From assembly GCF_000298235.1 (NCBI RefSeq), contig NZ_BAHE01000030.1:1-64000 (forward strand): a stretch of DNA of 64,000 nucleotides, given 5' to 3'. The translations under genes and the position numbers were made by a program. Position 1 is the stretch's first letter; every line of letters begins with the position of its first letter. A model generated the notes under the pieces. The model saw only the letters and a program-made list of their open reading frames with translations, searched no databases and was not told where the DNA came from. Positions 1-64,000 of the stretch are shown in pieces. Source of the DNA: Gordonia namibiensis NBRC 108229. Lineage in GTDB: Bacteria > Actinomycetota > Actinomycetes > Mycobacteriales > Mycobacteriaceae.

Positions 1-569
1 CCGTATCCGGGCGGCGGCCCTGGCTGTCCGGGCCCTGGCTGCCCGGGACCCGGCTGTCCGTAACCCTGCTGCCCATATCCCGGCGGCGGGCCGTAACCCG
101 GCTGCGGTGGGCCACCCGGTCCGGCAGGTCCACCGGGTCCGGCGGGCCCACCCGGCGGCCGCGTCGAGATGACGCGGGTCGAGTCGTACCCCGACGGCGC
201 CGGACCAGGCGGTGCGGCGGACGCGGGCGGAGCGGGAGGTGTCTGACCGGGTCCGCCCGTGGTGCTGATGACGCGGGTGACACCGTCGGCAGGGCTGTGC
301 GACGGCGCGACCTCGGTACCTTCCGGACCGGCGCCCGGCGTGGAGGTCAAAGGCGTGGTCATGCTCGGGGTCGGCTGCACCGGTTCGGTGGTCTCCTCCG
401 AGCCGGTTTCGTCGGACTGGCCGAGGAGTTCCGCCCGGGACACCTTCTGCGTCGGCTCGTACGGGGACTGGTTCGAACCGGGTGCCGAACCCGGCGGCAC
501 CTGATCCGACTGGGACTGGGGAGTGGAGGACGGATCCTGTGGATCCCCGCCTCCGGTCGGGTTCGACAT
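1..569 (-). CDS. Pro/Gly-rich low-complexity protein, N-terminal part only
   Basis: The start codon and about 190 residues are present; the 3' end lies beyond the window. The start is ATG at 569-567 with a GAAAGG Shine-Dalgarno 8 nt upstream. The visible part is a disordered, proline-, glycine-, serine- and threonine-rich head that changes near residue 140 into PGGP/GPGQPGP and GYGQ repeats. The hexapeptide TRVIST occurs twice (about residues 97 and 131) and a related TQKVS occurs near residue 41. Heads like this usually precede membrane or FHA-type domains in actinobacterial envelope proteins, but no folded domain is visible here, so no function is assigned. The next gene upstream (718-1470) is also Gly/Pro/Tyr-rich. 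Confidence 0.75.
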   Translation of the reverse strand, partial: MSNPTGGGDPQDPSSTPQSQSDQVPPGSAPGSNQSPYEPTQKVSRAELLGQSDETGSEETTEPVQPTPSMTTPLTSTPGAGPEGTEVAPSHSPADGVTRVISTTGGPGQTPPAPPASAAPPGPAPSGYDSTRVISTRPPGGPAGPGGPAGPGGPPQPGYGPPPGYGQQGYGQPGPGQPGPGQPGPPPGY

Positions 570-717
570 CAGATGCCTTTCACAAGCCGTGCGTCGTCGC
601 GGCGCGAGGATCGTTCGTTCGCAGCCGCGATGGCTGCGCAGGTCACAGAATAGTGAGAAAACGCCTCGAACTGGGCAGAAGTCGACGAACGCAGGCTCGG
701 ATCGGTCCGAAATTCGT

Positions 718-1470
718 TCAGTAGTAGTAGACGGAGTCCATCGAGTTGCCGGCGGCGATCAGGATGACGAAGAGCACGACCCACACGATCGCACCCAGGA
801 TTCCCAACCCGCCGGTGATGATCCCGGCCAGTCCCATACCGGTGCCGGTCTGGGTTCCTGCCGACTGCTCGACCTCGCGCCGAGCCATGAACCCGAGGAC
901 GACGCCCGCGATGCCGAGCGGCAGCGCCAGCGGGAAGCAGGCGGCGAGCATCACCAGGGCGACGATGCCGCAGATCAGCGCGCCGATCGCCTTGCCGTTG
1001 GTGGACGTCTGCGGGGCCCCGTAGCCGTATCCGCCGTAAGGTGCAGCGCCATAGGGATTCTGGGCGCCGTACGAGGCCGACCCGTAGGCGGGCACCTGCC
1101 CCGCCTGGTACGGATCGCCGTACTGGCCGTAGTTCGCACCCGGCGGCTGGCCGTACGGATTCGGGTTGTACGGGTCCTGGCCCTGAGGCTGACCGTACGG
1201 GTTCTGCTCATACGGGTTCTGCCCGTAGGGGTTCTGCCCATACGGATTCTGGCCGTAGGGATTCTGGCCCTGCGGATCCGACGAAGGGCCCGGCTGGTAG
1301 GTCTGCGCGAACTCGGTCGGGGCGTAGTCCGGGGAGCTCTGCCCCTGATCACCCTTGCTGAGGTTCGGACCCGATCCTCCGGGCTGCGATCCTCCCGAGG
1401 ATCCGGAACCCGGCACCGTCCCCCAGTCGTCCTGGCCCTGGCCCGATCCCTGTCCTGGTGGATATGACAC
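718..1470 (-). CDS. DUF4190-type membrane protein with QNPYG repeats
   Basis: About 250 residues. The first 150 are low-complexity Gln/Asn/Pro/Tyr/Gly sequence containing five near-identical QNPYG units. Two hydrophobic segments follow (about residues 155-185 and 205-240) separated by a short loop with an ARREVEQS-like stretch. This is the layout of DUF4190 proteins, two-helix membrane proteins of unknown role common in Actinobacteria. I prefer GTG at 1470 over the TTG two codons upstream, because a GAGGGGG Shine-Dalgarno sits 6 nt before the GTG. The gene is divergent from the AEC transporter. A -10 candidate TAGGGT lies at 1514-1509 on the minus strand. Function unknown; membrane location is inferred from hydrophobicity. 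Confidence 0.8.
   Translation of the reverse strand: MSYPPGQGSGQGQDDWGTVPGSGSSGGSQPGGSGPNLSKGDQGQSSPDYAPTEFAQTYQPGPSSDPQGQNPYGQNPYGQNPYGQNPYEQNPYGQPQGQDPYNPNPYGQPPGANYGQYGDPYQAGQVPAYGSASYGAQNPYGAAPYGGYGYGAPQTSTNGKAIGALICGIVALVMLAACFPLALPLGIAGVVLGFMARREVEQSAGTQTGTGMGLAGIITGGLGILGAIVWVVLFVILIAAGNSMDSVYYY
1201..1269 (-). repeat. 15-bp coding tandem repeat (QNPYG units)
   Basis: Four consecutive 15-nt units begin at 1201, 1216, 1231 and 1246, with a partial unit after 1261. On the plus strand each reads GTTCTG or ATTCTG followed by a diverged CCGTAGGG or CATACGG. They encode the QNPYG pentapeptides of the DUF4190-type protein. The units vary at synonymous positions and one encodes QNPYE. Confidence 0.85.
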
Positions 1471-1508
1471 CCGCAACCCCCTCGTTCGATCCGATAAATC
1501 CGTTCCTC

Positions 1509-1525
1509 ACCCTAATGAATAGACT
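1509..1525. promoter_or_regulatory. back-to-back -10 elements of divergent promoters
   Basis: The plus-strand -10 candidate TAGACT (1520-1525) ends 6 nt before the GTG of the AEC transporter, which would make that mRNA leaderless. The minus-strand candidate TAGGGT (1514-1509) faces the DUF4190 gene and leaves a leader of about 35 nt containing its Shine-Dalgarno. No good -35 box is visible on either side. Confidence 0.5.
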
Positions 1526-1531
1526 CGAGCG

Positions 1532-2467
1532 GTGTCTGGCGTCATCTCCGGCTTCACGGTGATCTTCATAGTAGTCGGGGTCGGCTATCTGCTCGGTCGG
1601 ACGCACGTGATCGGCGACCACGCGCATGAGGTCCTGTCCCGCCTGGTGTTCTTCGTCTTCACTCCGGCACTGCTGTTCCATTCGCTGGTCACCTCGGACC
1701 TGTCGGTGATCTTCTCCTCGACGCTGGTCATCGCCGGCGGTAGCGCGTTTCTCATCGCGGGCATCTATCTCGTCATCGCCAAGCTGTGGCTACGACGACC
1801 CGTGCCGGAACTCGTCATCGGATCGCTCGCGTCGTCGTATGTGAACAGCGTCAATCTCGGCCTGCCGATCGCGATCTTCGTCCTCGACGACGCGTCGTTC
1901 ATCGCCCCGCTGCTGATGTTCCAGATCCTCATCCTGTCGCCGATCGCGTTGGTGACGCTCGATCTCACCGCCCTCGAACCCACTGCTGGCCGTTCCCTCG
2001 TCCGCAATTCGCTGATCGCCCCGATGACCAACCCGATCGTGGTCGGCGGGATCGCCGGACTGATCGTGTCGGTGCTCGGGCTGATGCCGCCGGCGGCCGT
2101 GATGTCGCCGCTGAAGATGCTCGGCGACGCATCGGTGCCGGCGGCGCTGCTGGCTTTCGGGATGTCGCTCACCGGCGTCCAGGTGTTCAAGAAGGGTGAG
2201 AGTCCGCGCCGCGACATCGCACTCGCCGCAGTTCTGAAGATGATCGTGATGCCGCTGACCGTGTACGCGATCGCGAAATGGGGTTTCGGCCAGACGGGTG
2301 AGGCGCTGTTCGCCCAGGTCGTGATCGCCGCGCTGCCGACGGCCCAGAACGTCCTCGTCTACGCCACCCGCTACCGGCGGGGACAGATCATCGCCCGGGA
2401 CACCGCGCTGATCACCACACTCGCATCGATCCCGGCGATCGCCGTCATCGCTCTACTGCTCGCCTGA
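1532..2467 (+). CDS. AEC family (auxin efflux carrier-like) transporter
   Basis: A 311-residue integral membrane protein with about ten hydrophobic helices and the two-repeat layout of the AEC/malonate transporter family. Family members export or take up organic anions by secondary transport; the substrate here cannot be read from sequence. Helix 1 carries GVGYLLGR and the second half has an AALPTAQNVLVYA segment typical of the family. The GTG start at 1532 has no Shine-Dalgarno but sits 6 nt after a TAGACT -10, which suggests a leaderless transcript. It is monocistronic, followed 24 nt later by the converging DUF1707 gene. Confidence 0.9.
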   Translation: MSGVISGFTVIFIVVGVGYLLGRTHVIGDHAHEVLSRLVFFVFTPALLFHSLVTSDLSVIFSSTLVIAGGSAFLIAGIYLVIAKLWLRRPVPELVIGSLASSYVNSVNLGLPIAIFVLDDASFIAPLLMFQILILSPIALVTLDLTALEPTAGRSLVRNSLIAPMTNPIVVGGIAGLIVSVLGLMPPAAVMSPLKMLGDASVPAALLAFGMSLTGVQVFKKGESPRRDIALAAVLKMIVMPLTVYAIAKWGFGQTGEALFAQVVIAALPTAQNVLVYATRYRRGQIIARDTALITTLASIPAIAVIALLLA

Positions 2468-2491
2468 GGTCCTGCCGCGCCGGACGGCACC

Positions 2492-3130
2492 TCACGCGTC
2501 AGGATGTTCGCGCGGCACGACCTTCACCTCGACGCCGCCCATCAGCGCGAACCCGGTCACGCGCACGACAGGTGCGCCCGGGCGCGGCGACTTATGCGAC
2601 TTACCGCCGAAACCGCCCATGATCCCCAGTCCGCCGACCTCGACGGTCACGCCTTCGGGAACCTTCACCTCGACGCCGCCCATGATCACGACGCATTCGA
2701 TGGTGAGAACGGGTGCGGTGAACTCGACCTCGCGCAGGTCGATCTCGACGCCACCCATGATCGCCGTGGCGGTGAGGGCGTCGGCGACCACCGCGGTCCC
2801 CGAGAGCTCGCTGCCCGACATGATCGCCAGTCGATGACGCACCGCGGTGTCGGAGCTCCCGCCGGTCACCCGCGGGCCCGGCGACATCGACGACGCCGGC
2901 ATCGCGACGCCGAGCTGTGCGACGGGGAGGTCGTCGGTCAGCTCGTCGAGATCACCGAAGGTCTTGGCCATCACCGCTTTTCCCGCGCGCTCCTCGTATT
3001 CGACGAGGGAGAGGCTGCCGTGGGCCATGGCTGCGGACAGGATTTCGTGTACCAGTTCCCGATCGGCGTCGGCAGCACGCAGACGCGCCCGTCGATCGTC
3101 GGGTACGGGTAGATCGCCGGAGGAGGTCAC
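2492..3130 (-). CDS. DUF1707 / LiaF-C-like protein
   Basis: About 212 residues. An N-terminal DUF1707 (SHOCT-like) segment has the family pattern RAADADRE, a helical stretch, YEERAGKAVMAKT and LDELTDDLP. It is followed by a beta-rich C-terminal half with four MGGVEV/MGGF-type strands, as in the LiaF C-terminal (DUF2154) beta-helix. DUF1707 proteins are small actinobacterial proteins of unknown role; LiaF domains modulate envelope-stress sensing. I place the start at GTG 3130 rather than GTG 3154: a TAGGGT -10 (3144-3139) lies 8 nt before GTG 3130, so the upstream GTG would precede the transcript start. No membrane segment or signal peptide is visible. Confidence 0.85.
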   Translation of the reverse strand: MTSSGDLPVPDDRRARLRAADADRELVHEILSAAMAHGSLSLVEYEERAGKAVMAKTFGDLDELTDDLPVAQLGVAMPASSMSPGPRVTGGSSDTAVRHRLAIMSGSELSGTAVVADALTATAIMGGVEIDLREVEFTAPVLTIECVVIMGGVEVKVPEGVTVEVGGLGIMGGFGGKSHKSPRPGAPVVRVTGFALMGGVEVKVVPREHPDA

Positions 3131-3138
3131 ATCAGGAA

Positions 3139-3144
3139 ACCCTA
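3139..3144 (-). promoter_or_regulatory. -10 element of a leaderless promoter
   Basis: TAGGGT on the minus strand, 8 nt upstream of the GTG at 3130. There is no Shine-Dalgarno at that GTG, and the alternative GTG at 3154 lies upstream of the box. Confidence 0.5.
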
Positions 3145-3199
3145 GTGGCCACACCGCGGTCCGACCACCCTGATTTCCACCCTGAGCCGACCCCGACGA

Positions 3200-5203
3200 T
3201 CAGCCGCGGCGACGACCTTTCCGCGACTTCAGGTAGTCACCGACCACCGCGGCACCGAGACCGTCGACGTCGGGGGCGACGACGCGACCACCGATTCGGC
3301 GAGCGATCTGATCCATGAAGTGGGCCAGGCCGGGGTCCTCGCCGAGGCGGAAGAACGTGACCTGTGCGCCGAGTCGGGCGACATGGTCGAGTTCGCGCAC
3401 CGTCAACGCGATCGTCTGCGGGTGCGGCGGATAGAAGAAGAACGGTTCGCCGCTGGGGTCGAGGTGGGCGGTGGGTTCACCGTCGGTGACCACCAGGACC
3501 ACCGGCTGTGCGTTCGGGAAGCGACGCAGGTGTCGCTGCGCGAGCAGCAGGGCGTGATGCAGGTTGGTGCCCTGCTCCATACGCGGTTGCAAGCCGGTCA
3601 GTTCGGCGATGTCGATGGAGCGCGCGTAGCGACCGAAAGCGATGAGATGTAGTTCGTCGCTGCGGAACCGAGTGGAGATCAGATGGTTCAACGCGATCGC
3701 GGTGCGCTTCATCGGCGTCCAGCGACCCTCCATCTCCATGGAGAACGAGGTGTCGACGAGGAGCACGACCGCCGCCTGCGTGCGGCTCTCCGTCTCGGCC
3801 ACCTCGACGTCGCGCACGTCGATCCGCACACCTGAGCGCGCCATCTCCGTGGTCGCGAGCGACGGCTCGGTGGTCTCGGAGACGGTGCGCAACACCGCAT
3901 TCGACACCGTGCGGGTGACGTCCCACGGGTCGGTGTCGCCGAACTCCCACTCCCGGCTTGCCCCGGTCGGTTCACCGAGGAGCCCGGTCTGCCGCGTCTG
4001 TCGGTCGCCGCGACGCCCCGACAGCTGCTCGGCGATGTCGCGGAAGATCGACTGACCGAGCTGACGCATCGCTTTGGGGCTCAGGCGAAGCTGACCGTCG
4101 GCGGTCCGATCGAAGAAGCCCTGCTCCGACAACGCCTTCTCGAGCTCGGCGAGCATCCGTGCGTCGACGGCGGCCTCGTCGCCGAGCTGGCGGGCGAGAG
4201 CGTCGAGGTCGATGTCGTCCATCTGGGCGCCCGCGTATTGCTGGGACAGCTGCTCGGACAACGCTTCGAGTTCCGAGATGTCGCGCAGAGCCGCGGCACC
4301 TTCTCCGAGTCCCATCGGCTGGTCTCCGGAGAACGACTGCGCGTTGTCCCAGTCGAGCCCCGGTCGCGCCGCGCGCAGCTGCGAATCCATCTGCGCGAGT
4401 TGACTCATGAGGTCCGGCGACCCGAAGGCCTGCTGCGCCAGCTGATCCAGCTCGGCCTGTTGCTCCGGGGTCAGCGAGTTGTAGAACTGCTGGGCCGCCG
4501 CGGCACGTTGTGCCAGCGAGTCGATGAGTTCCTCGGTGTTGCGCGGGTTCTCCGGGAAGAAATCCCCGTGGGAGTCCATGAACTCGTCGAACTTCTCCGA
4601 CGTGTCCTCGCCGCGGTTGTGCGCCTCGAGCAGCTCGTTGAGGTCCTTGAGCATGTCCGAGATCCGTTGCCGGTCGGCCTCGGTGGCACCTTCGAGCGCC
4701 TCCTTCATGCCGGCGAACCGCTGGTCGAGCAGCTCGCGGCCGAGGAGATCCTTGATCTTCTCGTAGTCCTCCCGGGCCTGTGGGCTGCGCCAGTTGTACT
4801 CCGACAGCTCTTCGACGGCCTGCGCCGTCGACGGCGGGAGGCTGCCGATCTGCATCTCCGCGAAACGTGCATCGTCGTCGAGATCGCGGGCGAGTTGCTT
4901 GCGCTCCTCGAGGACGGCGCGGTCGAGCAGTTCGCGGATCTCGGCGAACGTGCCGTCGAGGTTGCGCTTCTTCAGCAGTTCCTGCCGACGCCGGTTGACC
5001 TGTTCCCGGAGCTTGTCGAGGCCGCGCATGTTCGGCGTGCCGCGGCGCAGCAACTCCCGGAGGGCACGCTGCGGCGACGCGCCGGCCATGACGTCGTCGC
5101 CGATCGTCTCCAGCGCCTCGCGCAGGTCGACCGGCGGGGCGAGCGGATCGGGCCCGCCGGTGTACCGCTGGTAGCGCGAACGATGGAAGCTCTTGCGCGC
5201 CAA
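3200..5203 (-). CDS. VWA domain protein, partner of the MoxR-like AAA ATPase (Rv0959-like)
   Basis: A 667-residue protein. The first 450 residues are charged, helical and Glu/Gln-rich, with many LXXLXX heptads, suggesting coiled coil. The last 200 residues form a von Willebrand A domain with a complete MIDAS motif (VDTSFSM, DXSXS) and a downstream VTDGEPT. Its length and neighbours match M. tuberculosis Rv0959, next to the Rv0958 AAA protein. Such AAA-VWA pairs resemble chelatase subunits I and D and act as chaperones that load metals or remodel complexes; the client is unknown. The start is TTG at 5203 with GGGAG about 7 nt upstream. It follows the AAA gene after 11 nt and is probably cotranscribed. 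Confidence 0.88.
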   Translation of the reverse strand: MARKSFHRSRYQRYTGGPDPLAPPVDLREALETIGDDVMAGASPQRALRELLRRGTPNMRGLDKLREQVNRRRQELLKKRNLDGTFAEIRELLDRAVLEERKQLARDLDDDARFAEMQIGSLPPSTAQAVEELSEYNWRSPQAREDYEKIKDLLGRELLDQRFAGMKEALEGATEADRQRISDMLKDLNELLEAHNRGEDTSEKFDEFMDSHGDFFPENPRNTEELIDSLAQRAAAAQQFYNSLTPEQQAELDQLAQQAFGSPDLMSQLAQMDSQLRAARPGLDWDNAQSFSGDQPMGLGEGAAALRDISELEALSEQLSQQYAGAQMDDIDLDALARQLGDEAAVDARMLAELEKALSEQGFFDRTADGQLRLSPKAMRQLGQSIFRDIAEQLSGRRGDRQTRQTGLLGEPTGASREWEFGDTDPWDVTRTVSNAVLRTVSETTEPSLATTEMARSGVRIDVRDVEVAETESRTQAAVVLLVDTSFSMEMEGRWTPMKRTAIALNHLISTRFRSDELHLIAFGRYARSIDIAELTGLQPRMEQGTNLHHALLLAQRHLRRFPNAQPVVLVVTDGEPTAHLDPSGEPFFFYPPHPQTIALTVRELDHVARLGAQVTFFRLGEDPGLAHFMDQIARRIGGRVVAPDVDGLGAAVVGDYLKSRKGRRRG

Positions 5204-5214
5204 TGTGTTCTCCC

Positions 5215-6651
5215 TCAGCCGTAGATGGTCTGGCCGGCCTCGTCGGCTTCCTTGCCGATTCGACGCGCCAGGAACAGACCCTCGAGTGCCAGTTCGACGG
5301 CACTCGCCCGCTCGCCCTCGATGTCGGCGTCGAGACGCTCGGCGATCGCGTCGAGCACGGCGCCGGTGGTCTCCGGGGACGGGATCGAACCCAGGAAATC
5401 GCCGGCCCGGACACGGTCGCCGGTCACGACCGGTTCACCGTTCTCCAGCGCGTCGACGAGCGCTGCCATGTCGATCCCGCCGAGATGCGCGCGGACGGTG
5501 TCGGCGACGGACTTGCGCATGAGGTGCTCGAGGATCTCCAGTTCGCGTCCCTCCTCGCCGGACTCGAACTCGATCTTGCCGCGCAACACCTCGACCACCG
5601 ACTCGAGGTCGACGACGCGCGCGACAGCCTGCTCCTCGCCGGTGACCGCCGCGCGGTGAAGTGCCGCTGCGGCAACGGTTTCGGCCGCCGCGATCGAGAA
5701 CCGCGCGGAAACACCCGACCGCTGGTCGATGGACGGATGGTCGCGGGCGTATCGGGTGAAGCGTGCCAGGATCTCGGTGATGAAGGTCGGGACGCTCGCG
5801 GTGAGGTCGGCCTCCTGCTCGATGACGGCGACCTCGTCGTCGAGTTCGAGCGGGTAGTGCGTACGGATCTCGGCGCCGAAGCGGTCCTTCAGCGGAGTGA
5901 TGATGCGTCCGCGGTTGGTGTAGTCCTCCGGGTTCGCGCTCGCCATCACGAGCACGTCGAGCGGCAGCCGCAGCGTGTAGCCGCGGACCTGGATGTCGCG
6001 CTCCTCCATCACGTTGAGCATCGACACCTGGATGCGCTCGGCGAGGTCCGGGAGCTCGTTGATCGCGACGATGCCGCGATGCGCGCGCGGGATGAGGCCG
6101 AAGTGGATGGTCTCCGGATCACCCAGACTGCGACCCTCGGCCACCTTCATGGGGTCGATGTCGCCGACGAGGTCGGCCACCGAGGTGTCCGGGGTGGCCA
6201 GCTTCTCGCTGTACCGCTGCGAACGGTGTCGCCACTCGATGGGCAGATCGTCGAGCAGGTTGGCGGCCTTGCGGATCGACGCCGGGGTGATCGGCTCGTA
6301 CGGGTGCTCGCCGAGCTCGGAGCCGGCGATCACCGGCGTCCACTCGTCGAGGAGTCCGACGAGGGTGCGCAGGATGCGGGTCTTGCCCTGGCCGCGCTCG
6401 CCGAGCATCACGACGTCGTGGCCGGCGATGAGCGCACGTTCGAGCTGCGGGATGACGGTGGCCTCGAAGCCGACGATCCCCGGCCAGGGGTCGCGGCCCT
6501 CGCGGAGAGCGGTCAGCAGATTGTTGCGGATCTCGTCGCGCACGCTGCGCTGCACGTGGCCGCTGGCACGCAGTTCACCCAGGGTGCGGGGTGACGGGTG
6601 GCGGGTTTCGGTCGACTGAGAACCATGGGTGGTGAAATTGTCCTCTGGCAC
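5215..6651 (-). CDS. MoxR/magnesium-chelatase-like AAA+ ATPase (Rv0958-like)
   Basis: About 478 residues. The Walker A motif is GERGQGKTR and the Walker B region is IVAINELPDL, where INE replaces the usual DE pair. Sensor-type segments follow (MASANPEDYTNRGRII, LKDRFGAEIRTHYP). The C-terminal helical lid continues to the end. Family knowledge: magnesium chelatase I/MoxR-type ATPases couple ATP hydrolysis to remodelling with a VWA partner, here encoded 11 nt downstream. I place the start at GTG 6651, because a TAGCGT -10 (6664-6659) lies 7 nt before it; the in-frame GTG at 6660 overlaps that box. In M. tuberculosis the homologue follows purH directly, but here about 6.5 kb of other genes intervenes. 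Confidence 0.9.
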   Translation of the reverse strand: MPEDNFTTHGSQSTETRHPSPRTLGELRASGHVQRSVRDEIRNNLLTALREGRDPWPGIVGFEATVIPQLERALIAGHDVVMLGERGQGKTRILRTLVGLLDEWTPVIAGSELGEHPYEPITPASIRKAANLLDDLPIEWRHRSQRYSEKLATPDTSVADLVGDIDPMKVAEGRSLGDPETIHFGLIPRAHRGIVAINELPDLAERIQVSMLNVMEERDIQVRGYTLRLPLDVLVMASANPEDYTNRGRIITPLKDRFGAEIRTHYPLELDDEVAVIEQEADLTASVPTFITEILARFTRYARDHPSIDQRSGVSARFSIAAAETVAAAALHRAAVTGEEQAVARVVDLESVVEVLRGKIEFESGEEGRELEILEHLMRKSVADTVRAHLGGIDMAALVDALENGEPVVTGDRVRAGDFLGSIPSPETTGAVLDAIAERLDADIEGERASAVELALEGLFLARRIGKEADEAGQTIYG

Positions 6652-6658
6652 GTGATCC

Positions 6659-6664
6659 ACGCTA
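6659..6664 (-). promoter_or_regulatory. -10 element of a leaderless promoter for the AAA-VWA operon
   Basis: TAGCGT on the minus strand, followed by 7 nt and the GTG at 6651. It explains how this operon is transcribed independently although it is separated from purH. Confidence 0.5.
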
Positions 6665-6700
6665 CTCCGAGTTGTGATGTGCGTGCGTGGCGTACGGGGG

Positions 6701-7276
6701 TCAGCCGAGAGAAGGCGACCACCCCGGGTCTCGGCCGATGAACCCCATCAGGCGGCTGACGGCGTCGGCGTCGGCCGGCACCTCGACCCGGGGTCCGTAC
6801 TGGCCCGAGTTCCGCAGCAGTTCGTCGATGGGGATCATCCCGTCGAGCAGCACCCTGGCGTAGCCGGGGTCGAGGTCCGGGGTGACGCCCTGCGACCGGG
6901 CGAGATCCCAGGAGTGCATGTACACGTCCGCGGTGTAGAACCGGTCGATCGCGTCGGCGAGGCGGTGCTCCCCCGCCATCGGGTGGGTGAACGTCTCCTG
7001 CGCCGACGGGCCGTCGAGGAGATCCTGCACGGCTGCGGCATGCGCCGACCATGCGCCCGCGGCATCGTCCGCGACCGCAGGTCCTCCCGGCAACCGCACA
7101 CCGCCGGCGTCGAGGAACCCGGTGGACCAGTCGACGAGGTGGGCCACGACATCACGTGTCGCCCACCCGTCGACCGGTGTCGGGGCATCCCAGTCGGAGA
7201 CGCCGGCGATCACGTCGGCGAAGCCGGCCGCGACTTCTCGATGCCGGTCGGCGGGGTCGAGTCCGGTCAGCGACAT
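6701..7276 (-). CDS. TIGR03086-type mycothiol-dependent DinB-like metalloprotein
   Basis: A 191-residue protein matching the MDMPI_N/TIGR03086 pattern: an N-terminal AGF helix, then DGWATRDVVAHLVDW with the first metal-binding His, and a distal segment GEHRLADAIDRF followed by DVYMHSWDLAR with further candidate ligands. The family is DinB-like, and its members use or detoxify mycothiol adducts; the substrate is unknown. It starts 3 nt after the SRPBCC gene, so it is the third gene of the ArsR-controlled operon. Confidence 0.85.
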   Translation of the reverse strand: MSLTGLDPADRHREVAAGFADVIAGVSDWDAPTPVDGWATRDVVAHLVDWSTGFLDAGGVRLPGGPAVADDAAGAWSAHAAAVQDLLDGPSAQETFTHPMAGEHRLADAIDRFYTADVYMHSWDLARSQGVTPDLDPGYARVLLDGMIPIDELLRNSGQYGPRVEVPADADAVSRLMGFIGRDPGWSPSLG

Positions 7277-7279
7277 GGT

Positions 7280-7774
7280 TCAGACCTCGCCGGACTCGAG
7301 CAACTTGTCGAGGGCGGCGTACCCCTCGTTGACGCCGACCTCCATCCCCGACGAGAGCCAGGCGTCGCGGTCCGCGAAGTTGTCGCACAGGGACTGGGCG
7401 TGCAGGCGGGTGGTGCCGTCGCCGAGATCCTCGAACCACATGGTCTCCAGCGACACCTGATCCGGCATCCCCATCCAGGTGAAGGTCTGCACGATCTTGT
7501 CCTCGCCGATGGTGTGGAAACAGCCGCGGAACTCGTGGTCCTGCCCCTCGTGGGTCGACACATATCGCCAGGCGCCACCGTCGCGGGCATCCCATTCGAC
7601 GATCCGGCTGGAGACCGAATCCGGACCGTTCCAGCGGACGAACAGCTCGGGGTCGGTGTGCAGCTTGACGAGTTGGGCCGGGGTGCCGCGGAAGTCGCGG
7701 GTGATCCGGATGATCGGCACCTCCTTGTCGGCTTCGATCGCGGCCTCGGGGTAGCGGGTTGCGGTGGTGCTCAT
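7280..7774 (-). CDS. SRPBCC (AHSA1-type) domain protein
   Basis: About 164 residues forming one SRPBCC/AHSA1 helix-grip domain. Features are an N-terminal beta strand with ITRDFRGTPAQL, the segment WNGPDS, a central DGGAWRYV strand and a long C-terminal helix (NEGYAALDKLLES). The fold provides a hydrophobic cavity for small ligands. Paired with an ArsR regulator, such proteins are usually thought to act in stress or xenobiotic responses, without a defined reaction. The start is ATG 7774 with GGAAAGG upstream; the ATG overlaps the ArsR stop codon (ATGA), so translation is coupled. A longer upstream reading frame exists but has no support. Confidence 0.87.
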   Translation of the reverse strand: MSTTATRYPEAAIEADKEVPIIRITRDFRGTPAQLVKLHTDPELFVRWNGPDSVSSRIVEWDARDGGAWRYVSTHEGQDHEFRGCFHTIGEDKIVQTFTWMGMPDQVSLETMWFEDLGDGTTRLHAQSLCDNFADRDAWLSSGMEVGVNEGYAALDKLLESGEV

Positions 7775-8154
7775 GACGCCTTTCCTTTCCTGGTTGTGTT
7801 CTCGTCCTCGACCTCGGGACGTTCCGCCTCGGGGCCGTCGTTCATCTCCGCGAGCAGTGCGTCGAGGCGCTGGTAGCGCTTCTCCGCCCGCTGCCGGTAT
7901 CGCTCGATCCACTTGGTCATGAGGTCGAACACCTCAGCTTCCAGATGGACCGGACGTTTCTGGGCCTCCCGGGTTCGGGTGACCAGGCCGGCGTCCTCGA
8001 GCACTTTCAGATGCTTGGAGACCGCCTGGATGCTGACGTCGTACGGTTCGGCGAGCTGGGAGACCGTCGCGTCGGACACCGCCAGTCGCGCAACCATGTC
8101 GCGTCGGGTGGGGTCCGCGAGTGCGGCGAACACCTTGGACAGCTCGTCTGTCAT
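7771..8154 (-). CDS. ArsR/SmtB-family transcriptional regulator
   Basis: A 127-residue winged-helix protein. The body is LSKVFAALADPTRRDMVARL, then a recognition segment VSIQAVSKHLKVLEDAGLV and the wing VTRTREAQKRPVHL. The C-terminus is charged (EDENTTRKGK) and has no Cys pair or His cluster for metal sensing, so a non-metal signal is more likely. It is the first gene of the ArsR-SRPBCC-DinB operon. Two CAACC-N4-GGTTG palindromes upstream (8168-8181, 8214-8227) are the obvious binding sites and flank its promoter, pointing to autorepression. The start ATG at 8154 has a GAGGAGG Shine-Dalgarno. Confidence 0.9.
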   Translation of the reverse strand: MTDELSKVFAALADPTRRDMVARLAVSDATVSQLAEPYDVSIQAVSKHLKVLEDAGLVTRTREAQKRPVHLEAEVFDLMTKWIERYRQRAEKRYQRLDALLAEMNDGPEAERPEVEDENTTRKGKAS

Positions 8155-8167
8155 TCCACGTCCTCCT

Positions 8168-8227
8168 CAACCGATTGGTTGAATACAACGATGCACCCGC
8201 CCGGAACCATTGTCAACCCTTTGGTTG
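8168..8227 (-). promoter_or_regulatory. two palindromic operators plus promoter of the arsR operon
   Basis: CAACCGATTGGTTG (8168-8181) and CAACCCTTTGGTTG (8214-8227) are 46 bp apart, and both are followed by AATAC on the plus strand. On the minus strand the upstream copy overlaps a perfect -35 TTGACA, and the downstream copy overlaps the leader and the Shine-Dalgarno region. A weak -10 (CATCGT) lies 17 nt after the -35. Repression by ArsR dimers at both sites is the simplest reading. Confidence 0.75.
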
Positions 8228-8240
8228 AATACGAGGCAAG

Positions 8241-8293
8241 AAAAAATCCCGCTGCCGGTTCGGCCCGTTCAGCGGGCAGAACAGCAGCGGGAT
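8241..8293 (-). terminator. intrinsic terminator after tauD-like gene
   Basis: An inverted repeat ATCCCGCTGC (8246-8255) / GCAGCGGGAT (8284-8293) is followed on the minus strand by six T residues (complement of 8241-8246). It sits 32 nt after the stop codon of the dioxygenase gene and separates it from the arsR operon promoter. Confidence 0.85.
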
Positions 8294-8324
8294 CTCGAGT
8301 CGGCGTTCGGCTCGGGTAGCCGGC

Positions 8325-9233
8325 TCAGGCAGGTCCGACGGGCGCGTCCCCGCGCAGCGTGATGCGGTGCATGACCCGGCGGTTGTCGCCGTAATCGCGG
8401 TTGGCGTAGTGCAGGGTGTTGCGGTTGTCCCACAGCACCAGGTCACCGAGACGCCAGCGGTGGCGAACGATGTGCTCGGGCTTGGTGATGTGCGCGTAGA
8501 GCAGGTCGAGGATGCCACGGCTCTCGGCCTCCGAGACGCCCTCGATGTGGGAGGTGAAACCCGGGTTGACGAACAGCGACTTGCGGCCGGTCTCCGGATG
8601 CACCCGCACCACCGGATGACTCACTGGCACGAGCTCGGTGACTTCCTTGCCGTCCCAGGTGTTTCCGCGTCCGTCCCGGCGCTGCTTGAGGTAGTAACCG
8701 AATTCGCGGTTGCCGTCGTGCACGGCGGTCAGCCCGTCGACGAGGCGCCGGATCGGCTCGGACAGAGACAGATACGCGAGTTCTGCATCGGCCCAGTTGG
8801 TGTCGCCGCCGTTGCGCGGCAGCACGACCGGACGCAGGATCGAACCCATCGGCGGACGCGGCATGAAGGTCACGTCGGTGTGCCACACGTCGGCGAATCC
8901 GTTGTCGGCACTGTCGAGTTCGTAGACCTCGTCGGGCACGTCCCCGCTGTCCCACACCGGATGCCCGAAGGTGAGGTCGCCCAGCCGGTTTCCGAACTCG
9001 ATGTGCGACGCATCGTCGAGATTCTGGTTCCGCAGCACGATGACCTTGTAGTCGATCAGCGCCTGACGGATGGCCCGCACCTCGTCGTCGGAGGCCGTCG
9101 CGACGTCGAGGCCGCGGATCTCGGCACCGAAGCTGGGGCCGAACTCGTCGACGTCGAGCTCGACGCCCGAGGAGACGATGCCGCCGGCCGGAGCGGATGC
9201 GCGGACGTCAGAAACGGGATGGGAGATGGTCAT
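8325..9233 (-). CDS. tauD: TauD/TfdA-family 2-oxoglutarate-dependent dioxygenase
   Basis: A 302-residue non-heme Fe(II)/2-oxoglutarate dioxygenase. The metal triad is visible as H118-T-D120 (WHTDVTF) and distal H275 (NTLHYAN). R286 and R290 fall at the spacing of the 2-oxoglutarate- and sulfonate-binding arginines of E. coli TauD. The enzyme would hydroxylate taurine or a related alkylsulfonate (alkyl sulfates are possible), releasing sulfite. The ABC importer lies directly upstream on the same strand, and a TSUP sulfite exporter lies beyond it. ATG 9233 has a GAAGGAA Shine-Dalgarno. A 261-nt gap separates it from the ATPase gene, so it may have its own promoter. Exact substrate is not certain. 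Confidence 0.88.
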   Translation of the reverse strand: MTISHPVSDVRASAPAGGIVSSGVELDVDEFGPSFGAEIRGLDVATASDDEVRAIRQALIDYKVIVLRNQNLDDASHIEFGNRLGDLTFGHPVWDSGDVPDEVYELDSADNGFADVWHTDVTFMPRPPMGSILRPVVLPRNGGDTNWADAELAYLSLSEPIRRLVDGLTAVHDGNREFGYYLKQRRDGRGNTWDGKEVTELVPVSHPVVRVHPETGRKSLFVNPGFTSHIEGVSEAESRGILDLLYAHITKPEHIVRHRWRLGDLVLWDNRNTLHYANRDYGDNRRVMHRITLRGDAPVGPA

Positions 9234-9494
9234 GAGGGTTCCTTCTCGAGGATGACTGGGAGTGGCGAGGAGCGACAGCCGCCGGCGGGGATCCGTGGTG
9301 GGATCCGTCGGACCAGTTCATCGAGTGGACCGTCATCAGACGCATCGACTCCGTTCCGTCCGCCGGCCCGATACACGACATGCTCGACGAGCAGTCGTGC
9401 TGCGGGGCGGACGGCGCGGAAACGGACACCCGTACTTTCTAATCCCCCGTCACCCGCTCGGACAGGGTTCGGCCCAGGGTGAGAAAAACAACTC
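9234..9494 (-). other. 261-nt noncoding spacer upstream of tauD
   Basis: No gene is convincing here. The stretch contains a weak -10 candidate TTAGAAAG near the transporter end (about 9437-9444, minus strand), a small hairpin GCTCG-T-CGAGC, and a short open frame starting with MRLMTV that overlaps the tauD start out of frame. Actinobacterial sulfur operons sometimes have short leader peptides, but this one lacks a convincing cysteine run. Confidence 0.4.
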
Positions 9495-10325
9495 CTAGAC
9501 CGCCGCCCTCTTGACCGCGGCGCTCACCTCGGCGCGCAGCGCGGCGTACTCGGGCGAGCCCCGGAGCTCCTCCGGCGTCGCCCCGGTCCGCGGCAGCGGC
9601 GAGGCCAGGTCGAGGGCCACCTGCCCCGGCCGCCGGCTGAGCACGACGATCCGGCTGCCGAGAAAGGCTGCCTCGTCGGCACTGTGGGTGACGAACACGT
9701 TGGTCCGTCCCGAATCCGTGCTCACCGCTCGCAGATCCTCCTGCAGCCGTTCGCGCGTCAAGGCGTCGAGCGCAGCGAACGGTTCGTCCAGCAACAGCAG
9801 CGATGTCTCGGCGGCCAGTGCCCGCGCGATGGCGACACGTTGCTGCTGCCCACCCGAGATCTCCCAGATCTTCCGGTTCGCGGTGTCGTCGAGCCCCACG
9901 CGATGCAGCAACTCGTCACGACGAGCCGCACGTTCCGCCTTGGGGATTCGCGCGTACTTGAGTGCGAGGTCGACGTTGCCGCCGACGGTCCGCCACGGGA
10001 ACAACCGGGGTTGCTGGAAGACGACGCCCGCGGTGACGCCCGGGACGGGCGCTCCCCCGGACACCTCGACCTGCCCGGAGGTCGCGGGCTCGAAGCCCGC
10101 GATCAACCGGAGCAGCGTCGACTTCCCGCATCCCGAAGCCCCGACTAGGACGAGGAACTCGCCCGGCGGCACCTCGAGGTCGACCGGACCGACGGCGGTG
10201 ACCGCGTCGGCCCCGGAGCCGTAGGTCTGCGTGACGTCGCGCAGACTGATCGATCCGGTCAGGTCGGTGTCCGACGCCCCGAGACGGCCGGCCTCGACGA
10301 CCTGGCTACTGCTGTTCGACGACAC
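9495..10325 (-). CDS. taurine/sulfonate ABC transporter ATP-binding protein
   Basis: A 276-residue ABC ATPase with Walker A GASGCGKST, Q-loop FQQPRLFPW, signature ISGGQQQR and Walker B LLLLDEPFAALD. Sequence style and length match the TauB/SsuB/NrtD group that powers sulfonate, nitrate or taurine uptake; the neighbouring TauD favours sulfonates. The GTG start at 10325 overlaps the end of the binding-protein gene by 20 nt, so translation is probably coupled. The first 25 residues are an extra Ser-rich tail before the ABC fold. Confidence 0.9.
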   Translation of the reverse strand: MSSNSSSQVVEAGRLGASDTDLTGSISLRDVTQTYGSGADAVTAVGPVDLEVPPGEFLVLVGASGCGKSTLLRLIAGFEPATSGQVEVSGGAPVPGVTAGVVFQQPRLFPWRTVGGNVDLALKYARIPKAERAARRDELLHRVGLDDTANRKIWEISGGQQQRVAIARALAAETSLLLLDEPFAALDALTRERLQEDLRAVSTDSGRTNVFVTHSADEAAFLGSRIVVLSRRPGQVALDLASPLPRTGATPEELRGSPEYAALRAEVSAAVKRAAV

Positions 10326-11376
10326 CCGGCAGGCCCTTGGTGTAGATGGCGTCCTGGAAGGTCTTCAGCGGCGGCGCCGATGGGATCTGCTGCTGCTCGG
10401 CGAGGAACTCGGCGGCACTGTGCAGGTTCTCGGCGAGGTTGCCCGGGTTGCCCTCGGTGCCGAGCCAGGTCGGCGAGGTGAGTTCGGCGACCGTCAGGTA
10501 GGTGCCCTGCTTCAGTTGGTCGGCCGCATCCTCGGGTGTCGTGTTGAGCTGCGCGGCAACCGCATCGGCGGCGGCATTCGGATCGTCCTTGATCAGGGTG
10601 AGGGCGCGCGCCTGGACCTTGCGCCAGGTGTCGACGACCTCCGGATGGGCGTCGGCGAACTCCGTCGAGACGACGCCGAGGTCGAGCGTCGGCTTGCCCG
10701 CGGTGGCGAGCTGGCGGCTGGCGATGATCGTCGTGCCGTCCTTGCGCAGTTCGTCGAGCGTGGGCAGCCAGGTGTAGACCGCGTCGACGTCGCCGCGCTG
10801 CCAGGCAGCCAGCGAGGCCTGCGGTTGCAGGTCGATCAGGTCGACGTCCTTGGGGTTCACGCCGGCCTGGTTCAACGCGGCGAGCAGGCTGTAGTGCGCG
10901 GTCGACGCGAAGGCTGTGGCGACGCGCTTGCCCTTCAGATCGGCGACGGTGTTGATGCTGGTGCCGTTGCGGGCCACGAGCGCCTCGTTGTCGCCGGCGA
11001 CGTCGAGCACGAAGACGACCTGGTAGGGGATGTTCAGCGGTGCGGACAGGCCGCGGGCCACCGGGCTCGAACCGATCGCGCCGAAGTCGAGCTCCTTGGC
11101 GACGAAGGCGGTGTTGATGTCGGCGCCGGAGTCGAACTTGGTCCACTTGATGTTGTAGTCGGGCAGTGCTTCTTCGAGCCAGCCGTTGTTCTTGACGATC
11201 AGGTCGCCGCTCGGAAACGACTGGTAGGCGAGACGGATCGTCGGCTTGCTGCTGTCCTCGGAGTTGTCCACCGAGCACCCGGCGAGCACGAGCATCACTG
11301 CTGCCAGCACGCCGAGGAGGGCGCTCACCGAACGGGCTCCCCTACGGTTGCTCGCCCTCGTTGAGTTGATTGTCAT
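10306..11376 (-). CDS. taurine/sulfonate ABC transporter substrate-binding lipoprotein
   Basis: A 356-residue protein. A lipoprotein signal peptide has a hydrophobic stretch at residues 19-31 and lipobox LAGC with the lipidated Cys at 34. The mature part is an NMT1/THI5-like type II periplasmic binding protein (TIRLAYQSFPSGDLIVKN at the start, a VADLKGKRVATAF hinge region, then two alpha/beta lobes). Family members bind taurine, alkanesulfonates or nitrate; context with TauD favours taurine-like sulfonates. The gene follows the permease after 6 nt and overlaps the ATPase gene. Confidence 0.9.
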   Translation of the reverse strand: MTINSTRASNRRGARSVSALLGVLAAVMLVLAGCSVDNSEDSSKPTIRLAYQSFPSGDLIVKNNGWLEEALPDYNIKWTKFDSGADINTAFVAKELDFGAIGSSPVARGLSAPLNIPYQVVFVLDVAGDNEALVARNGTSINTVADLKGKRVATAFASTAHYSLLAALNQAGVNPKDVDLIDLQPQASLAAWQRGDVDAVYTWLPTLDELRKDGTTIIASRQLATAGKPTLDLGVVSTEFADAHPEVVDTWRKVQARALTLIKDDPNAAADAVAAQLNTTPEDAADQLKQGTYLTVAELTSPTWLGTEGNPGNLAENLHSAAEFLAEQQQIPSAPPLKTFQDAIYTKGLPGVVEQQ

Positions 11377-11382
11377 TGCGTG

Positions 11383-12252
11383 TCAGACCTTTCCGCGCCA
11401 GGGCACCACTCGGTGCTCGATTGTTCGAAGGAGCCCGTCGATGATCAGTCCGGACAGACCGATGGCGATGATGCCGACCAGGACGACGGGGGTGTTGTTG
11501 TAGTTGCTGGCGTCTTTGACCACGCCACCGATTCCGGGAATGCCGTTGAACAGTTCGGCGGCCACCACCGACGAATAGGCGATGCCGACCGAAAGCCGTA
11601 TGCCGGTGAAGGTCTCGGGAAGTGCCGACGGAACGACGACGTCACGGATCACCTCGGCCCGGGAGGCCCCGAGCGCACGTGCGGCCTCGATCAGGGCCAC
11701 AGGTGCTGCGGAGACCGCGGCGGTCGTGGCGACGGCCGCGGGCGGCAGCGCGGCGAGGGCGAGCAGGGTGATCTTGGGCGCCTCGTCGATGCCGAGCCAG
11801 ATGACGAGCAGGAAGAAGTAGGCCAGCGGCGGCAACGCCCGCAGGAACGTCAGCCACGGCTCGAGGAGACGCCGCAACCAGCCGACTGTCCCCATCGCCA
11901 ACCCGAGCAGGACACCGAGGACGACTCCGATCACCACACCCGCGAGGACGCGGCGCAGCGTCATGTACAGGTGTTCCCACCAGTAGTAGTCGGCGTATCC
12001 GCGAATCCCGTTGTGCGTCGTCGACATGTCGACGAACGCCTGCCACACGGTCCCCAGACGCGGGACGAAGGTCTCGCTCCAGATGCCGCTGACGGCCACG
12101 AGCTGCCAGACGATCCCGAACACGAGCACCGACAGCAACGGCAGCCCGACGCGGGTGCCGATCGAACGCAGACGCGACGATCCACCAGCTGATTTCGGTT
12201 CCGAACGGCCCCCCGGCGCGTCGTCGGGAACGATGTCCACGAACAAAGTCAC
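11383..12252 (-). CDS. taurine/sulfonate ABC transporter permease
   Basis: A 289-residue inner-membrane permease with about six helices. It has a BPD_transp_1 EAA-type loop around EAARALGASRAEVIRDVVVPSALP, which docks onto the ATPase. It is the first gene of the permease, binding protein, ATPase set. The GTG start at 12252 has no clear Shine-Dalgarno. In the leader, a 7-bp direct repeat GCATGTC occurs at 12256-12262 and 12273-12279, a possible regulator contact. Confidence 0.9.
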   Translation of the reverse strand: MTLFVDIVPDDAPGGRSEPKSAGGSSRLRSIGTRVGLPLLSVLVFGIVWQLVAVSGIWSETFVPRLGTVWQAFVDMSTTHNGIRGYADYYWWEHLYMTLRRVLAGVVIGVVLGVLLGLAMGTVGWLRRLLEPWLTFLRALPPLAYFFLLVIWLGIDEAPKITLLALAALPPAAVATTAAVSAAPVALIEAARALGASRAEVIRDVVVPSALPETFTGIRLSVGIAYSSVVAAELFNGIPGIGGVVKDASNYNNTPVVLVGIIAIGLSGLIIDGLLRTIEHRVVPWRGKV

Positions 12253-12384
12253 CGTGCATGTCTAGACGTCCGGCATGTCCGGAACCAGAGTTATCCTCGC
12301 GGCGAGGAAAAAGGCTTCCGCATTGCCGAATTCCGGTCTCGGTGTGCTTTCATGCCGCGAACCGGGGCCGGCCCGAGCTGATGC

Positions 12385-13128
12385 TCAGCGGACCGCGAGC
12401 CACACCGCGAGGCCGAGGCCGCACAGTCCGACGACGATCCGCAGCGGGCCGGCGGGCAGGCGTTTGACGACCGGTGGTCCGCACCAACCGCCGAGCAGAC
12501 AGCCGATGGCCATCGCGAGAGCCGCCCACCAGTCGACGGGCCCGAAGATCATGAAGCCGACCGCGGCGACCGCATTGGCGACGCCGAGGAACAACGACTT
12601 CGACAGTGCCGCACGCCAGAGCGGCTCGCTGGTGACCACCAGCATCAGGGCCAGGATCATGATGCCCGCGCCCGCGCCGAAATAGCCGCCGTAGATGCAG
12701 ATCAGCGTCAGCCCGACGATGAACACCCACGGACGTTCGGCATGCGAGGTCGCCCACCGCCGCAGGACCGGTTGCACGAGTAGGGCTGTGGCGGCGATGG
12801 CCACCAGGAACGGGACCATCGCCTCGAAGGCCTCGGCGGGCGTGAGGAGCAGCAGGACGGCACCGATGGTCCCGCCGATCAGGGCTGCGATCAGCCCGAT
12901 GACGAGGCGGCGCCGGTCGCCGTCGAGCAGGGCCCTCCCCGACTGGGCGGTGCTGCCCACCCCGACCGCGACGAGTGCGACCGTGTTGGTCACGTTCGCC
13001 GCGATCGGGGTGAGACCGACTGCGAGGAGTGCGGGGTAGCTGACGATGGACGCCAGCCCGGTGATGTATCCGATCAGGCCCGCGCCGAAGCCGGCGACGA
13101 CCAGTAGTGCGAGATCAGTGAGCGAAAT
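12385..13128 (-). CDS. TSUP (TauE/SafE) family sulfite exporter-like protein, apparent ATT start
   Basis: TSUP-family membrane protein. Reading upstream from the first canonical start (GTG 12993) adds 45 in-frame residues that complete the family N-terminus: [19 protein letters not shown], then a second helix ending [14 protein letters not shown]. No ATG, GTG or TTG occurs in this extension. The likely start is ATT at 13128-13126 (giving MSLTDLALL), 14 nt inside the end of purH, with GGGG 6-7 nt upstream; the full length would be 247 residues, usual for TSUP. Members export sulfite, sulfoacetate or other organosulfur compounds, which fits the downstream TauD that releases sulfite. Translation coupled to purH is inferred. 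Confidence 0.8.
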
Positions 13129-14689
13129 GGCGTGCCCCGGTGAGGTAGAGCGTCACGCCCGCCTCGTTGGCCGCCTCGATGACCTCGTTGTCACGGATCG
13201 ACCCGCCCGGCTGCACGACCGCCTTGACGCCCGCCGACAGCAGCACCTGCAGACCGTCCGGGAACGGGAAGAAGGCATCCGACGCACCGACGGACCCGGC
13301 CGCGCGATCGCCGGCCCGCTGGACGGCGAGGTGAGCGGAGTCGACACGGTTGACCTGACCCATGCCGACGCCGACCGAGGCGCCGTCGGAGGCCAGGAGG
13401 ATGGCGTTCGACTTCACCGAACGGCAGGCGCGCCAGGCGAATTCGAGATCCGCGAGGGTCTGGGCGTCGGCCGGCGGGCCGGCGACGAGGTTCCAGTTCT
13501 CCGGGTTGTCGCCCTCGGCGTCGATGACGTCGCGCTGCTGGATCAGCAGACCACCCGAGACCGGCTTGGTCTCGACCCCGGTCGCCGACGGCGGCGTCGC
13601 GACGAGCACGCGGATGTTCTTCTTACGGGTGAGGACCGAGAGGGCGCCGTCGGCGAATCCCGGCGCGACGATGACCTCGGTGAAGATCTCGGCGACCTGC
13701 TCGGCCATCTCGACGGTGATCTCGCGGTTCGCCGCGATCACGCCGCCGTAGGCGCTGACCGGATCGCAGGCGTGGGCCTTGCGGTGCGCGTCGGCGATGT
13801 CGGCGCCGACCGCGATGCCACACGGGTTGGCGTGCTTGATGATCGCGACCGCCGGGGCCTCGAAGTCGTAGGCGGCGCGCCATGCGGCGTCGGCGTCGGT
13901 GTAGTTGTTGTAGCTCATCTCCTTGCCGTGCAACTGCTCGGCGGTGGCGAGGCCACCTTCCCCGGCGTTGCCGACATAGAGGGCGGCCGCCTGGTGCGGG
14001 TTCTCGCCGTAACGCAGGACGGCCGAACGGTTCCAGGTGGCACCGGCCCAGATCGGGAACTGCGAATCGTCCTCGGGTGCGACGACACTCGACATCCACG
14101 AGGCGACGGCCACGTCGTAGTCGGCGGTGTGGCGGAACGCCTTGGCGGCCAGCTTCTTCCGGTCGGCGAGGGTGAACCCGCCGGCCGAGATCGCCTCGGT
14201 CACCTGTCCGTAGTCAGCGGGGCTGGTCACGACGGCCACCGACGGGTGGTTCTTCGCCGCGCCGCGCACCATCGACGGGCCGCCGATGTCGATCTGCTCG
14301 ATGCACTCGTCGGGGGTCGCGCCCGAGGCGACGGTCGCGGTGAACGGGTAGAGGTTCACGACGACGAGATCGAAAGCGGCGACGCCCAGCTCGGCGAGCT
14401 GCGTGACGTGGTCGTCCTTACGGGTGTCGGCGAGGATGCCGGCGTGCACCTTGGGGTGCAGGGTCTTCACGCGGCCGTCGAGGCACTCGGGGAAGCCGGT
14501 CAGCGTCGAGACCTCCACGACGGGGACACCGGCGTCGGCGATGGTCTTGGCGGTCGATCCCGTCGAGACGATCTCCACACCGGCGGCCTGGAGTGCGGTC
14601 GCGAGATCGGCCAGGCCGCTCTTGTCGTAGACACTCACCAGCGCGCGCCGAATGGGTCGGCGGGCGCTGTCAGCGGGCTGTGCGTTCAC
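13115..14689 (-). CDS. purH: bifunctional AICAR transformylase / IMP cyclohydrolase
   Basis: A 524-residue enzyme for the last two steps of IMP synthesis: formylation of AICAR with 10-formyl-THF, then ring closure. The N-terminal MGS-like cyclohydrolase domain starts with [13 protein letters not shown] and contains STGSTAKTI. The transformylase domain has the KHANPCG motif and ends in ARHFAH. Length matches the family. The GTG start at 14689 overlaps the purN stop (GTGA), so the two are coupled; a much longer upstream open frame in the same frame is not supported. M. tuberculosis has the same purN-purH pair. Confidence 0.96.
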
Positions 14690-15309
14690 GGGATGCGGGC
14701 CTTTCGTCCATCGATGACTACTCCACGGGCGACCAGTGCGGTCACCACTTCGGCGAGCAACACGCGCTCGACCGTCTTGATGCGTTCGTGCAAGGTGTCG
14801 ACGGTGTCGTCGTCGTCGACCGTGACCACCTGCTGCGCCAGGATCGGGCCGGTGTCGACGCCTTCGTCCACGAGATGGACGGTCGCACCGGTGACCTTGA
14901 CGCCGTAGTCGAGTGCCTCGGGCACACCATGTGCCCCGGGGAATGCCGGCAGCAGGGCCGGATGGCTGTTGACGATCCGTCCACCGAAGCGTTCGAGGAA
15001 CGCGGGACCCAGGATCTTCATGAAGCCCGCGGTGACCACCCAGCCGGGATCGACGGCGGCGACCGCCTCGGTGAGCGCGGCGTCCCACGCGGCACGGTCG
15101 GCGTGGTCGGCGACGCGGCAGGTGATCAGCGGGATCTCGTTGCGTTGCGCGATCTCCTGGGCCCGGCAGACGCGGTCGACCACGATGGCCGCGACAGTGA
15201 ACGGGGCGTCGGCGGCGGCGGCGCGGGCGAGCAGCGACTCGAGCAGAGAACCGGTACCCGACGCCATCACCACGACGGGTGTTCGTACGGGCGCGGTCTC
15301 AGATGTCAC
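14686..15309 (-). CDS. purN: phosphoribosylglycinamide formyltransferase
   Basis: A 207-residue GAR transformylase that transfers formyl from 10-formyl-THF to GAR in purine synthesis. Visible motifs are the N-terminal [15 protein letters not shown] phosphate-binding region, the catalytic [13 protein letters not shown], and [14 protein letters not shown] with the catalytic Asp. The start is GTG 15309, 7 nt after a TAGGCT -10 and with no Shine-Dalgarno, so a leaderless mRNA is likely. It overlaps purH by GTGA. Confidence 0.96.
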
Positions 15310-15316
15310 GCCTGCG

Positions 15317-15322
15317 AGCCTA
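15317..15322 (-). promoter_or_regulatory. -10 element of leaderless purNH promoter
   Basis: TAGGCT on the minus strand, 7 nt before the purN GTG. No Shine-Dalgarno is present. Confidence 0.5.
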
Positions 15323-15354
15323 ATAGCAGCACGTCGAGCGGGAATCGGCGGGTC

Positions 15355-16932
15355 TCAGCGCCGACGGCCGGCACCGGGTGTTCCCGGGTAGAGGTCGTAG
15401 TCGGCGTCGTCGACGAGGTCGCTGTCGTCGAGATCCTCGGCCGGGATCCGGTTGGCCGACGGCGCGGCGTCGTCGGCTGCGGCGGGCTCGAACCCGCCGT
15501 CCTCGTACTCCGCTTCCTCATAGACGGCTTCCTCGTAGACGTCGTACTCGCCGTCCTCGCCGTCACCCTGGTCGTACTCGCCGTCGGCGTCGGTGTACTC
15601 GACGTAGTCGTCGTCCTCGTCGAGGTCGGCGACGATGACGTATTCGTCTTCGAAGCCGAGGTCACCCGGGTCGTCGAAGTACTCATCCCCCACCGCGGCG
15701 CGGGCGGCCCGCGTCGACGGCAGGAATGCGTAGACGATCGCGAGGAGGATGCCGATGACCGCGATCCAGCCGAGCGTGAACACGCCGGCGGCGGATACGG
15801 TGACCGCGACGTCGCCGAACTCGCCCAGCGTGCCGCCGGCGGCCGCGGTCAGGATCGCCATGGCCGAGGCGGCGACGGCGGCGGCAACGCCGATCGAGCG
15901 CACGTGCGCGACCGGATTCAGGTCGCGACAGCGCCAGCCCACGAAGGCCGCGACGGCGGCGGGGGCGATCAGGCCGAGGAAGCCCCAGCTGCCCGCACCG
16001 GTTCCCTCGGGCAGGACCGCGAGCGCGGGTACGGGCGGGACCGCTCCACCGCGGACGGTGAACAGGTCGACGGTCATCGCACCGACCTGGACATCGGACC
16101 CGACGAGGATCGCGGTCGCGCCGATCATCAGGTTCGGCAGATACATCAGGGACAGCAGGCTGAGCCCGAGGAAGCCGTCGAAGTCGTAACCGGTGTCGAT
16201 CAGCTCACCGATCTCGGTGTGCCGCATCAGCATGCGCAGGCACACCAGGACCGCGCCGGCGACCACCAGGGCCAGCACGGCGACGAGGCCGTAGCGGAAG
16301 CCGCGGCGGTCGGCGTAGGACATCCCCCACCGGGCCGCGAAGTCGTGTCGTCGGACCCACGTGACACCGGCCAGCGCGGCACCGCCGTGGATGCCGATCG
16401 TGTAGGCGAAGGCGATCAGCGCATTGGGTGTCTGCACCGGCAGCACCGATCCGCCGTCCATCACGATGGCCAGCGACATCGCGGTGATCAGGAGTGGGCC
16501 CACGATCGCCGAGCACACCACCGCCCCGACGTCGAACAGATCGTGCGCGGATCGTTGCGTGGGGCCGCTGCCGCCGATCGCGCGGGCCGTGAGGCGGGCG
16601 GTGCCGATCGCGACGACCAGGGTCGGCAGCAGCGGCAGGACACCGATCGTGACCCCGCTGATGGTGACCGGCACCTGGTGGATCGCCAGCCAGCTCGAGG
16701 CGATCGCACTGGGCAGGCCGGTGAGTCCGCTGCCCGCGAGCAGCAGCACCGTCAGCATCACGACGATGAGCGTGACCAGGGCGAGAGCGGGGACGGTGAA
16801 CGCGACCACGGCCAGCTGCCGGGCCGACCCCTCGACGTCGTTGCGCTGGGCACGACGGGATCGTCGCAGTGCACGCAGCTGCGACGCCAGGTTCTCCGCG
16901 GTCGAGTCGGGCCTGAAGGTGGGCATCGTCAT
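15355..16932 (-). CDS. DUF6350 polytopic membrane protein with acidic tail (Rv0955-like)
   Basis: A 525-residue protein with about ten to twelve hydrophobic helices between residues 40 and 405, then an extremely acidic C-terminal tail of about 115 residues dominated by Asp, Glu and Tyr (DEDDDYVEY, EDGEYDVYEE). Position before purN-purH matches the M. tuberculosis membrane protein Rv0955. The function is unknown. Hydrophobic topology suggests a plasma-membrane protein with a disordered tail. ATG 16932 is followed immediately by a second in-frame ATG two codons later, so the exact start is uncertain. Confidence 0.85.
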   Translation of the reverse strand: MTMPTFRPDSTAENLASQLRALRRSRRAQRNDVEGSARQLAVVAFTVPALALVTLIVVMLTVLLLAGSGLTGLPSAIASSWLAIHQVPVTISGVTIGVLPLLPTLVVAIGTARLTARAIGGSGPTQRSAHDLFDVGAVVCSAIVGPLLITAMSLAIVMDGGSVLPVQTPNALIAFAYTIGIHGGAALAGVTWVRRHDFAARWGMSYADRRGFRYGLVAVLALVVAGAVLVCLRMLMRHTEIGELIDTGYDFDGFLGLSLLSLMYLPNLMIGATAILVGSDVQVGAMTVDLFTVRGGAVPPVPALAVLPEGTGAGSWGFLGLIAPAAVAAFVGWRCRDLNPVAHVRSIGVAAAVAASAMAILTAAAGGTLGEFGDVAVTVSAAGVFTLGWIAVIGILLAIVYAFLPSTRAARAAVGDEYFDDPGDLGFEDEYVIVADLDEDDDYVEYTDADGEYDQGDGEDGEYDVYEEAVYEEAEYEDGGFEPAAADDAAPSANRIPAEDLDDSDLVDDADYDLYPGTPGAGRRR

Positions 16933-17027
16933 GAGCGTGGCATGGTCGGCCGCCGGGCCGTCGGAGACGCGCCGCGATGAGACGGAAAGCGTCTCACGTC
17001 ACCGGGGACACGCATTGCCCCAGAGAC

Positions 17028-17065
17028 GACAGGGCCCCGCCGACGCGTGTCGACGGGGCCCTGTC
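17028..17065. terminator. hairpin terminator between DUF5336 and DUF6350 genes
   Basis: A stem GACAGGGCCCCG (17028-17039) / CGGGGCCCTGTC (17054-17065) is extended inside by CGAC/GTCG with one mismatch and a GCGT loop. It begins 11 nt after the DUF5336 stop. There is no U-tract, so Rho-independent termination is plausible but not certain. Confidence 0.6.
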
Positions 17066-17075
17066 GGTGTCTGGA

Positions 17076-18164
17076 TCAGCTACCGCTGCTGGTGGGCGGT
17101 TCGGGCTTCTGGAAGACCGTGGTCGAGTGATCGGCGGCCGGGCCGGCCTCGGACTCACTCGCGGAGGCGCCACCCGACTGCGCAGCACCGGACGACGCAC
17201 CGGAGGCGCCTGCCGAGTACTGCCCCGGGGTGTAACCGCCGTATCCGGACTCACCCGGTGCCGATGCCTGGCCGGACTGGGCGCTCGAGTAGCTCTGGCC
17301 GGTGCCGGGAGCCTGCGAGTACGCCGACGGGTCGTAGTTCGCCGAGGACTGCTGCCCGTACTGCGACTGGCCGCTGCCGCTGCCTGCGCCGTACGCGGAG
17401 GCCTGCGCGTCGCCGTGACCGGCGCCCTGCTGGCCTGCCGAGGCGTCGGTGCCCGACGTCGCGGCCGTGATCGGTCCCGTGGCCGACGAGGGGGCCGCGA
17501 GCGCAGGAGCCACCTTGACGACGTCGGCTTCGACGAGCAGCCACACGATCGCGAGGAGCGCCGACAGCAGCGAGAAGATCAGCAGGACGATGGCGCCGGA
17601 GGCGTTGTTGTCCACGCTGAGGAACAGGAACAGCGTGATCAGGAAGGCCGGAATGGTCAGCGCTGCGACGATCGGAGCCGCCGCGACCTTGACGCCCGGG
17701 ATCAACGAGATGAGCGCCAGGACACCGGCGACGGCGACGAGCGCGTACGGGGCGTTGAACGGCGTCTGGAACAGCTCCACCGAGAAGTCATAGGCCCGTG
17801 CGGCGGCGAGGAAGCCGGAGAACAGCACGACGAGACCGAACAGACCGATGACACCGGCCAGGATCGTCGGGGTGATCGCGGGCAGACCCTGGCTCGGCGG
17901 TTTCACCGGCTGCTGCTGGCCGTAGCCGTACTGTCCGTAGCCCTGCTGCGGATTCTGGCCGTACTGCTGCTGGCCGTAGCCCTGCTGCTGTCCGTACTGC
18001 TGGCCGTAACCCTGCTGCGGATTCTGACCGTACTGCTGTCCGTAGCCCTGCTGGGGGCCCTGCCCGTAACTCTGCTGACCGCTCTGCGGGTACTGCTGGC
18101 CGTACTGGCCGTGGGACTGTCCGGACTCGGGCTGCTGCCCGTAGCCCCCCGTTGGATACGTCAT
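17076..18164 (-). CDS. DUF5336 membrane protein, Gln/Tyr/Gly-rich (Rv0954-like)
   Basis: A 362-residue protein with three parts. Residues 1-115 are low complexity with repeated [16 protein letters not shown] units. Residues 125-255 hold four hydrophobic helices, the DUF5336 core ([26 protein letters not shown] onward is helix 1). The last 110 residues are a disordered Ser/Gly/Ala/Gln tail. M. tuberculosis Rv0954, in the same position, is a four-helix membrane protein reported to associate with the division machinery; that role here is inference. The start is ATG 18164 with an AGGAG Shine-Dalgarno; a longer frame upstream is unsupported. Confidence 0.88.
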
Positions 18165-18266
18165 TGGCGATCTCCTGGTCGGCTCGTCTGGGTTATCTGG
18201 CTCAGGTCGCGCGCCGGTGATGACAGCATCGGCCGTCACCGCCCCGACGGGCACAACACCCGGCCC

Positions 18267-18296
18267 ACGGTAGTACATGTGACCGGCGGGTCACAT
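18267..18296 (-). promoter_or_regulatory. 20-bp palindrome and -10 upstream of the DUF5336 gene
   Basis: ATGTGACC-GGCG-GGTCACAT (18277-18296) is a perfect palindrome. A -10 candidate TACCGT (18272-18267, minus strand) lies just downstream, so the palindrome covers the -35 position. Arms resemble CRP/GlxR half-sites (TGTGA, TCACA), but the spacer is 8 nt instead of 6, so another regulator is possible. The rest of 18165-18377 shows nothing else. Confidence 0.55.
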
Positions 18297-18377
18297 GGAC
18301 CGTTCGACGCCTGCCGTCGACGCCACCGCCCACGCTACCGATGTCCGACGATGTCACGTCGCGATCGTGCACAGCCG

Positions 18378-20345
18378 TCACCAGCGATGAGCCCGGCCCT
18401 GTTCGGCGTACCAGTCGACGAGTGAGTAGTCGTCCACCGACTTGGGATCGATGTTGACCTCGGACCGACCGGCCAGAATCGCCGTGACCGGAACCTCGAG
18501 TTTCTTCCCGGTGCGCGTGTGCGGGATGCCCGGGGCCTCGATCACCTCGTCGGGCACATGGCGTTTCGACAGTCGGTCGCGGACCGCGGCGGCAATCCGC
18601 GCAATGAGGGCGTCGTCGAGGACGGCACCGGGGACGAGGGTGACGAACAGGGGCATCCAGTAGGCGCCGTCGGGGCCGTCCACGCCGAGGACGAAGGCCT
18701 CCGCGATCTCGTCGAGCGATTCCACGACCTCGTAGATGTCGGCCGATCCCATGCGGATTCCGTGCCGGTTCAACGTCGCATCGCTGCGGCCGTGGATGAC
18801 CAGGGAGCCGCGTTCGGTCACGGTGACCCAGTCGCCGTGCCGCCAGACCGGCCCGTCGGGATGGGCGGTCGGCCCTTCCCACTCGTGGTCGAAATAGGCG
18901 GCGCGGTACCGCGCGCCGTCCGGGTCGTCCCAGAAGTGCACCGGCATCGACGGCATCGGTGCGGTGACGACCAGCTCGCCGACCTCACCGACGAGCGGTG
19001 TACCGTCCGGCGCCCAGCTCTCCAACGCGACACCGAGGTAGCGCACGGACAGCTCGCCGGGTACCACCGGCACCCCGACCGATCCGCCGGCGAAGGCCGA
19101 CACGATGTCGGTGCCGCCGCTGATCGACGAGATCGGTAGCCCCCGCTTCACGTGGTCGTCGACCCAGGTGAAGAGGTCGGCGGCGAGCGAGGATCCCGTG
19201 CTGCCCAGGGCCCGAAGCGCCGACAGGTCGTGGTCGCGGCCCGGTTCGAGTCCGGCCTTGCGCGAGGCCTGGAGCTGCCCGGGCGAGGTACCGAAGTAGG
19301 TGACCTTCTCGTCGGCGACGATCTGCCAGAGCTTGTCGGCATCCGGATGGAGCGGGGAACCGCTGTAACAGACGATCCGCGCGCCGCAGAGGAGTCCGGC
19401 GACCTGGTAGTTCCACATCATCCAGCTGAGTGCGGTCTGCCAGAAGAAGACATCGTCCGACGACAGATCACCGTGCAGCGCACCGGCTTTGAGGTGTTCG
19501 ACGACGACGCCTCCGTGCCCGTGGACGATACCTTTCGGGCGGCCGGTGGTGCCGGAGCTGAACAACACCCAGAGGGGATGGTCGAAGTCCACGAGCACCG
19601 GGCCGGCGTCGCCGGCCTCCGCGGTGAGCGCGTCGGCGTAGTCGATCCGCGTCGTGCCGTCCCCCGTCGGTTCGCCTGCGTCGCCGCCGATCGTGATGTG
19701 TGCGACGAGTTCCGGCAGCAGGCTCGCGAGTTCGGCGCTGTCCGCACGCTTGTCGATGTCCTTGCCGCTGTACCGGTATCCCGCGGCACTGAACAGGACC
19801 TTCGGTCGGAGCTGACCGAGCCGGCTCGCGGCACCCTGCGGCGCATAGTCCTGGCCGCACCCCGACCAGATGGCGCCGAGACCGGCGGTGGCGAGGAAGG
19901 CGACGACCGCCTCGGGGATGTCGGGCAGGTAGGCCGCCACGACGTCGCCGGTACCGATCCCCTGTGCCCGCAGCGTCGCGGCCAGGGAGGCGACCATGCC
20001 GGGGAGATCCGACCAGGCGATCTCGGTGCGTTCCCCGGCCTCGTCGAGTCCGACGATGGCGGCGCCCGGCAGGTCGGCGTGCCGCAGGATCTGGCTGACG
20101 TAATTCAGCCGGACACCCGGGAACCATTGTGCGCCGGGCATGGTCGGGTCGGCGAGCACGGCGGCGTCACCCTCGGCGAGAGGTTCGGCGGCCAGGGCGT
20201 CGAGGTCGAAGAACTCCCACAGGGCTCGCCAGAACTGTGCCGGCTGCTCCACCGACCAGGACCACAGCCGGTCGTAATCCGCGGCGTCCACGCCGAACCG
20301 GTTCTCCACGTGCCGGCTGAACCGCTCGATCGCGGCACCGGTCAT
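18378..20345 (-). CDS. acetoacetate-CoA ligase (acetoacetyl-CoA synthetase)
   Basis: A 655-residue ANL-superfamily ligase that activates acetoacetate to acetoacetyl-CoA with ATP. The N-terminal acetyl-CoA-synthetase-like lead domain (residues 1-100, with RFSRHVENRFGV and WSVEQPAQFWRALWEFF) is followed by the AMP-binding core with VLFSSGTTGRPKGIVH and the A8 hinge HGRSDATLNRHGIRM. Length and the long lead region fit acetoacetyl-CoA synthetase rather than FadD. ATG 20345 overlaps the preceding FadD stop (ATGA). As the last gene of the leucine-type operon, it would recover the acetoacetate released by the HMG-CoA lyase step. Confidence 0.88.
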   Translation of the reverse strand: MTGAAIERFSRHVENRFGVDAADYDRLWSWSVEQPAQFWRALWEFFDLDALAAEPLAEGDAAVLADPTMPGAQWFPGVRLNYVSQILRHADLPGAAIVGLDEAGERTEIAWSDLPGMVASLAATLRAQGIGTGDVVAAYLPDIPEAVVAFLATAGLGAIWSGCGQDYAPQGAASRLGQLRPKVLFSAAGYRYSGKDIDKRADSAELASLLPELVAHITIGGDAGEPTGDGTTRIDYADALTAEAGDAGPVLVDFDHPLWVLFSSGTTGRPKGIVHGHGGVVVEHLKAGALHGDLSSDDVFFWQTALSWMMWNYQVAGLLCGARIVCYSGSPLHPDADKLWQIVADEKVTYFGTSPGQLQASRKAGLEPGRDHDLSALRALGSTGSSLAADLFTWVDDHVKRGLPISSISGGTDIVSAFAGGSVGVPVVPGELSVRYLGVALESWAPDGTPLVGEVGELVVTAPMPSMPVHFWDDPDGARYRAAYFDHEWEGPTAHPDGPVWRHGDWVTVTERGSLVIHGRSDATLNRHGIRMGSADIYEVVESLDEIAEAFVLGVDGPDGAYWMPLFVTLVPGAVLDDALIARIAAAVRDRLSKRHVPDEVIEAPGIPHTRTGKKLEVPVTAILAGRSEVNIDPKSVDDYSLVDWYAEQGRAHRW

Positions 20346-21997
20346 CGCAGGTCCTCCAGGATGTGCGTGGCCTCTTCGCGCATCGCGACCTTGCGGACCT
20401 TGCCGGTGACGGTCATCGGGAATTCCTTGACCACGTGGACGTATCGGGGGATCTTGTGCCGCGCGATCTTGCCGTCGGCGAAGGCTCGCACGTCCTCGGC
20501 CGTGAGATCGGTGGCGTGGTCGCGGAGGCGGATCCACGCCATGAGTTCTTCGCCGTACTTCTCGTCGGGGACGCCGATGACCTGGGCATCGAGGATGTCG
20601 GGATGGGTGTAGAGGAATTCCTCGATCTCGCGCGGGTAGATGTTCTCGCCGCCCCGGATCACCATGTCCTTGATCCGGCCGGTGATGCGGACGTAGCCGG
20701 CGTCGTCCATCTCGGCGAGGTCGCCGGTGTGCATCCACCCCTCGGAATCGATGGCCTCGGCGGTCTTCTCCGGATCGTTCCAGTAGCCGGTCATCACCGA
20801 GTAACCGCGCGTGCACAGCTCGCCGGTCTCGTTGCGGCCGAGCGTCTCCCCCATGCCGGGAGCGACGATCTTGATCTCGAGGTGCGGGCCGACCTGGCCC
20901 ACGGTGGTGACCCGGAGGTCGAGCGGGTCGTCGACCCTGGTCTGGGTGGACACCGGCGACGTCTCGGTCATGCCGTAGCAGATGGAGACCTCGCTCATGT
21001 GCATCCGATCGACCACCTGACGCATCACCTGTTCGGGGCACGGCGAGCCGGCCATGATGCCGGTGCGCAGCGAGGACAGGTCGGGAGCGTAACCCTCCGG
21101 AGCGGCATCGAGCAGTGCGAGTTCGGCGATGAACATCGTCGGCACGCCGTAGAGACTGGTGCAGCGATGTTCGGCGACCGCGTCGAGCGTGGCCTTCGGA
21201 TCGAAGGCGGGACCCGGGATCACCATGGCCGCACCGTGACTGGTGGCGGCGAGATTGCCCATCACCATGCCGAAGCAGTGGTAGAACGGCACCGGCAGGC
21301 AGATGCGGTCGTCGGCGGTGTAATCGAGAAGCTCACCGACGAGGTAGCCGTTGTTGCCGATGTTGCGATGCGACAGCGTCGCCCCCTTGGGGAAACCCGT
21401 TGTACCCGAGGTGTACTGGATGTTGATCGGATCGTCGGCGGACAGCGACGCCGCGATCTCGGCGACCCGCGCCAGTTCCTCGTCGGAGGGGGCCGCGGTC
21501 AGCTCGGTCCAGGCCGCGGACTCGAATGTCACCACCTCCCGCAGATCCGGGCAGTGCGGACGCGCCTCCGCAAGCATCGACTCATAGCCGGAGTCCTTGA
21601 ACCGTTCGGCCGCGAGGACGACGCTCGTGCCGGACTGCTTGAGGGCGTACTCGACCTCGTTCTGCCGGTAAGCGGGGTTGAGGTTGACCAGGATCGCGCC
21701 GATCTCGGCGGTGGCGTACTGGACGAGCACCCACTCGAAGCGGTTGGGCGCCCACAGTCCGACCCGATCCCCCTTGACCACGCCCAGTCGCAGCAGACCC
21801 GCGGCCAGCGCCCGCACGTCGCGGTGGAACTCCGCGTAGGTCCACTGCCTGCCGATGGCGGCGTCGATGAGCGCGACGTGATCGGCGTACTTCTCGACGG
21901 TCCGCGCCAGCGTCACGCCGATGGTGTCCGTCAGCAGAGCAGGGCTCTGCGGACCGTGGGTATGTGCGAGGTTCTGGGCGTGAGCGTCATTGCTCAT
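20342..21997 (-). CDS. FadD35-like acyl-CoA ligase
   Basis: A 551-residue class I adenylate-forming ligase with P-loop IQYTSGTTGFPKGATLSHRN and hinge ITGRIKDMVIRGGENIYP. In M. tuberculosis the similar fadD35 (Rv2505c) belongs to the same gene set (citE, maoC, fadE19, accA1, accD1). The likely role is CoA activation of a branched short- or medium-chain acid entering the pathway; the substrate is unproven. ATG 21997 has a GGAG Shine-Dalgarno about 8 nt upstream. It lies 70 nt after citE and is coupled to the acetoacetyl-CoA synthetase. Confidence 0.88.
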   Translation of the reverse strand: MSNDAHAQNLAHTHGPQSPALLTDTIGVTLARTVEKYADHVALIDAAIGRQWTYAEFHRDVRALAAGLLRLGVVKGDRVGLWAPNRFEWVLVQYATAEIGAILVNLNPAYRQNEVEYALKQSGTSVVLAAERFKDSGYESMLAEARPHCPDLREVVTFESAAWTELTAAPSDEELARVAEIAASLSADDPINIQYTSGTTGFPKGATLSHRNIGNNGYLVGELLDYTADDRICLPVPFYHCFGMVMGNLAATSHGAAMVIPGPAFDPKATLDAVAEHRCTSLYGVPTMFIAELALLDAAPEGYAPDLSSLRTGIMAGSPCPEQVMRQVVDRMHMSEVSICYGMTETSPVSTQTRVDDPLDLRVTTVGQVGPHLEIKIVAPGMGETLGRNETGELCTRGYSVMTGYWNDPEKTAEAIDSEGWMHTGDLAEMDDAGYVRITGRIKDMVIRGGENIYPREIEEFLYTHPDILDAQVIGVPDEKYGEELMAWIRLRDHATDLTAEDVRAFADGKIARHKIPRYVHVVKEFPMTVTGKVRKVAMREEATHILEDLR

Positions 21998-22067
21998 GAG
22001 CGGGCTCCGGTCTCTCGATGATGTCGGGGGAACGAGGGGAAGCGGAAAGCGGTTCGGCGCAGCGGAA

Positions 22068-22994
22068 TCAGGCGTCGGCGTCGGCGGCGGGCCGTCCGGC
22101 CACGCGGGACAACACGACCTCCGCCTGCCGGAGCACCGGGCCGTCGATCATCTGACCGTCGAGGCTGAAGACCCCGCCACCGTGTTCGGCGGAGCCGTCG
22201 ATCACCTTGTGCGCCCACGCGATCGCCTCTTCGGACGGCTGGTAGCCGGCGCGGATGTGCTCGACCTGCGATGGATGGATGCACGCGGTCGCGGTGTAAC
22301 CGAGGGCCACCGCGTCGCGCACCTCGGCGACCAGACCGTCGACATCGTCGATGTCGAGATGCACCGAGTCCACGGCGAATTTGCCGTGCGCCGCGGCCGC
22401 GATGCGGACCATCGACCGGACCCAGGCGGCGACGTCGCGGTACTCGCCGGCGCGGGGCTCCGCGGGCCCGAACCGGCTCGACGTCCCGCCGAGTCCGGCG
22501 ACCAGGTCCTCGGCGCCCCACATGAGGCCGATGCAGTTCGACGTGGCGGCGATGTCGTTGGCGCGGGTGGCACCCAGCGGCGTCTCGATCAGCGCGATCG
22601 TCTGGAACGCGGTGTCCAGGATCGACGCCACGTCCTCCGACTTGGCCTGCATGACGACGCGGTAGTTCGTCTCGGAGACCGCGGCGAGGTCGCGGCGGTA
22701 GTCGCCGGTACCGGCCGGGTTGATCCGCACGATGGTGCGGTCCGGGTCGATCGGGTTGGCGATCAACGCTTCCCGCGCGGCAGCCCGATTCTCCGGCGAC
22801 ACCGCGTCCTCGAGGTCGAGGATCACGACGTCGGCCCGGTCGAGGGCCTTCTGGTAGCGCTCGGGCCGGTCTGCGGGGCAGAACAGCAGTGCGGGCCCGG
22901 CGGGCAGCCAGGCGTTGGACAGCTGGGAATCGCCCAGACTCGATCCGCTCACGAGCGAATTGTCGGCGGGTCCGTCGAAGAACATCGTCGTCAC
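22068..22994 (-). CDS. CitE-like beta-hydroxyacyl-CoA lyase (Rv2498c-like)
   Basis: A 308-residue HpcH/HpaI-superfamily TIM barrel (CoA ester lyase). Visible motifs are LLFCPADRPERYQKAL at the first strand, VVILDLEDAVSPENR with Mg-binding acidic residues, and VRINPAGT. The M. tuberculosis homologue Rv2498c is known as an (R)-HMG-CoA and citramalyl-CoA lyase for leucine and itaconate breakdown. The same reaction is expected here. The start overlaps the MaoC stop: GTG 22994 (GTGA) or the ATG three codons later. Confidence 0.87.
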   Translation of the reverse strand: MTTMFFDGPADNSLVSGSSLGDSQLSNAWLPAGPALLFCPADRPERYQKALDRADVVILDLEDAVSPENRAAAREALIANPIDPDRTIVRINPAGTGDYRRDLAAVSETNYRVVMQAKSEDVASILDTAFQTIALIETPLGATRANDIAATSNCIGLMWGAEDLVAGLGGTSSRFGPAEPRAGEYRDVAAWVRSMVRIAAAAHGKFAVDSVHLDIDDVDGLVAEVRDAVALGYTATACIHPSQVEHIRAGYQPSEEAIAWAHKVIDGSAEHGGGVFSLDGQMIDGPVLRQAEVVLSRVAGRPAADADA

Positions 22995-23491
22995 TCCGTA
23001 GGTTTCTTGCGCACCAACGTGGCCCGCGCGGCTCGCGCGACGACCTCGCCGTGCTGATTGCGTCCGATGTGGGTCAAGTTCACCACGCCCTCCCCCGGCC
23101 TCGACCGGGATTCGCGTTTACCGGTGCACAGTGTCTCGGCGTAGAGGGTGTCACCGGCGAACAGCGGCGCGGGGAACGCAACCTCGGAAAAACCGAGGTT
23201 GGCCACCAGTGTGCCCTGTGTCAGCTGGCTGACCGAGAGACCCACGATCGTCGACAGCGTGAACATGGAGTTGATCAGGCGCTGACCACCGAAACCGGGC
23301 TGTTGCGCCGACCACGCGGCGTCGAGGTGCAGGGCCTGGGTGTTCATGGTGAGCGTCGTGAACAAGACGTTGTCGGCCTCGGTCACGGTGCGTCCGGGAC
23401 GGTGTTCGTAGAGGGTCTCCTCGATGAACTCCTCGAACCACAGGCCGCGCTGGACGACCCTGTTCACGGGTGCCTGGTCGTTGTCGCTCAT
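22991..23491 (-). CDS. MaoC-family enoyl-CoA hydratase (Rv2499c-like)
   Basis: A 166-residue single hot-dog protein with the MaoC-type segment LFAGDTLYAETLCTGKRES. The position between fadE and citE matches M. tuberculosis Rv2499c, associated with methylglutaconyl/itaconyl-CoA hydration. It would hydrate 3-methylglutaconyl-CoA to HMG-CoA. ATG 23491 overlaps the fadE stop, and its own stop overlaps the citE start, so it is coupled on both sides. Confidence 0.87.
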   Translation of the reverse strand: MSDNDQAPVNRVVQRGLWFEEFIEETLYEHRPGRTVTEADNVLFTTLTMNTQALHLDAAWSAQQPGFGGQRLINSMFTLSTIVGLSVSQLTQGTLVANLGFSEVAFPAPLFAGDTLYAETLCTGKRESRSRPGEGVVNLTHIGRNQHGEVVARAARATLVRKKPTE

Positions 23492-24633
23492 GCGAAACCC
23501 AGCTCCCGGGCGATGAGCATGAGCTGCACCTCGGTGGTGCCCTCGCCGATCTCGAGGATCTTCGAGTCGCGGTAGTGACGGGCGACGGGGTACTCGTTCA
23601 TGAATCCGTAGCCGCCGTGGATCTGGGTGGCGACGCGCGCGTTGTCCATGGCCGCCTCGCTGGCCACCAGCTTGGCGATCGACGCTTCCTTCTTGAAGGG
23701 CTTGCCCGCCAGCATCTTCGCCGCCGCGTCGTAGTACGCGGTGCGCGCGACGTGGGCCCGGGCCTCCATCCTTGCGATGGCGAAGGACACCGACTGGTAC
23801 TCGCCGATCGGCTTGCCGAACGACTGACGCTCCTTGGCGTACTTGACGCTCTCGTCGACGCAGCCCTGCGCCGCTCCGGTCGCGAGCGCCGCGATCGCGA
23901 TGCGGCCCTCGTCGAGGATCGACAGGAAGTTGGCGTAGCCGCGGCCGCGCTCACCGAGCAGGTTCTCCTTGGGCACGCGCACATCGGTGAAAGTGAGCGG
24001 GTGGGTGTCGGAGGCATTCCAGCCGACCTTGTTGTAGGCCGGTTCGGCGGTGAAGCCGGGGGTTCCCGACGGCACGATGATGGTCGAGATCTCCTTCTTG
24101 CCGTTCTCCTTGACCCCGGTGACCGCGGTGACGGTGACCAGCGAGGTGATGTCGGTGCCCGAGTTGGTGATGAACTGCTTGCCGCCGTTGATGATCCACG
24201 AGTCACCGTCGTCACGGGCGGTGGTCGCGGTGGCCCCGGCGTCGGAGCCGGCACCCGGCTCGGTCAGACCGAAACCGGCGAGCGCGGTACCGGCGGTGAG
24301 GTCGGGCAGGTACTGCTGTTTCTGCTCCTCGGTGCCGAACCGGTAGATCGGCATCGCACCCAGGCTCACGCCGGCCTCGAGGGTGATGGCGACCGACTGG
24401 TCGATCTTGCCGAGTTCCTCGAGTGCGAGGGCCAGCGCGAAGTAGTCGCCGCCCATGCCGCCGTACTCCTCGGGGAACGGCAGCCCGAAGAGGCCCATCT
24501 TGCCCATCTGGGCGATGACCTCGTACGGGAAGGTGTGGTCGGCATCGTGTTTCGCGGCCACCGGCGCCACCACGGTCTGCGCGAAGTCGCGCACCGTCTC
24601 GATGAGGTCGGTGTACTCCTGCGTGAGTTCCAT
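23488..24633 (-). CDS. acyl-CoA dehydrogenase, FadE19/isovaleryl-CoA dehydrogenase-like
   Basis: About 381 residues, the standard length for a short/branched-chain acyl-CoA dehydrogenase (FAD, tetramer). The N-terminal domain carries FPEEYGGMGGDY, the FAD-binding segment is GFGLTEPGAGSDAG, and the C-terminus has QIHGGYGFMNEYPV and EIGEGTTEVQ. Operon context (AccA1, AccD1, MaoC, CitE) makes isovaleryl-CoA the likely substrate. I prefer ATG 24633 (AGGA 7 nt upstream) over the GTG five codons earlier. Confidence 0.9.
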   Translation of the reverse strand: MELTQEYTDLIETVRDFAQTVVAPVAAKHDADHTFPYEVIAQMGKMGLFGLPFPEEYGGMGGDYFALALALEELGKIDQSVAITLEAGVSLGAMPIYRFGTEEQKQQYLPDLTAGTALAGFGLTEPGAGSDAGATATTARDDGDSWIINGGKQFITNSGTDITSLVTVTAVTGVKENGKKEISTIIVPSGTPGFTAEPAYNKVGWNASDTHPLTFTDVRVPKENLLGERGRGYANFLSILDEGRIAIAALATGAAQGCVDESVKYAKERQSFGKPIGEYQSVSFAIARMEARAHVARTAYYDAAAKMLAGKPFKKEASIAKLVASEAAMDNARVATQIHGGYGFMNEYPVARHYRDSKILEIGEGTTEVQLMLIARELGFA

Positions 24634-24731
24634 GAGAGTCCTGTTCACTCTTGTCGTTCGGTTCGATCTGTTCTGTTCCGAGCCCTTCGTGGCTCGTCGC
24701 TTGCGCTCCTCGCACCTCAGGGAGCGAGTGG

Positions 24732-26834
24732 TCAGGGAGCGGGAACGGACTCCCGGCTCTCCGCGGGGGTGACCACGGCGAGGATCTGTCCGGCATCCAC
24801 CTTGTCACCCACCTTCACCGTGATGTCGACGGTTCCGTCGACGGGTGCGGTCAACGCGTGTTCCATCTTCATCGCCTCGACGACCACGACGGCCGCGCCG
24901 CTGCTCACCTCGTCGCCGGATACGGCGCCGACGGCGACCACGGTGCCGGGCATCGGGCTGGCGATCTCGCCGGCACGATCGTCGGCGGCCTCGTCGAGCA
25001 GCGGGCGGGCGAGATCGAGGACCCAGGCGCCGGACGGTCCCGACACCCACCAGGATTCACCGATCAGCGTCGACGACCAGGACTGGCTGACCCCGTCGAC
25101 GATGAGACGGTCGGATTCGCGGCCCTCGCCCGACTGTGCGGGGAGGTAGACGACCTCGGCGGTCCACGACTCACCCTCGGCCCCGTCACCACCCTCGGTG
25201 ACCACGGTCGCCGATCCCGAGATCGACTGTGCATCAGCGTGTTCGACGCGAATCGACACGGTGGAGTGGTGTCCGCCGCTCACGAGCCTGGTGATCACCG
25301 GGGCCGGTTCGCCGACGCGCCAGCCGACCGCCGACGACCAGACGTCACCGCGGTCCCGGGTCCCGATGCGGGCGAGGCCGACGAGGACCTGAGCCTCCGG
25401 GGAGGGTTGCGGCACCGCGTAGTCGGCGACCAGACGGTCGAGCAGTTCGGTGTCGAGTTCGGCGTCGACGACGGCCTGTTGCCGGAGGACGAAGCGGCAG
25501 AAGTCGATGTTCGTGACGACACCGAGGACGCGGGTGTGTGCCAGCGCCTGGTCGAGGCGTTCGAGGGCCTCCTCGCGGTCGCTGCCGTGCGCGATGATCT
25601 TGGCGAGCATCGGGTCGTAGTCGCTGCCGACACGCAGGCCCCCGAGCATGGCGGAGTCGACGCGGATGCCGCTGCCCGACGCGGTGTCCGGGTGGACGAG
25701 GTGTTCGATGGTGCCGCCCGTGGGGAGGAAGCCACGGGTGGGATCCTCGGCGTACACGCGGGCCTCGATGGCGTGGCCGGTGAGCGTGATGTCGTCCTGG
25801 GCGAAGCCGAGGATTTCGCCGCGGGCCACGCGGATCTGCTGCTCCACCAGGTCGATTCCGGTGACCAGTTCGGTGACCGGGTGCTCGACCTGCAGCCGGG
25901 TGTTCATCTCCATGAAGAAGAACTCGTCGGGCTTGTGGGCCGAGACGATGAACTCGACGGTGCCCGCGCCGGTGTAGCCGACGCTGCGGGCGGCGTCGCA
26001 GGCCGCCTCGCCGATCCGGGCACGGGTGTCGGCGTCGAGCAGCGCCGAGGGCGCCTCCTCGATGACCTTCTGGTGGCGGCGCTGCAGGGAGCACTCACGT
26101 TCACCGAGATGGATGACGTTGCCGTGGGTGTCGGCGAGGACCTGCACCTCGATGTGGCGCGGCGTGTCGACGAAGTGCTCGAGGAACAGGGCGTCGTCGC
26201 CGAACGCGGCGCCGGCCTCGCGTCGTGCGCGTTGTAGTGCGGCAGGCAGTTCGGCCGGGTCGGCGACGCGGTGCATACCCTTGCCGCCGCCGCCGGCGCT
26301 CGGTTTGATGAGGACCGGGAAGCCGATGTCGGGGGCGGCCGCGATCAGGTCCTCGTCGGTGAGGCCGGGACGCGAGAGACCCGGCACCACCGGCACGTCG
26401 CGCGCGGTGACCGCGGCGCGGGCGGTGATCTTGTCGCCCATCGTCGCGATGGCCTCGGTCGGCGGACCGATGAAGACGATGCCCGCTTCCGCCAGCGCGG
26501 CGGCGAATTTCTGGTTCTCGGAGAGGAATCCGTAGCCGGGGTGGACGGCGTCGGCACCGGTCTTGCGGGCCGCGTCGACCACGGCGTCGATGTCGAGATA
26601 GCTCTGGGCCGCCGCGGCCGGTCCGATCCGGACCGCGACGTCGGCCTCGCGGACGTGCCGGGCGTGCGCGTCGGCGTCGGAGTAGACGGCGATGCTGCGG
26701 ATGCCCAGGCGGCGCAGCGTGTCGATCACCCGGCAGGCGATCTCACCACGGTTCGCCACCAGGACGCTGCGAATGGGTCTGGTGCTCACGGTCTGAAGGT
26801 CCTCTGTCGTCGTGGGTGAACTCGGGGATGACAT
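24732..26834 (-). CDS. accA1: acyl-CoA carboxylase alpha subunit (biotin carboxylase + BCCP), AccA1-like
   Basis: A 700-residue protein with a biotin carboxylase core (residues 20-470, starting [18 protein letters not shown]-grasp loop [10 protein letters not shown]), a linker domain, and a C-terminal biotinyl domain with EAMKMEH carrying the biotinylated Lys. The paired AccD1 is just upstream. In M. tuberculosis AccA1-AccD1 is the 3-methylcrotonyl-CoA carboxylase of leucine catabolism. ATG 26834 has a GCGGAGG Shine-Dalgarno, 12 nt after accD1; an internal GTG at the Rossmann start is less likely. Confidence 0.93.
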
Positions 26835-26846
26835 GTCGGCCTCCGC

Positions 26847-28424
<1,578 letters not shown>

Positions 28425-28434
28425 CGTCGACCCT

Positions 28435-28490
28435 TCAGTTAGTAGGGATTAACTGAGCGGAATGGTACGCCATCGGGTGGCGTGTGTCAC
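28435..28490 (-). promoter_or_regulatory. promoter and operator of the leucine-type operon
   Basis: On the minus strand: -35 GTGACA (28490-28485), a 17-nt spacer, then -10 TACCAT (28467-28462). Just downstream lies a 22-bp palindrome TCAGTTA-N8-TAACTGA (28435-28456), placed to block transcription. No regulator gene is adjacent; in M. tuberculosis a TetR gene (Rv2506) is next to this set. Confidence 0.7.
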
Positions 28491-28513
28491 GCCCGCAACT
28501 GGCACCCCGTCTG

Positions 28514-28543
28514 CGTGACGCGCGTCACGTCATCTCGTAGGGT
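28514..28543 (+). promoter_or_regulatory. promoter of the fused oxidoreductase gene, with palindrome
   Basis: A perfect 16-bp palindrome CGTGACGCGCGTCACG (28514-28529) contains the -35 GTGACG (28515-28520). Seventeen nt later is the -10 TAGGGT (28538-28543). The leader of about 90 nt ends at ATG 28640. Confidence 0.6.
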
Positions 28544-28639
28544 GGTGTCAGGCCCACCACCCCCGGGCTCTCACAACCGATGCGTCGATCCCCGGCACGA
28601 CCGGAGACGGCCACCGCACATAGAAGGCCAGGTAACCCC

Positions 28640-31600
28640 ATGACCCTCGCAGACGACCGCGCACGCTTCCAGCAGGTGCCGACCCCACAGACCGGCTCGT
28701 CAGGAACACGCTCGTCCGAGCCCCTTCCTGACGACTTCTCGCTCGACGATCGCTACGCCCGCGAGTCGGGCACCATCTACCTCTCCGGCATTCAGGCCCT
28801 GGTCCGCATGGTCCGTGACCGTGCTCGCGTCGACCGCCGCCAGAACCTGAACACCGCCTCGTTCATCTCCGGCTACGAGGGCTCTCCCCTCGCCGGCTAC
28901 GACCTCGAACTCGCCCGACGCCGCAAGCTGCTCGCGCCCTACGACATCACCCACCGGCCGGGCCTGAACGAGGAGATCGCCGCGACCTCGGTGATGGGTT
29001 CGCAGGTCGCCGCGCAGGTCGCGGAACTCGCCCCCACCGCCGACGGCACGCCCCGCGACGGCGTCGTCGGCTACTGGTACGGCAAGGCCCCCGGCCTCGA
29101 CCGCGCCACCGACGCGATCCGTCACGCCAACCTCGTCGGCACGCATCCGTCCGGCGGGGCGGTCGCACTGGTCGGCGACGACCCGGGCGCCAAGTCCTCG
29201 ACCGTGCCGTGCGCGTCGGAGATGGCACTGGCCGACCTCTACATACCGATCCTCTACCCCGCCGACTCGCAGGACATCCTCGACCTCGGTGTGCACGCGG
29301 CGGTCATGAGCCGCGTCAGCGGATTGTGGACGTCGCTGAAGATCTCGGCCCATGTCGCCGACGGCGCGTCGACCGCCCACGTCGATCCCGACCGGATCAT
29401 CCCCACCTACGGCGATCTCGGGCGAAGCCCGCACGTGCCGAGTGGCCGACTGCTGGGCGCCAATCTTATGGAACTCGAACAGAATCAGCTCACCACACGC
29501 ATCCCCCGGGCGCTGGAGTACGCCCGGCTCAACGGGATCAACAAGATCGTGGTGTCGACCCCCGACGACCGGATCGGCATCGTCGCCGCCGGCAAGACCT
29601 ACCTCGATCTCCGAGAGGCGTTGCGCCTGCTGAACATCGGCGATGACGACCTGCGTCGTCTCGGCATCCGCATCCTCAAGCTCGGGATGGTGTACCCGAT
29701 CGAGCGGGACATCCTCGACCGCTTCATGTTCGGCACCGCGCGCGGTGATCTCGACGAGGTCATCGTCATCGAGGAGAAGCGCGACTTCATCGAGACGATG
29801 ATGCGCGACATCCTGTTCCGGCATCCGCGTGCGCCGCGGATCGTCGGCAAGGTCCACGAGGACGGGTCGACCCTGTTCTCCCGCTTCGGTGAACTCGACG
29901 TCGATGCCGTCACCCGCGGCCTCGCGGATCGCCTCGCACGTCATCACGTCGACGCGGCGCAGGCGTGGATCGACGAGAAGTCGCGGCGTCGGACCCGCAT
30001 CGAACTCCCGCTCGCCGTGCGCACGCCGTACTTCTGTTCCGGGTGCCCGCACAACAGCTCGACCAAGGTCTCCGAGGACACCCTCGTCGGCGCCGGGATC
30101 GGTTGTCACGCGATGGTTCTCCTGATGGACCCGCGCCAGGTCGGCGACGTCGCCGGGGTGACGCAGATGGGTGGCGAGGGGGCGCAGTGGATCGGCATGG
30201 CGCCGTTCGTCTCCGCCCGGCACTTCGTGCAGAACGTCGGTGACGGCACGTTCATGCACTCGGGCTCGCTGGCACTGCGTGCAGCGGTCGCCTCCGGTGA
30301 GAACATCACCTACAAGTTGCTCTACAACGGCACCGTCGCCATGACCGGCGGCCAGGACCCGGTCGGCGAGATGGACCTGCCGCGGCTGACCTCCCTCCTG
30401 ATCGACGAGGGCGTCAGCAAGATCGTCGTGACCTCCGACGACCCGAAACGTACTCGGGCGCTGGGCCTGCCGAAGAACGTGGAGGTCCGCCAGCGCGACG
30501 ACCTGCTCGAGGTGCAGACCGAACTCGCGGGCGTACCCGGGGTGACCGTTCTCGTCCACGATCAGCACTGCGCCGCGGAGAAGCGCCGCAAGCGCAAGCG
30601 CGGCACCATGCCCACCCCCACCACACGCGTGATGATCAACGAACGCATTTGCGAGGGCTGCGGCGACTGCGGCGAGAAGTCGAACTGCCTGTCGGTGCAC
30701 CCGGTGCAGACCGAGTTCGGACGCAAGACGCAGATCGACCAGAGTTCGTGCAACCTCGACTATTCGTGCCTGAAGGGCGACTGCCCGTCGTTCGTCACCG
30801 TCACCCCGGGTACGAAGCGGACGAGGGCCCGCGCCGCCGACATCCCCGACGCACTTTTGCCGGAACCGACGCTGCCCGCGGTGCGGGACACGTTCTCGCT
30901 GCGGGTCACCGGCATCGGCGGCACCGGTGTGGTGACCGTGTCGCAGGTGCTGGCGACGGCCGCGGTCCTCGACGGCCACGCCGCCCGGACCGTCGACATG
31001 ACGGGCCTGGCGCAGAAGGGCGGAGCCGTCGTCAGCGACATCAAGGTCGCGCCCCACGACGTCGAGCAGGCCGCCAAGGTCGCCTCCGACGACTGCGACC
31101 TCTACCTCGTCTGTGACCCGCTGGTCGGAACCGACCCGGTCAACCTGAAGGTCGCGGCACCGGAGAAGACCGTCGCCGTGGTGTCCACGACGCAGGTGCC
31201 CACCGGGCTCATGGTCATCGACACCTCGGTGGGCTTCCCGGCGGAGACCGCGATCCACTCGGCGATCGATGCCAAGGTGACCCGCGGCCTCTACCTCGAC
31301 TCGGGAGCGCTGTCGACCGCACTCTTCGGTGACGAGCAGTTCGCCAACATGCTCATGGTGGGTGCGGCCTATCAGGCAGGTGCACTGGCCATCTCGGCCT
31401 CGTCGATCGAGCGGGCGATCGAACTGAACGGCGTCGCGGTGGACGCCAACGTGCAGGCCTTCCGACGCGGACGTCAGGCGGTCGCCGACGCCGAGGCGGT
31501 ATCCGCGACCATCGCCTCACTGCACGCCGCCGCGACCACGGAACCGGAGCCGTCCGACCACGCGATGAGCGTGGTGCATACGAGCGGTTTCGGCGACGAG

Positions 31601-32218
31601 CTGAGACGTACAGTCGCCCTCCGCTACGACGAACTGATCGCCTACGCGGACGAGCGTTATGCGCGTGAGTATCTCGACGTCGTCGAACGGGTGCACCGCG
31701 GTGCGGACAACGATGCGCTGACCGAGGCGGTCGCACGCAACCTGTACAAGCTGATGGCCTACAAGGACGAGTACGAGGTGGCCCGCCTGACACAGGATGC
31801 CGCCTTCGCGGCGAAGGTCGCCGATGAGTTCGGCGAGGATGCCGAGGTCGCGATCCGGTTGCATCCGCCGACGCTGCGCCAGATGGGCATGCGGGAGAAG
31901 ATGTCCCTCGGAGCGTGGGCGAACCGCCCGATGAGCGCGCTCGCGAAGATGAAGAAGCTGCGCGGAACGCCGCTCGACCCGTTCGGCCGCAACGAGATCC
32001 GTCGCACCGAACGCGCGCTGATCGTCGAGTACCGGGAGATCGTCGACTCGCTGCTGGCCGCGGTGCAATGCGGACGTGTCGGCGACGCCGAGATGCCCGC
32101 CGTGGTGGAACTCGCCGGCCTCCCCGACATGGTGCGCGGCTACGAGAGCGTCAAGATGCGCAACGTCGAGAAGTACCGGGCAGAGGTCAGCCGTCTCCGC
32201 GGGTCACTCGGCATCTGA
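28640..32218 (+). CDS. fused indolepyruvate/2-oxoacid:ferredoxin oxidoreductase
   Basis: A 1192-residue single-chain member of the IOR family. It fuses a pyrimidine/core alpha part (FISGYEGSPLAGYDLEL at residues 70-90), a thiamine-diphosphate domain (around PYFCSGCPHN to GIGCHAMVL), a ferredoxin-like Cys cluster starting CEGCGDCG near residue 670 for [4Fe-4S] centres, and the gamma domain (VTGIGGTGVVTVSQVL, then TGLAQKGGAVVSD). Enzymes of this type decarboxylate aryl or branched-chain 2-oxoacids to acyl-CoA and pass electrons to ferredoxin. Divergent transcription from the leucine-type operon suggests it could supply branched acyl-CoA; this is inference. The start is ATG 28640; an upstream in-frame start has no support. 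Confidence 0.9.
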   Translation: MTLADDRARFQQVPTPQTGSSGTRSSEPLPDDFSLDDRYARESGTIYLSGIQALVRMVRDRARVDRRQNLNTASFISGYEGSPLAGYDLELARRRKLLAPYDITHRPGLNEEIAATSVMGSQVAAQVAELAPTADGTPRDGVVGYWYGKAPGLDRATDAIRHANLVGTHPSGGAVALVGDDPGAKSSTVPCASEMALADLYIPILYPADSQDILDLGVHAAVMSRVSGLWTSLKISAHVADGASTAHVDPDRIIPTYGDLGRSPHVPSGRLLGANLMELEQNQLTTRIPRALEYARLNGINKIVVSTPDDRIGIVAAGKTYLDLREALRLLNIGDDDLRRLGIRILKLGMVYPIERDILDRFMFGTARGDLDEVIVIEEKRDFIETMMRDILFRHPRAPRIVGKVHEDGSTLFSRFGELDVDAVTRGLADRLARHHVDAAQAWIDEKSRRRTRIELPLAVRTPYFCSGCPHNSSTKVSEDTLVGAGIGCHAMVLLMDPRQVGDVAGVTQMGGEGAQWIGMAPFVSARHFVQNVGDGTFMHSGSLALRAAVASGENITYKLLYNGTVAMTGGQDPVGEMDLPRLTSLLIDEGVSKIVVTSDDPKRTRALGLPKNVEVRQRDDLLEVQTELAGVPGVTVLVHDQHCAAEKRRKRKRGTMPTPTTRVMINERICEGCGDCGEKSNCLSVHPVQTEFGRKTQIDQSSCNLDYSCLKGDCPSFVTVTPGTKRTRARAADIPDALLPEPTLPAVRDTFSLRVTGIGGTGVVTVSQVLATAAVLDGHAARTVDMTGLAQKGGAVVSDIKVAPHDVEQAAKVASDDCDLYLVCDPLVGTDPVNLKVAAPEKTVAVVSTTQVPTGLMVIDTSVGFPAETAIHSAIDAKVTRGLYLDSGALSTALFGDEQFANMLMVGAAYQAGALAISASSIERAIELNGVAVDANVQAFRRGRQAVADAEAVSATIASLHAAATTEPEPSDHAMSVVHTSGFGDELRRTVALRYDELIAYADERYAREYLDVVERVHRGADNDALTEAVARNLYKLMAYKDEYEVARLTQDAAFAAKVADEFGEDAEVAIRLHPPTLRQMGMREKMSLGAWANRPMSALAKMKKLRGTPLDPFGRNEIRRTERALIVEYREIVDSLLAAVQCGRVGDAEMPAVVELAGLPDMVRGYESVKMRNVEKYRAEVSRLRGSLGI

Positions 32219-32233
32219 TCCAGAGCACCCGCT

Positions 32234-32268
32234 GCCCGGTGTACCGGAGAACTCCGGGTACACCGGGC
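32234..32268. terminator. bidirectional hairpin between convergent genes
   Basis: GCCCGGTGTACC-GGA and TCC-GGGTACACCGGGC pair around a GAAC loop with one bulged base, giving a stem of about 15 bp. It fills the gap between the oxidoreductase stop (32218) and the VOC gene stop (32276). There is no U-tract on either side. Confidence 0.65.
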
Positions 32269-32275
32269 TCGGTTG

Positions 32276-33130
32276 TCAGACCGGGCGGACCGACAGCACG
32301 GAACGTGCTTCCTCGCGCACGACGCGCTCTTCGGCGGGCAGGGTGAAGAGAGTGAGCTGCTCGCCCTCGGAGGTGCTCATCCGGAGGCAGTTCTGCTCCC
32401 ACGGGGTCTGGGTGACCTCACCGTCGCGCGACACACCGACATCGGCGAGCACCTTGGCGAGGGATTCGATCTCGTCGACGTCCCGCACCTCGACGCGCAG
32501 CGTGTGGTCGCCCGACACCTGGCGTCCGAGTTCGGCGTCGTCGACGAGCTCCCACTGCGCTTCGTCGAACAGCTCCACCGCGGCGGGAACGACGCCGAAG
32601 AGGACGCCGCGCTGACCGGCCGGGTGCGTCCAGTCGTCGACGATCTCCATACCGAGGCCGTCGCGGTACACCCGCACCGCCTCGTCGATGTCCTTGACCT
32701 TGAGGCAGACCCGGAGCTCGTCGAAGCGTCGCTTGGTCACGACGGGCTCGCTGCGCTCGGTGAGCGCGGGCCGGCTGATCAGGACGTAGATGTGGCCGTC
32801 GGGTGCGCGCAGGTGCGACCATGCGGTGCCCCACGAGTCCTCGACCCCATCGTGGACCTCGCCGATGAACTCGACGCCCTTGGCCTCGAGCTCGGCGCGC
32901 GCCTCGCGTACGTCGTCGACGATCAGGCCGGCGACGGGGTGATCGAAGAAGGAGTGGTCGCTGTCGGTCGGCTTGAACACCTCGAGCGCCGATCCGTCCG
33001 GGAGCCCGAACACGACCGCGTTCTCCTGCTCGCGTTCGACCTTCAAACCGAGTGCGTCGGCGGCGAAGTCGCGCATCGCCTGATAGTTCGACGTCCGCGA
33101 TCCGACCCAGCTGATCCCGTGGATCTTCAT
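32276..33130 (-). CDS. two-domain VOC (glyoxalase/dioxygenase-fold) protein
   Basis: A 284-residue protein with two vicinal-oxygen-chelate modules. The first (residues 1-135) starts MKIHGISWVGSRTSNY and the second (from about 150) has RVCLKVKDIDEAVRVYRDGLGMEIV. The first has few obvious metal ligands and resembles binding or degenerate modules. The specific reaction is unknown. ATG 33130 has an AGGAGAGG Shine-Dalgarno, 28 nt after the OYE-type gene, so they likely form an operon. Confidence 0.85.
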   Translation of the reverse strand: MKIHGISWVGSRTSNYQAMRDFAADALGLKVEREQENAVVFGLPDGSALEVFKPTDSDHSFFDHPVAGLIVDDVREARAELEAKGVEFIGEVHDGVEDSWGTAWSHLRAPDGHIYVLISRPALTERSEPVVTKRRFDELRVCLKVKDIDEAVRVYRDGLGMEIVDDWTHPAGQRGVLFGVVPAAVELFDEAQWELVDDAELGRQVSGDHTLRVEVRDVDEIESLAKVLADVGVSRDGEVTQTPWEQNCLRMSTSEGEQLTLFTLPAEERVVREEARSVLSVRPV

Positions 33131-33158
33131 TTTCTTCCTCTCCTGGTGCTGACAGATT

Positions 33159-35123
33159 TCACAATGACCGGGCTGCGAAGAACGCCGTGTGCATGGCGTC
33201 GAACACGCGCCCCGGTTGGCGTGCCGAGCCGATCACGCGTACCTCTATCCCCGCTGCCTCGAGCTCGTCGGCGAGGTCGGAGTCCGGGCGCTGCCGGCCC
33301 AGCGCGAGGACGACGGTGTCGGCCGCGATGGTCTCGGCAGCGTCGGCCGTCTCGACGTGTAGACCCTCGTCGTCGATCCCGACGACGGTGTGACCGCACC
33401 TGACGGAGACCCCGGCGGCGTCGAGGAACAGGGGAAGCCGCTCGACGTCGGTGAAGACCTCGTCCCCGGCGAGCAGACCGTCGTTGGCTTCCAGGATGGT
33501 CACCGTCGTGGGATCGCCTGCCGCAGCGGCGGACTCGGAGATCCGGAGCGCGGCCTCGCAGCCCTGCAGGCCTCCGCCCACGATGACCACGCGGCCACGC
33601 GGGGCATCCGCCGAGCGGATCTGCGCGGCCGTGATGACCGGGACAGAGCCCCCGATGGGGAATCGAGGTGATTCCGCCAGGGCACCCGTGGCCACCACCG
33701 CGGCGTCGAAGTGACCGGAGGTGATCGTCTGCGCGTCCGCCGCCCGGGTGACGATCGGGATGTCGCGCCGCGTCACCTCGTGGACCAGATGCCGGGCCAG
33801 CGCCGCTAGATCCTGCTTGACCGTCGATCCCTGTGCGTGATTGAGCAGGCCGCCCAGCTCACCGGGTTCGTAGAGCGTCACGCCGTGGCCTCGGTCGTGC
33901 AGTACCGCGGCGGCGTGGAGTCCGGCCGGGCCGCCGCCGATCACGGCGACGACCTTGCTCGTCTCGGCCGTGGTCACGGGGAATCGGCCTTCTTCGGCGA
34001 CGCTCGGGTTCACGCTGCAGCCGACGCTTCGTCCCTTGTTCAATCCGCGGTGGAGGCAGCCGTCGTTGCACCGGATGCACGGCGTGATCTCCAGGGCACG
34101 ACCGAGTTTCGCCTTGCGCGCCCAGTCGGGGTCGGCGAGCATCGGGCGTCCGAGCGACACGAAGTCGGCCGATCCGGAAGCCAGGATCTCCTCGGCGGTC
34201 TCGGGCGAGACGATCGACCCCGAGGCGATCACCGGGATCGACACGGCGGCCTTGATCTTCTCCCAACCCCACCGGTGCGGGGTGCGCACCTGGTACCAGG
34301 GACTGACCTCCCACTCCATCCCGGCGTGGTGCCCGCCCGAACAGTGCAGCACGTCGACGCCGCGTGCCTCGAGACGACGGCACAATTCGACGGTCTCCTC
34401 GATGGGGATACCGTCCGGCTCGTAGTCCGTGACCGACAGCCGGATGCTCAGCGGGAACTCACGCGGGACCTTGGCCCGGATGTCGTCGACGATGCGTAAC
34501 AACAGCCGCGCCCGGTTGTCGAAGCTCCCGCCGTATTCGTCCTCGCGCCAGTTGGTGTGCGGCGACAGGAAATTGGTGATCAGGTAGCCGTGGCCGGCAT
34601 GCACCTCGACGATGTCGAAGCGCGCGGCGTGGGCGCGTGCAGCGGCGTCGCCGAACGCGGCGACCACCGCATCGATCTCGTCGACGGTCATCGGGGTCGG
34701 CACCACACCGTACTGCCCCTCCACATCCGACCACGACGAGTCGGTGGCCGACTTGATGGGTGCGGTGCCGAGGAACTTCTGTCGGCCGCCGTGGGCGATC
34801 TGCAATCCGATGCGTGCGCCGGTGGCGTGCACCTCGTCGACGACCCAACCCAGACCCGGGGTGTGCTCGCGGTGGGCATTGCCGAGCTGGTTGTGGATCG
34901 CCTTGCTCGCATCGGAGTCGATGAAGCTGTACTCCATCATCACCAGGCCGATACCGCCCTGGCCGAGTCGCTTGTAGTGCTCGACGGTGCGCGCCGAGAC
35001 GGTTCCGTCCGCGTTCGCGGTCGCCGTGCTCTGCGGCGACTTGAGGATTCGGTTCTCGACCTCCAGTTCACCGATCCGCCCAGGTGTGAACAGGTGCGGG
35101 TAGTGAGTGGCGGTCGTTGCCAA
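33159..35123 (-). CDS. OYE-type NADH:flavin oxidoreductase with FAD/NAD domain
   Basis: About 654 residues in the 2,4-dienoyl-CoA reductase/trimethylamine dehydrogenase layout. An FMN TIM barrel (residues 1-365; LFTPGRIGELEVENRI, QIAHGGRQ, VEVHAGHGYLI) is followed by a [4Fe-4S] cluster (C-X2-C-X3-C-X12-C in CIRCNDGCLHRG and the following Cys). Next come an FAD-binding GXGXXG variant (VIGGGPAGLHAA) and an NAD domain (VVIVGGGLQGCEAAL). It likely reduces an enoyl or dienoyl substrate. I assign TTG 35123 as start: it has a TGGAG Shine-Dalgarno and gives the usual OYE N-terminus. Confidence 0.87.
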   Translation of the reverse strand: MATTATHYPHLFTPGRIGELEVENRILKSPQSTATANADGTVSARTVEHYKRLGQGGIGLVMMEYSFIDSDASKAIHNQLGNAHREHTPGLGWVVDEVHATGARIGLQIAHGGRQKFLGTAPIKSATDSSWSDVEGQYGVVPTPMTVDEIDAVVAAFGDAAARAHAARFDIVEVHAGHGYLITNFLSPHTNWREDEYGGSFDNRARLLLRIVDDIRAKVPREFPLSIRLSVTDYEPDGIPIEETVELCRRLEARGVDVLHCSGGHHAGMEWEVSPWYQVRTPHRWGWEKIKAAVSIPVIASGSIVSPETAEEILASGSADFVSLGRPMLADPDWARKAKLGRALEITPCIRCNDGCLHRGLNKGRSVGCSVNPSVAEEGRFPVTTAETSKVVAVIGGGPAGLHAAAVLHDRGHGVTLYEPGELGGLLNHAQGSTVKQDLAALARHLVHEVTRRDIPIVTRAADAQTITSGHFDAAVVATGALAESPRFPIGGSVPVITAAQIRSADAPRGRVVIVGGGLQGCEAALRISESAAAAGDPTTVTILEANDGLLAGDEVFTDVERLPLFLDAAGVSVRCGHTVVGIDDEGLHVETADAAETIAADTVVLALGRQRPDSDLADELEAAGIEVRVIGSARQPGRVFDAMHTAFFAARSL

Positions 35124-35194
35124 GGTCGTCTCCAGGTGCTGTGCGTCAGGGCGCGGGACGGCTCCCACGGTTCCGGGTCCACCCAACCATGCAA

Positions 35195-35218
35195 AGTGGA
35201 TACATTTTTGTGTACACT
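35195..35218. promoter_or_regulatory. 24-bp imperfect palindrome upstream of the OYE-type gene
   Basis: AGTGGATACA-TTTT-TGTGTACACT: 10-bp arms with two mismatched pairs around an AT-rich spacer. It lies about 70 bp upstream of TTG 35123, in the most AT-rich stretch nearby, a typical place for a GntR- or TetR-type operator. No regulator is adjacent. Confidence 0.55.
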
Positions 35219-35266
35219 GAGTCTGCACGAGGCCGCGGGGGCGCGCAAGAGCACCACGAGAATCGT

Positions 35267-36121
35267 TTACGAACGGGAAACAAAGCGCGAGATCGCGCTA
35301 CGACGTCCGGCCCGGCACAGCCTCGCAACCACGGTCTGCCCGTCGTCGCCGGCCACGGCGTCGAGGTCGAAGGCCCTGCTGTGCTCGTCGCGGGCAGCCA
35401 CTGCGTCGAACTGCGCTGCGTTCATCTCGATCAGCAGAACCCCGTCGTCGGACAGCCATGCCTGTGCGCCGGCGATCAGTGCGTCGACGTGATCGAGGCC
35501 GTCCGCTCCCCCGGTCAGTGCGCGTCGGGGCTCGTGATCGCGCGCTTCCGGGGCGAGCAGACCGAAGGCGTGATCGGGAACGTATGGCGGGACGGCCGCG
35601 ATCACATCCACGCGGCCGCGGAGCGTCTCGGGCAAGGCATCGAAACCGATGCCGTGATGGATCTGCGCGGCGACGGGCAGGTTCCGCCGGGCGTGGACGA
35701 GTGCGTCGGCGGCGATGTCGGCAGCGTGCACCTGCGCACCGTCGACGGCTGCGGCGACCGCGGAGGCGATCGGCGCCACCCCGCAGAACGCTTCGAGGAC
35801 AACGGCTTCAGGCCGCACCATCGCGGCTGCGACGGCTTCCTGCGCGAGCAGCAGCGAACGTTGCCGCGGCACGAACACCCCGGACCCGACGCTGAGCCGG
35901 AGGTCCCCGAACTGGACCCACCCCAGCAGGTGTTCGAGTGGTTCACCCGCGATCCGGCGTGCGCACAGGTCGTCGAGTTCATCGGCGCCAGAGGCGTGTC
36001 GGCGTAACAGCTCGGCCTCGTCCTCGGCGAACACACAACCCGCACGACGAAGTGCACCCGCCAGCGGGTCGTCGAGAAGCCCGGCCGGCTGCACGTGTAC
36101 GTCAGGAGATTGCGGCGTCAT
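35267..36121 (-). CDS. PrmC-related N5-glutamine-type methyltransferase with VPPY instead of NPPY
   Basis: A 284-residue class I SAM methyltransferase. The N-terminal helical domain has ALRRAGCVFAEDEAELL. The SAM region VVLEAFCGVAPIASAVAAAV has CGV where PrmC enzymes have GTG. The catalytic segment AVPPYVP replaces the N of NPPY by V. These features fit the PrmC-related group TIGR03704 of unknown substrate, rather than a release-factor methyltransferase. The start ATG 36121 overlaps the end of the upstream membrane-protein gene by 20 nt. Confidence 0.82.
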   Translation of the reverse strand: MTPQSPDVHVQPAGLLDDPLAGALRRAGCVFAEDEAELLRRHASGADELDDLCARRIAGEPLEHLLGWVQFGDLRLSVGSGVFVPRQRSLLLAQEAVAAAMVRPEAVVLEAFCGVAPIASAVAAAVDGAQVHAADIAADALVHARRNLPVAAQIHHGIGFDALPETLRGRVDVIAAVPPYVPDHAFGLLAPEARDHEPRRALTGGADGLDHVDALIAGAQAWLSDDGVLLIEMNAAQFDAVAARDEHSRAFDLDAVAGDDGQTVVARLCRAGRRSAISRFVSRS

Positions 36122-36737
36122 CCTTCTTGAGACCGTACAAGAACGAAGCGGTCATCAGGAGCGCCACCTGCACCAACCCGAAGATCAGCCCGAGAATGGC
36201 GCCGGCTCCGAGTTCGACGGACGGCGGCATGATCAGCGCCGAGGCGAACAGCGCCAGCCACCCGGCGAGCGCGATCACGGCAAGGAACGGCAGCGCCTTC
36301 CGGTACCGGGGAACCAGCACGAACGTCGTCGCGACCCCGACGACGCCGAGCAGGACGAAGAACTTACCGGGGTTCAGCACCATGTCGTCGGAGAAGAACC
36401 CCGGGATGCTGTCCCGCCCCTCTACGAAATCGCGCTCCCACAGGTCGATCCCCTGCTGAGACCCGGCCAACGCGGTGATCCAGCTGACGAAGCCCATGCA
36501 GTAGGTGACGATGCCGGCGACTGCCGCACCGAGGGCAAAGATCACCGACCGATCGGGGCGCGGCCCCGCTCGTCGCGGCCCCATGCCGGGCGCGGGCCCC
36601 CAACCTCCGGTAGGCGGGCCGCCCGGGAACTGCGCAGTCTGACCCTGGTGGCCAGGGAATCCACCGGTCTGTGATTGCCCGGGTGGGGCCGGCGACCACT
36701 GACCACCCTGCTGCTGGTTGGGATCGCCTGGGTTCAT
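36102..36737 (-). CDS. small four-helix membrane protein with Pro/Gln-rich head
   Basis: A 211-residue protein. Residues 1-60 are Gly/Pro/Gln-rich (SPAPPGQSQTGGFPG). Four hydrophobic helices follow (about 65-90, 122-143, 148-170 and 176-200), and the C-terminus ends YGLKKDDAAIS. The layout resembles the DUF5336 core at 17076-18164, but the similarity is weak. Function unknown. ATG 36737 has GAGCAGG upstream; it is probably cotranscribed with the methyltransferase. Confidence 0.8.
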   Translation of the reverse strand: MNPGDPNQQQGGQWSPAPPGQSQTGGFPGHQGQTAQFPGGPPTGGWGPAPGMGPRRAGPRPDRSVIFALGAAVAGIVTYCMGFVSWITALAGSQQGIDLWERDFVEGRDSIPGFFSDDMVLNPGKFFVLLGVVGVATTFVLVPRYRKALPFLAVIALAGWLALFASALIMPPSVELGAGAILGLIFGLVQVALLMTASFLYGLKKDDAAIS

Positions 36738-36786
36738 GACCTGCTCCTCGTCGTCGCGACCTGCGGGTCAGGGTAGGCCGGTCGTG

Positions 36787-36836
36787 AAAAAGTCGAGGCA
36801 GTTTGCGCCGGTGAGCGGCGCAAACTGCCTCGACTT
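36787..36836 (-). terminator. terminator with perfect 21-bp stem after the FadE-type gene
   Basis: The left arm 36790-36810 and right arm 36816-36836 are fully complementary over 21 bp (arm begins AAGTCGAGGCAG), with loop GTGAG. On the minus strand a run of four T follows. It lies 13 nt after the acyl-CoA dehydrogenase stop at 36849. Confidence 0.85.
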
Positions 36837-36848
36837 CTCAACCTGTGG

Positions 36849-38084
36849 TCAGCGCCGCAGCTCCGACTTGGCGATGGTGCGGATGTGCACCTCGTCCGGA
36901 CCGTCGAAGATGCGCATCGCGCGGTGCCAGCCGTACATTGCGGCCAGCGGCACGTCGTCGCTGACGCCGGCGCCACCGTGGACCTGGATCGCCCGGTCGA
37001 TGACCTCGAGCGCGACCCGCGGCACCGACACCTTGGCGGCCGAGACATACGGCGCGGCGGCCTTGTTGCCGAGTTCGTCGATCGTCTTCGAGGCCAGCTG
37101 GCACAGCAGACGAGCCTGGTCGATCGCGATGCGCGACTCGGCGATCTGCTGCTGCACGACGCCCTGCTCGGCCAGCGGCTTGCCGAACGCGACGCGCCCC
37201 TTCGACCGCTGGACCATGAGGTGCAGAGCACGTTCGGCAGCGCCGAGCGCACGCATGCAGTGGTGGATGCGGCCGGGGCCGAGGCGCGCCTGCGCCATGG
37301 CGAATCCGCCGCCTTCCTCACCGAGCAGGTTCTCGACGGGCACCCGGACGTTGTCGTACACGATCTCGACGTGACCGTGCTGGTCGTGACGACCGAACAC
37401 CGGTACGTCGCGGACCACGGTGACACCCGGGGTGTCGATCGGGACCAGCACCATCGACTGCTGTCGGTGGGTCGCCGCCTCGGGATCGGTCTTGCCCATC
37501 ACGATGAGCAGCTTGCAGCGCGGGTCGGCCGCACCGCTCGTCCACCACTTCCGGCCGTTGATGATGTAGGAGTCGCCGTCGCGAGAGATGCTGGTCTCGA
37601 TGTTGGTCGCATCCGAACTCGCGACGTCCTTCTCGGTCATCGAGAACGCCGACCGAATTCGGCCGTCGAGCAGCGGTTCCAGCCAGGTCTGCTTCTGATC
37701 CTCGGTGCCGAACAGGTGCAGCAGCTCCATGTTCCCGGTGTCGGGCGCCGCACCGTTGACGGCTTCGGGCGCCAGATGCAGGCTCCAGCCGGTGATCTCG
37801 GCCAGACCGGCGTAGTCGAGCTGGCTGATCCCGGATTCGGACGGCAGGAACAGATTCCACAGGCCGCGTGCGCGGGCCCGCTTCTTCAGCTCCTCGACGA
37901 CCGCCGGCACGGCGTGATCGTCGGGACCGGCGAAGCCGCGCTCCTCTTCGTAGCGCTGCTCCGCCGGGAAGACGTCGGAGTGCATGAACGCAATGAGTTC
38001 CTCGCGCAGCTCCAACGCCTTCGCCGACGGCCGCAGATCCAGCGTCTCGGCCGGGGTGCGGAAGTTCAGATCCGGCTGGGTCAC
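36849..38084 (-). CDS. acyl-CoA dehydrogenase, ACAD10/11-like
   Basis: A 411-residue acyl-CoA dehydrogenase. An extended N-terminus (ELREELIAFMHSDVFPAEQRY) and RGLWNLFLPSE mark the ACAD10/11 subgroup. The FAD segment is AFSMTEKDVASSDATNI, and the C-terminus has QVHGGAGVSDDVPLAAMYGWHRAMRIFDGPDEVH. It would introduce a double bond in an acyl-CoA made by the ligase upstream. The GTG start overlaps the ligase stop (GTGA). It is the last gene before a strong terminator. Confidence 0.9.
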   Translation of the reverse strand: MTQPDLNFRTPAETLDLRPSAKALELREELIAFMHSDVFPAEQRYEEERGFAGPDDHAVPAVVEELKKRARARGLWNLFLPSESGISQLDYAGLAEITGWSLHLAPEAVNGAAPDTGNMELLHLFGTEDQKQTWLEPLLDGRIRSAFSMTEKDVASSDATNIETSISRDGDSYIINGRKWWTSGAADPRCKLLIVMGKTDPEAATHRQQSMVLVPIDTPGVTVVRDVPVFGRHDQHGHVEIVYDNVRVPVENLLGEEGGGFAMAQARLGPGRIHHCMRALGAAERALHLMVQRSKGRVAFGKPLAEQGVVQQQIAESRIAIDQARLLCQLASKTIDELGNKAAAPYVSAAKVSVPRVALEVIDRAIQVHGGAGVSDDVPLAAMYGWHRAMRIFDGPDEVHIRTIAKSELRR

Positions 38085-39742
38085 TGTGCCACCGTCCGCA
38101 GTTCGCGACGCAGCAGCTTGCCCGTGGCGGTCTTGGGGATGTCGCCCATCACCACGACCTCGCGCGGGTACTTGTAGGCCGCCATCCGCGTCTTGCAGTG
38201 GTCGATCAGTTCCTCCGGCGTCGCCTCCGTTCCCGGACGCAGACTCACGAACGCCTTCACGGTCTCACCGCGGTAGGAGTCGGGCACGCCGACGACGGCG
38301 GCCTCACGAACCGAAGGATGTTCGTACAGGACGTCTTCGACCTCGCGTGGCCACACCTTGAAACCGCTGGTGTTGATCTGGTCCTTCTTGCGGTCGACGA
38401 TGTAGAACCATCCGTCGGCGTCCATGTAGCCGACGTCGCCGGTGTGCAGCACGCCGTTCGGGATGCCCTTCGCGGTCGCCTCCGGCTTGTTCCAGTAACC
38501 GGCGACCACCTGCGGGCCGGCGGTGACCAGCTCGCCGACCTGGCCCGCGGGTAGGTCGTTGCCCTGCTCGTCGACGATCCGGACGACCGTGTCGTACACC
38601 GGGATTCCCACCGAGGTGGCCCCGGTCTCCTCGTCGGACGGAGCCGTCACACCGAACGGCACCGCATGCGACGGAGACGTGGTCTCGGTCAGGCCGTACA
38701 CGTTGTGGATGTAGTGACCGAACCGCTGCTGGAATTCGGCGATCGTGCTCGGCGGGATCGGCGCCCCACCGGAGTAGATCTTCGACAGGGTCTTCAGCGA
38801 TGCCGGGTCGATGTCCGGCACGTTCATCAGCGCGATGAACACCGTGATCGATCCGACCGTGAACGTCGCCTTCTCCCGCGCGATGGTCGCGATGGTGTCC
38901 GCCGGGTCCATCCGGTACATCAGGACCAGCGGCGCACCGGTGAGTTCGGCCAGTGCGATGTGCGCGATGAGACCGGTGATGTGGAACAGCGGAGCGACGC
39001 CCAGGATCACGTCGTCGCTGTCGACACCGACCCAGTCGCGGTAGGTCTGCGCGTTGAACACGACGTTGCGATGGGTGGTCATCGCGCCCTTGGGCGGTCC
39101 GGTGGTTCCCGACGTGTAGGTCAGGAAGGCGACGCTGTCTGCGGTGAGATCGACCTCGGGCGGGCGCTGACCGCGGTACTTGGCGAGCATCGTCGCCAGG
39201 TCGACGGTGTCGGGGCAGTCGATCTTCTCGACACCGGCCAGGGTTCCGCTGTTCGCGGTCTGGTACTCCAGCTCCGAGGTGGTGATGACGGTCCGCACCG
39301 CGGTCTTGTTGTCGCGCAACGCCTCCTGTGCGACGTCGCGGTACAGCGACTGCATCGCGACCAGTACCGTGGCGCCGGAATCGACGAGGATCTCGGCTAG
39401 TTCACGGCTGCGGTACATCGGGTTGGCCGAGACGGCGATGCCGCCGGCCTTCCAGATACCCAGCTGCGCGATGACGAACTGCGGGATGTTCTGGGCGTAG
39501 ACCACCGCGCGGTCACCCGGGGTGAAGCCCAGGTCCAGGATGCCGACCGCGAACGCGTCGGTCAGCTCGTCGAGCTCACCGGCCGTGATCGATCCGTCGA
39601 AGTAGCGGATCAGGTCGGCGCCGGGGTTGCGCGCGGCGGTGGCCGCGAACATGTCCAGCGCGGTCTCGAATTCGATACTGCGCGGCGCGAGATCCTGCTC
39701 GCGGTAGTGGCTGCGCCACACCTTGTCGTCGTAGACACTCAT
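38081..39742 (-). CDS. acyl-CoA ligase (class I adenylate-forming)
   Basis: A 553-residue ANL-family ligase with P-loop LTYTSGTTGPPKGAMTTHRN, A5 NVYGLTETTSPSHA, hinge YIVDRKKDQINTSGFKVWP and C-terminal Lys segment KTATGKLLRREL. It is a clear paralogue of the divergent ligase at 41984-43618 (shared RYFDG/HYFG openings and MAAYKYPREV near the end). The substrate is unknown; the companion cyclase-family enzyme suggests a cyclic or aromatic-derived acid. It is 39 nt after the cyclase gene and coupled to the dehydrogenase. Confidence 0.9.
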   Translation of the reverse strand: MSVYDDKVWRSHYREQDLAPRSIEFETALDMFAATAARNPGADLIRYFDGSITAGELDELTDAFAVGILDLGFTPGDRAVVYAQNIPQFVIAQLGIWKAGGIAVSANPMYRSRELAEILVDSGATVLVAMQSLYRDVAQEALRDNKTAVRTVITTSELEYQTANSGTLAGVEKIDCPDTVDLATMLAKYRGQRPPEVDLTADSVAFLTYTSGTTGPPKGAMTTHRNVVFNAQTYRDWVGVDSDDVILGVAPLFHITGLIAHIALAELTGAPLVLMYRMDPADTIATIAREKATFTVGSITVFIALMNVPDIDPASLKTLSKIYSGGAPIPPSTIAEFQQRFGHYIHNVYGLTETTSPSHAVPFGVTAPSDEETGATSVGIPVYDTVVRIVDEQGNDLPAGQVGELVTAGPQVVAGYWNKPEATAKGIPNGVLHTGDVGYMDADGWFYIVDRKKDQINTSGFKVWPREVEDVLYEHPSVREAAVVGVPDSYRGETVKAFVSLRPGTEATPEELIDHCKTRMAAYKYPREVVVMGDIPKTATGKLLRRELRTVAQ

Positions 39743-39781
39743 GTCTGACGTTCCTCTTTCGGCGAAAGACTCGAAGATGAG

Positions 39782-40762
39782 TCAGCGGATGACGACGGGG
39801 TTCACCGGCGCACCGGTGCCGCTGACGACCTTGAGCGGTGCCGCGACGTACAGGAAGCTCCAGCGGTTGTCGGCGGCACACGCCTCGGCCAGCTCCTCGA
39901 GCCAGACGATCTCGGTGAACACGACACCCAGGTTGCGCATGAGCGCGTTGTGAAGTGGAAGCGCCACACCAGATTCGGGGTCGGTGGTGACCTCGTTGGC
40001 GATGGTGTCGGTGACCAGGTTGGGGATCTCCTTGTCCTGGAACCACTGCACGAGTTCACGCGAGTAGGTCAGGCCGGGCTCGCAGAAGCCGTCGTAGAAC
40101 TCTTCCGGGTTGTTCAGCTCGTACCAGTAGGTCAGCCACCCGGTGCGGATGATCAGGATGTCGTGCGGCTCGATGGTGACACCCTGTGCGGCAGCGGCGG
40201 CCTCGAGGTCGTTGTGGTCGAAGGTCTCACCCTTGTCCAGGTACTTCTTGCCGCGGTACCGGGCCATGTCGATGAGCACACCACGGCCGACGACGCCCTT
40301 CTCGGCGATCGGCAGGACCGACGCCTTCTCCAGTGCGTCGACGGTGCTGCGGGCGTCGTAGCCGTTGTAGAGCTTGCCGTCGTACCAGACGTGGCCGAGG
40401 GCGTCGTACTGCGTGGAGCCCTGCAGGAAGATGTTCGCGGTGTCGTCGGCGTAGTGCAGGCCGCCGGGGAACTGCGGCGCACCGTCACCGTCCCACGACG
40501 ACTCGTCGAGGATGTTCTTTCGGTTGATGCCCTCGCGGCCCGGCCACAGCGGATCTCCGGGGCTCTCGGTGCGACCCATCTCGATCTGGAGGGTGAAGGT
40601 CTCCCCCGACTTGATGTGGCCGACACCGCGCAGGACCTCGCTCGCGTCCAGGTAGTTCAGGGCGCCCACCTCGTCGTCGGGGCCCCACTTGCCCCAGTTC
40701 GACGGGGTGTCGGCTCCCAGCAGGTCACCCATGGACGGCGCAGCGGTCTCGATCTCGGTCAT
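39782..40762 (-). CDS. cyclase-family (PF04199) metal-dependent hydrolase
   Basis: A 326-residue member of the kynurenine formamidase/isatin hydrolase-like cyclase family. Visible are the start NWGKWGPDDEVGALNYLD, the segment STQYDALGHVWYDGKLYNG (variant of the HxGTHxDxPxH metal motif), and ILIIRTGW later in the chain. Family members hydrolyse cyclic amides or lactone-like bonds. Here it is first in a cyclase-ligase-dehydrogenase operon. The start is ATG 40762 with a strong AAAGGAG; the longer frame upstream covers the regulatory gap and is rejected. Confidence 0.87.
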   Translation of the reverse strand: MTEIETAAPSMGDLLGADTPSNWGKWGPDDEVGALNYLDASEVLRGVGHIKSGETFTLQIEMGRTESPGDPLWPGREGINRKNILDESSWDGDGAPQFPGGLHYADDTANIFLQGSTQYDALGHVWYDGKLYNGYDARSTVDALEKASVLPIAEKGVVGRGVLIDMARYRGKKYLDKGETFDHNDLEAAAAAQGVTIEPHDILIIRTGWLTYWYELNNPEEFYDGFCEPGLTYSRELVQWFQDKEIPNLVTDTIANEVTTDPESGVALPLHNALMRNLGVVFTEIVWLEELAEACAADNRWSFLYVAAPLKVVSGTGAPVNPVVIR

Positions 40763-41046
40763 CTCATCTCCTTTGATTCGATCCAGAGCGGAACCGACGG
40801 TTCCGGGTCGCACCCAGAACGGTGCGGACTGAACTTTGCGACTGAACTTTGTGAGCGCTCGCTCGGTGAGTTCATTGTGACGAGCATCGCACTCGTTCGC
40901 AACGCCGTCAAGAGGCGAAATCGGTGATGTCTCAGGGTTTGTCAGCAGCAGAGCGGAAAGCCCTGTACAAAAGGCAAGTTCAGCAAAGCTGAACACGCTC
41001 GAACCGGAGCCACAGAGCGTGGATCCGCCGACCGGTCCGAGGCGGC
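40763..41046 (-). promoter_or_regulatory. regulatory gap of the cyclase operon: direct repeats and palindromes
   Basis: This 284-nt gap holds a 12-bp direct repeat GACTGAACTTTG (40827-40838 and 40840-40851), the palindrome GAGCG-CT-CGCTC (40853-40864), and the palindrome GTTCAGC-AAA-GCTGAAC (40978-40994), which may also end the regulator transcript. The hexamer CTGAAC (either strand) occurs four times here and once at 41888-41893. Confidence 0.65.
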
Positions 41047-41886
41047 CTAGCGGTCGGCCTGATGCCCCACCATGGCGAGCGCCAGATCCGCGTACTCGCG
41101 AGCGATCCGGCGGCCGTGGGCGGCGTCGGAGTCGTCGGTCCAGGTCGGCACGGCCAGGCACATCGTGACGATCGCCTTGGTCGCCACGGACAGGTCACCC
41201 GACCGGAAGGCGCCTAGTTCGGCGGCGCGACGGGCCGTGTCGAGCAGGCGACCCTCGATCTGCGCCATCGACGCCTGCAGGTGCGTGCGGTTGGGTTCCT
41301 CCAGACGCCGCAGCTCTGTCGCCAGGACGAGCGCCAGCGCACGCCGCTCGACGTGGAACAGCGTGAGCGCCTCCACCATGTTGGCGAAAGCGGTCACCGC
41401 GTCGACGCCGTCACCGGCCGCGTCGAGGCGTTGGGCCAGGTCAGCGTGGGCAATGTTGACCAGCGCGACGAGCAGATGCTGCTTGCTCGGGTAGTGGTGA
41501 TAGATGCCGGCGACACTGATGTCGGCGCCGGCCGCGATGAGGCGCATCGTGGCACCGTGGTAGCCGAGCTCTTCGAAGACGTCGATCGCCGACTCCAGCA
41601 CCGGGTCCAGGGTCAGCGGGGCGAACACACGCCAGTCCGTCGGGTCCGCGGCGACCTCGACCTTCTCCGGTTGCGGCGACTCGAGAAAACGTGCGACGGG
41701 CACGTCCAGGCACTGCGCGATCTGACGCAAGCGGTCGACGGTGAGCCCGACCTTGCCGTTCTCGATGGCGCTCATGGTCCCGACGCTCACCCCGATACCG
41801 GCAGCCAGCCCACGCAGCGTCACGCCCGCCTGCTTGCGCAACTCGCGCACGGCGGCGCCGCTGTCGGTCACCGGTTGTTCGACCAC
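41047..41886 (-). CDS. dual-HTH regulator: XRE domain fused to TetR-family domain
   Basis: A 279-residue protein with two DNA-binding domains. Residues 10-65 are an XRE helix-turn-helix (VRELRKQAGVTLRGLAAG, GVSVGTMSAIENGKVGLTV). Residues 90-140 are a TetR helix-turn-helix (VLESAIDVFEELGY, AGADISVAGIYHHYPSKQHLL), followed by a helical ligand-binding half. Such fusions occur in Actinobacteria but are poorly studied. It lies upstream of the cyclase operon and divergent from the second ligase, so control of both is likely. The GTG start at 41886 is 7 nt after a TAAGCT -10 (leaderless), and a GTTCAG half-site sits exactly in that gap. Confidence 0.88.
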   Translation of the reverse strand: MVEQPVTDSGAAVRELRKQAGVTLRGLAAGIGVSVGTMSAIENGKVGLTVDRLRQIAQCLDVPVARFLESPQPEKVEVAADPTDWRVFAPLTLDPVLESAIDVFEELGYHGATMRLIAAGADISVAGIYHHYPSKQHLLVALVNIAHADLAQRLDAAGDGVDAVTAFANMVEALTLFHVERRALALVLATELRRLEEPNRTHLQASMAQIEGRLLDTARRAAELGAFRSGDLSVATKAIVTMCLAVPTWTDDSDAAHGRRIAREYADLALAMVGHQADR

Positions 41887-41887
41887 G

Positions 41888-41926
41888 CTGAACAGCTTAT
41901 GGGGAGGCGCCCATTTTTCGTAGACT
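41888..41926. promoter_or_regulatory. divergent promoter region of the XRE-TetR and ligase genes
   Basis: On the minus strand TAAGCT (41899-41894) precedes GTG 41886 by 7 nt; CTGAAC/GTTCAG (41888-41893) lies between them. On the plus strand TAGACT (41921-41926) is a -10 candidate for the ligase at 41984, giving a leader of about 50 nt. Confidence 0.5.
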
Positions 41927-41983
41927 CATCCTCGTGCTCCACGATCTGTCGCCTCGCTCGCGTCGCCCCGAACGCTCGTACGC

Positions 41984-43618
41984 ATGAACGCCTACGAGAG
42001 CCGTCCCTGGCTGGCCAACTACCCGCCCGGACTCTCCGAGCACCTCGACCTCGAGTTCGGGTCCCCGCTCGAGGCGTTCGACGCCGCGCTCGCTGCGGCT
42101 CCCGACGCTCCGGCCGTCCACTACTTCGGCGCGACGCTGAGCTGGGCCGACCTCGACGCCGCCTCCGACGCCCTGGCCCACGCGCTCGGGGAACACGGCT
42201 TCGCGGCCGGCGACCGGCTGGGCATCGCCGTCCAGAACGAGCCGGCAATCATCCTCGGACTCCTCGCGGCCTGGAAGGCCGGCGGCGTCGCCGCTCTGAT
42301 CAGCCCCATGTACAAGCGCAGCGAATTCCGCAGGGCCCTCGACGATTTCACGCCAACCGCGCTGCTCATCCTCGACGAGGTCCACGCGGAGGTCGCCGAC
42401 GAGCTCGGGTCGATCGGACTCGTCGTCACGGCCTCGCCACTCGACTTCGCAGGCAGCGACGATCTGCAGCGCGTGTTCGACGTGTCCCGGGTTGCCACGG
42501 CAGGCACCGTCGAACTCCTCGACCTGATCGGCACCGGCTCGCGGGCGATCACCCGGCACGTACCCGCACCGGATGACGTCGCGGTGCTGGCACCGACGTC
42601 GGGCACCACCGGCCCACCCAAGGGCGCGAAGCTGACGCACCGGAACCTCGCGTTCAGCGCGCAGGCCTATCGCACCTGGACCGGGCTGGAACTCGGCGAG
42701 CCGATCCTGTGCATGTCGCCGATCTTCCACGTCACCGGCCTGGTGGGCTCGGTGATGCTGGCGCTGTCCCTGCGCTCCCCGCTCGTTCTCACCCACCGAT
42801 TCGACGCCGGCCTGATCTTCGACGCGGTGCGAGCCTGGCGTCCGGCGTTCTCCGTCGCCTCGATCACCGCCTACATCGCGCTGGCCGACCATCCCGACGC
42901 GTCGCCCGAGGCGTTCGAGTCACTCCGACTCCGCTATTCGGGGGGCGCACCGGTCCTCCCCGACGTCGCCGAACGGATCGAAGAACGCCTGGGCGGGATG
43001 ATCCACAACGTGTACGGGCAGACCGAGTCCACCTCGCCGACCCACATGGTGCCGCCCGGTGTCCCCGCGCCGGTCGATCCCGAAACCGGTGCTCTGTCAG
43101 TCGGTCTGCCGATCTTCGACACGATGGCCCGGGTCGTCGACGAGCGCGGCGAACCGCTGCCGCCGGGCAATTTCGGCGAGATCGTCACGGCCGGACCGCA
43201 GATCGCCGCCGGCTACTGGGGTCAGGTCGACGACGACGGATCGGCGCTGCGCAACGGTGAGATGCGTACCGGCGACGTGGGTTTCATGGATGCCGACGGC
43301 TGGTTCTACGTCATCGACCGCAGCAACGACCTGATCAACGCGTCCGGGTACAAGATCTGGCCGTTCGAGATCGAGCAGGTGCTGCAGTCGCATCCGGCGG
43401 TGCTCGAGACGGCTGTGGTCGGAATCCCCGACGACTACCGCGGTGAGTCGACCCGCGCCTACGTCGCCCTCCAACCGGGTGCGGAGGCCACGCCGACCGA
43501 ACTCATCGAGTACTGCCGCGAACGGATGGCGGCCTACAAGTACCCGCGCGAGGTCGAGATCGTCGGAGCGCTCCCACGCAGCGCGACCGGCAAGTTGCTG
43601 CGCCGCGAACTGCGCTGA
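41984..43618 (+). CDS. acyl-CoA ligase, paralogue of the operon ligase
   Basis: A 544-residue ANL-family ligase with P-loop APTSGTTGPPKGAKLTHRN, A5 NVYGQTESTSPTHM, hinge YVIDRSNDLINASGYKIWP, and the C-terminal Lys segment RSATGKLLRREL. It is similar in layout and many positions to the ligase at 38081-39742, suggesting duplication and substrate divergence. ATG 41984 has no obvious Shine-Dalgarno. The gene ends 0 nt from the converging TetR stop. Its substrate is unknown. Confidence 0.9.
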   Translation: MNAYESRPWLANYPPGLSEHLDLEFGSPLEAFDAALAAAPDAPAVHYFGATLSWADLDAASDALAHALGEHGFAAGDRLGIAVQNEPAIILGLLAAWKAGGVAALISPMYKRSEFRRALDDFTPTALLILDEVHAEVADELGSIGLVVTASPLDFAGSDDLQRVFDVSRVATAGTVELLDLIGTGSRAITRHVPAPDDVAVLAPTSGTTGPPKGAKLTHRNLAFSAQAYRTWTGLELGEPILCMSPIFHVTGLVGSVMLALSLRSPLVLTHRFDAGLIFDAVRAWRPAFSVASITAYIALADHPDASPEAFESLRLRYSGGAPVLPDVAERIEERLGGMIHNVYGQTESTSPTHMVPPGVPAPVDPETGALSVGLPIFDTMARVVDERGEPLPPGNFGEIVTAGPQIAAGYWGQVDDDGSALRNGEMRTGDVGFMDADGWFYVIDRSNDLINASGYKIWPFEIEQVLQSHPAVLETAVVGIPDDYRGESTRAYVALQPGAEATPTELIEYCRERMAAYKYPREVEIVGALPRSATGKLLRRELR

Positions 43619-44260
43619 TCAGACCCGGCAGCCGAGTGCGGCCAGGGCCATCGCGGTGAGCAGACGACGCAGTTCGGACTCGTCGTAGGCGGGCAAGCGG
43701 GGCGAGGAGTTGAGCAGGCCGAACGTCGCGTGCACGCGGACGCGCGCCTCGGCCCGGTCGAGGGTGCGGCCCTCCCGCTGGTAGACGGCGATCACGACGT
43801 CGACCCAGCGTTCGACGTAGCGCCGCTGCAACAGTCGGACACGGTGGTTGGCCTCCGGCGTCATCGACGACAGATCACGATCCTGGACGACGATCAGGTC
43901 GGGCTTCGTGACGAGCACGTCGATGTGAAAACCGATGAGCGCCAACAGGGTCTCGGACGGCGGCCCGCCGCGGTCGACGACCTCGGCACCGCCGTCGTGC
44001 AGCCGCTGGCTGATGTCGACGAGCATCTCGTCGAGCAGTTCGGTCTTCGACGAGAAGTGCCGGTACATGGCCGGTCCACTCACACCGACCGCACGCCCGA
44101 TGTCCTCGAGACGCACACCGGCGAAGCCGCGCTCGGCCATCTGCCGCGCGGCCGCGGTCAGCAGCTCGGCGCGCCGTGCGGCCTTCGCCTGGGTGCGACG
44201 GGTCGGCGGGCGGGGAACGTCCCCCGTCTCGACCGGTGGGGTGTCACTGGTGGCGGACAT
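43619..44260 (-). CDS. TetR-family regulator
   Basis: A 213-residue protein. A Lys/Arg-rich head (RRTQAKAARRAELL) is followed by the TetR helix-turn-helix (MAERGFAGVRLEDIGRAVGVSGPAMYRHFSSKTELLDEML) and an all-helical ligand domain. The layout resembles mycobacterial and Gordonia FadD/ACAD-linked TetRs. It is convergent with the ligase gene. ATG 44260 lies 10 nt after a TAGAGT -10 (44276-44271), so the leader is very short. The gene just upstream is a nitroreductase on the same strand. Confidence 0.87.
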   Translation of the reverse strand: MSATSDTPPVETGDVPRPPTRRTQAKAARRAELLTAAARQMAERGFAGVRLEDIGRAVGVSGPAMYRHFSSKTELLDEMLVDISQRLHDGGAEVVDRGGPPSETLLALIGFHIDVLVTKPDLIVVQDRDLSSMTPEANHRVRLLQRRYVERWVDVVIAVYQREGRTLDRAEARVRVHATFGLLNSSPRLPAYDESELRRLLTAMALAALGCRV

Positions 44261-44277
44261 GGTGATCCGCACTCTAC

Positions 44278-44898
44278 TCACCAACCGTCGATGTGGAGCA
44301 CCGAGTCGAGGGGCTTGCGCGGGGCAGGCTTGAAGTCGGTGCCGGTGTAGTAGGCCACCGGCAACAGGACACCCTGGTGGATGCCCGCGGGGATGCCGAG
44401 CAGCTCGGCGATCTCCTTCTCGTAGGCCAGGTGCAGCGTGGTCCACGCAGAACCGAGGCCGCGGGCGCGCAGCGCGAGTTGCAGGCTCCAGGCGCCCGGC
44501 AGCAGGGAGCCCCACACGCCGGCCTGGTTGCCCTCGGGCAGGTCGCCACCGGTGTAGATCGCGCCGATGACCAGCACCGGGACCTGTCCCATCGTGTCGG
44601 CGAGGTATTGGGCGCTCGACGCGACCCGCTTGCCGGTCTCGTCGCGCGGCTGCTGCGCGGCGTAATACTTGGCGAAGGACTGCGCGTAGTAATCGGCGAC
44701 CTTCTGCTTGAGTTCGGGGTCGGTGAGCACGATCCAGTGCCAGGTCTGGCTGTTGCTCCCGGTCGGCGCCTGCAGGGCGACCTCGAGTGCTTCCTTGACC
44801 ACGTCGAGCGGGACCGGGCGGTCGTAGTCGAGACGCTTGCGCACCGAGCGCGTCGTCGAGAGCAGCTGGTCGGGATCGAGCGGCAGGAGTTCGGTCAT
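44278..44898 (-). CDS. nitroreductase-family FMN oxidoreductase
   Basis: About 206 residues. The N-terminal FMN-phosphate segment is TTRSVRKRLDYDRPVP, then APTGSNSQTWHWIV, and near the C-terminus GLGSAWTTLHLAYEKEIAELLGIPAG. Family members reduce nitroaromatics, quinones or enoates, or act on flavins. Substrate is unknown. I place the start at ATG 44898 (MTELLPLD), after GGGG; a 13-residue upstream extension is in frame but unsupported. Confidence 0.87.
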   Translation of the reverse strand: MTELLPLDPDQLLSTTRSVRKRLDYDRPVPLDVVKEALEVALQAPTGSNSQTWHWIVLTDPELKQKVADYYAQSFAKYYAAQQPRDETGKRVASSAQYLADTMGQVPVLVIGAIYTGGDLPEGNQAGVWGSLLPGAWSLQLALRARGLGSAWTTLHLAYEKEIAELLGIPAGIHQGVLLPVAYYTGTDFKPAPRKPLDSVLHIDGW

Positions 44899-44951
44899 GT
44901 CCCCATCTTCCACAGGATGGGCCGCGGGCACCACCAACCGTGGTCACATGC

Positions 44952-45350
44952 CTATTCGAGGACCCCGTGTTTGCGGAGGTGCGCCACCAGTCCACGCGTC
45001 ACCGGGAGCTCGGCGAGTTGCTCGGGCGTGAACCATCCGGCGTCCGCGGCGTCGTCTCCGGCACACAGCATCCCGGAGACGACCCGCGCGGCGAAGTCGT
45101 GGACCTCGAACACGACGTCGTCGGGCCCGGGGATGTCGACCGTCCACAACAACTCGCCGACCTCGACGCGTAAACCGGTTTCCTCCACCATCTCCCGCAC
45201 GACCGCGGCTTCGATCGACTCGCCGGGCTCGACCTTTCCGCCCGGCACCGTCCACTTCCCGGCCTGCGGCGGATTTCGCCGTTGGATGAGCAGAACCCGG
45301 CCGTCGTCGTCGGTGAGGACGGCACCGACCGCGACGATGCGCGTGGTCAT
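44952..45350 (-). CDS. Nudix hydrolase (MutT-like)
   Basis: A 132-residue protein with a complete Nudix box GGKVEPGESIEAAVVREMVEETGLRV (G-X5-E-X7-REUXEEXGU). It resembles MutT/ADP-ribose or NUDT-type hydrolases and would cleave a nucleoside diphosphate linked to another moiety. The ATG overlaps the AccD3 stop (ATGA), so it is translationally coupled to the carboxyltransferase. The functional link is not known. Confidence 0.9.
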   Translation of the reverse strand: MTTRIVAVGAVLTDDDGRVLLIQRRNPPQAGKWTVPGGKVEPGESIEAAVVREMVEETGLRVEVGELLWTVDIPGPDDVVFEVHDFAARVVSGMLCAGDDAADAGWFTPEQLAELPVTRGLVAHLRKHGVLE

Positions 45351-46816
45351 CGCACGTCCGCCGCGGGTACCCGGGTGCGCGCTCGGGCGTCCGGCGTCGG
45401 CGAGCTCGCGAGGTATCTGCCGACCGCCTCACGAATTCCGGCCAGCGCGTCGGCGTCGGAGTCGGCGTCGACGATCACATCGACCATTCCCTGCGCTGCG
45501 AGCCGTCCGGCGAGAATGCCCTGGCGCGCGGCCATCTCGCCGGCGTGCTCGAGGTCGCGATGGACGATCAGACTCGCACCTTCGGGAGGCAACGGCGACA
45601 ACCACGCATCGGCGCGGGCCACGCGCAGGTCCGCCGGGAACAGCGCCAACGCCGCACCGCCGGCCCCCTGCCCCAACATCACCGAGACGGTCGGGACCGC
45701 GACCTTGATCAATTCGACCGTGCAGCGGGCGATCTGGGCGGCGAGCCCGCCCTCCTCGGCGACCGCCGACAGTTCCGCCCCCGGGGTGTCGATGATCGTG
45801 ACGACCGGGAGGCCGAGATCGCCGGCGGCCATGATCGCCCGGCGCGCCTCGCGCAGGTGTCGCGGCCCGGGCAACTCGCCGTCCTCCTGGGACACCCGGT
45901 CGTAGCCGACGACCATCGCCACGCGGCCACCGAAGTCGCTGAGTGCGAAGCGAAGTGGGCCGGCGTCGGACAGTGCCGCCGAATCCCCGTGCGCGAGGAA
46001 CTCGATGAGCCCCGCCCGTCCCGGTTCACGGGTTGCCAGGACGCTCGCCCAGGCGTCGTGCGCCGGCGCACCGGAGTCGTCGGGCGCGGGCTGCGGAGCC
46101 TGCGTCGGCGGCGCATCACCGTGCAGGGCGAGCAGTCTCAGCACCGACGCCAGCCGCCCGGCCAGATCTCCCGGCTCCACCACATCGTCGACGACCGTTG
46201 TGCGAACCAGGTTCTCGGCCGTTTGGACGCCGTCGGGAAAGGGTTCGCCGTAGAGCCCTTCGTACACGCGGGGGCCGAGGAATCCGACGAGGGCGCCCGG
46301 TTGCGCCCACGTCACGTGACCGAGTGAGCCCCACGAGGCGAAGACACCACCTGTCGTGGGATGCCGCAGATAGACGAGGTACGGCAGCCCGGCCGTCTTG
46401 TGCGCGGTGACGGCCCCGGTGATCGCGACCATCTGGAGGAAGGCCGCGGTCCCCTCCTGCATGCGGGTGCCGCCCGATGCGGGCAAGGCGATCAGGGGAA
46501 GGCGTTCGCGGGTGGCCCGGCCGATCGCGTCGACGATCCGTGCACCCGCGTCGCGGCCGATGGACCCGCCGAGAAATCCGAACTCGCTGAGGACGATCGC
46601 CGCCCGGTGGCCGCCGATCAGGCCGGTGCCGGTCATCACCGATTCGTCCGAATCGCTGCGCTCCCGGGCACGGGCGAGGTCGTCGGCGTAGGCGCGGTCG
46701 TCGCCGTCGGAGGTGACCGCGGGGCGGACGATCGCGGAGTCCCACGACTCCCACGATCCGTCGTCGACGATGAGGTCCCGCAAGTCCGCGGCCGACAACC
46801 GTGCCCGTTCACCCAT
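45347..46816 (-). CDS. accD3: acyl-CoA carboxylase carboxyltransferase, AccD3-like
   Basis: A 489-residue protein in which AccD-like (beta) and AccA-like (alpha) carboxyltransferase halves are joined. The first half has LIALPASGGTRMQEGTAAFLQM and the second has VVTIIDTPGAELSAVAEEGG and VSVMLGQGAGGAALALFPAD. It is similar in length and composition to M. tuberculosis AccD3 (Rv0904c), whose acyl-CoA substrate is unclear. A biotinylated alpha subunit is not encoded nearby. ATG 46816 lies 7 nt after TACGGT (46829-46824), consistent with a leaderless transcript. Confidence 0.88.
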   Translation of the reverse strand: MGERARLSAADLRDLIVDDGSWESWDSAIVRPAVTSDGDDRAYADDLARARERSDSDESVMTGTGLIGGHRAAIVLSEFGFLGGSIGRDAGARIVDAIGRATRERLPLIALPASGGTRMQEGTAAFLQMVAITGAVTAHKTAGLPYLVYLRHPTTGGVFASWGSLGHVTWAQPGALVGFLGPRVYEGLYGEPFPDGVQTAENLVRTTVVDDVVEPGDLAGRLASVLRLLALHGDAPPTQAPQPAPDDSGAPAHDAWASVLATREPGRAGLIEFLAHGDSAALSDAGPLRFALSDFGGRVAMVVGYDRVSQEDGELPGPRHLREARRAIMAAGDLGLPVVTIIDTPGAELSAVAEEGGLAAQIARCTVELIKVAVPTVSVMLGQGAGGAALALFPADLRVARADAWLSPLPPEGASLIVHRDLEHAGEMAARQGILAGRLAAQGMVDVIVDADSDADALAGIREAVGRYLASSPTPDARARTRVPAADVR

Positions 46817-46823
46817 GCCTCAC

Positions 46824-46829
46824 ACCGTA
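46824..46829 (-). promoter_or_regulatory. -10 element of leaderless accD3 promoter
   Basis: TACGGT on the minus strand, 7 nt before ATG 46816, with no Shine-Dalgarno. Confidence 0.5.
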
Positions 46830-46861
46830 TCCCGCACGCGGCCTCCGTACGCCGAACGCGG

Positions 46862-47338
46862 TCAGCGGGAGTAGATGACCCTGGTGCGGAAGACGATGTC
46901 GGCGACCGAGCGGCGCCGACGGTCGACGGCCACCCACACCAGGCCGATGGCGAAGACGGTGCAGAACAGGGCTCGCAGCACGGCGACGGCCGGCCGGACG
47001 CGTGAGCCCTTGCTGTTCACCACTCGGAGTCCCATCACGACCGAGCCCAGGGTGCGGCCGGACACCTCCCAGCACGTGGACAGGTAGAACACCGCGGTGA
47101 TCACGAACCCCGTTGTGGTGAACAGGATGTTGAGCTGCGGGAAGTGGAACTCGCTGACGGTGACGGCGAACTTCATCAGGGCGAGACCGAGATAGCACGC
47201 GCCCAGGATGGTCCAGACGACGAGCAGGTCGAGGAAGGCACCGATGCCGCGACTGACGATCCCGGCGTCCTTGTCCCGGTCCTGCACGGCATGCGCCCGG
47301 TGCACCGCCGGATGGTCGGGTTTCGGTTCTGCTGTCAT
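46862..47338 (-). CDS. RDD-family membrane protein
   Basis: A 158-residue RDD-family protein with three hydrophobic helices. The conserved RDD segments are IVSRGIGAFLDLLVVW (R and D of helix 1) and GRTLGSVVMGLRVVN; the end is RRRRSVADIVFRTRVIYS. RDD proteins are small membrane proteins, some linked to ion or osmotic stress. ATG 47338 overlaps the stop of the upstream repeat protein (ATGA), so the two are coupled. Confidence 0.88.
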   Translation of the reverse strand: MTAEPKPDHPAVHRAHAVQDRDKDAGIVSRGIGAFLDLLVVWTILGACYLGLALMKFAVTVSEFHFPQLNILFTTTGFVITAVFYLSTCWEVSGRTLGSVVMGLRVVNSKGSRVRPAVAVLRALFCTVFAIGLVWVAVDRRRRSVADIVFRTRVIYSR

Positions 47339-48018
47339 CTGCCTGCACCGTCCTGGCCGGGCTCGTCGGCGACCTCGGCGGCGCGTCGACGCAGGAACCT
47401 GTTGACCGCGTTGGCGACCGCGTCGTCGGCACGTTCGCTGGTGCTGCGCACGTCGGTCATCACGTCGGCGGTGACCGATGTGCTGGCCTCCCTGATGATG
47501 TCCGGGAGGTCGACGCCGTCGATGATCTCCTCGGCGAGGCCGACGAGGTCGACGCGGTCGAGAATGGCCTCGATGTCTATCCGCGAAGCCACCGCGTCGA
47601 GGTCGACGGTCCCGATGACCTCGTCGATGTCCACCAGGGCGATGGCCTTCATCAGATCCACCTGCGCGACAGCACGATCGAGGTCGACCGTCTCGATCAC
47701 CGCGTCGAGATCGATGACCGCGAGGACCTCGGCGATGAGCCGGTGCAGATCGACGTTGCGCAACACGAGGTCGGTGAGGTCGACCTCCTCGGTGAGGACC
47801 TCGACGACCTCGCGGACGACCGCACCGAGGATCGTCCGCGTCGTCGTGGCGACCCGGACGCGTGTGTCGTCGATCAACCGCTGCGCCCTGGTACGTGCCG
47901 CGCCGATGATCCCGCCCGCGACCGGCAGGCGTTCGGCCGCGTCGACGACGACCCCCGCGAAACGCCACGACTCCCTCACCAATTGGGATGTCGCACCGCC
48001 CCGCGGCTCTGGGTTCAC
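47335..48018 (-). CDS. nonapeptide-repeat (VDLDAVIxx) protein coupled to RDD gene
   Basis: A 227-residue protein of unknown function. From about residue 80 to 175 it is built from 9-residue units of the form [VI]D[LI]XX[AVIL][IVL]XX: IDLDAVIET, VDLDRAVAQ, VDLMKAIAL, VDIDEVIGT, VDLDAVASR, IDIEAILDR, with less regular units on both sides. An amphipathic fold is implied. Similar repeats are fused to RDD domains in some actinobacterial proteins; here the parts are separate, coupled by ATGA. The GTG at 48018 follows GATAAT (48030-48025) by 6 nt, supporting a leaderless start and rejecting the longer frame upstream. Confidence 0.8.
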   Translation of the reverse strand: MNPEPRGGATSQLVRESWRFAGVVVDAAERLPVAGGIIGAARTRAQRLIDDTRVRVATTTRTILGAVVREVVEVLTEEVDLTDLVLRNVDLHRLIAEVLAVIDLDAVIETVDLDRAVAQVDLMKAIALVDIDEVIGTVDLDAVASRIDIEAILDRVDLVGLAEEIIDGVDLPDIIREASTSVTADVMTDVRSTSERADDAVANAVNRFLRRRAAEVADEPGQDGAGR

Positions 48019-48024
48019 CGCCGA

Positions 48025-48030
48025 ATTATC
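48025..48030 (-). promoter_or_regulatory. -10 element of leaderless promoter for the repeat-protein/RDD pair
   Basis: GATAAT (five of six matches to TATAAT) on the minus strand, 6 nt before GTG 48018. No Shine-Dalgarno is present. Confidence 0.6.
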
Positions 48031-48179
48031 GCACGCGGGGATCGGCCCGGACCGTCGCAATCGTGTCACGTCGTGTGCCGTGTAACGACCCCGGCGCAGG
48101 GCCGATATGTGGCTCGAGGCTCGTCGAAACAAGTGCGCGTCATGATGGTTGAGAAGTCCTATGAGAGGTTCGTTCGACG

Positions 48180-49241
48180 ATGCCCGAATCTGTGTCCCCA
48201 CGCCGGAAGCCGCTGTCCCGGTGGTTGCTCGCAGCCCCTGTCGCCGCGGCCGCATTCGCTGCCGCCGGCTGCGTGATCGACGGTCCGGTGACCGGTCCGT
48301 CCACGACGCCCGAGACCACCTCGGCCGCCGCGCTCCCGACCGCATCGGCCGCCGCCGAGACCCCGCTGCCCACCGCGTCGGCCGTGATCGCCGTGGTCTC
48401 GGCACCGGCCGCGGACGACGCGCTGCAGACGCTGAACACCCTGGCCGTCAAGGGACGCGCACCCAAGACCGGATACGACCGCGACCTGTTCGGGCAGGCC
48501 TGGTCCGATGACGTCACCGTCGACGGCGGACACAACGGTTGCGACACCCGCAACGACATCCTGCGTCGCGACCTGACCGACATCACCCTCAAGCCGGGTT
48601 CCAACGGTTGCGCGGTCCTGTCGGGCACGCTCGACGACCCGTACACCGGCACGACGATCCGGTTCGTCCGCGGTCAGAGCACCTCCTCGGCGGTCCAGAT
48701 CGATCACGTCGTCGCGCTCTCGGACGCGTGGCAGAAGGGCGCGCAGCAACTCTCGCCGCAGCAGCGTGTCGACTTCGCCAACGACCCGCGCAACCTGCAG
48801 GCGGTCGACGGTCCGACGAACCAGAAGAAGGGCGCCGGCGACGCCGCGACCTGGCTGCCGCCGAAGAAGGACTACCGGTGCACCTACGTGTCCCGTCAGG
48901 TCGAGGTGAAGGCCGCCTACCGGCTCTGGGTGACCCAGGCGGAGAAGGACGCGATCACCCGCGTCCTGACCTCGTGCGGTGCCACCGCGGCGGCGCCGAC
49001 GACCACCGAGCGCACCGAGACGCGCACCTCCACGGCGACCCCGGTCCCCGAGACGACCTACACGCCGCCGCGGCTCTACGCCCCGCCGGCCGACACGGCA
49101 CCGCCCGCCGAGGCGCCCGGCTCGGTCTACTACAAGAACTGTTCGGCGGCACGCGCGGCCGGTGCCGCCCCGTTGTACGCGGGTCAGCCCGGCTACCGCG
49201 CCAAGCTCGACCGCGACGGTGACGGAGTCGCCTGCGAGTAG
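48180..49241 (+). CDS. secreted HNH-family nuclease lipoprotein with excalibur domain
   Basis: A 353-residue protein. The signal peptide runs to residue 30 and ends FAAAGC (Cys31 lipidation likely). A Ser/Thr/Ala linker leads to a DUF1524/HNH-like nuclease domain (about 90-270): FGQAWSDDV, QIDHVVALSDAW with the core His-Asp, and NLQAVDGPTNQKKGAGDAATWLPP. The C-terminus (317-353) is an excalibur calcium-binding module (YYKNCSAARAAG, LDRDGDGVACE). Such proteins are exported nucleases. It is the only plus-strand gene in this stretch and converges on sucD. Confidence 0.87.
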   Translation: MPESVSPRRKPLSRWLLAAPVAAAAFAAAGCVIDGPVTGPSTTPETTSAAALPTASAAAETPLPTASAVIAVVSAPAADDALQTLNTLAVKGRAPKTGYDRDLFGQAWSDDVTVDGGHNGCDTRNDILRRDLTDITLKPGSNGCAVLSGTLDDPYTGTTIRFVRGQSTSSAVQIDHVVALSDAWQKGAQQLSPQQRVDFANDPRNLQAVDGPTNQKKGAGDAATWLPPKKDYRCTYVSRQVEVKAAYRLWVTQAEKDAITRVLTSCGATAAAPTTTERTETRTSTATPVPETTYTPPRLYAPPADTAPPAEAPGSVYYKNCSAARAAGAAPLYAGQPGYRAKLDRDGDGVACE

Positions 49242-49267
49242 GCGTCACCCGGCACACCGAGCGCACG

Positions 49268-49302
49268 AAAAAACCCGAGCGGATGGTCCCGCTCGGGTTT
49301 TT
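49268..49302. terminator. bidirectional intrinsic terminator
   Basis: AAAAACCCGAGCGG (49269-49282) pairs with CCGCTCGGGTTTTT (49289-49302) around a 6-nt loop. T runs follow on both strands. It lies between the convergent HNH and sucD genes and serves both. Confidence 0.92.
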
Positions 49303-49318
49303 CGGTGTCGAAGACGAC

Positions 49319-50221
49319 TCAGAGAGCCTCGAAGAGCTCCCGTGCCAGCGCGGCGGTCTCGGACGGCGTCTTGCCGACCTTCACGCCTGCGGCCTCGAGG
49401 GCCTCCTTCTTGGCCTGTGCGGTGCCGGAGCTACCGGACACGATCGCACCGGCGTGACCCATGGTCTTGCCCTCCGGCGCGGTGAAGCCCGCGACGTAGC
49501 CGACGACCGGCTTGGAGACGTTGGCCTTGATGTAGTCGGCGGCACGCTCCTCGGCGTCGCCACCGATCTCACCGATCATGACGATCAGCTTGGTCTCGGG
49601 GTCCTTCTCGAACGCCTCGATGGCGTCGATGTGGGTGGTGCCGATGACCGGGTCGCCGCCGATGCCGATGGCGGTCGAGAAGCCGAGGTCGCGCAGCTCG
49701 TACATCATCTGGTAGGTCAGGGTGCCCGACTTGGAGACCAGACCGATCGGGCCCTTGCCGGTGATGTTGTTCGGCGTGATGCCGACCAGAGCCTCACCCG
49801 GGGTGATGATGCCGGGGCAGTTGGGACCGATGATGCGGGTCTTGGCGCCCTTCTCCACGTTGTAGGCCCACGCATAGGCGCTGTCCTGCACCGGGATGCC
49901 CTCGGTGATGACGACCAGCAGCGGGATCTCCGCGTCGATCGCCTCGATGATGGCGTCCTTGGAGAACTTCGGCGGCACGAAGGCGATCGAGGTGTCGGCC
50001 CCGGTCTCCTTCATGGCCTCTTCGACGGAGGCGAACACCGGCAGTTCGACATTGTTGCCGTCGGCGTCGACATGCGACACCGTGGTGCCGGCCTTGCGCG
50101 CGTTCACGCCGCCGACGACGTTGGTGCCGGCCTTGAGCATCAGGGCGGTGTGCTTGGTGCCCTCACCACCGGTGATGCCCTGGACGATGACCTTGTTGTC
50201 CTTGTTCAGAAAGATCGACAT
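49319..50221 (-). CDS. sucD: succinyl-CoA synthetase (ADP-forming) alpha subunit
   Basis: A 300-residue TCA-cycle enzyme subunit that binds CoA and carries the phosphohistidine. The N-terminal Rossmann CoA-binding part is [16 protein letters not shown], the middle has [10 protein letters not shown], and the active-site His is in [13 protein letters not shown]. It pairs with SucC, 14 nt upstream. ATG 50221 has AAGGGAG. M. tuberculosis Rv0952 is in the same neighbourhood. Confidence 0.96.
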
Positions 50222-50235
50222 TTTCCGTGGCTCCC

Positions 50236-51399
50236 TTACTTGCTCGCCAGCTCGGCGGCCTTGTCGGCGCCCGAGTCCATGGTTTCGGCGAGCGTGACCA
50301 GCGGGTGGTTCGCATCGGCCAGGATCTTGCGACCTTCGTCGACCTTGTTGCCGTCGAGGCGGACGACGAGAGGCTTGTTGGCCTCCGACCCCAGCTTCTC
50401 CAGGGCGCCGACGATGCCGTTGGCGACCGCGTCACACGCGGTGATGCCACCGAAGACGTTCACGAAGACGCTCTTGACCTGATCATCGTTGAGGATGACG
50501 TCCAGGCCGGCGGCCATGACCTCGGCCGAGGCACCGCCACCGATGTCGAGGAAGTTGGCCGGCTTCACGCCGTTGTGCTTCTCACCGGCGTAGGCGACGA
50601 CGTCGAGGGTCGACATGACCAGACCCGCACCGTTGCCGATGATGCCGACCTGTCCGTCGAGCTTGACGTAGTTGAGGTCGTTCTCCTTGGCCTTCAGCTC
50701 GAGCGGATCGGTCGCCTCGATGTCGGCGAACTCCGCGTGGCCGGGCTGACGGAAATCGGCGTTCTCGTCGAGGGTGACCTTGCCGTCGAGGGCCAGGATC
50801 TGATCGTCCGGGGTGCGGACGAGCGGGTTGACCTCCACCAGGGTGGCGTCTTCGGCGACGAAGACCTCCCACAGCTTCTGGATGGTCACGGCTGCGGCGT
50901 CGAGGACCTCGGCAGGCAGGTGGCCCTGCTCGGCGATCGAGCGGGCGGTCTCCAGGTCGACACCCTTGACGGCGTCGACGGCGACCCGGGCGAGACGCTC
51001 GGGCTTGGTCGCAGCGACCTCTTCGATCTCCATGCCACCCTCGACCGAGCACATGGCCAGGTAGGTGCGGTTGGAACGATCGAGGAGGAAGGAGATGTAG
51101 TACTCCTCCGCGATGTCGCTGGCCTCGGCGACCAGCAACTTCTTCACGACGTGGCCCTTGATGTCGAGGCCAAGGATGTTGGAGGCGTGGGACTGCGCGT
51201 CGTCCGGGGTCGCGGCGTACTTCACGCCGCCTGCCTTGCCACGTCCGCCGGTCTTGACCTGCGCCTTGATCATCACGGGCTTGCCGATTTCCTCGGCGAT
51301 CGCCCGCGCGTCGGCGGCATCATCGGTCACCCGACCGGGTGTGGTGGGAACCCCGTGCTTGGCGAACAGTTCCTTCGCCTGGTATTCGAAGAGATCCAT
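50236..51399 (-). CDS. sucC: succinyl-CoA synthetase (ADP-forming) beta subunit
   Basis: A 387-residue ATP-grasp subunit that converts succinyl-CoA plus ADP to succinate plus ATP (reverse reaction also known). Visible are [31 protein letters not shown] and VEVNPLV in the ATP-grasp fold, and [12 protein letters not shown] near the C-terminus. ATG 51399 follows GGTGAG. A -10 candidate TAGAGT lies at 51461-51456 on the minus strand. It is first in sucCD. Confidence 0.96.
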
Positions 51400-51704
51400 T
51401 CAGCTCACCATCTCGTAGATTTGCCCGCCGAAGGGTGTAACGCGGGCCATATCGGACTCTAAACCCGTGCTGTATTGCCCCTTCGCGCGCACCCTGCCCT
51501 TGTGCGACAGATCACTCGCTCGGTCCCAACCTACTCGCGAGTACCTCTCGGTACCTCTCACCTGGCAGATTCGCCCGTCCGGAGACCCGGCCTCGCGCAC
51601 ACGCGGCGCAGGGTGTTGAATCGATCGCGGCGACGAACCCGGGGAGCCTTTCATCCAGGCCGGCAAACCCCAGATTCGACGGCTTGACGAAGTTGGAGAA
51701 ATCC

Positions 51705-51720
51705 TGTGACTCAGCTCACA
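51705..51720 (+). promoter_or_regulatory. CRP/GlxR-type binding box
   Basis: TGTGA-CTCAGC-TCACA is a perfect match to the TGTGA-N6-TCACA consensus of actinobacterial CRP/GlxR (Rv3676-type). It is about 42 bp upstream of the -35 of the M23 peptidase promoter candidate, an activator-like position. It is about 245 bp upstream of the sucC -10. Confidence 0.75.
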
Positions 51721-51746
51721 AATTTCCGATTAGCGGCTTTCTACGG

Positions 51747-51776
51747 TTGGACTTGCCGCAATCATTTCGTTACCGT
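51747..51776 (+). promoter_or_regulatory. promoter candidate of the M23 peptidase gene
   Basis: -35 TTGGAC (51747-51752), an 18-nt spacer, and -10 TACCGT (51771-51776). Confidence 0.5.
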
Positions 51777-51844
51777 CGGCTCTCAGAGTTGGTCACAGAA
51801 GGATTACGGACAAAACGTCGGATCCGCGGTAGCGAAGAGATGAG

Positions 51845-53008
51845 GTGGACGATTTGGCGGGACCCGGAGTCTCACGCGGATCGAGCCGCGTCCGATCGGG
51901 CGGGTTGGTCGACGACCTCACGGCAGAGGAGATGACCACCATCATCCCCTTCGTCGACGACGACACGGACTACGACCCCAGCGATTACGACTTCGGCCAC
52001 GAAGCCCACCGCTCGTCTGGTTCCACCACCCGGACACCGTCCGAAGAGACCACCTGGACTCCCTCGTCCTGGAAGGGCTACTACCGCCCGACCCACTCGG
52101 AGATCACTCAGGACATCCTGATCCCCGAGCACGAGTTCGATCAGTACGAACACGACGAGCCGTTCGACGTCGAAGGCGCCGAGCTCGACATGCTCGTCGA
52201 CCTGGACTCCGACCAAGCCGAGAACGAGTCCCACTCCGATCTCCGCCCGTTCCGCACGAACCCGGCCGGCCAGCGCGTCCGTCGCGGCGGCAAACACCGC
52301 ATCGCAGCCCCGCCGAACGCCCTCAAGGGCGGACGCGCCGCCCTGATCGCCATGGCAGCCGGCGCAGCCGTTGCAGCGGTCTCCCAGGTGGGTGCCACCG
52401 ACGACGCATCGACCAACACCGCCACCACGAACGCCGCAGCCGTCAACGACGCCACGGCCCCCGTCGACCTCGGTCCGGGAGTCGCCACCGCGTCGCCGAT
52501 CACGGACCAGATGAACGTCTTCACCGACCAGCTCGGCGTCGGCGCCAAGATGGCCGCCGAGGAAGCGCAGCGCGAGGCCCTGGCCCGTCGCCCGCTCTAC
52601 ACCTCGCCGATCCCGCTCGGCCAGTACTCGTTCACCTCGGCCTTCGCGATGCGCTGGGGCACCATGCATGGCGGCATCGATCTTGCGGCACCGCTGGGCA
52701 CCCCGATCCATGCGGTCACCGACGGCGTCGTGATCAAGGCCGAGCCGGCCTCCGGGTACGGCCACTGGGTCCAGGTGCGCGCCGACGACGGCACGGTCAC
52801 CATGTACGGCCACATGTCCTCTTCGGGCGTGCTCGTCAGCGCGGGCCAGAAGGTCACCGCCGGCGACGTCATCGCACTGGTCGGCAACGAGGGCTTCTCC
52901 TTCGGCCCGCACTGCCACTTCGAGGTGTGGAAGGACGGCAACACCAAGATCGATCCGGTGCCGTGGCTCGCCTCCAAGGGCGTCAAGCTCGCCGGCTACA
53001 CCGGCTAG
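51845..53008 (+). CDS. M23-family peptidase, membrane-anchored (Rv0950c-like)
   Basis: A 387-residue predicted cell-wall endopeptidase. An acidic disordered region (residues 30-150) is followed by a hydrophobic segment (about 165-185) that likely anchors it. The M23/LytM domain (about 260-385) has the Zn ligands HGGID and HCHFEV. Family members cut peptidoglycan cross-links. M. tuberculosis Rv0950c lies in the same place. The start is uncertain: GTG 51845 (weak GAAGAG upstream) or ATG 51932 (AGAGGAG too close to the start). A CRP/GlxR box lies upstream. Confidence 0.85.
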   Translation: MDDLAGPGVSRGSSRVRSGGLVDDLTAEEMTTIIPFVDDDTDYDPSDYDFGHEAHRSSGSTTRTPSEETTWTPSSWKGYYRPTHSEITQDILIPEHEFDQYEHDEPFDVEGAELDMLVDLDSDQAENESHSDLRPFRTNPAGQRVRRGGKHRIAAPPNALKGGRAALIAMAAGAAVAAVSQVGATDDASTNTATTNAAAVNDATAPVDLGPGVATASPITDQMNVFTDQLGVGAKMAAEEAQREALARRPLYTSPIPLGQYSFTSAFAMRWGTMHGGIDLAAPLGTPIHAVTDGVVIKAEPASGYGHWVQVRADDGTVTMYGHMSSSGVLVSAGQKVTAGDVIALVGNEGFSFGPHCHFEVWKDGNTKIDPVPWLASKGVKLAGYTG

Positions 53009-53056
53009 GTCTCTCTCCCTCTCAAGGCGTACGCCGCGCTCTCGCGCTCTCGCGCC

Positions 53057-53103
53057 ATCACGTTGCGTTCTGCACCGTTTTCCGGCACACAACGCAACGT
53101 GAT
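53057..53103. terminator. hairpin between convergent peptidase and uvrD genes
   Basis: ATCACGTTGCGTT (53057-53069) pairs perfectly with AACGCAACGTGAT (53091-53103) around a 21-nt loop containing CCGTTTTCCGG. It sits between the peptidase stop (53008) and the helicase stop (53116), without a U-tract. Confidence 0.6.
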
Positions 53104-53115
53104 CGAGCGGGGTCC

Positions 53116-55623
53116 CTAGAGCTTCTCCCCTGGGATGCCACCTGCGGTCAGCAGGGTGACGCGTCCGGCGCTGCCGCCGTAGTCGATGGTGACGCGTTCG
53201 GTGGCGCCACTGCCCTCCTTGGCCACGACCTTGCCCATGCCGTACTTGGGATGGTTGTGCCGGTCGCCGATGTCGAGGTGGACCTGCTTGTTGCGTCCGC
53301 GCGCCGGGTCGGAGGAATACGACGACCGGCCGCGAGCGAACGACGAGCCGCCGCCGCTGCCCGAGAACGAGCCGTCGCGACCGAACACACCACCCGACGA
53401 TCCCCCGAAGCCACGTGCCGAACGACGCGGCTCGGTGCGCCGCCAATCGATCAGATGCTGCGGGATCTCTTGCAGGAAGCGGGATTCCGGATTCGACACC
53501 GGCTGCCCCCACGAAGCGCGGGTCACCGATCGGGTCAGGTACAGACGCTGCTTGGCGCGGGTGATGCCGACGTAGGCGAGGCGGCGTTCCTCACTCAGTT
53601 CGTTCGGGTCACCGAGTGCTCGCATATGGGGGAAATGCCCGTCCTCCCAACCGGTCACGAACACGACCGGGAACTCCAGGCCCTTCGCGGTGTGCAGCGT
53701 CATCATCGTGACCACGCCGTCACCCTCGTCGGGCACCTGGTCGGCATCGGCGACCAGTGAGACCCGCTCGAGAAATGCTGCGAGAGAACCGGGTTCGGGC
53801 TCGCCCTCGCGGTCGATCTCGGCATCCTCGGCCTCGGACTCCAGGTCGATCTGCGCAGCGTCGGCGCTGAATTCCCGTGCGACGGCGACGAGTTCGTTGA
53901 TGTTGTCGAGCCGGGCGCCGTCCTGGGGATCGTTCGACGCCTCCAGTTCGGAACGGTAACCGGTGCGTTCGACGATGGCGTCGACGAGTTCACCGATGTC
54001 GGCGGACTCCTCGGTGGCGTCGAGGAAGGCGGTGTCGGCGTCGTCGGTGTCGGATTCGCCGAAGTGCGTGAGGAAGTCGGCGCGCAAACCCTCGATGAGT
54101 TCGACGAAGCCGCCGATCTGCTTGACCGCGCGCGTGTTCAGCAGCGCGACCTTGCCCTCGGCGGCGTCGATGAGCGACTCGTAGAAGCTGCGGCCGGTGT
54201 TCTCCGAATGCACGGCGACACAGGCCTCGGCTCGATCGCCGATGCCACGTCGGGGGGTGTTGAGGATGCGTCGCAGGCTCACCGAGTCGTCGGGGTTGGC
54301 GACCACCCGCAGGTAGGCGACCACGTCCCGGACCTCTTTGCGCTCATAGAACTTGGTGCCGCCCACCACCTTGTAAGGGATGCCGTGGCGGACGAACACC
54401 TCCTCGATCGCACGGGAGCCGGTGTTGGTGCGGTAGAAGACCGCGACGTCGGAGTACTTGTAGCTCGACGACCCGCCGATCGAGTAGTCGGTGAGTTCCT
54501 CGATCTCCTTGGCGATGAACGTCGACTCCTCACGATCGGAGTCGGCGACGTAGCCGACGATGAGTTCGCCGTCGCCGGAGTCGGTCCACAACTTCTTCTC
54601 GCGACGGCCGGTGTTGCGCGCGATGACCGCGTTGGCAGCCGACAGGATGGTCTGCGTCGAACGGTAGTTCTGTTCGAGCAGAACGGTTTCGGCGTTGGTG
54701 AAGTCGCGCTCGAACTCTTCGATGTTGCGGATGGTGGCGCCGCGGAAGGCGTAGATCGACTGATCGGCGTCACCGACGACGCAGAGTTCGGAGGGTTCGA
54801 GGCCGCTCGCGGTGGTCTGCTCCCCCACCAGTTCGCGGATGAGGACGTACTGGGCGTGGTTGGTGTCCTGGTACTCGTCGACGAGGACGTGCCGGAAGCG
54901 GCGCCGGTAGTACTCGGCGACCTGCGGGTGACGGTGCAGCAGGGCGACGGTCTCGCCGATCAGGTCGTCGAAGTCGAAGGCGTTGGCCGCCCGCAGCCGG
55001 CGCTGGTACTCGCTGAAGATCTTCGCGATCGTCGCCGCGGTGAAGTCGTCCTCGTTTGCCGAGGCCGCCGCCTCGTCGGGCGAGACCAGCTCGTTCTTGA
55101 AGTTCGAGATCGCCACCGAGACACCGCGCGGACTGAACTTCTTCGGGTCCAGGTCGAGGTCGCGGATGATCATGCCCAGCAACCGCTTCGAGTCGTCGGC
55201 GTCGTAGATGGAGAAGTTGGAGTTCATCCCCTCCAGCAGCCCCGACTGGGCCCGCAGGATGCGGACGCACGTCGAGTGGAAGGTCGAGACCCACATGTAG
55301 GCGGCCCGCGGCCCGACCAGGTCGATGACGCGCTCGCGCATCTCGGCGGCGGCCTTGTTGGTGAAGGTGATGGCCAGGATCTGCCCGGGCGTGACGTCCC
55401 GCGCCGCCAGCAGGTAGGCGATGCGGCGGGTGAGGACCGAGGTCTTGCCCGACCCCGCGCCTGCGACGATCAGCAGCGGTGCGCCCGCGTGGAGCACCGC
55501 GGCGCGCTGCTGCGGGTTGAGGCCCTCGAGCAGGCGGGCGACGCGGTCGTCGGCGGCAGCCGTCCCCGAGGAGGAGGAAGACGTGCGACCGGCGAGGAGA
55601 GGGGCAGAAGAAGAGCTGTTCAT
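53116..55623 (-). CDS. uvrD1: UvrD/PcrA-family DNA helicase (UvrD1-like)
   Basis: An 835-residue superfamily 1A helicase. Motifs visible are the Q motif LNPQQRAAV, Walker A GAGSGKTSVL, motif II DEYQDTN, motif III VGDADQSIYAFRG, motif IV EQNYRST and motif VI VGITRAKQRLYL. The C-terminus (about 780-835) forms a Tudor-like module of the kind through which PcrA/UvrD1 binds RNA polymerase. The first 25 residues are Ser-rich. It functions in nucleotide-excision repair. M. tuberculosis uvrD1 (Rv0949) lies in the same place. Confidence 0.95.
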   Translation of the reverse strand: MNSSSSAPLLAGRTSSSSSGTAAADDRVARLLEGLNPQQRAAVLHAGAPLLIVAGAGSGKTSVLTRRIAYLLAARDVTPGQILAITFTNKAAAEMRERVIDLVGPRAAYMWVSTFHSTCVRILRAQSGLLEGMNSNFSIYDADDSKRLLGMIIRDLDLDPKKFSPRGVSVAISNFKNELVSPDEAAASANEDDFTAATIAKIFSEYQRRLRAANAFDFDDLIGETVALLHRHPQVAEYYRRRFRHVLVDEYQDTNHAQYVLIRELVGEQTTASGLEPSELCVVGDADQSIYAFRGATIRNIEEFERDFTNAETVLLEQNYRSTQTILSAANAVIARNTGRREKKLWTDSGDGELIVGYVADSDREESTFIAKEIEELTDYSIGGSSSYKYSDVAVFYRTNTGSRAIEEVFVRHGIPYKVVGGTKFYERKEVRDVVAYLRVVANPDDSVSLRRILNTPRRGIGDRAEACVAVHSENTGRSFYESLIDAAEGKVALLNTRAVKQIGGFVELIEGLRADFLTHFGESDTDDADTAFLDATEESADIGELVDAIVERTGYRSELEASNDPQDGARLDNINELVAVAREFSADAAQIDLESEAEDAEIDREGEPEPGSLAAFLERVSLVADADQVPDEGDGVVTMMTLHTAKGLEFPVVFVTGWEDGHFPHMRALGDPNELSEERRLAYVGITRAKQRLYLTRSVTRASWGQPVSNPESRFLQEIPQHLIDWRRTEPRRSARGFGGSSGGVFGRDGSFSGSGGGSSFARGRSSYSSDPARGRNKQVHLDIGDRHNHPKYGMGKVVAKEGSGATERVTIDYGGSAGRVTLLTAGGIPGEKL

Positions 55624-55818
55624 CGGTAGTCCAGGCTACCCGCCCGCACCGACACCGCCCCGCCGGCCTCGGGCCGGACAGCCCGTCGTCCGTTCGCTCG
55701 ACCGCCCCGTGCGTTGGCACCCGAGACGCCTGGTCCCGCGGCTACGATGACCCGGTATCACTGGCTCGGGGCGCCCGTCGATGCGGTTGGAAAGCCTCGG
55801 CGACCGAAAGAGGCGACC

Positions 55819-57375
55819 ATGAAGAGACCGTCGATTGCCCCCGCCGCCATCGTCCTCGGTGTCGGAGCGCTGGCTCTCGTGGTCGCCCTGATCCTGTCGT
55901 TCGTACCGTTCAGCAGTGCGGGCACGGTCGAGCCGACCGCCGCGTTCCGCGCTCAGAAGAGCCTGGACGAGGTGCTCTTCAAGATGGCGACGAGCCCCGC
56001 GGCCAAGTACACCGGCAAGGTCGCCTACAAGTACGACGACGCCCGCGGCGAGGGCACGGTCGAGTTCAGCGATCTCATCGTGACGACGTCGAACACCGCC
56101 GAGGGCACGGTGTCGCTGGGTTCCGAGCAGGGCGAGTACCGCCAGATCAGCAACAACCCGTACATCAGCGCGCCCACCTCGCTGTGGAACGAACTTCTCG
56201 TCGCCGACGAGAAACTGAACCTCGACATGGCACCGTTGGACAACAAGTGGGCGTCGACGCGGTTCACCAGCCTCCCCCGCTTCGGCACCATCCTCGGCCC
56301 GGACAATCTGGCCGGCGACATCGGCAACGTCGAGTTCGGTTCCGAACCGCAGCTCGGCGCCGAACTGCCGACCCCGAACAAGGGCACGCCCGACGCCCGC
56401 CGCTGGCCGACGAGCGATCCGCCCATCGAGTTCGTCGGCGACAACAAGGTGAAGATCGGCAGCTGGGAGATCACCTTCGACCCCGAGTCCAAGAACGTCA
56501 CCAACGTGAAGGGCCAGTCCAAGCAGGGATCGGCAACCTACGACATCGACACCTCGGTGAGCCTGCAACCGGCCGACCAGGCGCAGAAGGTGTTCGCCAA
56601 TCAGCGCGCCCTCGTCGGCGATCTGTTGTCGGCGCCGGCGCCGGGTCTGTGGGCCAAGCAACCGGTCGTCACGCCGCGACTCGTCGGCGAGTGCACCACC
56701 GCGGCGTGCGCCTACGACTTCTCCGTCTCCGGCATCCCGTGGGCCGACGACGTCACCGGCCACTTCAACTACGGCATGACCCTGAACTTCGCCGTCGGCG
56801 GTCGCCCGGCGGGCGCGCTGGGCGGCGAGTGCAAGCCGGTCCTGCGCGTCGACTTCGGGCGGACCGCCACCACGCGGTGCACGGCGACCAACCTGCCGGC
56901 GAACTCGTCGATCGGCCCGCGTTCGGCCTACACCTACCTGGCCTTCCTCGACACCACCGAGGCCGACCTCAACAAGCTGATCGACGACAACGAGAAGCAG
57001 ACCAACACCGAGGTCGTCTACGTCCGCACCGGCAACAAGAGCCCCGACCAGGCCCGCTACGGCGCCGGGATCACCGGCCTTCCCAGCTACTACGCGGTCA
57101 AGCGCGGCGAGTACCTCTTCGACGGCATCGGCACCGACGGCAACCTGCACATCACCTTCGGCCCGGGTTACTCCGAGCACATCAGCGGCGGCAGGTTCGA
57201 CCCGAGCTGGGAGGGCACCGAGGTGCTCGAGAAGCAAATCGGCGAGCAGGTCAAGGCCGCCGGCGACGTGAAGGTCGTCTACTTCGTCAACGAGCCGGAG
57301 GCCGCGTCGGCACTGCGTGCCCTGATCGCCTCCGAGGGGCAGACCGACAACGTCAGCGCCTACTTCTACGAGTAG
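55819..57375 (+). CDS. membrane-anchored extracytoplasmic protein of unknown function
   Basis: A 518-residue protein with a short N-terminal segment (SIAPAAIVLGVGALALVVALI, about residues 4-27) that acts as an anchor or uncleaved signal. The rest is exported. The body has two beta-rich stretches and a C-terminal half with Cys pairs (ECTTAACAYDF; ECKPVLRV and TRCTATN). The last 120 residues carry SYYAVKRGEYLFDG. I do not recognise the family. ATG 55819 has AAAGAGG upstream; a frame extension further upstream has no start support. It converges on the GT-C-like gene with only one base between the stops. Confidence 0.75.
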   Translation: MKRPSIAPAAIVLGVGALALVVALILSFVPFSSAGTVEPTAAFRAQKSLDEVLFKMATSPAAKYTGKVAYKYDDARGEGTVEFSDLIVTTSNTAEGTVSLGSEQGEYRQISNNPYISAPTSLWNELLVADEKLNLDMAPLDNKWASTRFTSLPRFGTILGPDNLAGDIGNVEFGSEPQLGAELPTPNKGTPDARRWPTSDPPIEFVGDNKVKIGSWEITFDPESKNVTNVKGQSKQGSATYDIDTSVSLQPADQAQKVFANQRALVGDLLSAPAPGLWAKQPVVTPRLVGECTTAACAYDFSVSGIPWADDVTGHFNYGMTLNFAVGGRPAGALGGECKPVLRVDFGRTATTRCTATNLPANSSIGPRSAYTYLAFLDTTEADLNKLIDDNEKQTNTEVVYVRTGNKSPDQARYGAGITGLPSYYAVKRGEYLFDGIGTDGNLHITFGPGYSEHISGGRFDPSWEGTEVLEKQIGEQVKAAGDVKVVYFVNEPEAASALRALIASEGQTDNVSAYFYE

Positions 57376-57376
57376 A

Positions 57377-59179
57377 TCAGCCGCCGGCGAAGCGTGCCTC
57401 GACCGCCTCGCCGACCCGACCGGCTCCTGTGTGAAGTCGAAGTCCTGCGGTCACCGGGCGCACCGAGATCGCATCCCCGCCGCCGTCGAGCCGGACGTAG
57501 ATGGACCCGAGGCCCGACCTGACCGGTACGCGCACGGCCTCCCCGCCGTCGAGTTTCATCTCGATCTCGCCGTCGCGGGTGGCGCAATAACTCAGTGCGA
57601 CGGTCCACGGCCACGGAAACAGCGGTCCGTCGAGTGCCAGCCGCGCCGGCCCGGAGATCTCCGGTCGGGCGCAATTGCCGAGTCCCGCGCCGACGAGCCG
57701 TCGCTGGGTCACCCCGCCGGGCACCGCGTTGCCCGCGGTGTCGAGGACGAGGAGCCGGTCGGTGCTGGTGCCGAACTCCGGCCGCGGGTCGACCCGCCCG
57801 AAGATGCGGCTGATCTGGTTGTCCGGGTAGACCACCGGTTGCAGGATCTCCAGAGGGACCGACTGATCGAGCAGCGTCGCATCGGCGTTGTCGTGCAGGG
57901 TCGCGACCGCCGTCTTCAGGTAGTCGCCGGTGGGATTGTCGCGCCACGACGCCGAGAACGACACGAGCGAGACGACCGCCGACACCATCGCGAGCGCGGC
58001 GACGACCGGTAGGAGCAGTACGGCAGGCGACTGGTCCTCGGCCGCGTGGCGGCGTTCGGGTGCGGGCGCAGTCGCCGACCGGGCACCGACCAGCAGCGCG
58101 ATGGCAATGGCGAAGACCAGCGCGGTGTCGGGGAGATAGCGCATGTGCTGGGCGAGGGCGACCGCGGTCTCCGGGCTCGAGCGGTTCCACATCACCGGGA
58201 TCTGGGCGGCCACCGCGTACAGCGCGGCGAACGCGATGATCGGCACCGCGCCACGCCGGCGGGTGACCGCCCACCACGTGACCGCGGCCAGTACCAGCCA
58301 GCCGGCGACGATCATCCACGTCGCGGGGAATCCGGTGGGCGGGCCCGGAGTCCACCGGTCCCATTCCCACGGGCCACCGACCAGCGACGGCACGATGGCG
58401 TGGTTCACCGACCGCCACACCAGTCGCGCGGTCTGTCCGACCGAGTGGTTGCCCGCGAACGGATCGGCGGTGACGAAGTACACGACGACCCACACTGCCG
58501 ACACCGCCGCGAGCGACGCCCACAACTCGCGGCCGGCCCGCAGGGTCGAGGTCAGCGCGGTCCGTCCCGCGCCACTCGCCAGCACCGCGGCGACGAAGGC
58601 GATCGGGAGGATGAACAACGACTTCTCGAAGAAGGCCAGCGCGACGACGAAGACCACCGTCGAGCGGATCCACACCGCACGGCGTCGTTCCGGGTTCACG
58701 TCTCCCCGCGCGAGTCCCACGGCGTCGGCGACGATCCAGGCCAGTGCCGCCTGCATCGGCAATGTGTTGAGGCCCGACGCCCACCAGGCGAACGCGGGCA
58801 CCGTCATCGGGCTGAACAGATAGAACGCCAGCGCCACCAGCGCACCGGCGCGGGCCGCGGGTGCGATCACGCGGATCACCCGCCACACCGCGATGGACGC
58901 GATCGCCTGCAGGACGATCAACGTCAGCGCCGGCAGGGCCCAGTTGACCGGCGCCAGCCAGGTGGCCACCCCGGCCAGCAGGAAGGCCGCCGGCATGAAA
59001 TGCCCGTCATGGCTGTGCCCCAGGTACTCCCAGGACAAGATCGGATTCGACGAGGCCCGGGCGATCAGCACCAGATCGTCCCAGTAGAAGTTGCCGGTCG
59101 CGACGAGCCACCCCCGGATGATCAGCTGTCCGGCGATCAGGGCCACCGCGATCATCGACATCATGCGCGCGTTGAGCAT
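57377..59179 (-). CDS. GT-C-like polytopic membrane protein
   Basis: A 600-residue protein with about ten or more helices in the first 440 residues and a soluble tail of 160 residues. The first periplasmic loop has FYWDDLVLIARAS, a DD-type motif seen in GT-C glycosyltransferases, and HDGHFMPAAFLLAG follows. A lipid-linked-sugar transferase role is a guess. I prefer ATG 59179 (GGAG 5 nt upstream) over GTG 59212. It is divergent from chorismate mutase. Confidence 0.78.
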   Translation of the reverse strand: MLNARMMSMIAVALIAGQLIIRGWLVATGNFYWDDLVLIARASSNPILSWEYLGHSHDGHFMPAAFLLAGVATWLAPVNWALPALTLIVLQAIASIAVWRVIRVIAPAARAGALVALAFYLFSPMTVPAFAWWASGLNTLPMQAALAWIVADAVGLARGDVNPERRRAVWIRSTVVFVVALAFFEKSLFILPIAFVAAVLASGAGRTALTSTLRAGRELWASLAAVSAVWVVVYFVTADPFAGNHSVGQTARLVWRSVNHAIVPSLVGGPWEWDRWTPGPPTGFPATWMIVAGWLVLAAVTWWAVTRRRGAVPIIAFAALYAVAAQIPVMWNRSSPETAVALAQHMRYLPDTALVFAIAIALLVGARSATAPAPERRHAAEDQSPAVLLLPVVAALAMVSAVVSLVSFSASWRDNPTGDYLKTAVATLHDNADATLLDQSVPLEILQPVVYPDNQISRIFGRVDPRPEFGTSTDRLLVLDTAGNAVPGGVTQRRLVGAGLGNCARPEISGPARLALDGPLFPWPWTVALSYCATRDGEIEMKLDGGEAVRVPVRSGLGSIYVRLDGGGDAISVRPVTAGLRLHTGAGRVGEAVEARFAGG

Positions 59180-59267
59180 GCGCTCCAGTGTCCATGTGGC
59201 GGGTGCGAGCACATCGACCGGAGGTGGGTCCGATCGGGTACCTGCAGGTCGGATCGGTGCGCCGTGG

Positions 59268-59273
59268 CAAAAT
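59268..59273 (+). promoter_or_regulatory. -10 candidate of leaderless chorismate mutase promoter
   Basis: CAAAAT lies 6 nt before GTG 59280. No Shine-Dalgarno is present. Confidence 0.4.
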
Positions 59274-59279
59274 CAGGCC

Positions 59280-59639
59280 GTGACCGATCGCAGCCCGAGT
59301 TCCGGATCCGACGAGCCCCAACAGTCGACTCCGACGTCCTTCGAGAACACGATCGATCTCGAGAAGTACCAGCTGACCTCGGATGTGGACGACCTGCCGG
59401 ACGACATCGACGAGCTGCGCCTCGAGATCGACCGGCTCGATGCCGTCATCCTCGGTGCGATCAAACGACGCTCGGCGGTCTCGAAGAAGATCGGCGCCGC
59501 GCGCATGGCGTCGGGCGGCCCGCGACTCGTGCACAGCCGCGAGGTCAAGGTCATCGACCGGTTCGCCGAGCTCGGCAAGGAGGGTCACACCCTCGCCATG
59601 CTCCTCCTCCGACTCGGTCGGGGCCCCCTCGGCCGCTGA
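59280..59639 (+). CDS. AroQ-class chorismate mutase (Rv0948c-like)
   Basis: A 119-residue protein converting chorismate to prephenate. The AroQ helical core is [31 protein letters not shown], followed by [18 protein letters not shown], and the C-terminus ends [12 protein letters not shown]. tuberculosis Rv0948c has the same Arg/Lys and the RLGRG end, where DAHP synthase binds to activate it. GTG 59280 is the expected start; a frame extension upstream is unsupported. It is separated from pgi by 73 nt. Confidence 0.93.
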
Positions 59640-59698
59640 CGCCACTGCGGAATTCGCACCGACGTGTGACGACCGTCGCGGTGGAGACGCCGACGACA

Positions 59699-59704
59699 TA
59701 GGGT
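59699..59704 (+). promoter_or_regulatory. -10 element of leaderless pgi promoter
   Basis: TAGGGT lies 8 nt before ATG 59713; no Shine-Dalgarno is present. Confidence 0.5.
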
Positions 59705-59712
59705 TGGGTGTC

Positions 59713-61410
59713 ATGAGCACGCAGGCACCCGGCAGCGACTTCACCGGCACCGACCACGGCGACATCACCGCAACGCAGTCCTGGCAGGCTCTCGCCGCTC
59801 ACCAACCGCATGTGTACGCGATGCATCTGCGCGAGGTGTTCGCGATCGATCCCGAGCGCGGCCGCGAACTGACCGTCGACGTAGGCGATCTGCACATCGA
59901 CTACTCCAAGCACCGGGTGACGCGGGAGACGCTCGAACTGCTCATGAGCCTGGCGCGCGAGGTCGGGCTGGAGGAGACCCGCGATGACATGTTCGCCGGG
60001 GCGCACATCAACACCTCCGAGGATCGCGCTGTCCTACACACCGCGCTTCGTCTTCCCGCCGACGCGACGCTCACCGTCGACGGACAGGACGTGGTCGCCG
60101 ACGTACACGAGGTCCTCACCAGGATGGGCGAGTTCACCGACCGTCTCCGTAGCGGAGAATGGAAGGGCCACACGGGGAAACGCATCACCGACGTGGTCAA
60201 CATCGGCATCGGCGGATCGGATCTGGGACCGGTCATGGTGTACCAGGCCCTTCGCCACTACGTCGACGCCGGGATCCGCTGCCACTTCGTCTCCAACGTC
60301 GATCCGGCGGACATGGTCGGCACCCTCGACGGCCTCGACCCCGAGACCACCCTGTTCATCATCGCGTCGAAGACCTTCACCACGCTCGAGACGCTGACCA
60401 ACGCGGCCGCCGCGCGGAGCTGGCTGCTCGAGGCCCTCGACGCCGGGACTGACGCGGTGGCAAAGCATTTCGTCGCGGTGAGCACCAACGCCGACGAGGT
60501 GACGAAGTTCGGCATCGACACCACCCACATGTTCGGCTTCTGGGACTGGGTCGGCGGCCGCTACTCCGTGGACTCGGCGATCGGCCTGTCGGTGATGGCC
60601 GCGATCGGCAAGGAACGCTTCGCCGAGTTCCTCGAGGGATTCCATCTCGTCGACGAACACTTCCGCACCCAGCCACTCGAGCAGAACGCGCCGGTCATCT
60701 TGGGCCTGATCGGGCTCTGGTACAACAACTTCTGGGACATCGGCACCCGGGCAGTCCTCCCCTACAGCAACGACATGGCGCGCTTCGCCGCCTACCTGCA
60801 ACAGCTCACGATGGAGTCCAACGGCAAGTCGGTGACCGCGAGCGGACACCATGTCACCACCGACACCGGCGAGATCTTCTGGGGCGAACCGGGAACCAAC
60901 GGCCAGCACGCGTTCTATCAGCTGCTCCACCAGGGCACGCGGATCGTCCCGGCCGACTTCATCGGTTTCGCCGAGCCCACCGACGACCTGCCCGCTGGGC
61001 CCGACGGGTCGGGGTCGATGCACGACCTGCTGATGAGCAACTACTTCGCGCAGACCAAGGTGCTCGCCTTCGGCAAGACCGCCGACGAGATCGCCGACGA
61101 GGGGGTACCCGCGCATGTGGTGGCGCACAAGGTGATGCCGGGCAACCGCCCCAGCACCTCGATCCTCGCTCCCCGTCTGACGCCCTCGGTGATCGGACAG
61201 CTCGTCGCCCTGTACGAACACCAGGTCTTCGTCGAGGGCGCCATCTGGGGGATCAACCCGTTCGACCAATGGGGCGTCGAACTCGGCAAGACCCAGGCAA
61301 AGGCGCTGCTGGGCACCATCACCCAGACCGACGCACCCGCCGCCGACGCCGACTCGTCGACCAACGAGCTGGTCGCCTGGTACCGCAGGCACCGGGGTCG
61401 CGCGGTCTGA
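59713..61410 (+). CDS. pgi: glucose-6-phosphate isomerase
   Basis: A 565-residue enzyme interconverting glucose 6-phosphate and fructose 6-phosphate. Signature segments are [50 protein letters not shown] and [32 protein letters not shown]. Length is normal. ATG 59713 is supported by a -10 just upstream. M. tuberculosis pgi (Rv0946c) is the neighbour of chorismate mutase. Confidence 0.97.
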
Positions 61411-61462
61411 GGGTCGGCCGCTCCCGCGTGCAGGTTTCCTTCCCGCCCGGCCAGTTCCCTCG

Positions 61463-61484
61463 CGCTTATCGGATCCAATAAGCG
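61463..61484. promoter_or_regulatory. near-perfect 22-bp palindrome centred on GGATCC
   Basis: CGCTTAT-N8-ATAAGCG with GGATCC in the middle; only one base pair (61470/61477) is mismatched. It lies immediately upstream of the -35 position of the lipoprotein promoter and about 50 nt after pgi, so it may be an operator. Confidence 0.5.
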
Positions 61485-61509
61485 GATGGGAAGCGGTGCC
61501 GCGGGAGGT

Positions 61510-61515
61510 TAGCGT
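61510..61515 (+). promoter_or_regulatory. -10 element of leaderless lipoprotein promoter
   Basis: TAGCGT lies 6 nt before ATG 61522, placing the predicted transcript start on the start codon. Confidence 0.45.
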
Positions 61516-61521
61516 GGCGGG

Positions 61522-62046
61522 ATGCTGCCACAACGGATTCGACGACTCGCGGCCGGATTCGCGGTCACCGCACTGGCTCTCGTGGGCGCCGGCTGCACGC
61601 CCGGCGATCCCGTCGACCGCGCGCCCAGGACCTCGACCTCCACGTTGCCGTTGGCCAAGGTCGTAACCGCCGCTCCCAGCAGGGACATCGAGCCGGTCGC
61701 AATCAGGTTCCCGCTGCTCGCCGACGGGAACGTCGACGGCTGGGTGGCCGGAACGCTCGGGTCCGCACCCGGCGCTTCCGAGCGTGTGCCCGGTCCCACC
61801 ACCTACTGGTTCGACGCCGTCGTCGACGTCGGCCCCGACCGAGTAACCGCCTGGGCCGATGAGTACCACGCTGTGCCTGTTTCTGCGCCCGTCTCGGTGG
61901 CCGCCGACGTACGCGACCTCGTACCCACCGGTGACCTCGTCGGCGGCCCGCACCTCGACGACGCGTTCTCGTCGGGCGAGTGGCGGGCGACCGTGTATCT
62001 GTCGCCGTCGACCGGCCGTGTGGTCGTGCTCGGCATCGACGACTGA
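61522..62046 (+). CDS. predicted lipoprotein, unknown function
   Basis: A 174-residue protein. The signal peptide ends LVGAGC (Cys25), a Pro/Ser/Thr linker follows, and then a small beta-rich domain (residues 60-170) with TTYWFDAVVDVGPDRVTAW. There is no catalytic motif. I do not recognise the family. It is possibly in an operon with the next gene, although that gene has its own -10 candidate. Confidence 0.78.
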   Translation: MLPQRIRRLAAGFAVTALALVGAGCTPGDPVDRAPRTSTSTLPLAKVVTAAPSRDIEPVAIRFPLLADGNVDGWVAGTLGSAPGASERVPGPTTYWFDAVVDVGPDRVTAWADEYHAVPVSAPVSVAADVRDLVPTGDLVGGPHLDDAFSSGEWRATVYLSPSTGRVVVLGIDD

Positions 62047-62052
62047 CGTGCG

Positions 62053-62058
62053 TAAGGT
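62053..62058 (+). promoter_or_regulatory. -10 candidate of leaderless promoter
   Basis: TAAGGT, 8 nt before GTG 62067; a plausible -35 TCGGCA is at 62030-62035. Confidence 0.45.
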
Positions 62059-62066
62059 GACGGTCT

Positions 62067-62600
62067 GTGGCGAACAAGCAGGGACAGATCGTGGCGTCGG
62101 GCGCATTCCAGCTGTTCGGGAGTCGCCGTCGCGAGCAGGTCAGCGAGTTGCTGGGCGACATCTTCGGACGGACCGACATCGAGGCGCTGGCCTCGGACTG
62201 GCGTGGGGTCGTCTACTTCACCCTCTCCGAGGACGAGTCCCTCGACGCCGAAACGGTACTCGGGTTCGACGCGTCCAGCGGATCGTCGGGTGAGCTGGCG
62301 ACCCTCGACGACGTCCTGGCCGCGGTTCGGACGGGCGAGGTCGCCGAAGCCGTCGACGTGGCGAGCTTCGACGCCTGGCGGACCGCCACAGGAACCCGCG
62401 CACTCGACATGGGCGCCTGCGTACCGCCGGCGCTGTACGAGTTCCTCGGCGGTGATCCCGCCGAAAGATCGGTCGACTCAGAAGATCTCGTGACCTTCGT
62501 GGCCACCGCCGCCGCGATCATGGGACGACTCGAGAAACTCGGCGTCGAACCGGGCGACGAGATCCCCGACGAGGTGTTCGACGAAAGCTACTGGCAGTAG
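62067..62600 (+). CDS. Tdi1/DUF1851-like cytosolic protein
   Basis: A 177-residue acidic soluble protein. The middle-to-end region DWRGVVYFTLSEDES, LGFDASSG and ACVPPALYEFLGGDP resembles the T6SS-immunity Tdi1/DUF1851-type domain, in which ACVPPAL-like segments are common. No T6SS exists in this phylum; the family is wider than immunity. Function unknown. GTG 62067 is favoured by a -10 upstream. Confidence 0.7.
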   Translation: MANKQGQIVASGAFQLFGSRRREQVSELLGDIFGRTDIEALASDWRGVVYFTLSEDESLDAETVLGFDASSGSSGELATLDDVLAAVRTGEVAEAVDVASFDAWRTATGTRALDMGACVPPALYEFLGGDPAERSVDSEDLVTFVATAAAIMGRLEKLGVEPGDEIPDEVFDESYWQ

Positions 62601-62679
62601 TCGCCCTGGTCAGGTGGCCAGCGGCAGCGGGTGGCAATCGCCCGCGGGCTGATGAACGGCATCCACAACGGCGCAGTGC

Positions 62680-63429
62680 TCAGATCATCCGTCGACTGAT
62701 CGACCCCGGCAGGTATTTGAGCGCCGCCGCGATCGGTGTCCACGGCCAGGCGGGGACCGGCGCCCAGGTCTTCTCGGCCTCGATCGCGGCGACCATGGCG
62801 TCGACGCCCTTGTCGGTGTCGACCATCAGCGAGGTCTTCACGCCCCGGTTGATGTCGGTCTCGATGTAGCCCGGTGCCACGATCGACACCGAGATCGGGG
62901 AGTTCGCGAACTCGGCCTGTAGCCCTTGCCCGAGCGCGGTGAGACCGGCCTTCGACGCCGAGTACGCCGCCTGGGCCTTGGGCATGCCGCGAACACCGGA
63001 GATGGAGCTGACCAGCACGAGGTGGCCGGCGTTCTGTTCGCGGAAGATCTCGAGGGCGGCCTCGGCCTGCGCGAGCGCGCCGACGAGGTTGGTCTGCACG
63101 GTCTCGATGTTGGCGGCTGGCTTGCCGGTGCCGATCGGTGCGCCCTTGCCGAGACCGGCGTTGACGATGACGCGGTCGAGGCCGCCGAGTTCGTCGGCGA
63201 GCGCACGGAAGGTGACGGGTACCGCGTCGAGGTCGGTCACGTCGAGTTGCGCGGTCGCGACCTGGGTCGCCGTCGGCCGGAGTTCGGCGGCCAGGGCCTC
63301 GAGGTTGTCGACGCGCCGCGCGGCGAGCGCCAGCGAACGTCCCTGGGCGGCGAATCGGCGGGCCATGCCCTCGCCGAGTCCCGAACTCGCACCGGTGATG
63401 AGGATCTTCTGCCGTGTCGTCGAGGTCAT
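62680..63429 (-). CDS. short-chain dehydrogenase/reductase (Rv0945-like)
   Basis: A 249-residue classical SDR. The NAD(P)-binding motif is TGASSGLG, then a NAG-containing strand VNAGLG and the catalytic Ser (VSSISGV) and YSASKAG (Y-X3-K). A short C-terminal hydrophobic stretch is present. Substrate unknown. M. tuberculosis Rv0945 is next to pgi in the same order. Confidence 0.9.
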   Translation of the reverse strand: MTSTTRQKILITGASSGLGEGMARRFAAQGRSLALAARRVDNLEALAAELRPTATQVATAQLDVTDLDAVPVTFRALADELGGLDRVIVNAGLGKGAPIGTGKPAANIETVQTNLVGALAQAEAALEIFREQNAGHLVLVSSISGVRGMPKAQAAYSASKAGLTALGQGLQAEFANSPISVSIVAPGYIETDINRGVKTSLMVDTDKGVDAMVAAIEAEKTWAPVPAWPWTPIAAALKYLPGSISRRMI

Positions 63430-63459
63430 GGACCCGAACCTACCGGCATCGCCCCCCGG

Positions 63460-64000
63460 CTACGCGGACCGCGACGTCAGCCGCAGTGCGCCGATGACCC
63501 GATCGGTGCCGGAACGGTCGCCCACGGTGATCCGCGTTCCGGCCGCGCCGCACTCCTTCACCGCGATCCCGATCCCCCGGAGCAGCCGTCCGACGGCCAC
63601 CCCGTCCGCGCCGGGGAGGAAGACGAAGTTGGCCTGACTGGGCACGACTCGGACGCCCATCTGCGCCAGCACGCCGGTCAACCGGTCCCGCTCCACCCTC
63701 ATGGAACGGATTCGTTGTGCCAGCTCGAGTTCCGCGTCCAGCGCGACCGGAACCGCCGCCATCGCGGCGCGACCGACCGCGAACGGCACCTCGTGGTCAC
63801 GCAGTTCCGAGATCAGTCCGGCCGCGCCGATGCCGTATCCGACCCGGAGCGCCGCCAGACCGTATGCCTTGGAGAAGGTCCGCAGCACGAGGACGCCCGG
63901 GTTCCGGATCAGCCGGTGCAGATCGGATGCGGTCTCGCTGAACTCCACATAGGCCTCGTCGACGATCGTCATCACATGGGGCGGCACCGCCGCGAGGAAC
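63460..64000 (-). CDS. histidinol-phosphate aminotransferase-like PLP enzyme, C-terminal part
   Basis: A fold type I aminotransferase continuing past the window end; the visible frame remains open to 64000, so no start is seen. Motifs are VDEAYVEF (PLP-pyridine Asp) and TFSKAYGLAALRVGYG (Schiff-base Lys), and a C-terminal domain with PSQANFVFLP. This is the layout of HisC2/aromatic aminotransferase proteins. The exact substrate cannot be decided. Confidence 0.85.
   Translation of the reverse strand, partial: FLAAVPPHVMTIVDEAYVEFSETASDLHRLIRNPGVLVLRTFSKAYGLAALRVGYGIGAAGLISELRDHEVPFAVGRAAMAAVPVALDAELELAQRIRSMRVERDRLTGVLAQMGVRVVPSQANFVFLPGADGVAVGRLLRGIGIAVKECGAAGTRITVGDRSGTDRVIGALRLTSRSA

Follow-up and report, generated by a model that had tools for sequence, protein, structure and literature searches.

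To our knowledge, little has been published on one-component bacterial regulators that combine two unrelated DNA-binding domains, and which of the two domains reads what is usually unclear. Among the nearest described systems is Mce3R, an autoregulated double-TetR repressor of lipid metabolism in which two unlike helix-turn-helix (HTH) elements in one chain share one operator (PMC11667970). The XRE–TetR fusion regulator considered here, REG of Gordonia namibiensis NBRC 108229, resembles Mce3R in having two non-identical HTHs per chain, in its link to lipid metabolism and, we infer, in being autoregulated, but Mce3R has a pair of TetR units and a 25-bp site that is not a palindrome (PMC11667970), whereas the HTHs of REG belong to different families, each apparently with a palindromic code of its own. 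Mce3R (9b7y) is a phmmer relative of the TetR part of REG (1.7e-9). The second-best PDB match to that part, 3vpr (5.5e-15), is presumably PfmR/TTHB023. The latter is described as a TetR protein of fatty-acid genes that binds a 16-bp palindrome similar in kind to the putative TetR palindrome of REG, though the consensus differs in detail and PfmR is TetR only, with no XRE part (PMC7022988). On the XRE side, ClgR, an activator of clp genes, is reported to bind GTTCGC-5N-GCG, a motif like the REG dyad described below in its outer bases and spacing but different in its inner half-site; ClgR has no TetR part (PMC9775585). The ClgR motif fits the assignment of the dyad to the XRE domain. The ClgR structures 5woq and 3f51 are weak sequence relatives of the XRE part of REG (E about 5e-4). 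No characterised XRE–TetR fusion was found among the open-literature matches listed, which leave most subscription journals outside their coverage and absence unproven; a Gordonia dsz study concerns, in its matching passages, separate TetR and XRE proteins (PMC6534649), and for the terms queried no passage on XRE–TetR fusions was found in a mycobacterial TetR survey (PMC4482099).

The window, meaning the whole stretch of 64,000 nucleotides analysed from contig NZ_BAHE01000030.1, has REG upstream of same-strand genes for a cyclase-family protein, the acyl-CoA ligase LIG1 and an acyl-CoA dehydrogenase; the gene of another acyl-CoA ligase, LIG2, runs divergently from REG (Table 1). The dehydrogenase lies behind LIG1 in 8 of 10 close-relative loci and in 0 of the loci at about 50% identity. 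Among named organisms, Gordonia alkanivorans (96%) and G. amicalis (91%) have the proteins most similar to REG. The promoter boxes in Table 1 are predictions by eye; the gap between the -35 and -10 boxes of the cyclase operon is 17 bp in the window.

Table 1. Genes, protein domains, predicted promoter elements and putative operators at the REG locus (window coordinates)
Feature	Position	Strand	Basis or remark
XRE–TetR fusion regulator REG, 279 aa, GTG start	41047–41886	-	Pfam HTH_3 + TetR_N + TetR_C_24; AlphaFold2 model
XRE (HTH_3) domain, residues 13–65	41692–41850	-	Pfam; model; recognition helix 35–42, Ala40
TetR_N DNA-binding domain, residues 97–142	41461–41598	-	Pfam
TetR_C_24 ligand/dimerisation domain, residues 167–273	41068–41388	-	Pfam
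Cyclase-family protein (PF04199), operon gene 1	39782–40762	-	domain match
AMP-forming acyl-CoA ligase LIG1	38081–39742	-	domain matches
Acyl-CoA dehydrogenase	36849–38084	-	domain matches
Divergent acyl-CoA ligase LIG2	41984–43618	+	domain match; synteny in relatives
Predicted -35 TTGACG, cyclase operon	40906–40911	-	TTGAC recurs here in syntenic promoters
Predicted -10 GATGCT, cyclase operon	40883–40888	-	by eye
Predicted -10 TAAGCT, REG	41894–41899	-	layout recurs in 39/40 syntenic loci
Predicted -10 TAGACT, LIG2	41921–41926	+	window sequence; several relatives have a comparable TANACT (judged by eye)
Putative operator O1, GTTCAG-CGTGG-TCGAAC	41877–41893	-	at least 11/12 in 28/28 distinct syntenic loci
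Putative operator O2, GTTCAG-CTTTG-CTGAAC, downstream of REG stop	40978–40994	-	at least 11/12 in 28/28 distinct syntenic loci
Putative O3, outer half-site ATGAAC (degenerate CTGAAC)	40870–40875	-	CTGAAC there in many distant syntenic relatives
Putative O3, core TetR-type palindrome CCGAGCGAGCGCTCAC	40851–40866	-	10/12 motif bases
Putative O3, inner half-site GTTCAG	40842–40847	-	recurs in syntenic relatives
Extra GTTCAG in 12-bp direct repeat	40829–40834	-	not generally conserved

The two DNA-binding domains that a sequence-only reading of the window had ascribed to the regulator were both found by Pfam, as HTH_3 (E 3.4e-11; 43.5 bits against a cut-off of 23) and TetR_N (E 3.3e-15; 56 bits against 24), and are joined by TetR_C_24 (E 2.8e-15; 57 bits against 26.4). 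Modelling with AlphaFold2 on 56 sequences (mean pLDDT 88.7) predicts a five-helix XRE bundle at residues 10–68 with its recognition helix at 35–42, a poorly ordered linker whose residues 71–77 fall below a pLDDT of 50, and a TetR fold from 95 to 272. The modelled protein has the Cro/C1-type HTH of the XRE family as well as the TetR_N HTH and all-helical C-terminal ligand domain of the TetR family. A Mce3R-like double-TetR protein was ruled out (REG has one TetR_N and one HTH_3), as were ClgR itself (26.5 bits against an NCBIfam equivalog cut-off of 170) and a ScbR-type autoregulator-binding TetR (46.1 bits against an NCBIfam cut-off of 150).

The hexamer CTGAAC or its complement GTTCAG occurs five times in the noncoding DNA around REG, at 40829–40834, 40842–40847, 40978–40983, 40989–40994 and 41888–41893, as had been claimed. 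The DNA counted amounts to 381 bp, 284 bp between cyclase and regulator and 97 bp between regulator and ligase, for which a first-order Markov model expects 0.28 copies; none of 20,000 simulations reached five. The rarity claimed for these copies stands on that expectation and weakens once any hexamer reaching five copies is allowed for (P = 0.07), which is the fair figure because the hexamer was picked after the fact; one genome alone is therefore not decisive. Over the window as a whole CTGAAC is slightly enriched (31 copies where 21.2 are expected; 2 of 100 shuffles as high). Two degenerate half-sites, TCGAAC at 41877–41882 and ATGAAC at 40870–40875, did not figure in that reading, and their positions are conserved in relatives. 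CTGAAC is also conserved at orthologous loci: fusions in several genera, Gordonia, Rhodococcus and Nocardia among them, have it alongside, and the sequence-only reading thus withstands the refutation by lack of conservation that it had named for itself. As judged from the sequences, it is comparative genomics that makes a borderline single-genome motif strong and changes its reading.

In the changed reading CTGAAC makes up one arm of a 17-bp dyad, GTTCAG-N5-CTGAAC, with half-site centres 11 bp apart, an inverted pair about one helical turn apart as expected of a site for an XRE-family regulator. The perfect 7-bp palindrome noticed earlier is there in the window, but its seventh base is unconserved in relatives. 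The copy said to lie between the -10 box and the start codon of REG is likewise present and belongs to O1, whose dyad directly follows the -10-like box and has the GTG start codon in its spacer; the second half of O1 is degenerate in the window, and most distant relatives have the perfect form. A layout TANNNT-GTTCAGN-RTG is found in 39 of 40 syntenic loci (28 distinct ones once rows with identical O1 and O2 are removed), which suggests a leaderless REG mRNA. The exception, L155, has a cyclase gene after its fusion and no O1/O2 layout, its only match being one of 11/12 further upstream; a relative of it, at L229/L197, has the same arrangement. O2 lies at the other end of the gene. In many distant relatives its CTGAAC includes the REG stop codon (offset -12), while in the window group it lies 46–56 bp past the stop and has nonetheless stayed intact, which coding constraint does not explain. 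Outside L155, the same dyad brackets REG in the syntenic loci at a distance of 826–900 bp.

That such dyads are RNA hairpins, acting as terminators or attenuators, instead of operators is extremely unlikely. Two exact copies elsewhere, C53 in the same genome (15-bp arms) and that of genome G033 (11-bp arms), are indeed stems of longer inverted repeats, but no T-run follows O2, O1 straddles the start codon of the predicted leaderless message, and a TANNCT -10-like hexamer lies across the spacer and half-site in 18 of the 44 dyad-bearing representatives outside the syntenic set. Only 2 of those 44 show the start-codon layout.

For the question of which domain goes with which motif, 77 fusions less than 75% identical to each other were set against 29 TetR-only representatives, which come from 47 loci where a TetR match was found but nothing that matched the XRE part of REG. 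(Fifty-five TetR-only loci had been supplied; the 8 dropped were paralogues from the own genome without an alignable TetR match, 8 of its 15 TetR_C_24 paralogues. Loci L090–L093 and L096 were left out of the analysis.) The dyad is present at 11/12 or better beside 60 of the 77 fusions, 50 of them perfect, against 1 of 77 control stretches, and beside 1 of the 29 TetR-only genes, at 11/12, with none perfect (control 0/29; Fisher 7.6e-13 for fusions against TetR-only). In a de novo scan of 67 representatives for gapped palindromes TTCAG-N5-CTGAA came first (31 against 0 in the control), and the next apart from its shifted forms was ACCGA-N8-TCGGT (11 against 0). The dyad depends on the XRE domain.

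It also changes with the XRE recognition helix. With dyads scored at 11/12 or better to a form permitting C or T at position 4, fusions with Ala40 have an upstream dyad in 53 of 60 cases, with C at that position in 106 of 106 half-sites (the other 7 have no upstream dyad), while those with Gln40 have one in 6 of 9 and T in 8 of 12 half-sites (GTTTAG/CTAAAC; L198 is perfect, with GTTTAG-CTTTT-CTAAAC). Fisher's test on loci gives 2.2e-8 for this association, but the Gln40 proteins form a single clade and therefore count as one independent event, and the switch of helix and half-site may be one event. Fusions with Gly40 have the dyad, with C, in 2 of 3 cases, and among the 5 fusions of a Trp38 XRE subclass none has it upstream. 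These results do not uphold the sequence-only reading in its view that one half-site is read through both domains. Inverted half-sites with direct or everted copies besides would suit that view, but the single 11/12 match beside TetR-only genes, the variation of the half-site with the XRE residue and the existence of a second, different palindrome fitting TetR make it very unlikely.

The distribution of the dyad across genomes points the same way. In a genus set of 37 genomes, the own included, the exact form occurs in all 18 with a fusion of at least 47% identity and in 2 of the 19 others. One of these two, G032, has its dyad adjoining its own 40% fusion; in the other, G033, the dyad is on a different contig from the genome's fusion. 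Outside the genus 4 of 24 genomes (G045, G046, G052, G053) have one exact site each, and the reversed control pattern was found in 3 of 61. The own genome has two exact dyads, one being O2, and three one-mismatch sites, against one reversed-control site up to one mismatch; G025 has a third exact copy (arm 6). A wider regulon for REG was considered and set aside, the second exact dyad of the own genome being the stem of the C53 inverted repeat, which adjoins a thioredoxin-like gene, and the regulator is treated as local. It could be supposed that another widespread XRE protein such as ClgR, with its similar reported motif, binds the dyad, and that nearness to the fusion is incidental. Against this, 17 of the 19 genomes of the genus set that have no fusion at 47% or above also have no exact dyad, and TetR-only loci almost never show one; the dyad is found with fusions in different gene surroundings too, and its sequence varies together with the XRE helix of those fusions. 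Such a protein is a highly doubtful candidate.

The second motif, the TetR-type palindrome ACCGAnCGnnCGnTCGGT, is found at 12/14 or better beside 51 of the 77 fusions, against 2 in the control, and beside 8 of the 29 TetR-only representatives, against 1 (Fisher P = 0.025). A smaller TetR-only set has the palindrome at 16 of 20 loci and the dyad at 0 of 20, though only 7 of its representatives are below 75% identity. Most likely, on these counts, the TetR domain reads the palindrome, a prediction less certain than that of the dyad being read by the XRE domain. One alternative is that the fusion contacts DNA through its XRE domain only, its TetR part sensing ligand and dimerising, and that the palindrome at the cyclase promoter is read by another TetR, either the neighbour encoded at 43619–44260 in the window or a TetR_C_24 paralogue. 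Besides REG the own genome has 15 TetR_C_24 matches, of which 12 exceed the cut-off, and the same palindrome lies beside some TetR-only relatives, so that it could have more than one reader. On the other hand the TetR recognition region has three residues, Ser124, Gly127 and Tyr129, that never vary across 56 aligned fusions, the palindrome accompanies 51 of the 77 fusions, XRE half-sites flank it at near-fixed spacing in 21 of 28 syntenic loci, and the TetR at 43619–44260 did not turn up in the sequence retrieved around the syntenic loci at about 50%. We regard this alternative as unlikely.

Nine further cyclase relatives at the chosen cut-off were found among 30 additional genomes and their promoters inspected. 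Five of these promoters, with no fusion seen alongside (L227, L228, L233, L234 and L235), have neither the dyad nor a half-site-flanked palindrome; a palindrome-like stretch of 10/12 in L227 and L233 may be chance, and that of L233 would otherwise suit reading by another TetR. In L231 and L232 CTGAAC occurs with a palindrome-like stretch, and in these genomes a 42–44% fusion lies nearby with no dyad at its own gene. The L230 promoter has both dyad and palindrome. L229, which adjoins the fusion L197, has no dyad at the cyclase promoter, while L197 has an 11/12 match upstream.

With the TetR domain as the preferred reader of the palindrome, O3 is a putative composite operator, made up of the palindrome and CTGAAC/GTTCAG half-sites. 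Its typical form in relatives is TTGACG, about 17 bp, a GATGCT-like -10, CTGAAC, 3–5 bp, CCGAaCGnTCGnTCGg, 3–4 bp and GTTCAG, so that it begins at about +1 and the palindrome lies just past the predicted cyclase start site. Both flanking half-sites match at 5/6 or better in 21 of the 28 syntenic loci at near-fixed spacing, where chance would give about 0.1% per locus. The seven loci without one or both are L115, L101, L126 and a single tree branch (L118, L045, L041 and L123) which has kept O1 and O2. The 12-bp direct repeats pointed out before the cyclase operon are present, but the extra copy at 40829–40834 is found only in some close relatives, a second GTTCAG at that place being seen in L031 and L036/L100. 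The half-sites of O3 are oriented opposite to those of O1 and O2, and the XRE pair must therefore sit differently there; with XRE and TetR half-site centres about 10 bp apart, the two would lie on one face of the DNA and within reach of the linker.

The computations show the motifs, where they lie, how far they are conserved and that the dyad depends on the XRE domain; from this we infer binding, repression, start sites, ligand and stoichiometry in a scheme that we consider probable as a whole, in which REG acts as a repressor that also controls its own gene and uses two distinct DNA codes, the XRE dyad and the TetR palindrome. The N-terminal XRE domains would, as a pair, read GTTCAG-N5-CTGAAC, and the TetR domain, as the usual TetR dimer, would read the palindrome and hold the ligand pocket. 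Since the O1 dyad runs from just after the -10 box to codon 4 of the predicted leaderless message, binding of REG there would occlude the point where its own transcription begins. A second XRE site, with an auxiliary role, would be O2, which lies near the stop codon at about 80–140 bp from O3. At O3, with its palindrome just downstream of the predicted start and an XRE half-site on each side, one dimer could hold four elements and block RNA polymerase. An acyl-CoA of the neighbouring pathway, apparently one of breakdown, would free the TetR part and induce the cyclase operon, the gene neighbourhood and TetR_C_24 being what points to such a ligand. The control of REG over itself and the cyclase operon, already proposed, would follow from this placement of the putative operators.

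It has also to be considered that REG might bridge O1, O2 and O3 into DNA loops, an XRE pair on one site and a TetR pair on another, which is compatible with the scheme just given. The same dyad at both ends of REG and an O2–O3 distance of 82–142 bp (syntenic loci except L155) would lend themselves to looping, but the O2–O3 spacing has no significant helical phasing (P 0.05–0.25), and loops seem rather improbable. More tentatively, and with somewhat more doubt than conviction, the scheme of two separate codes may be extended: one fusion dimer would grip O3 as XRE–TetR–TetR–XRE, ligand would release the TetR part only, so that the operon is freed while O1 and O2 stay repressed, and REG would stand for a widespread actinobacterial class whose XRE code is predictable from helix residue 40. 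If true, one protein would run two operator codes with differing ligand sensitivity.

REG would offer a natural example of combinatorial logic within one polypeptide, and operators of XRE–TetR fusions can be predicted in Gordonia, Rhodococcus, Nocardia, Mycolicibacterium, Nocardioides and Pseudonocardia. Thanks to natural TetR-only relatives and the Ala40/Gln40 variants, sequence comparison is enough to tell the two codes apart, and the candidate operators are short and testable. Control of LIG2 by REG, which had been raised with a "perhaps", is possible; the centre of the O1 dyad lies about 48 bp upstream of the predicted LIG2 start.

The paralogous XRE–TetR fusion found at loci L055, L056 and L057 has GTTCGG-N5-CTGAAC 5' of its start and GTTCGG-N5-CCGAAC 3' of its stop codon, and by eye a TetR-type palindrome lies ahead of a short-chain-dehydrogenase-like gene; the layout is thus the same as at REG, the fusion regulator of the window, with a different target. 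In one Gordonia branch (L118, L045, L041 and L123), both regulator-side XRE dyads are kept and the cyclase operator is without XRE half-sites. Other fusions, with 40-41% identity, stand immediately 5' of an acyl-CoA dehydrogenase gene at L049, L050, L144, L148, L153 and L169; these dehydrogenases are 68-74% identical to the one in the window's cyclase operon, and this arrangement hints that the operon was put together from parts under separate regulation.

Coordinates of the second TetR regulator and of a dyad copy elsewhere in the source genome
Feature	Position	Setting
Second TetR regulator of the locus	43619-44260	convergent with LIG2, the divergent acyl-CoA ligase gene
Perfect 15-bp inverted repeat around the core GTTCAG-N5-CTGAAC	L089:6850-6885 (contig C53, ~56.85 kb)	flanked by EamA-like transporter and thioredoxin-like genes (gene calls by eye)

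The inverted repeat at L089 looks like a terminator stem. The exact core also occurs in four other genomes, ~2.6-2.8 kb away from a TetR paralogue.

The second TetR regulator, which is near the SACE_7040 family (218 bits, under the cut-off of 250), is present at five of the six close relatives and was not found in the stretches fetched for the distant syntenic relatives of about 50% identity. Upstream of LIG2 at L041, L045 and L038, TAGACT or TACACT is followed, by eye, by six bases and then the GTG start, so that in some relatives the LIG2 mRNA, like that of REG, looks leaderless.
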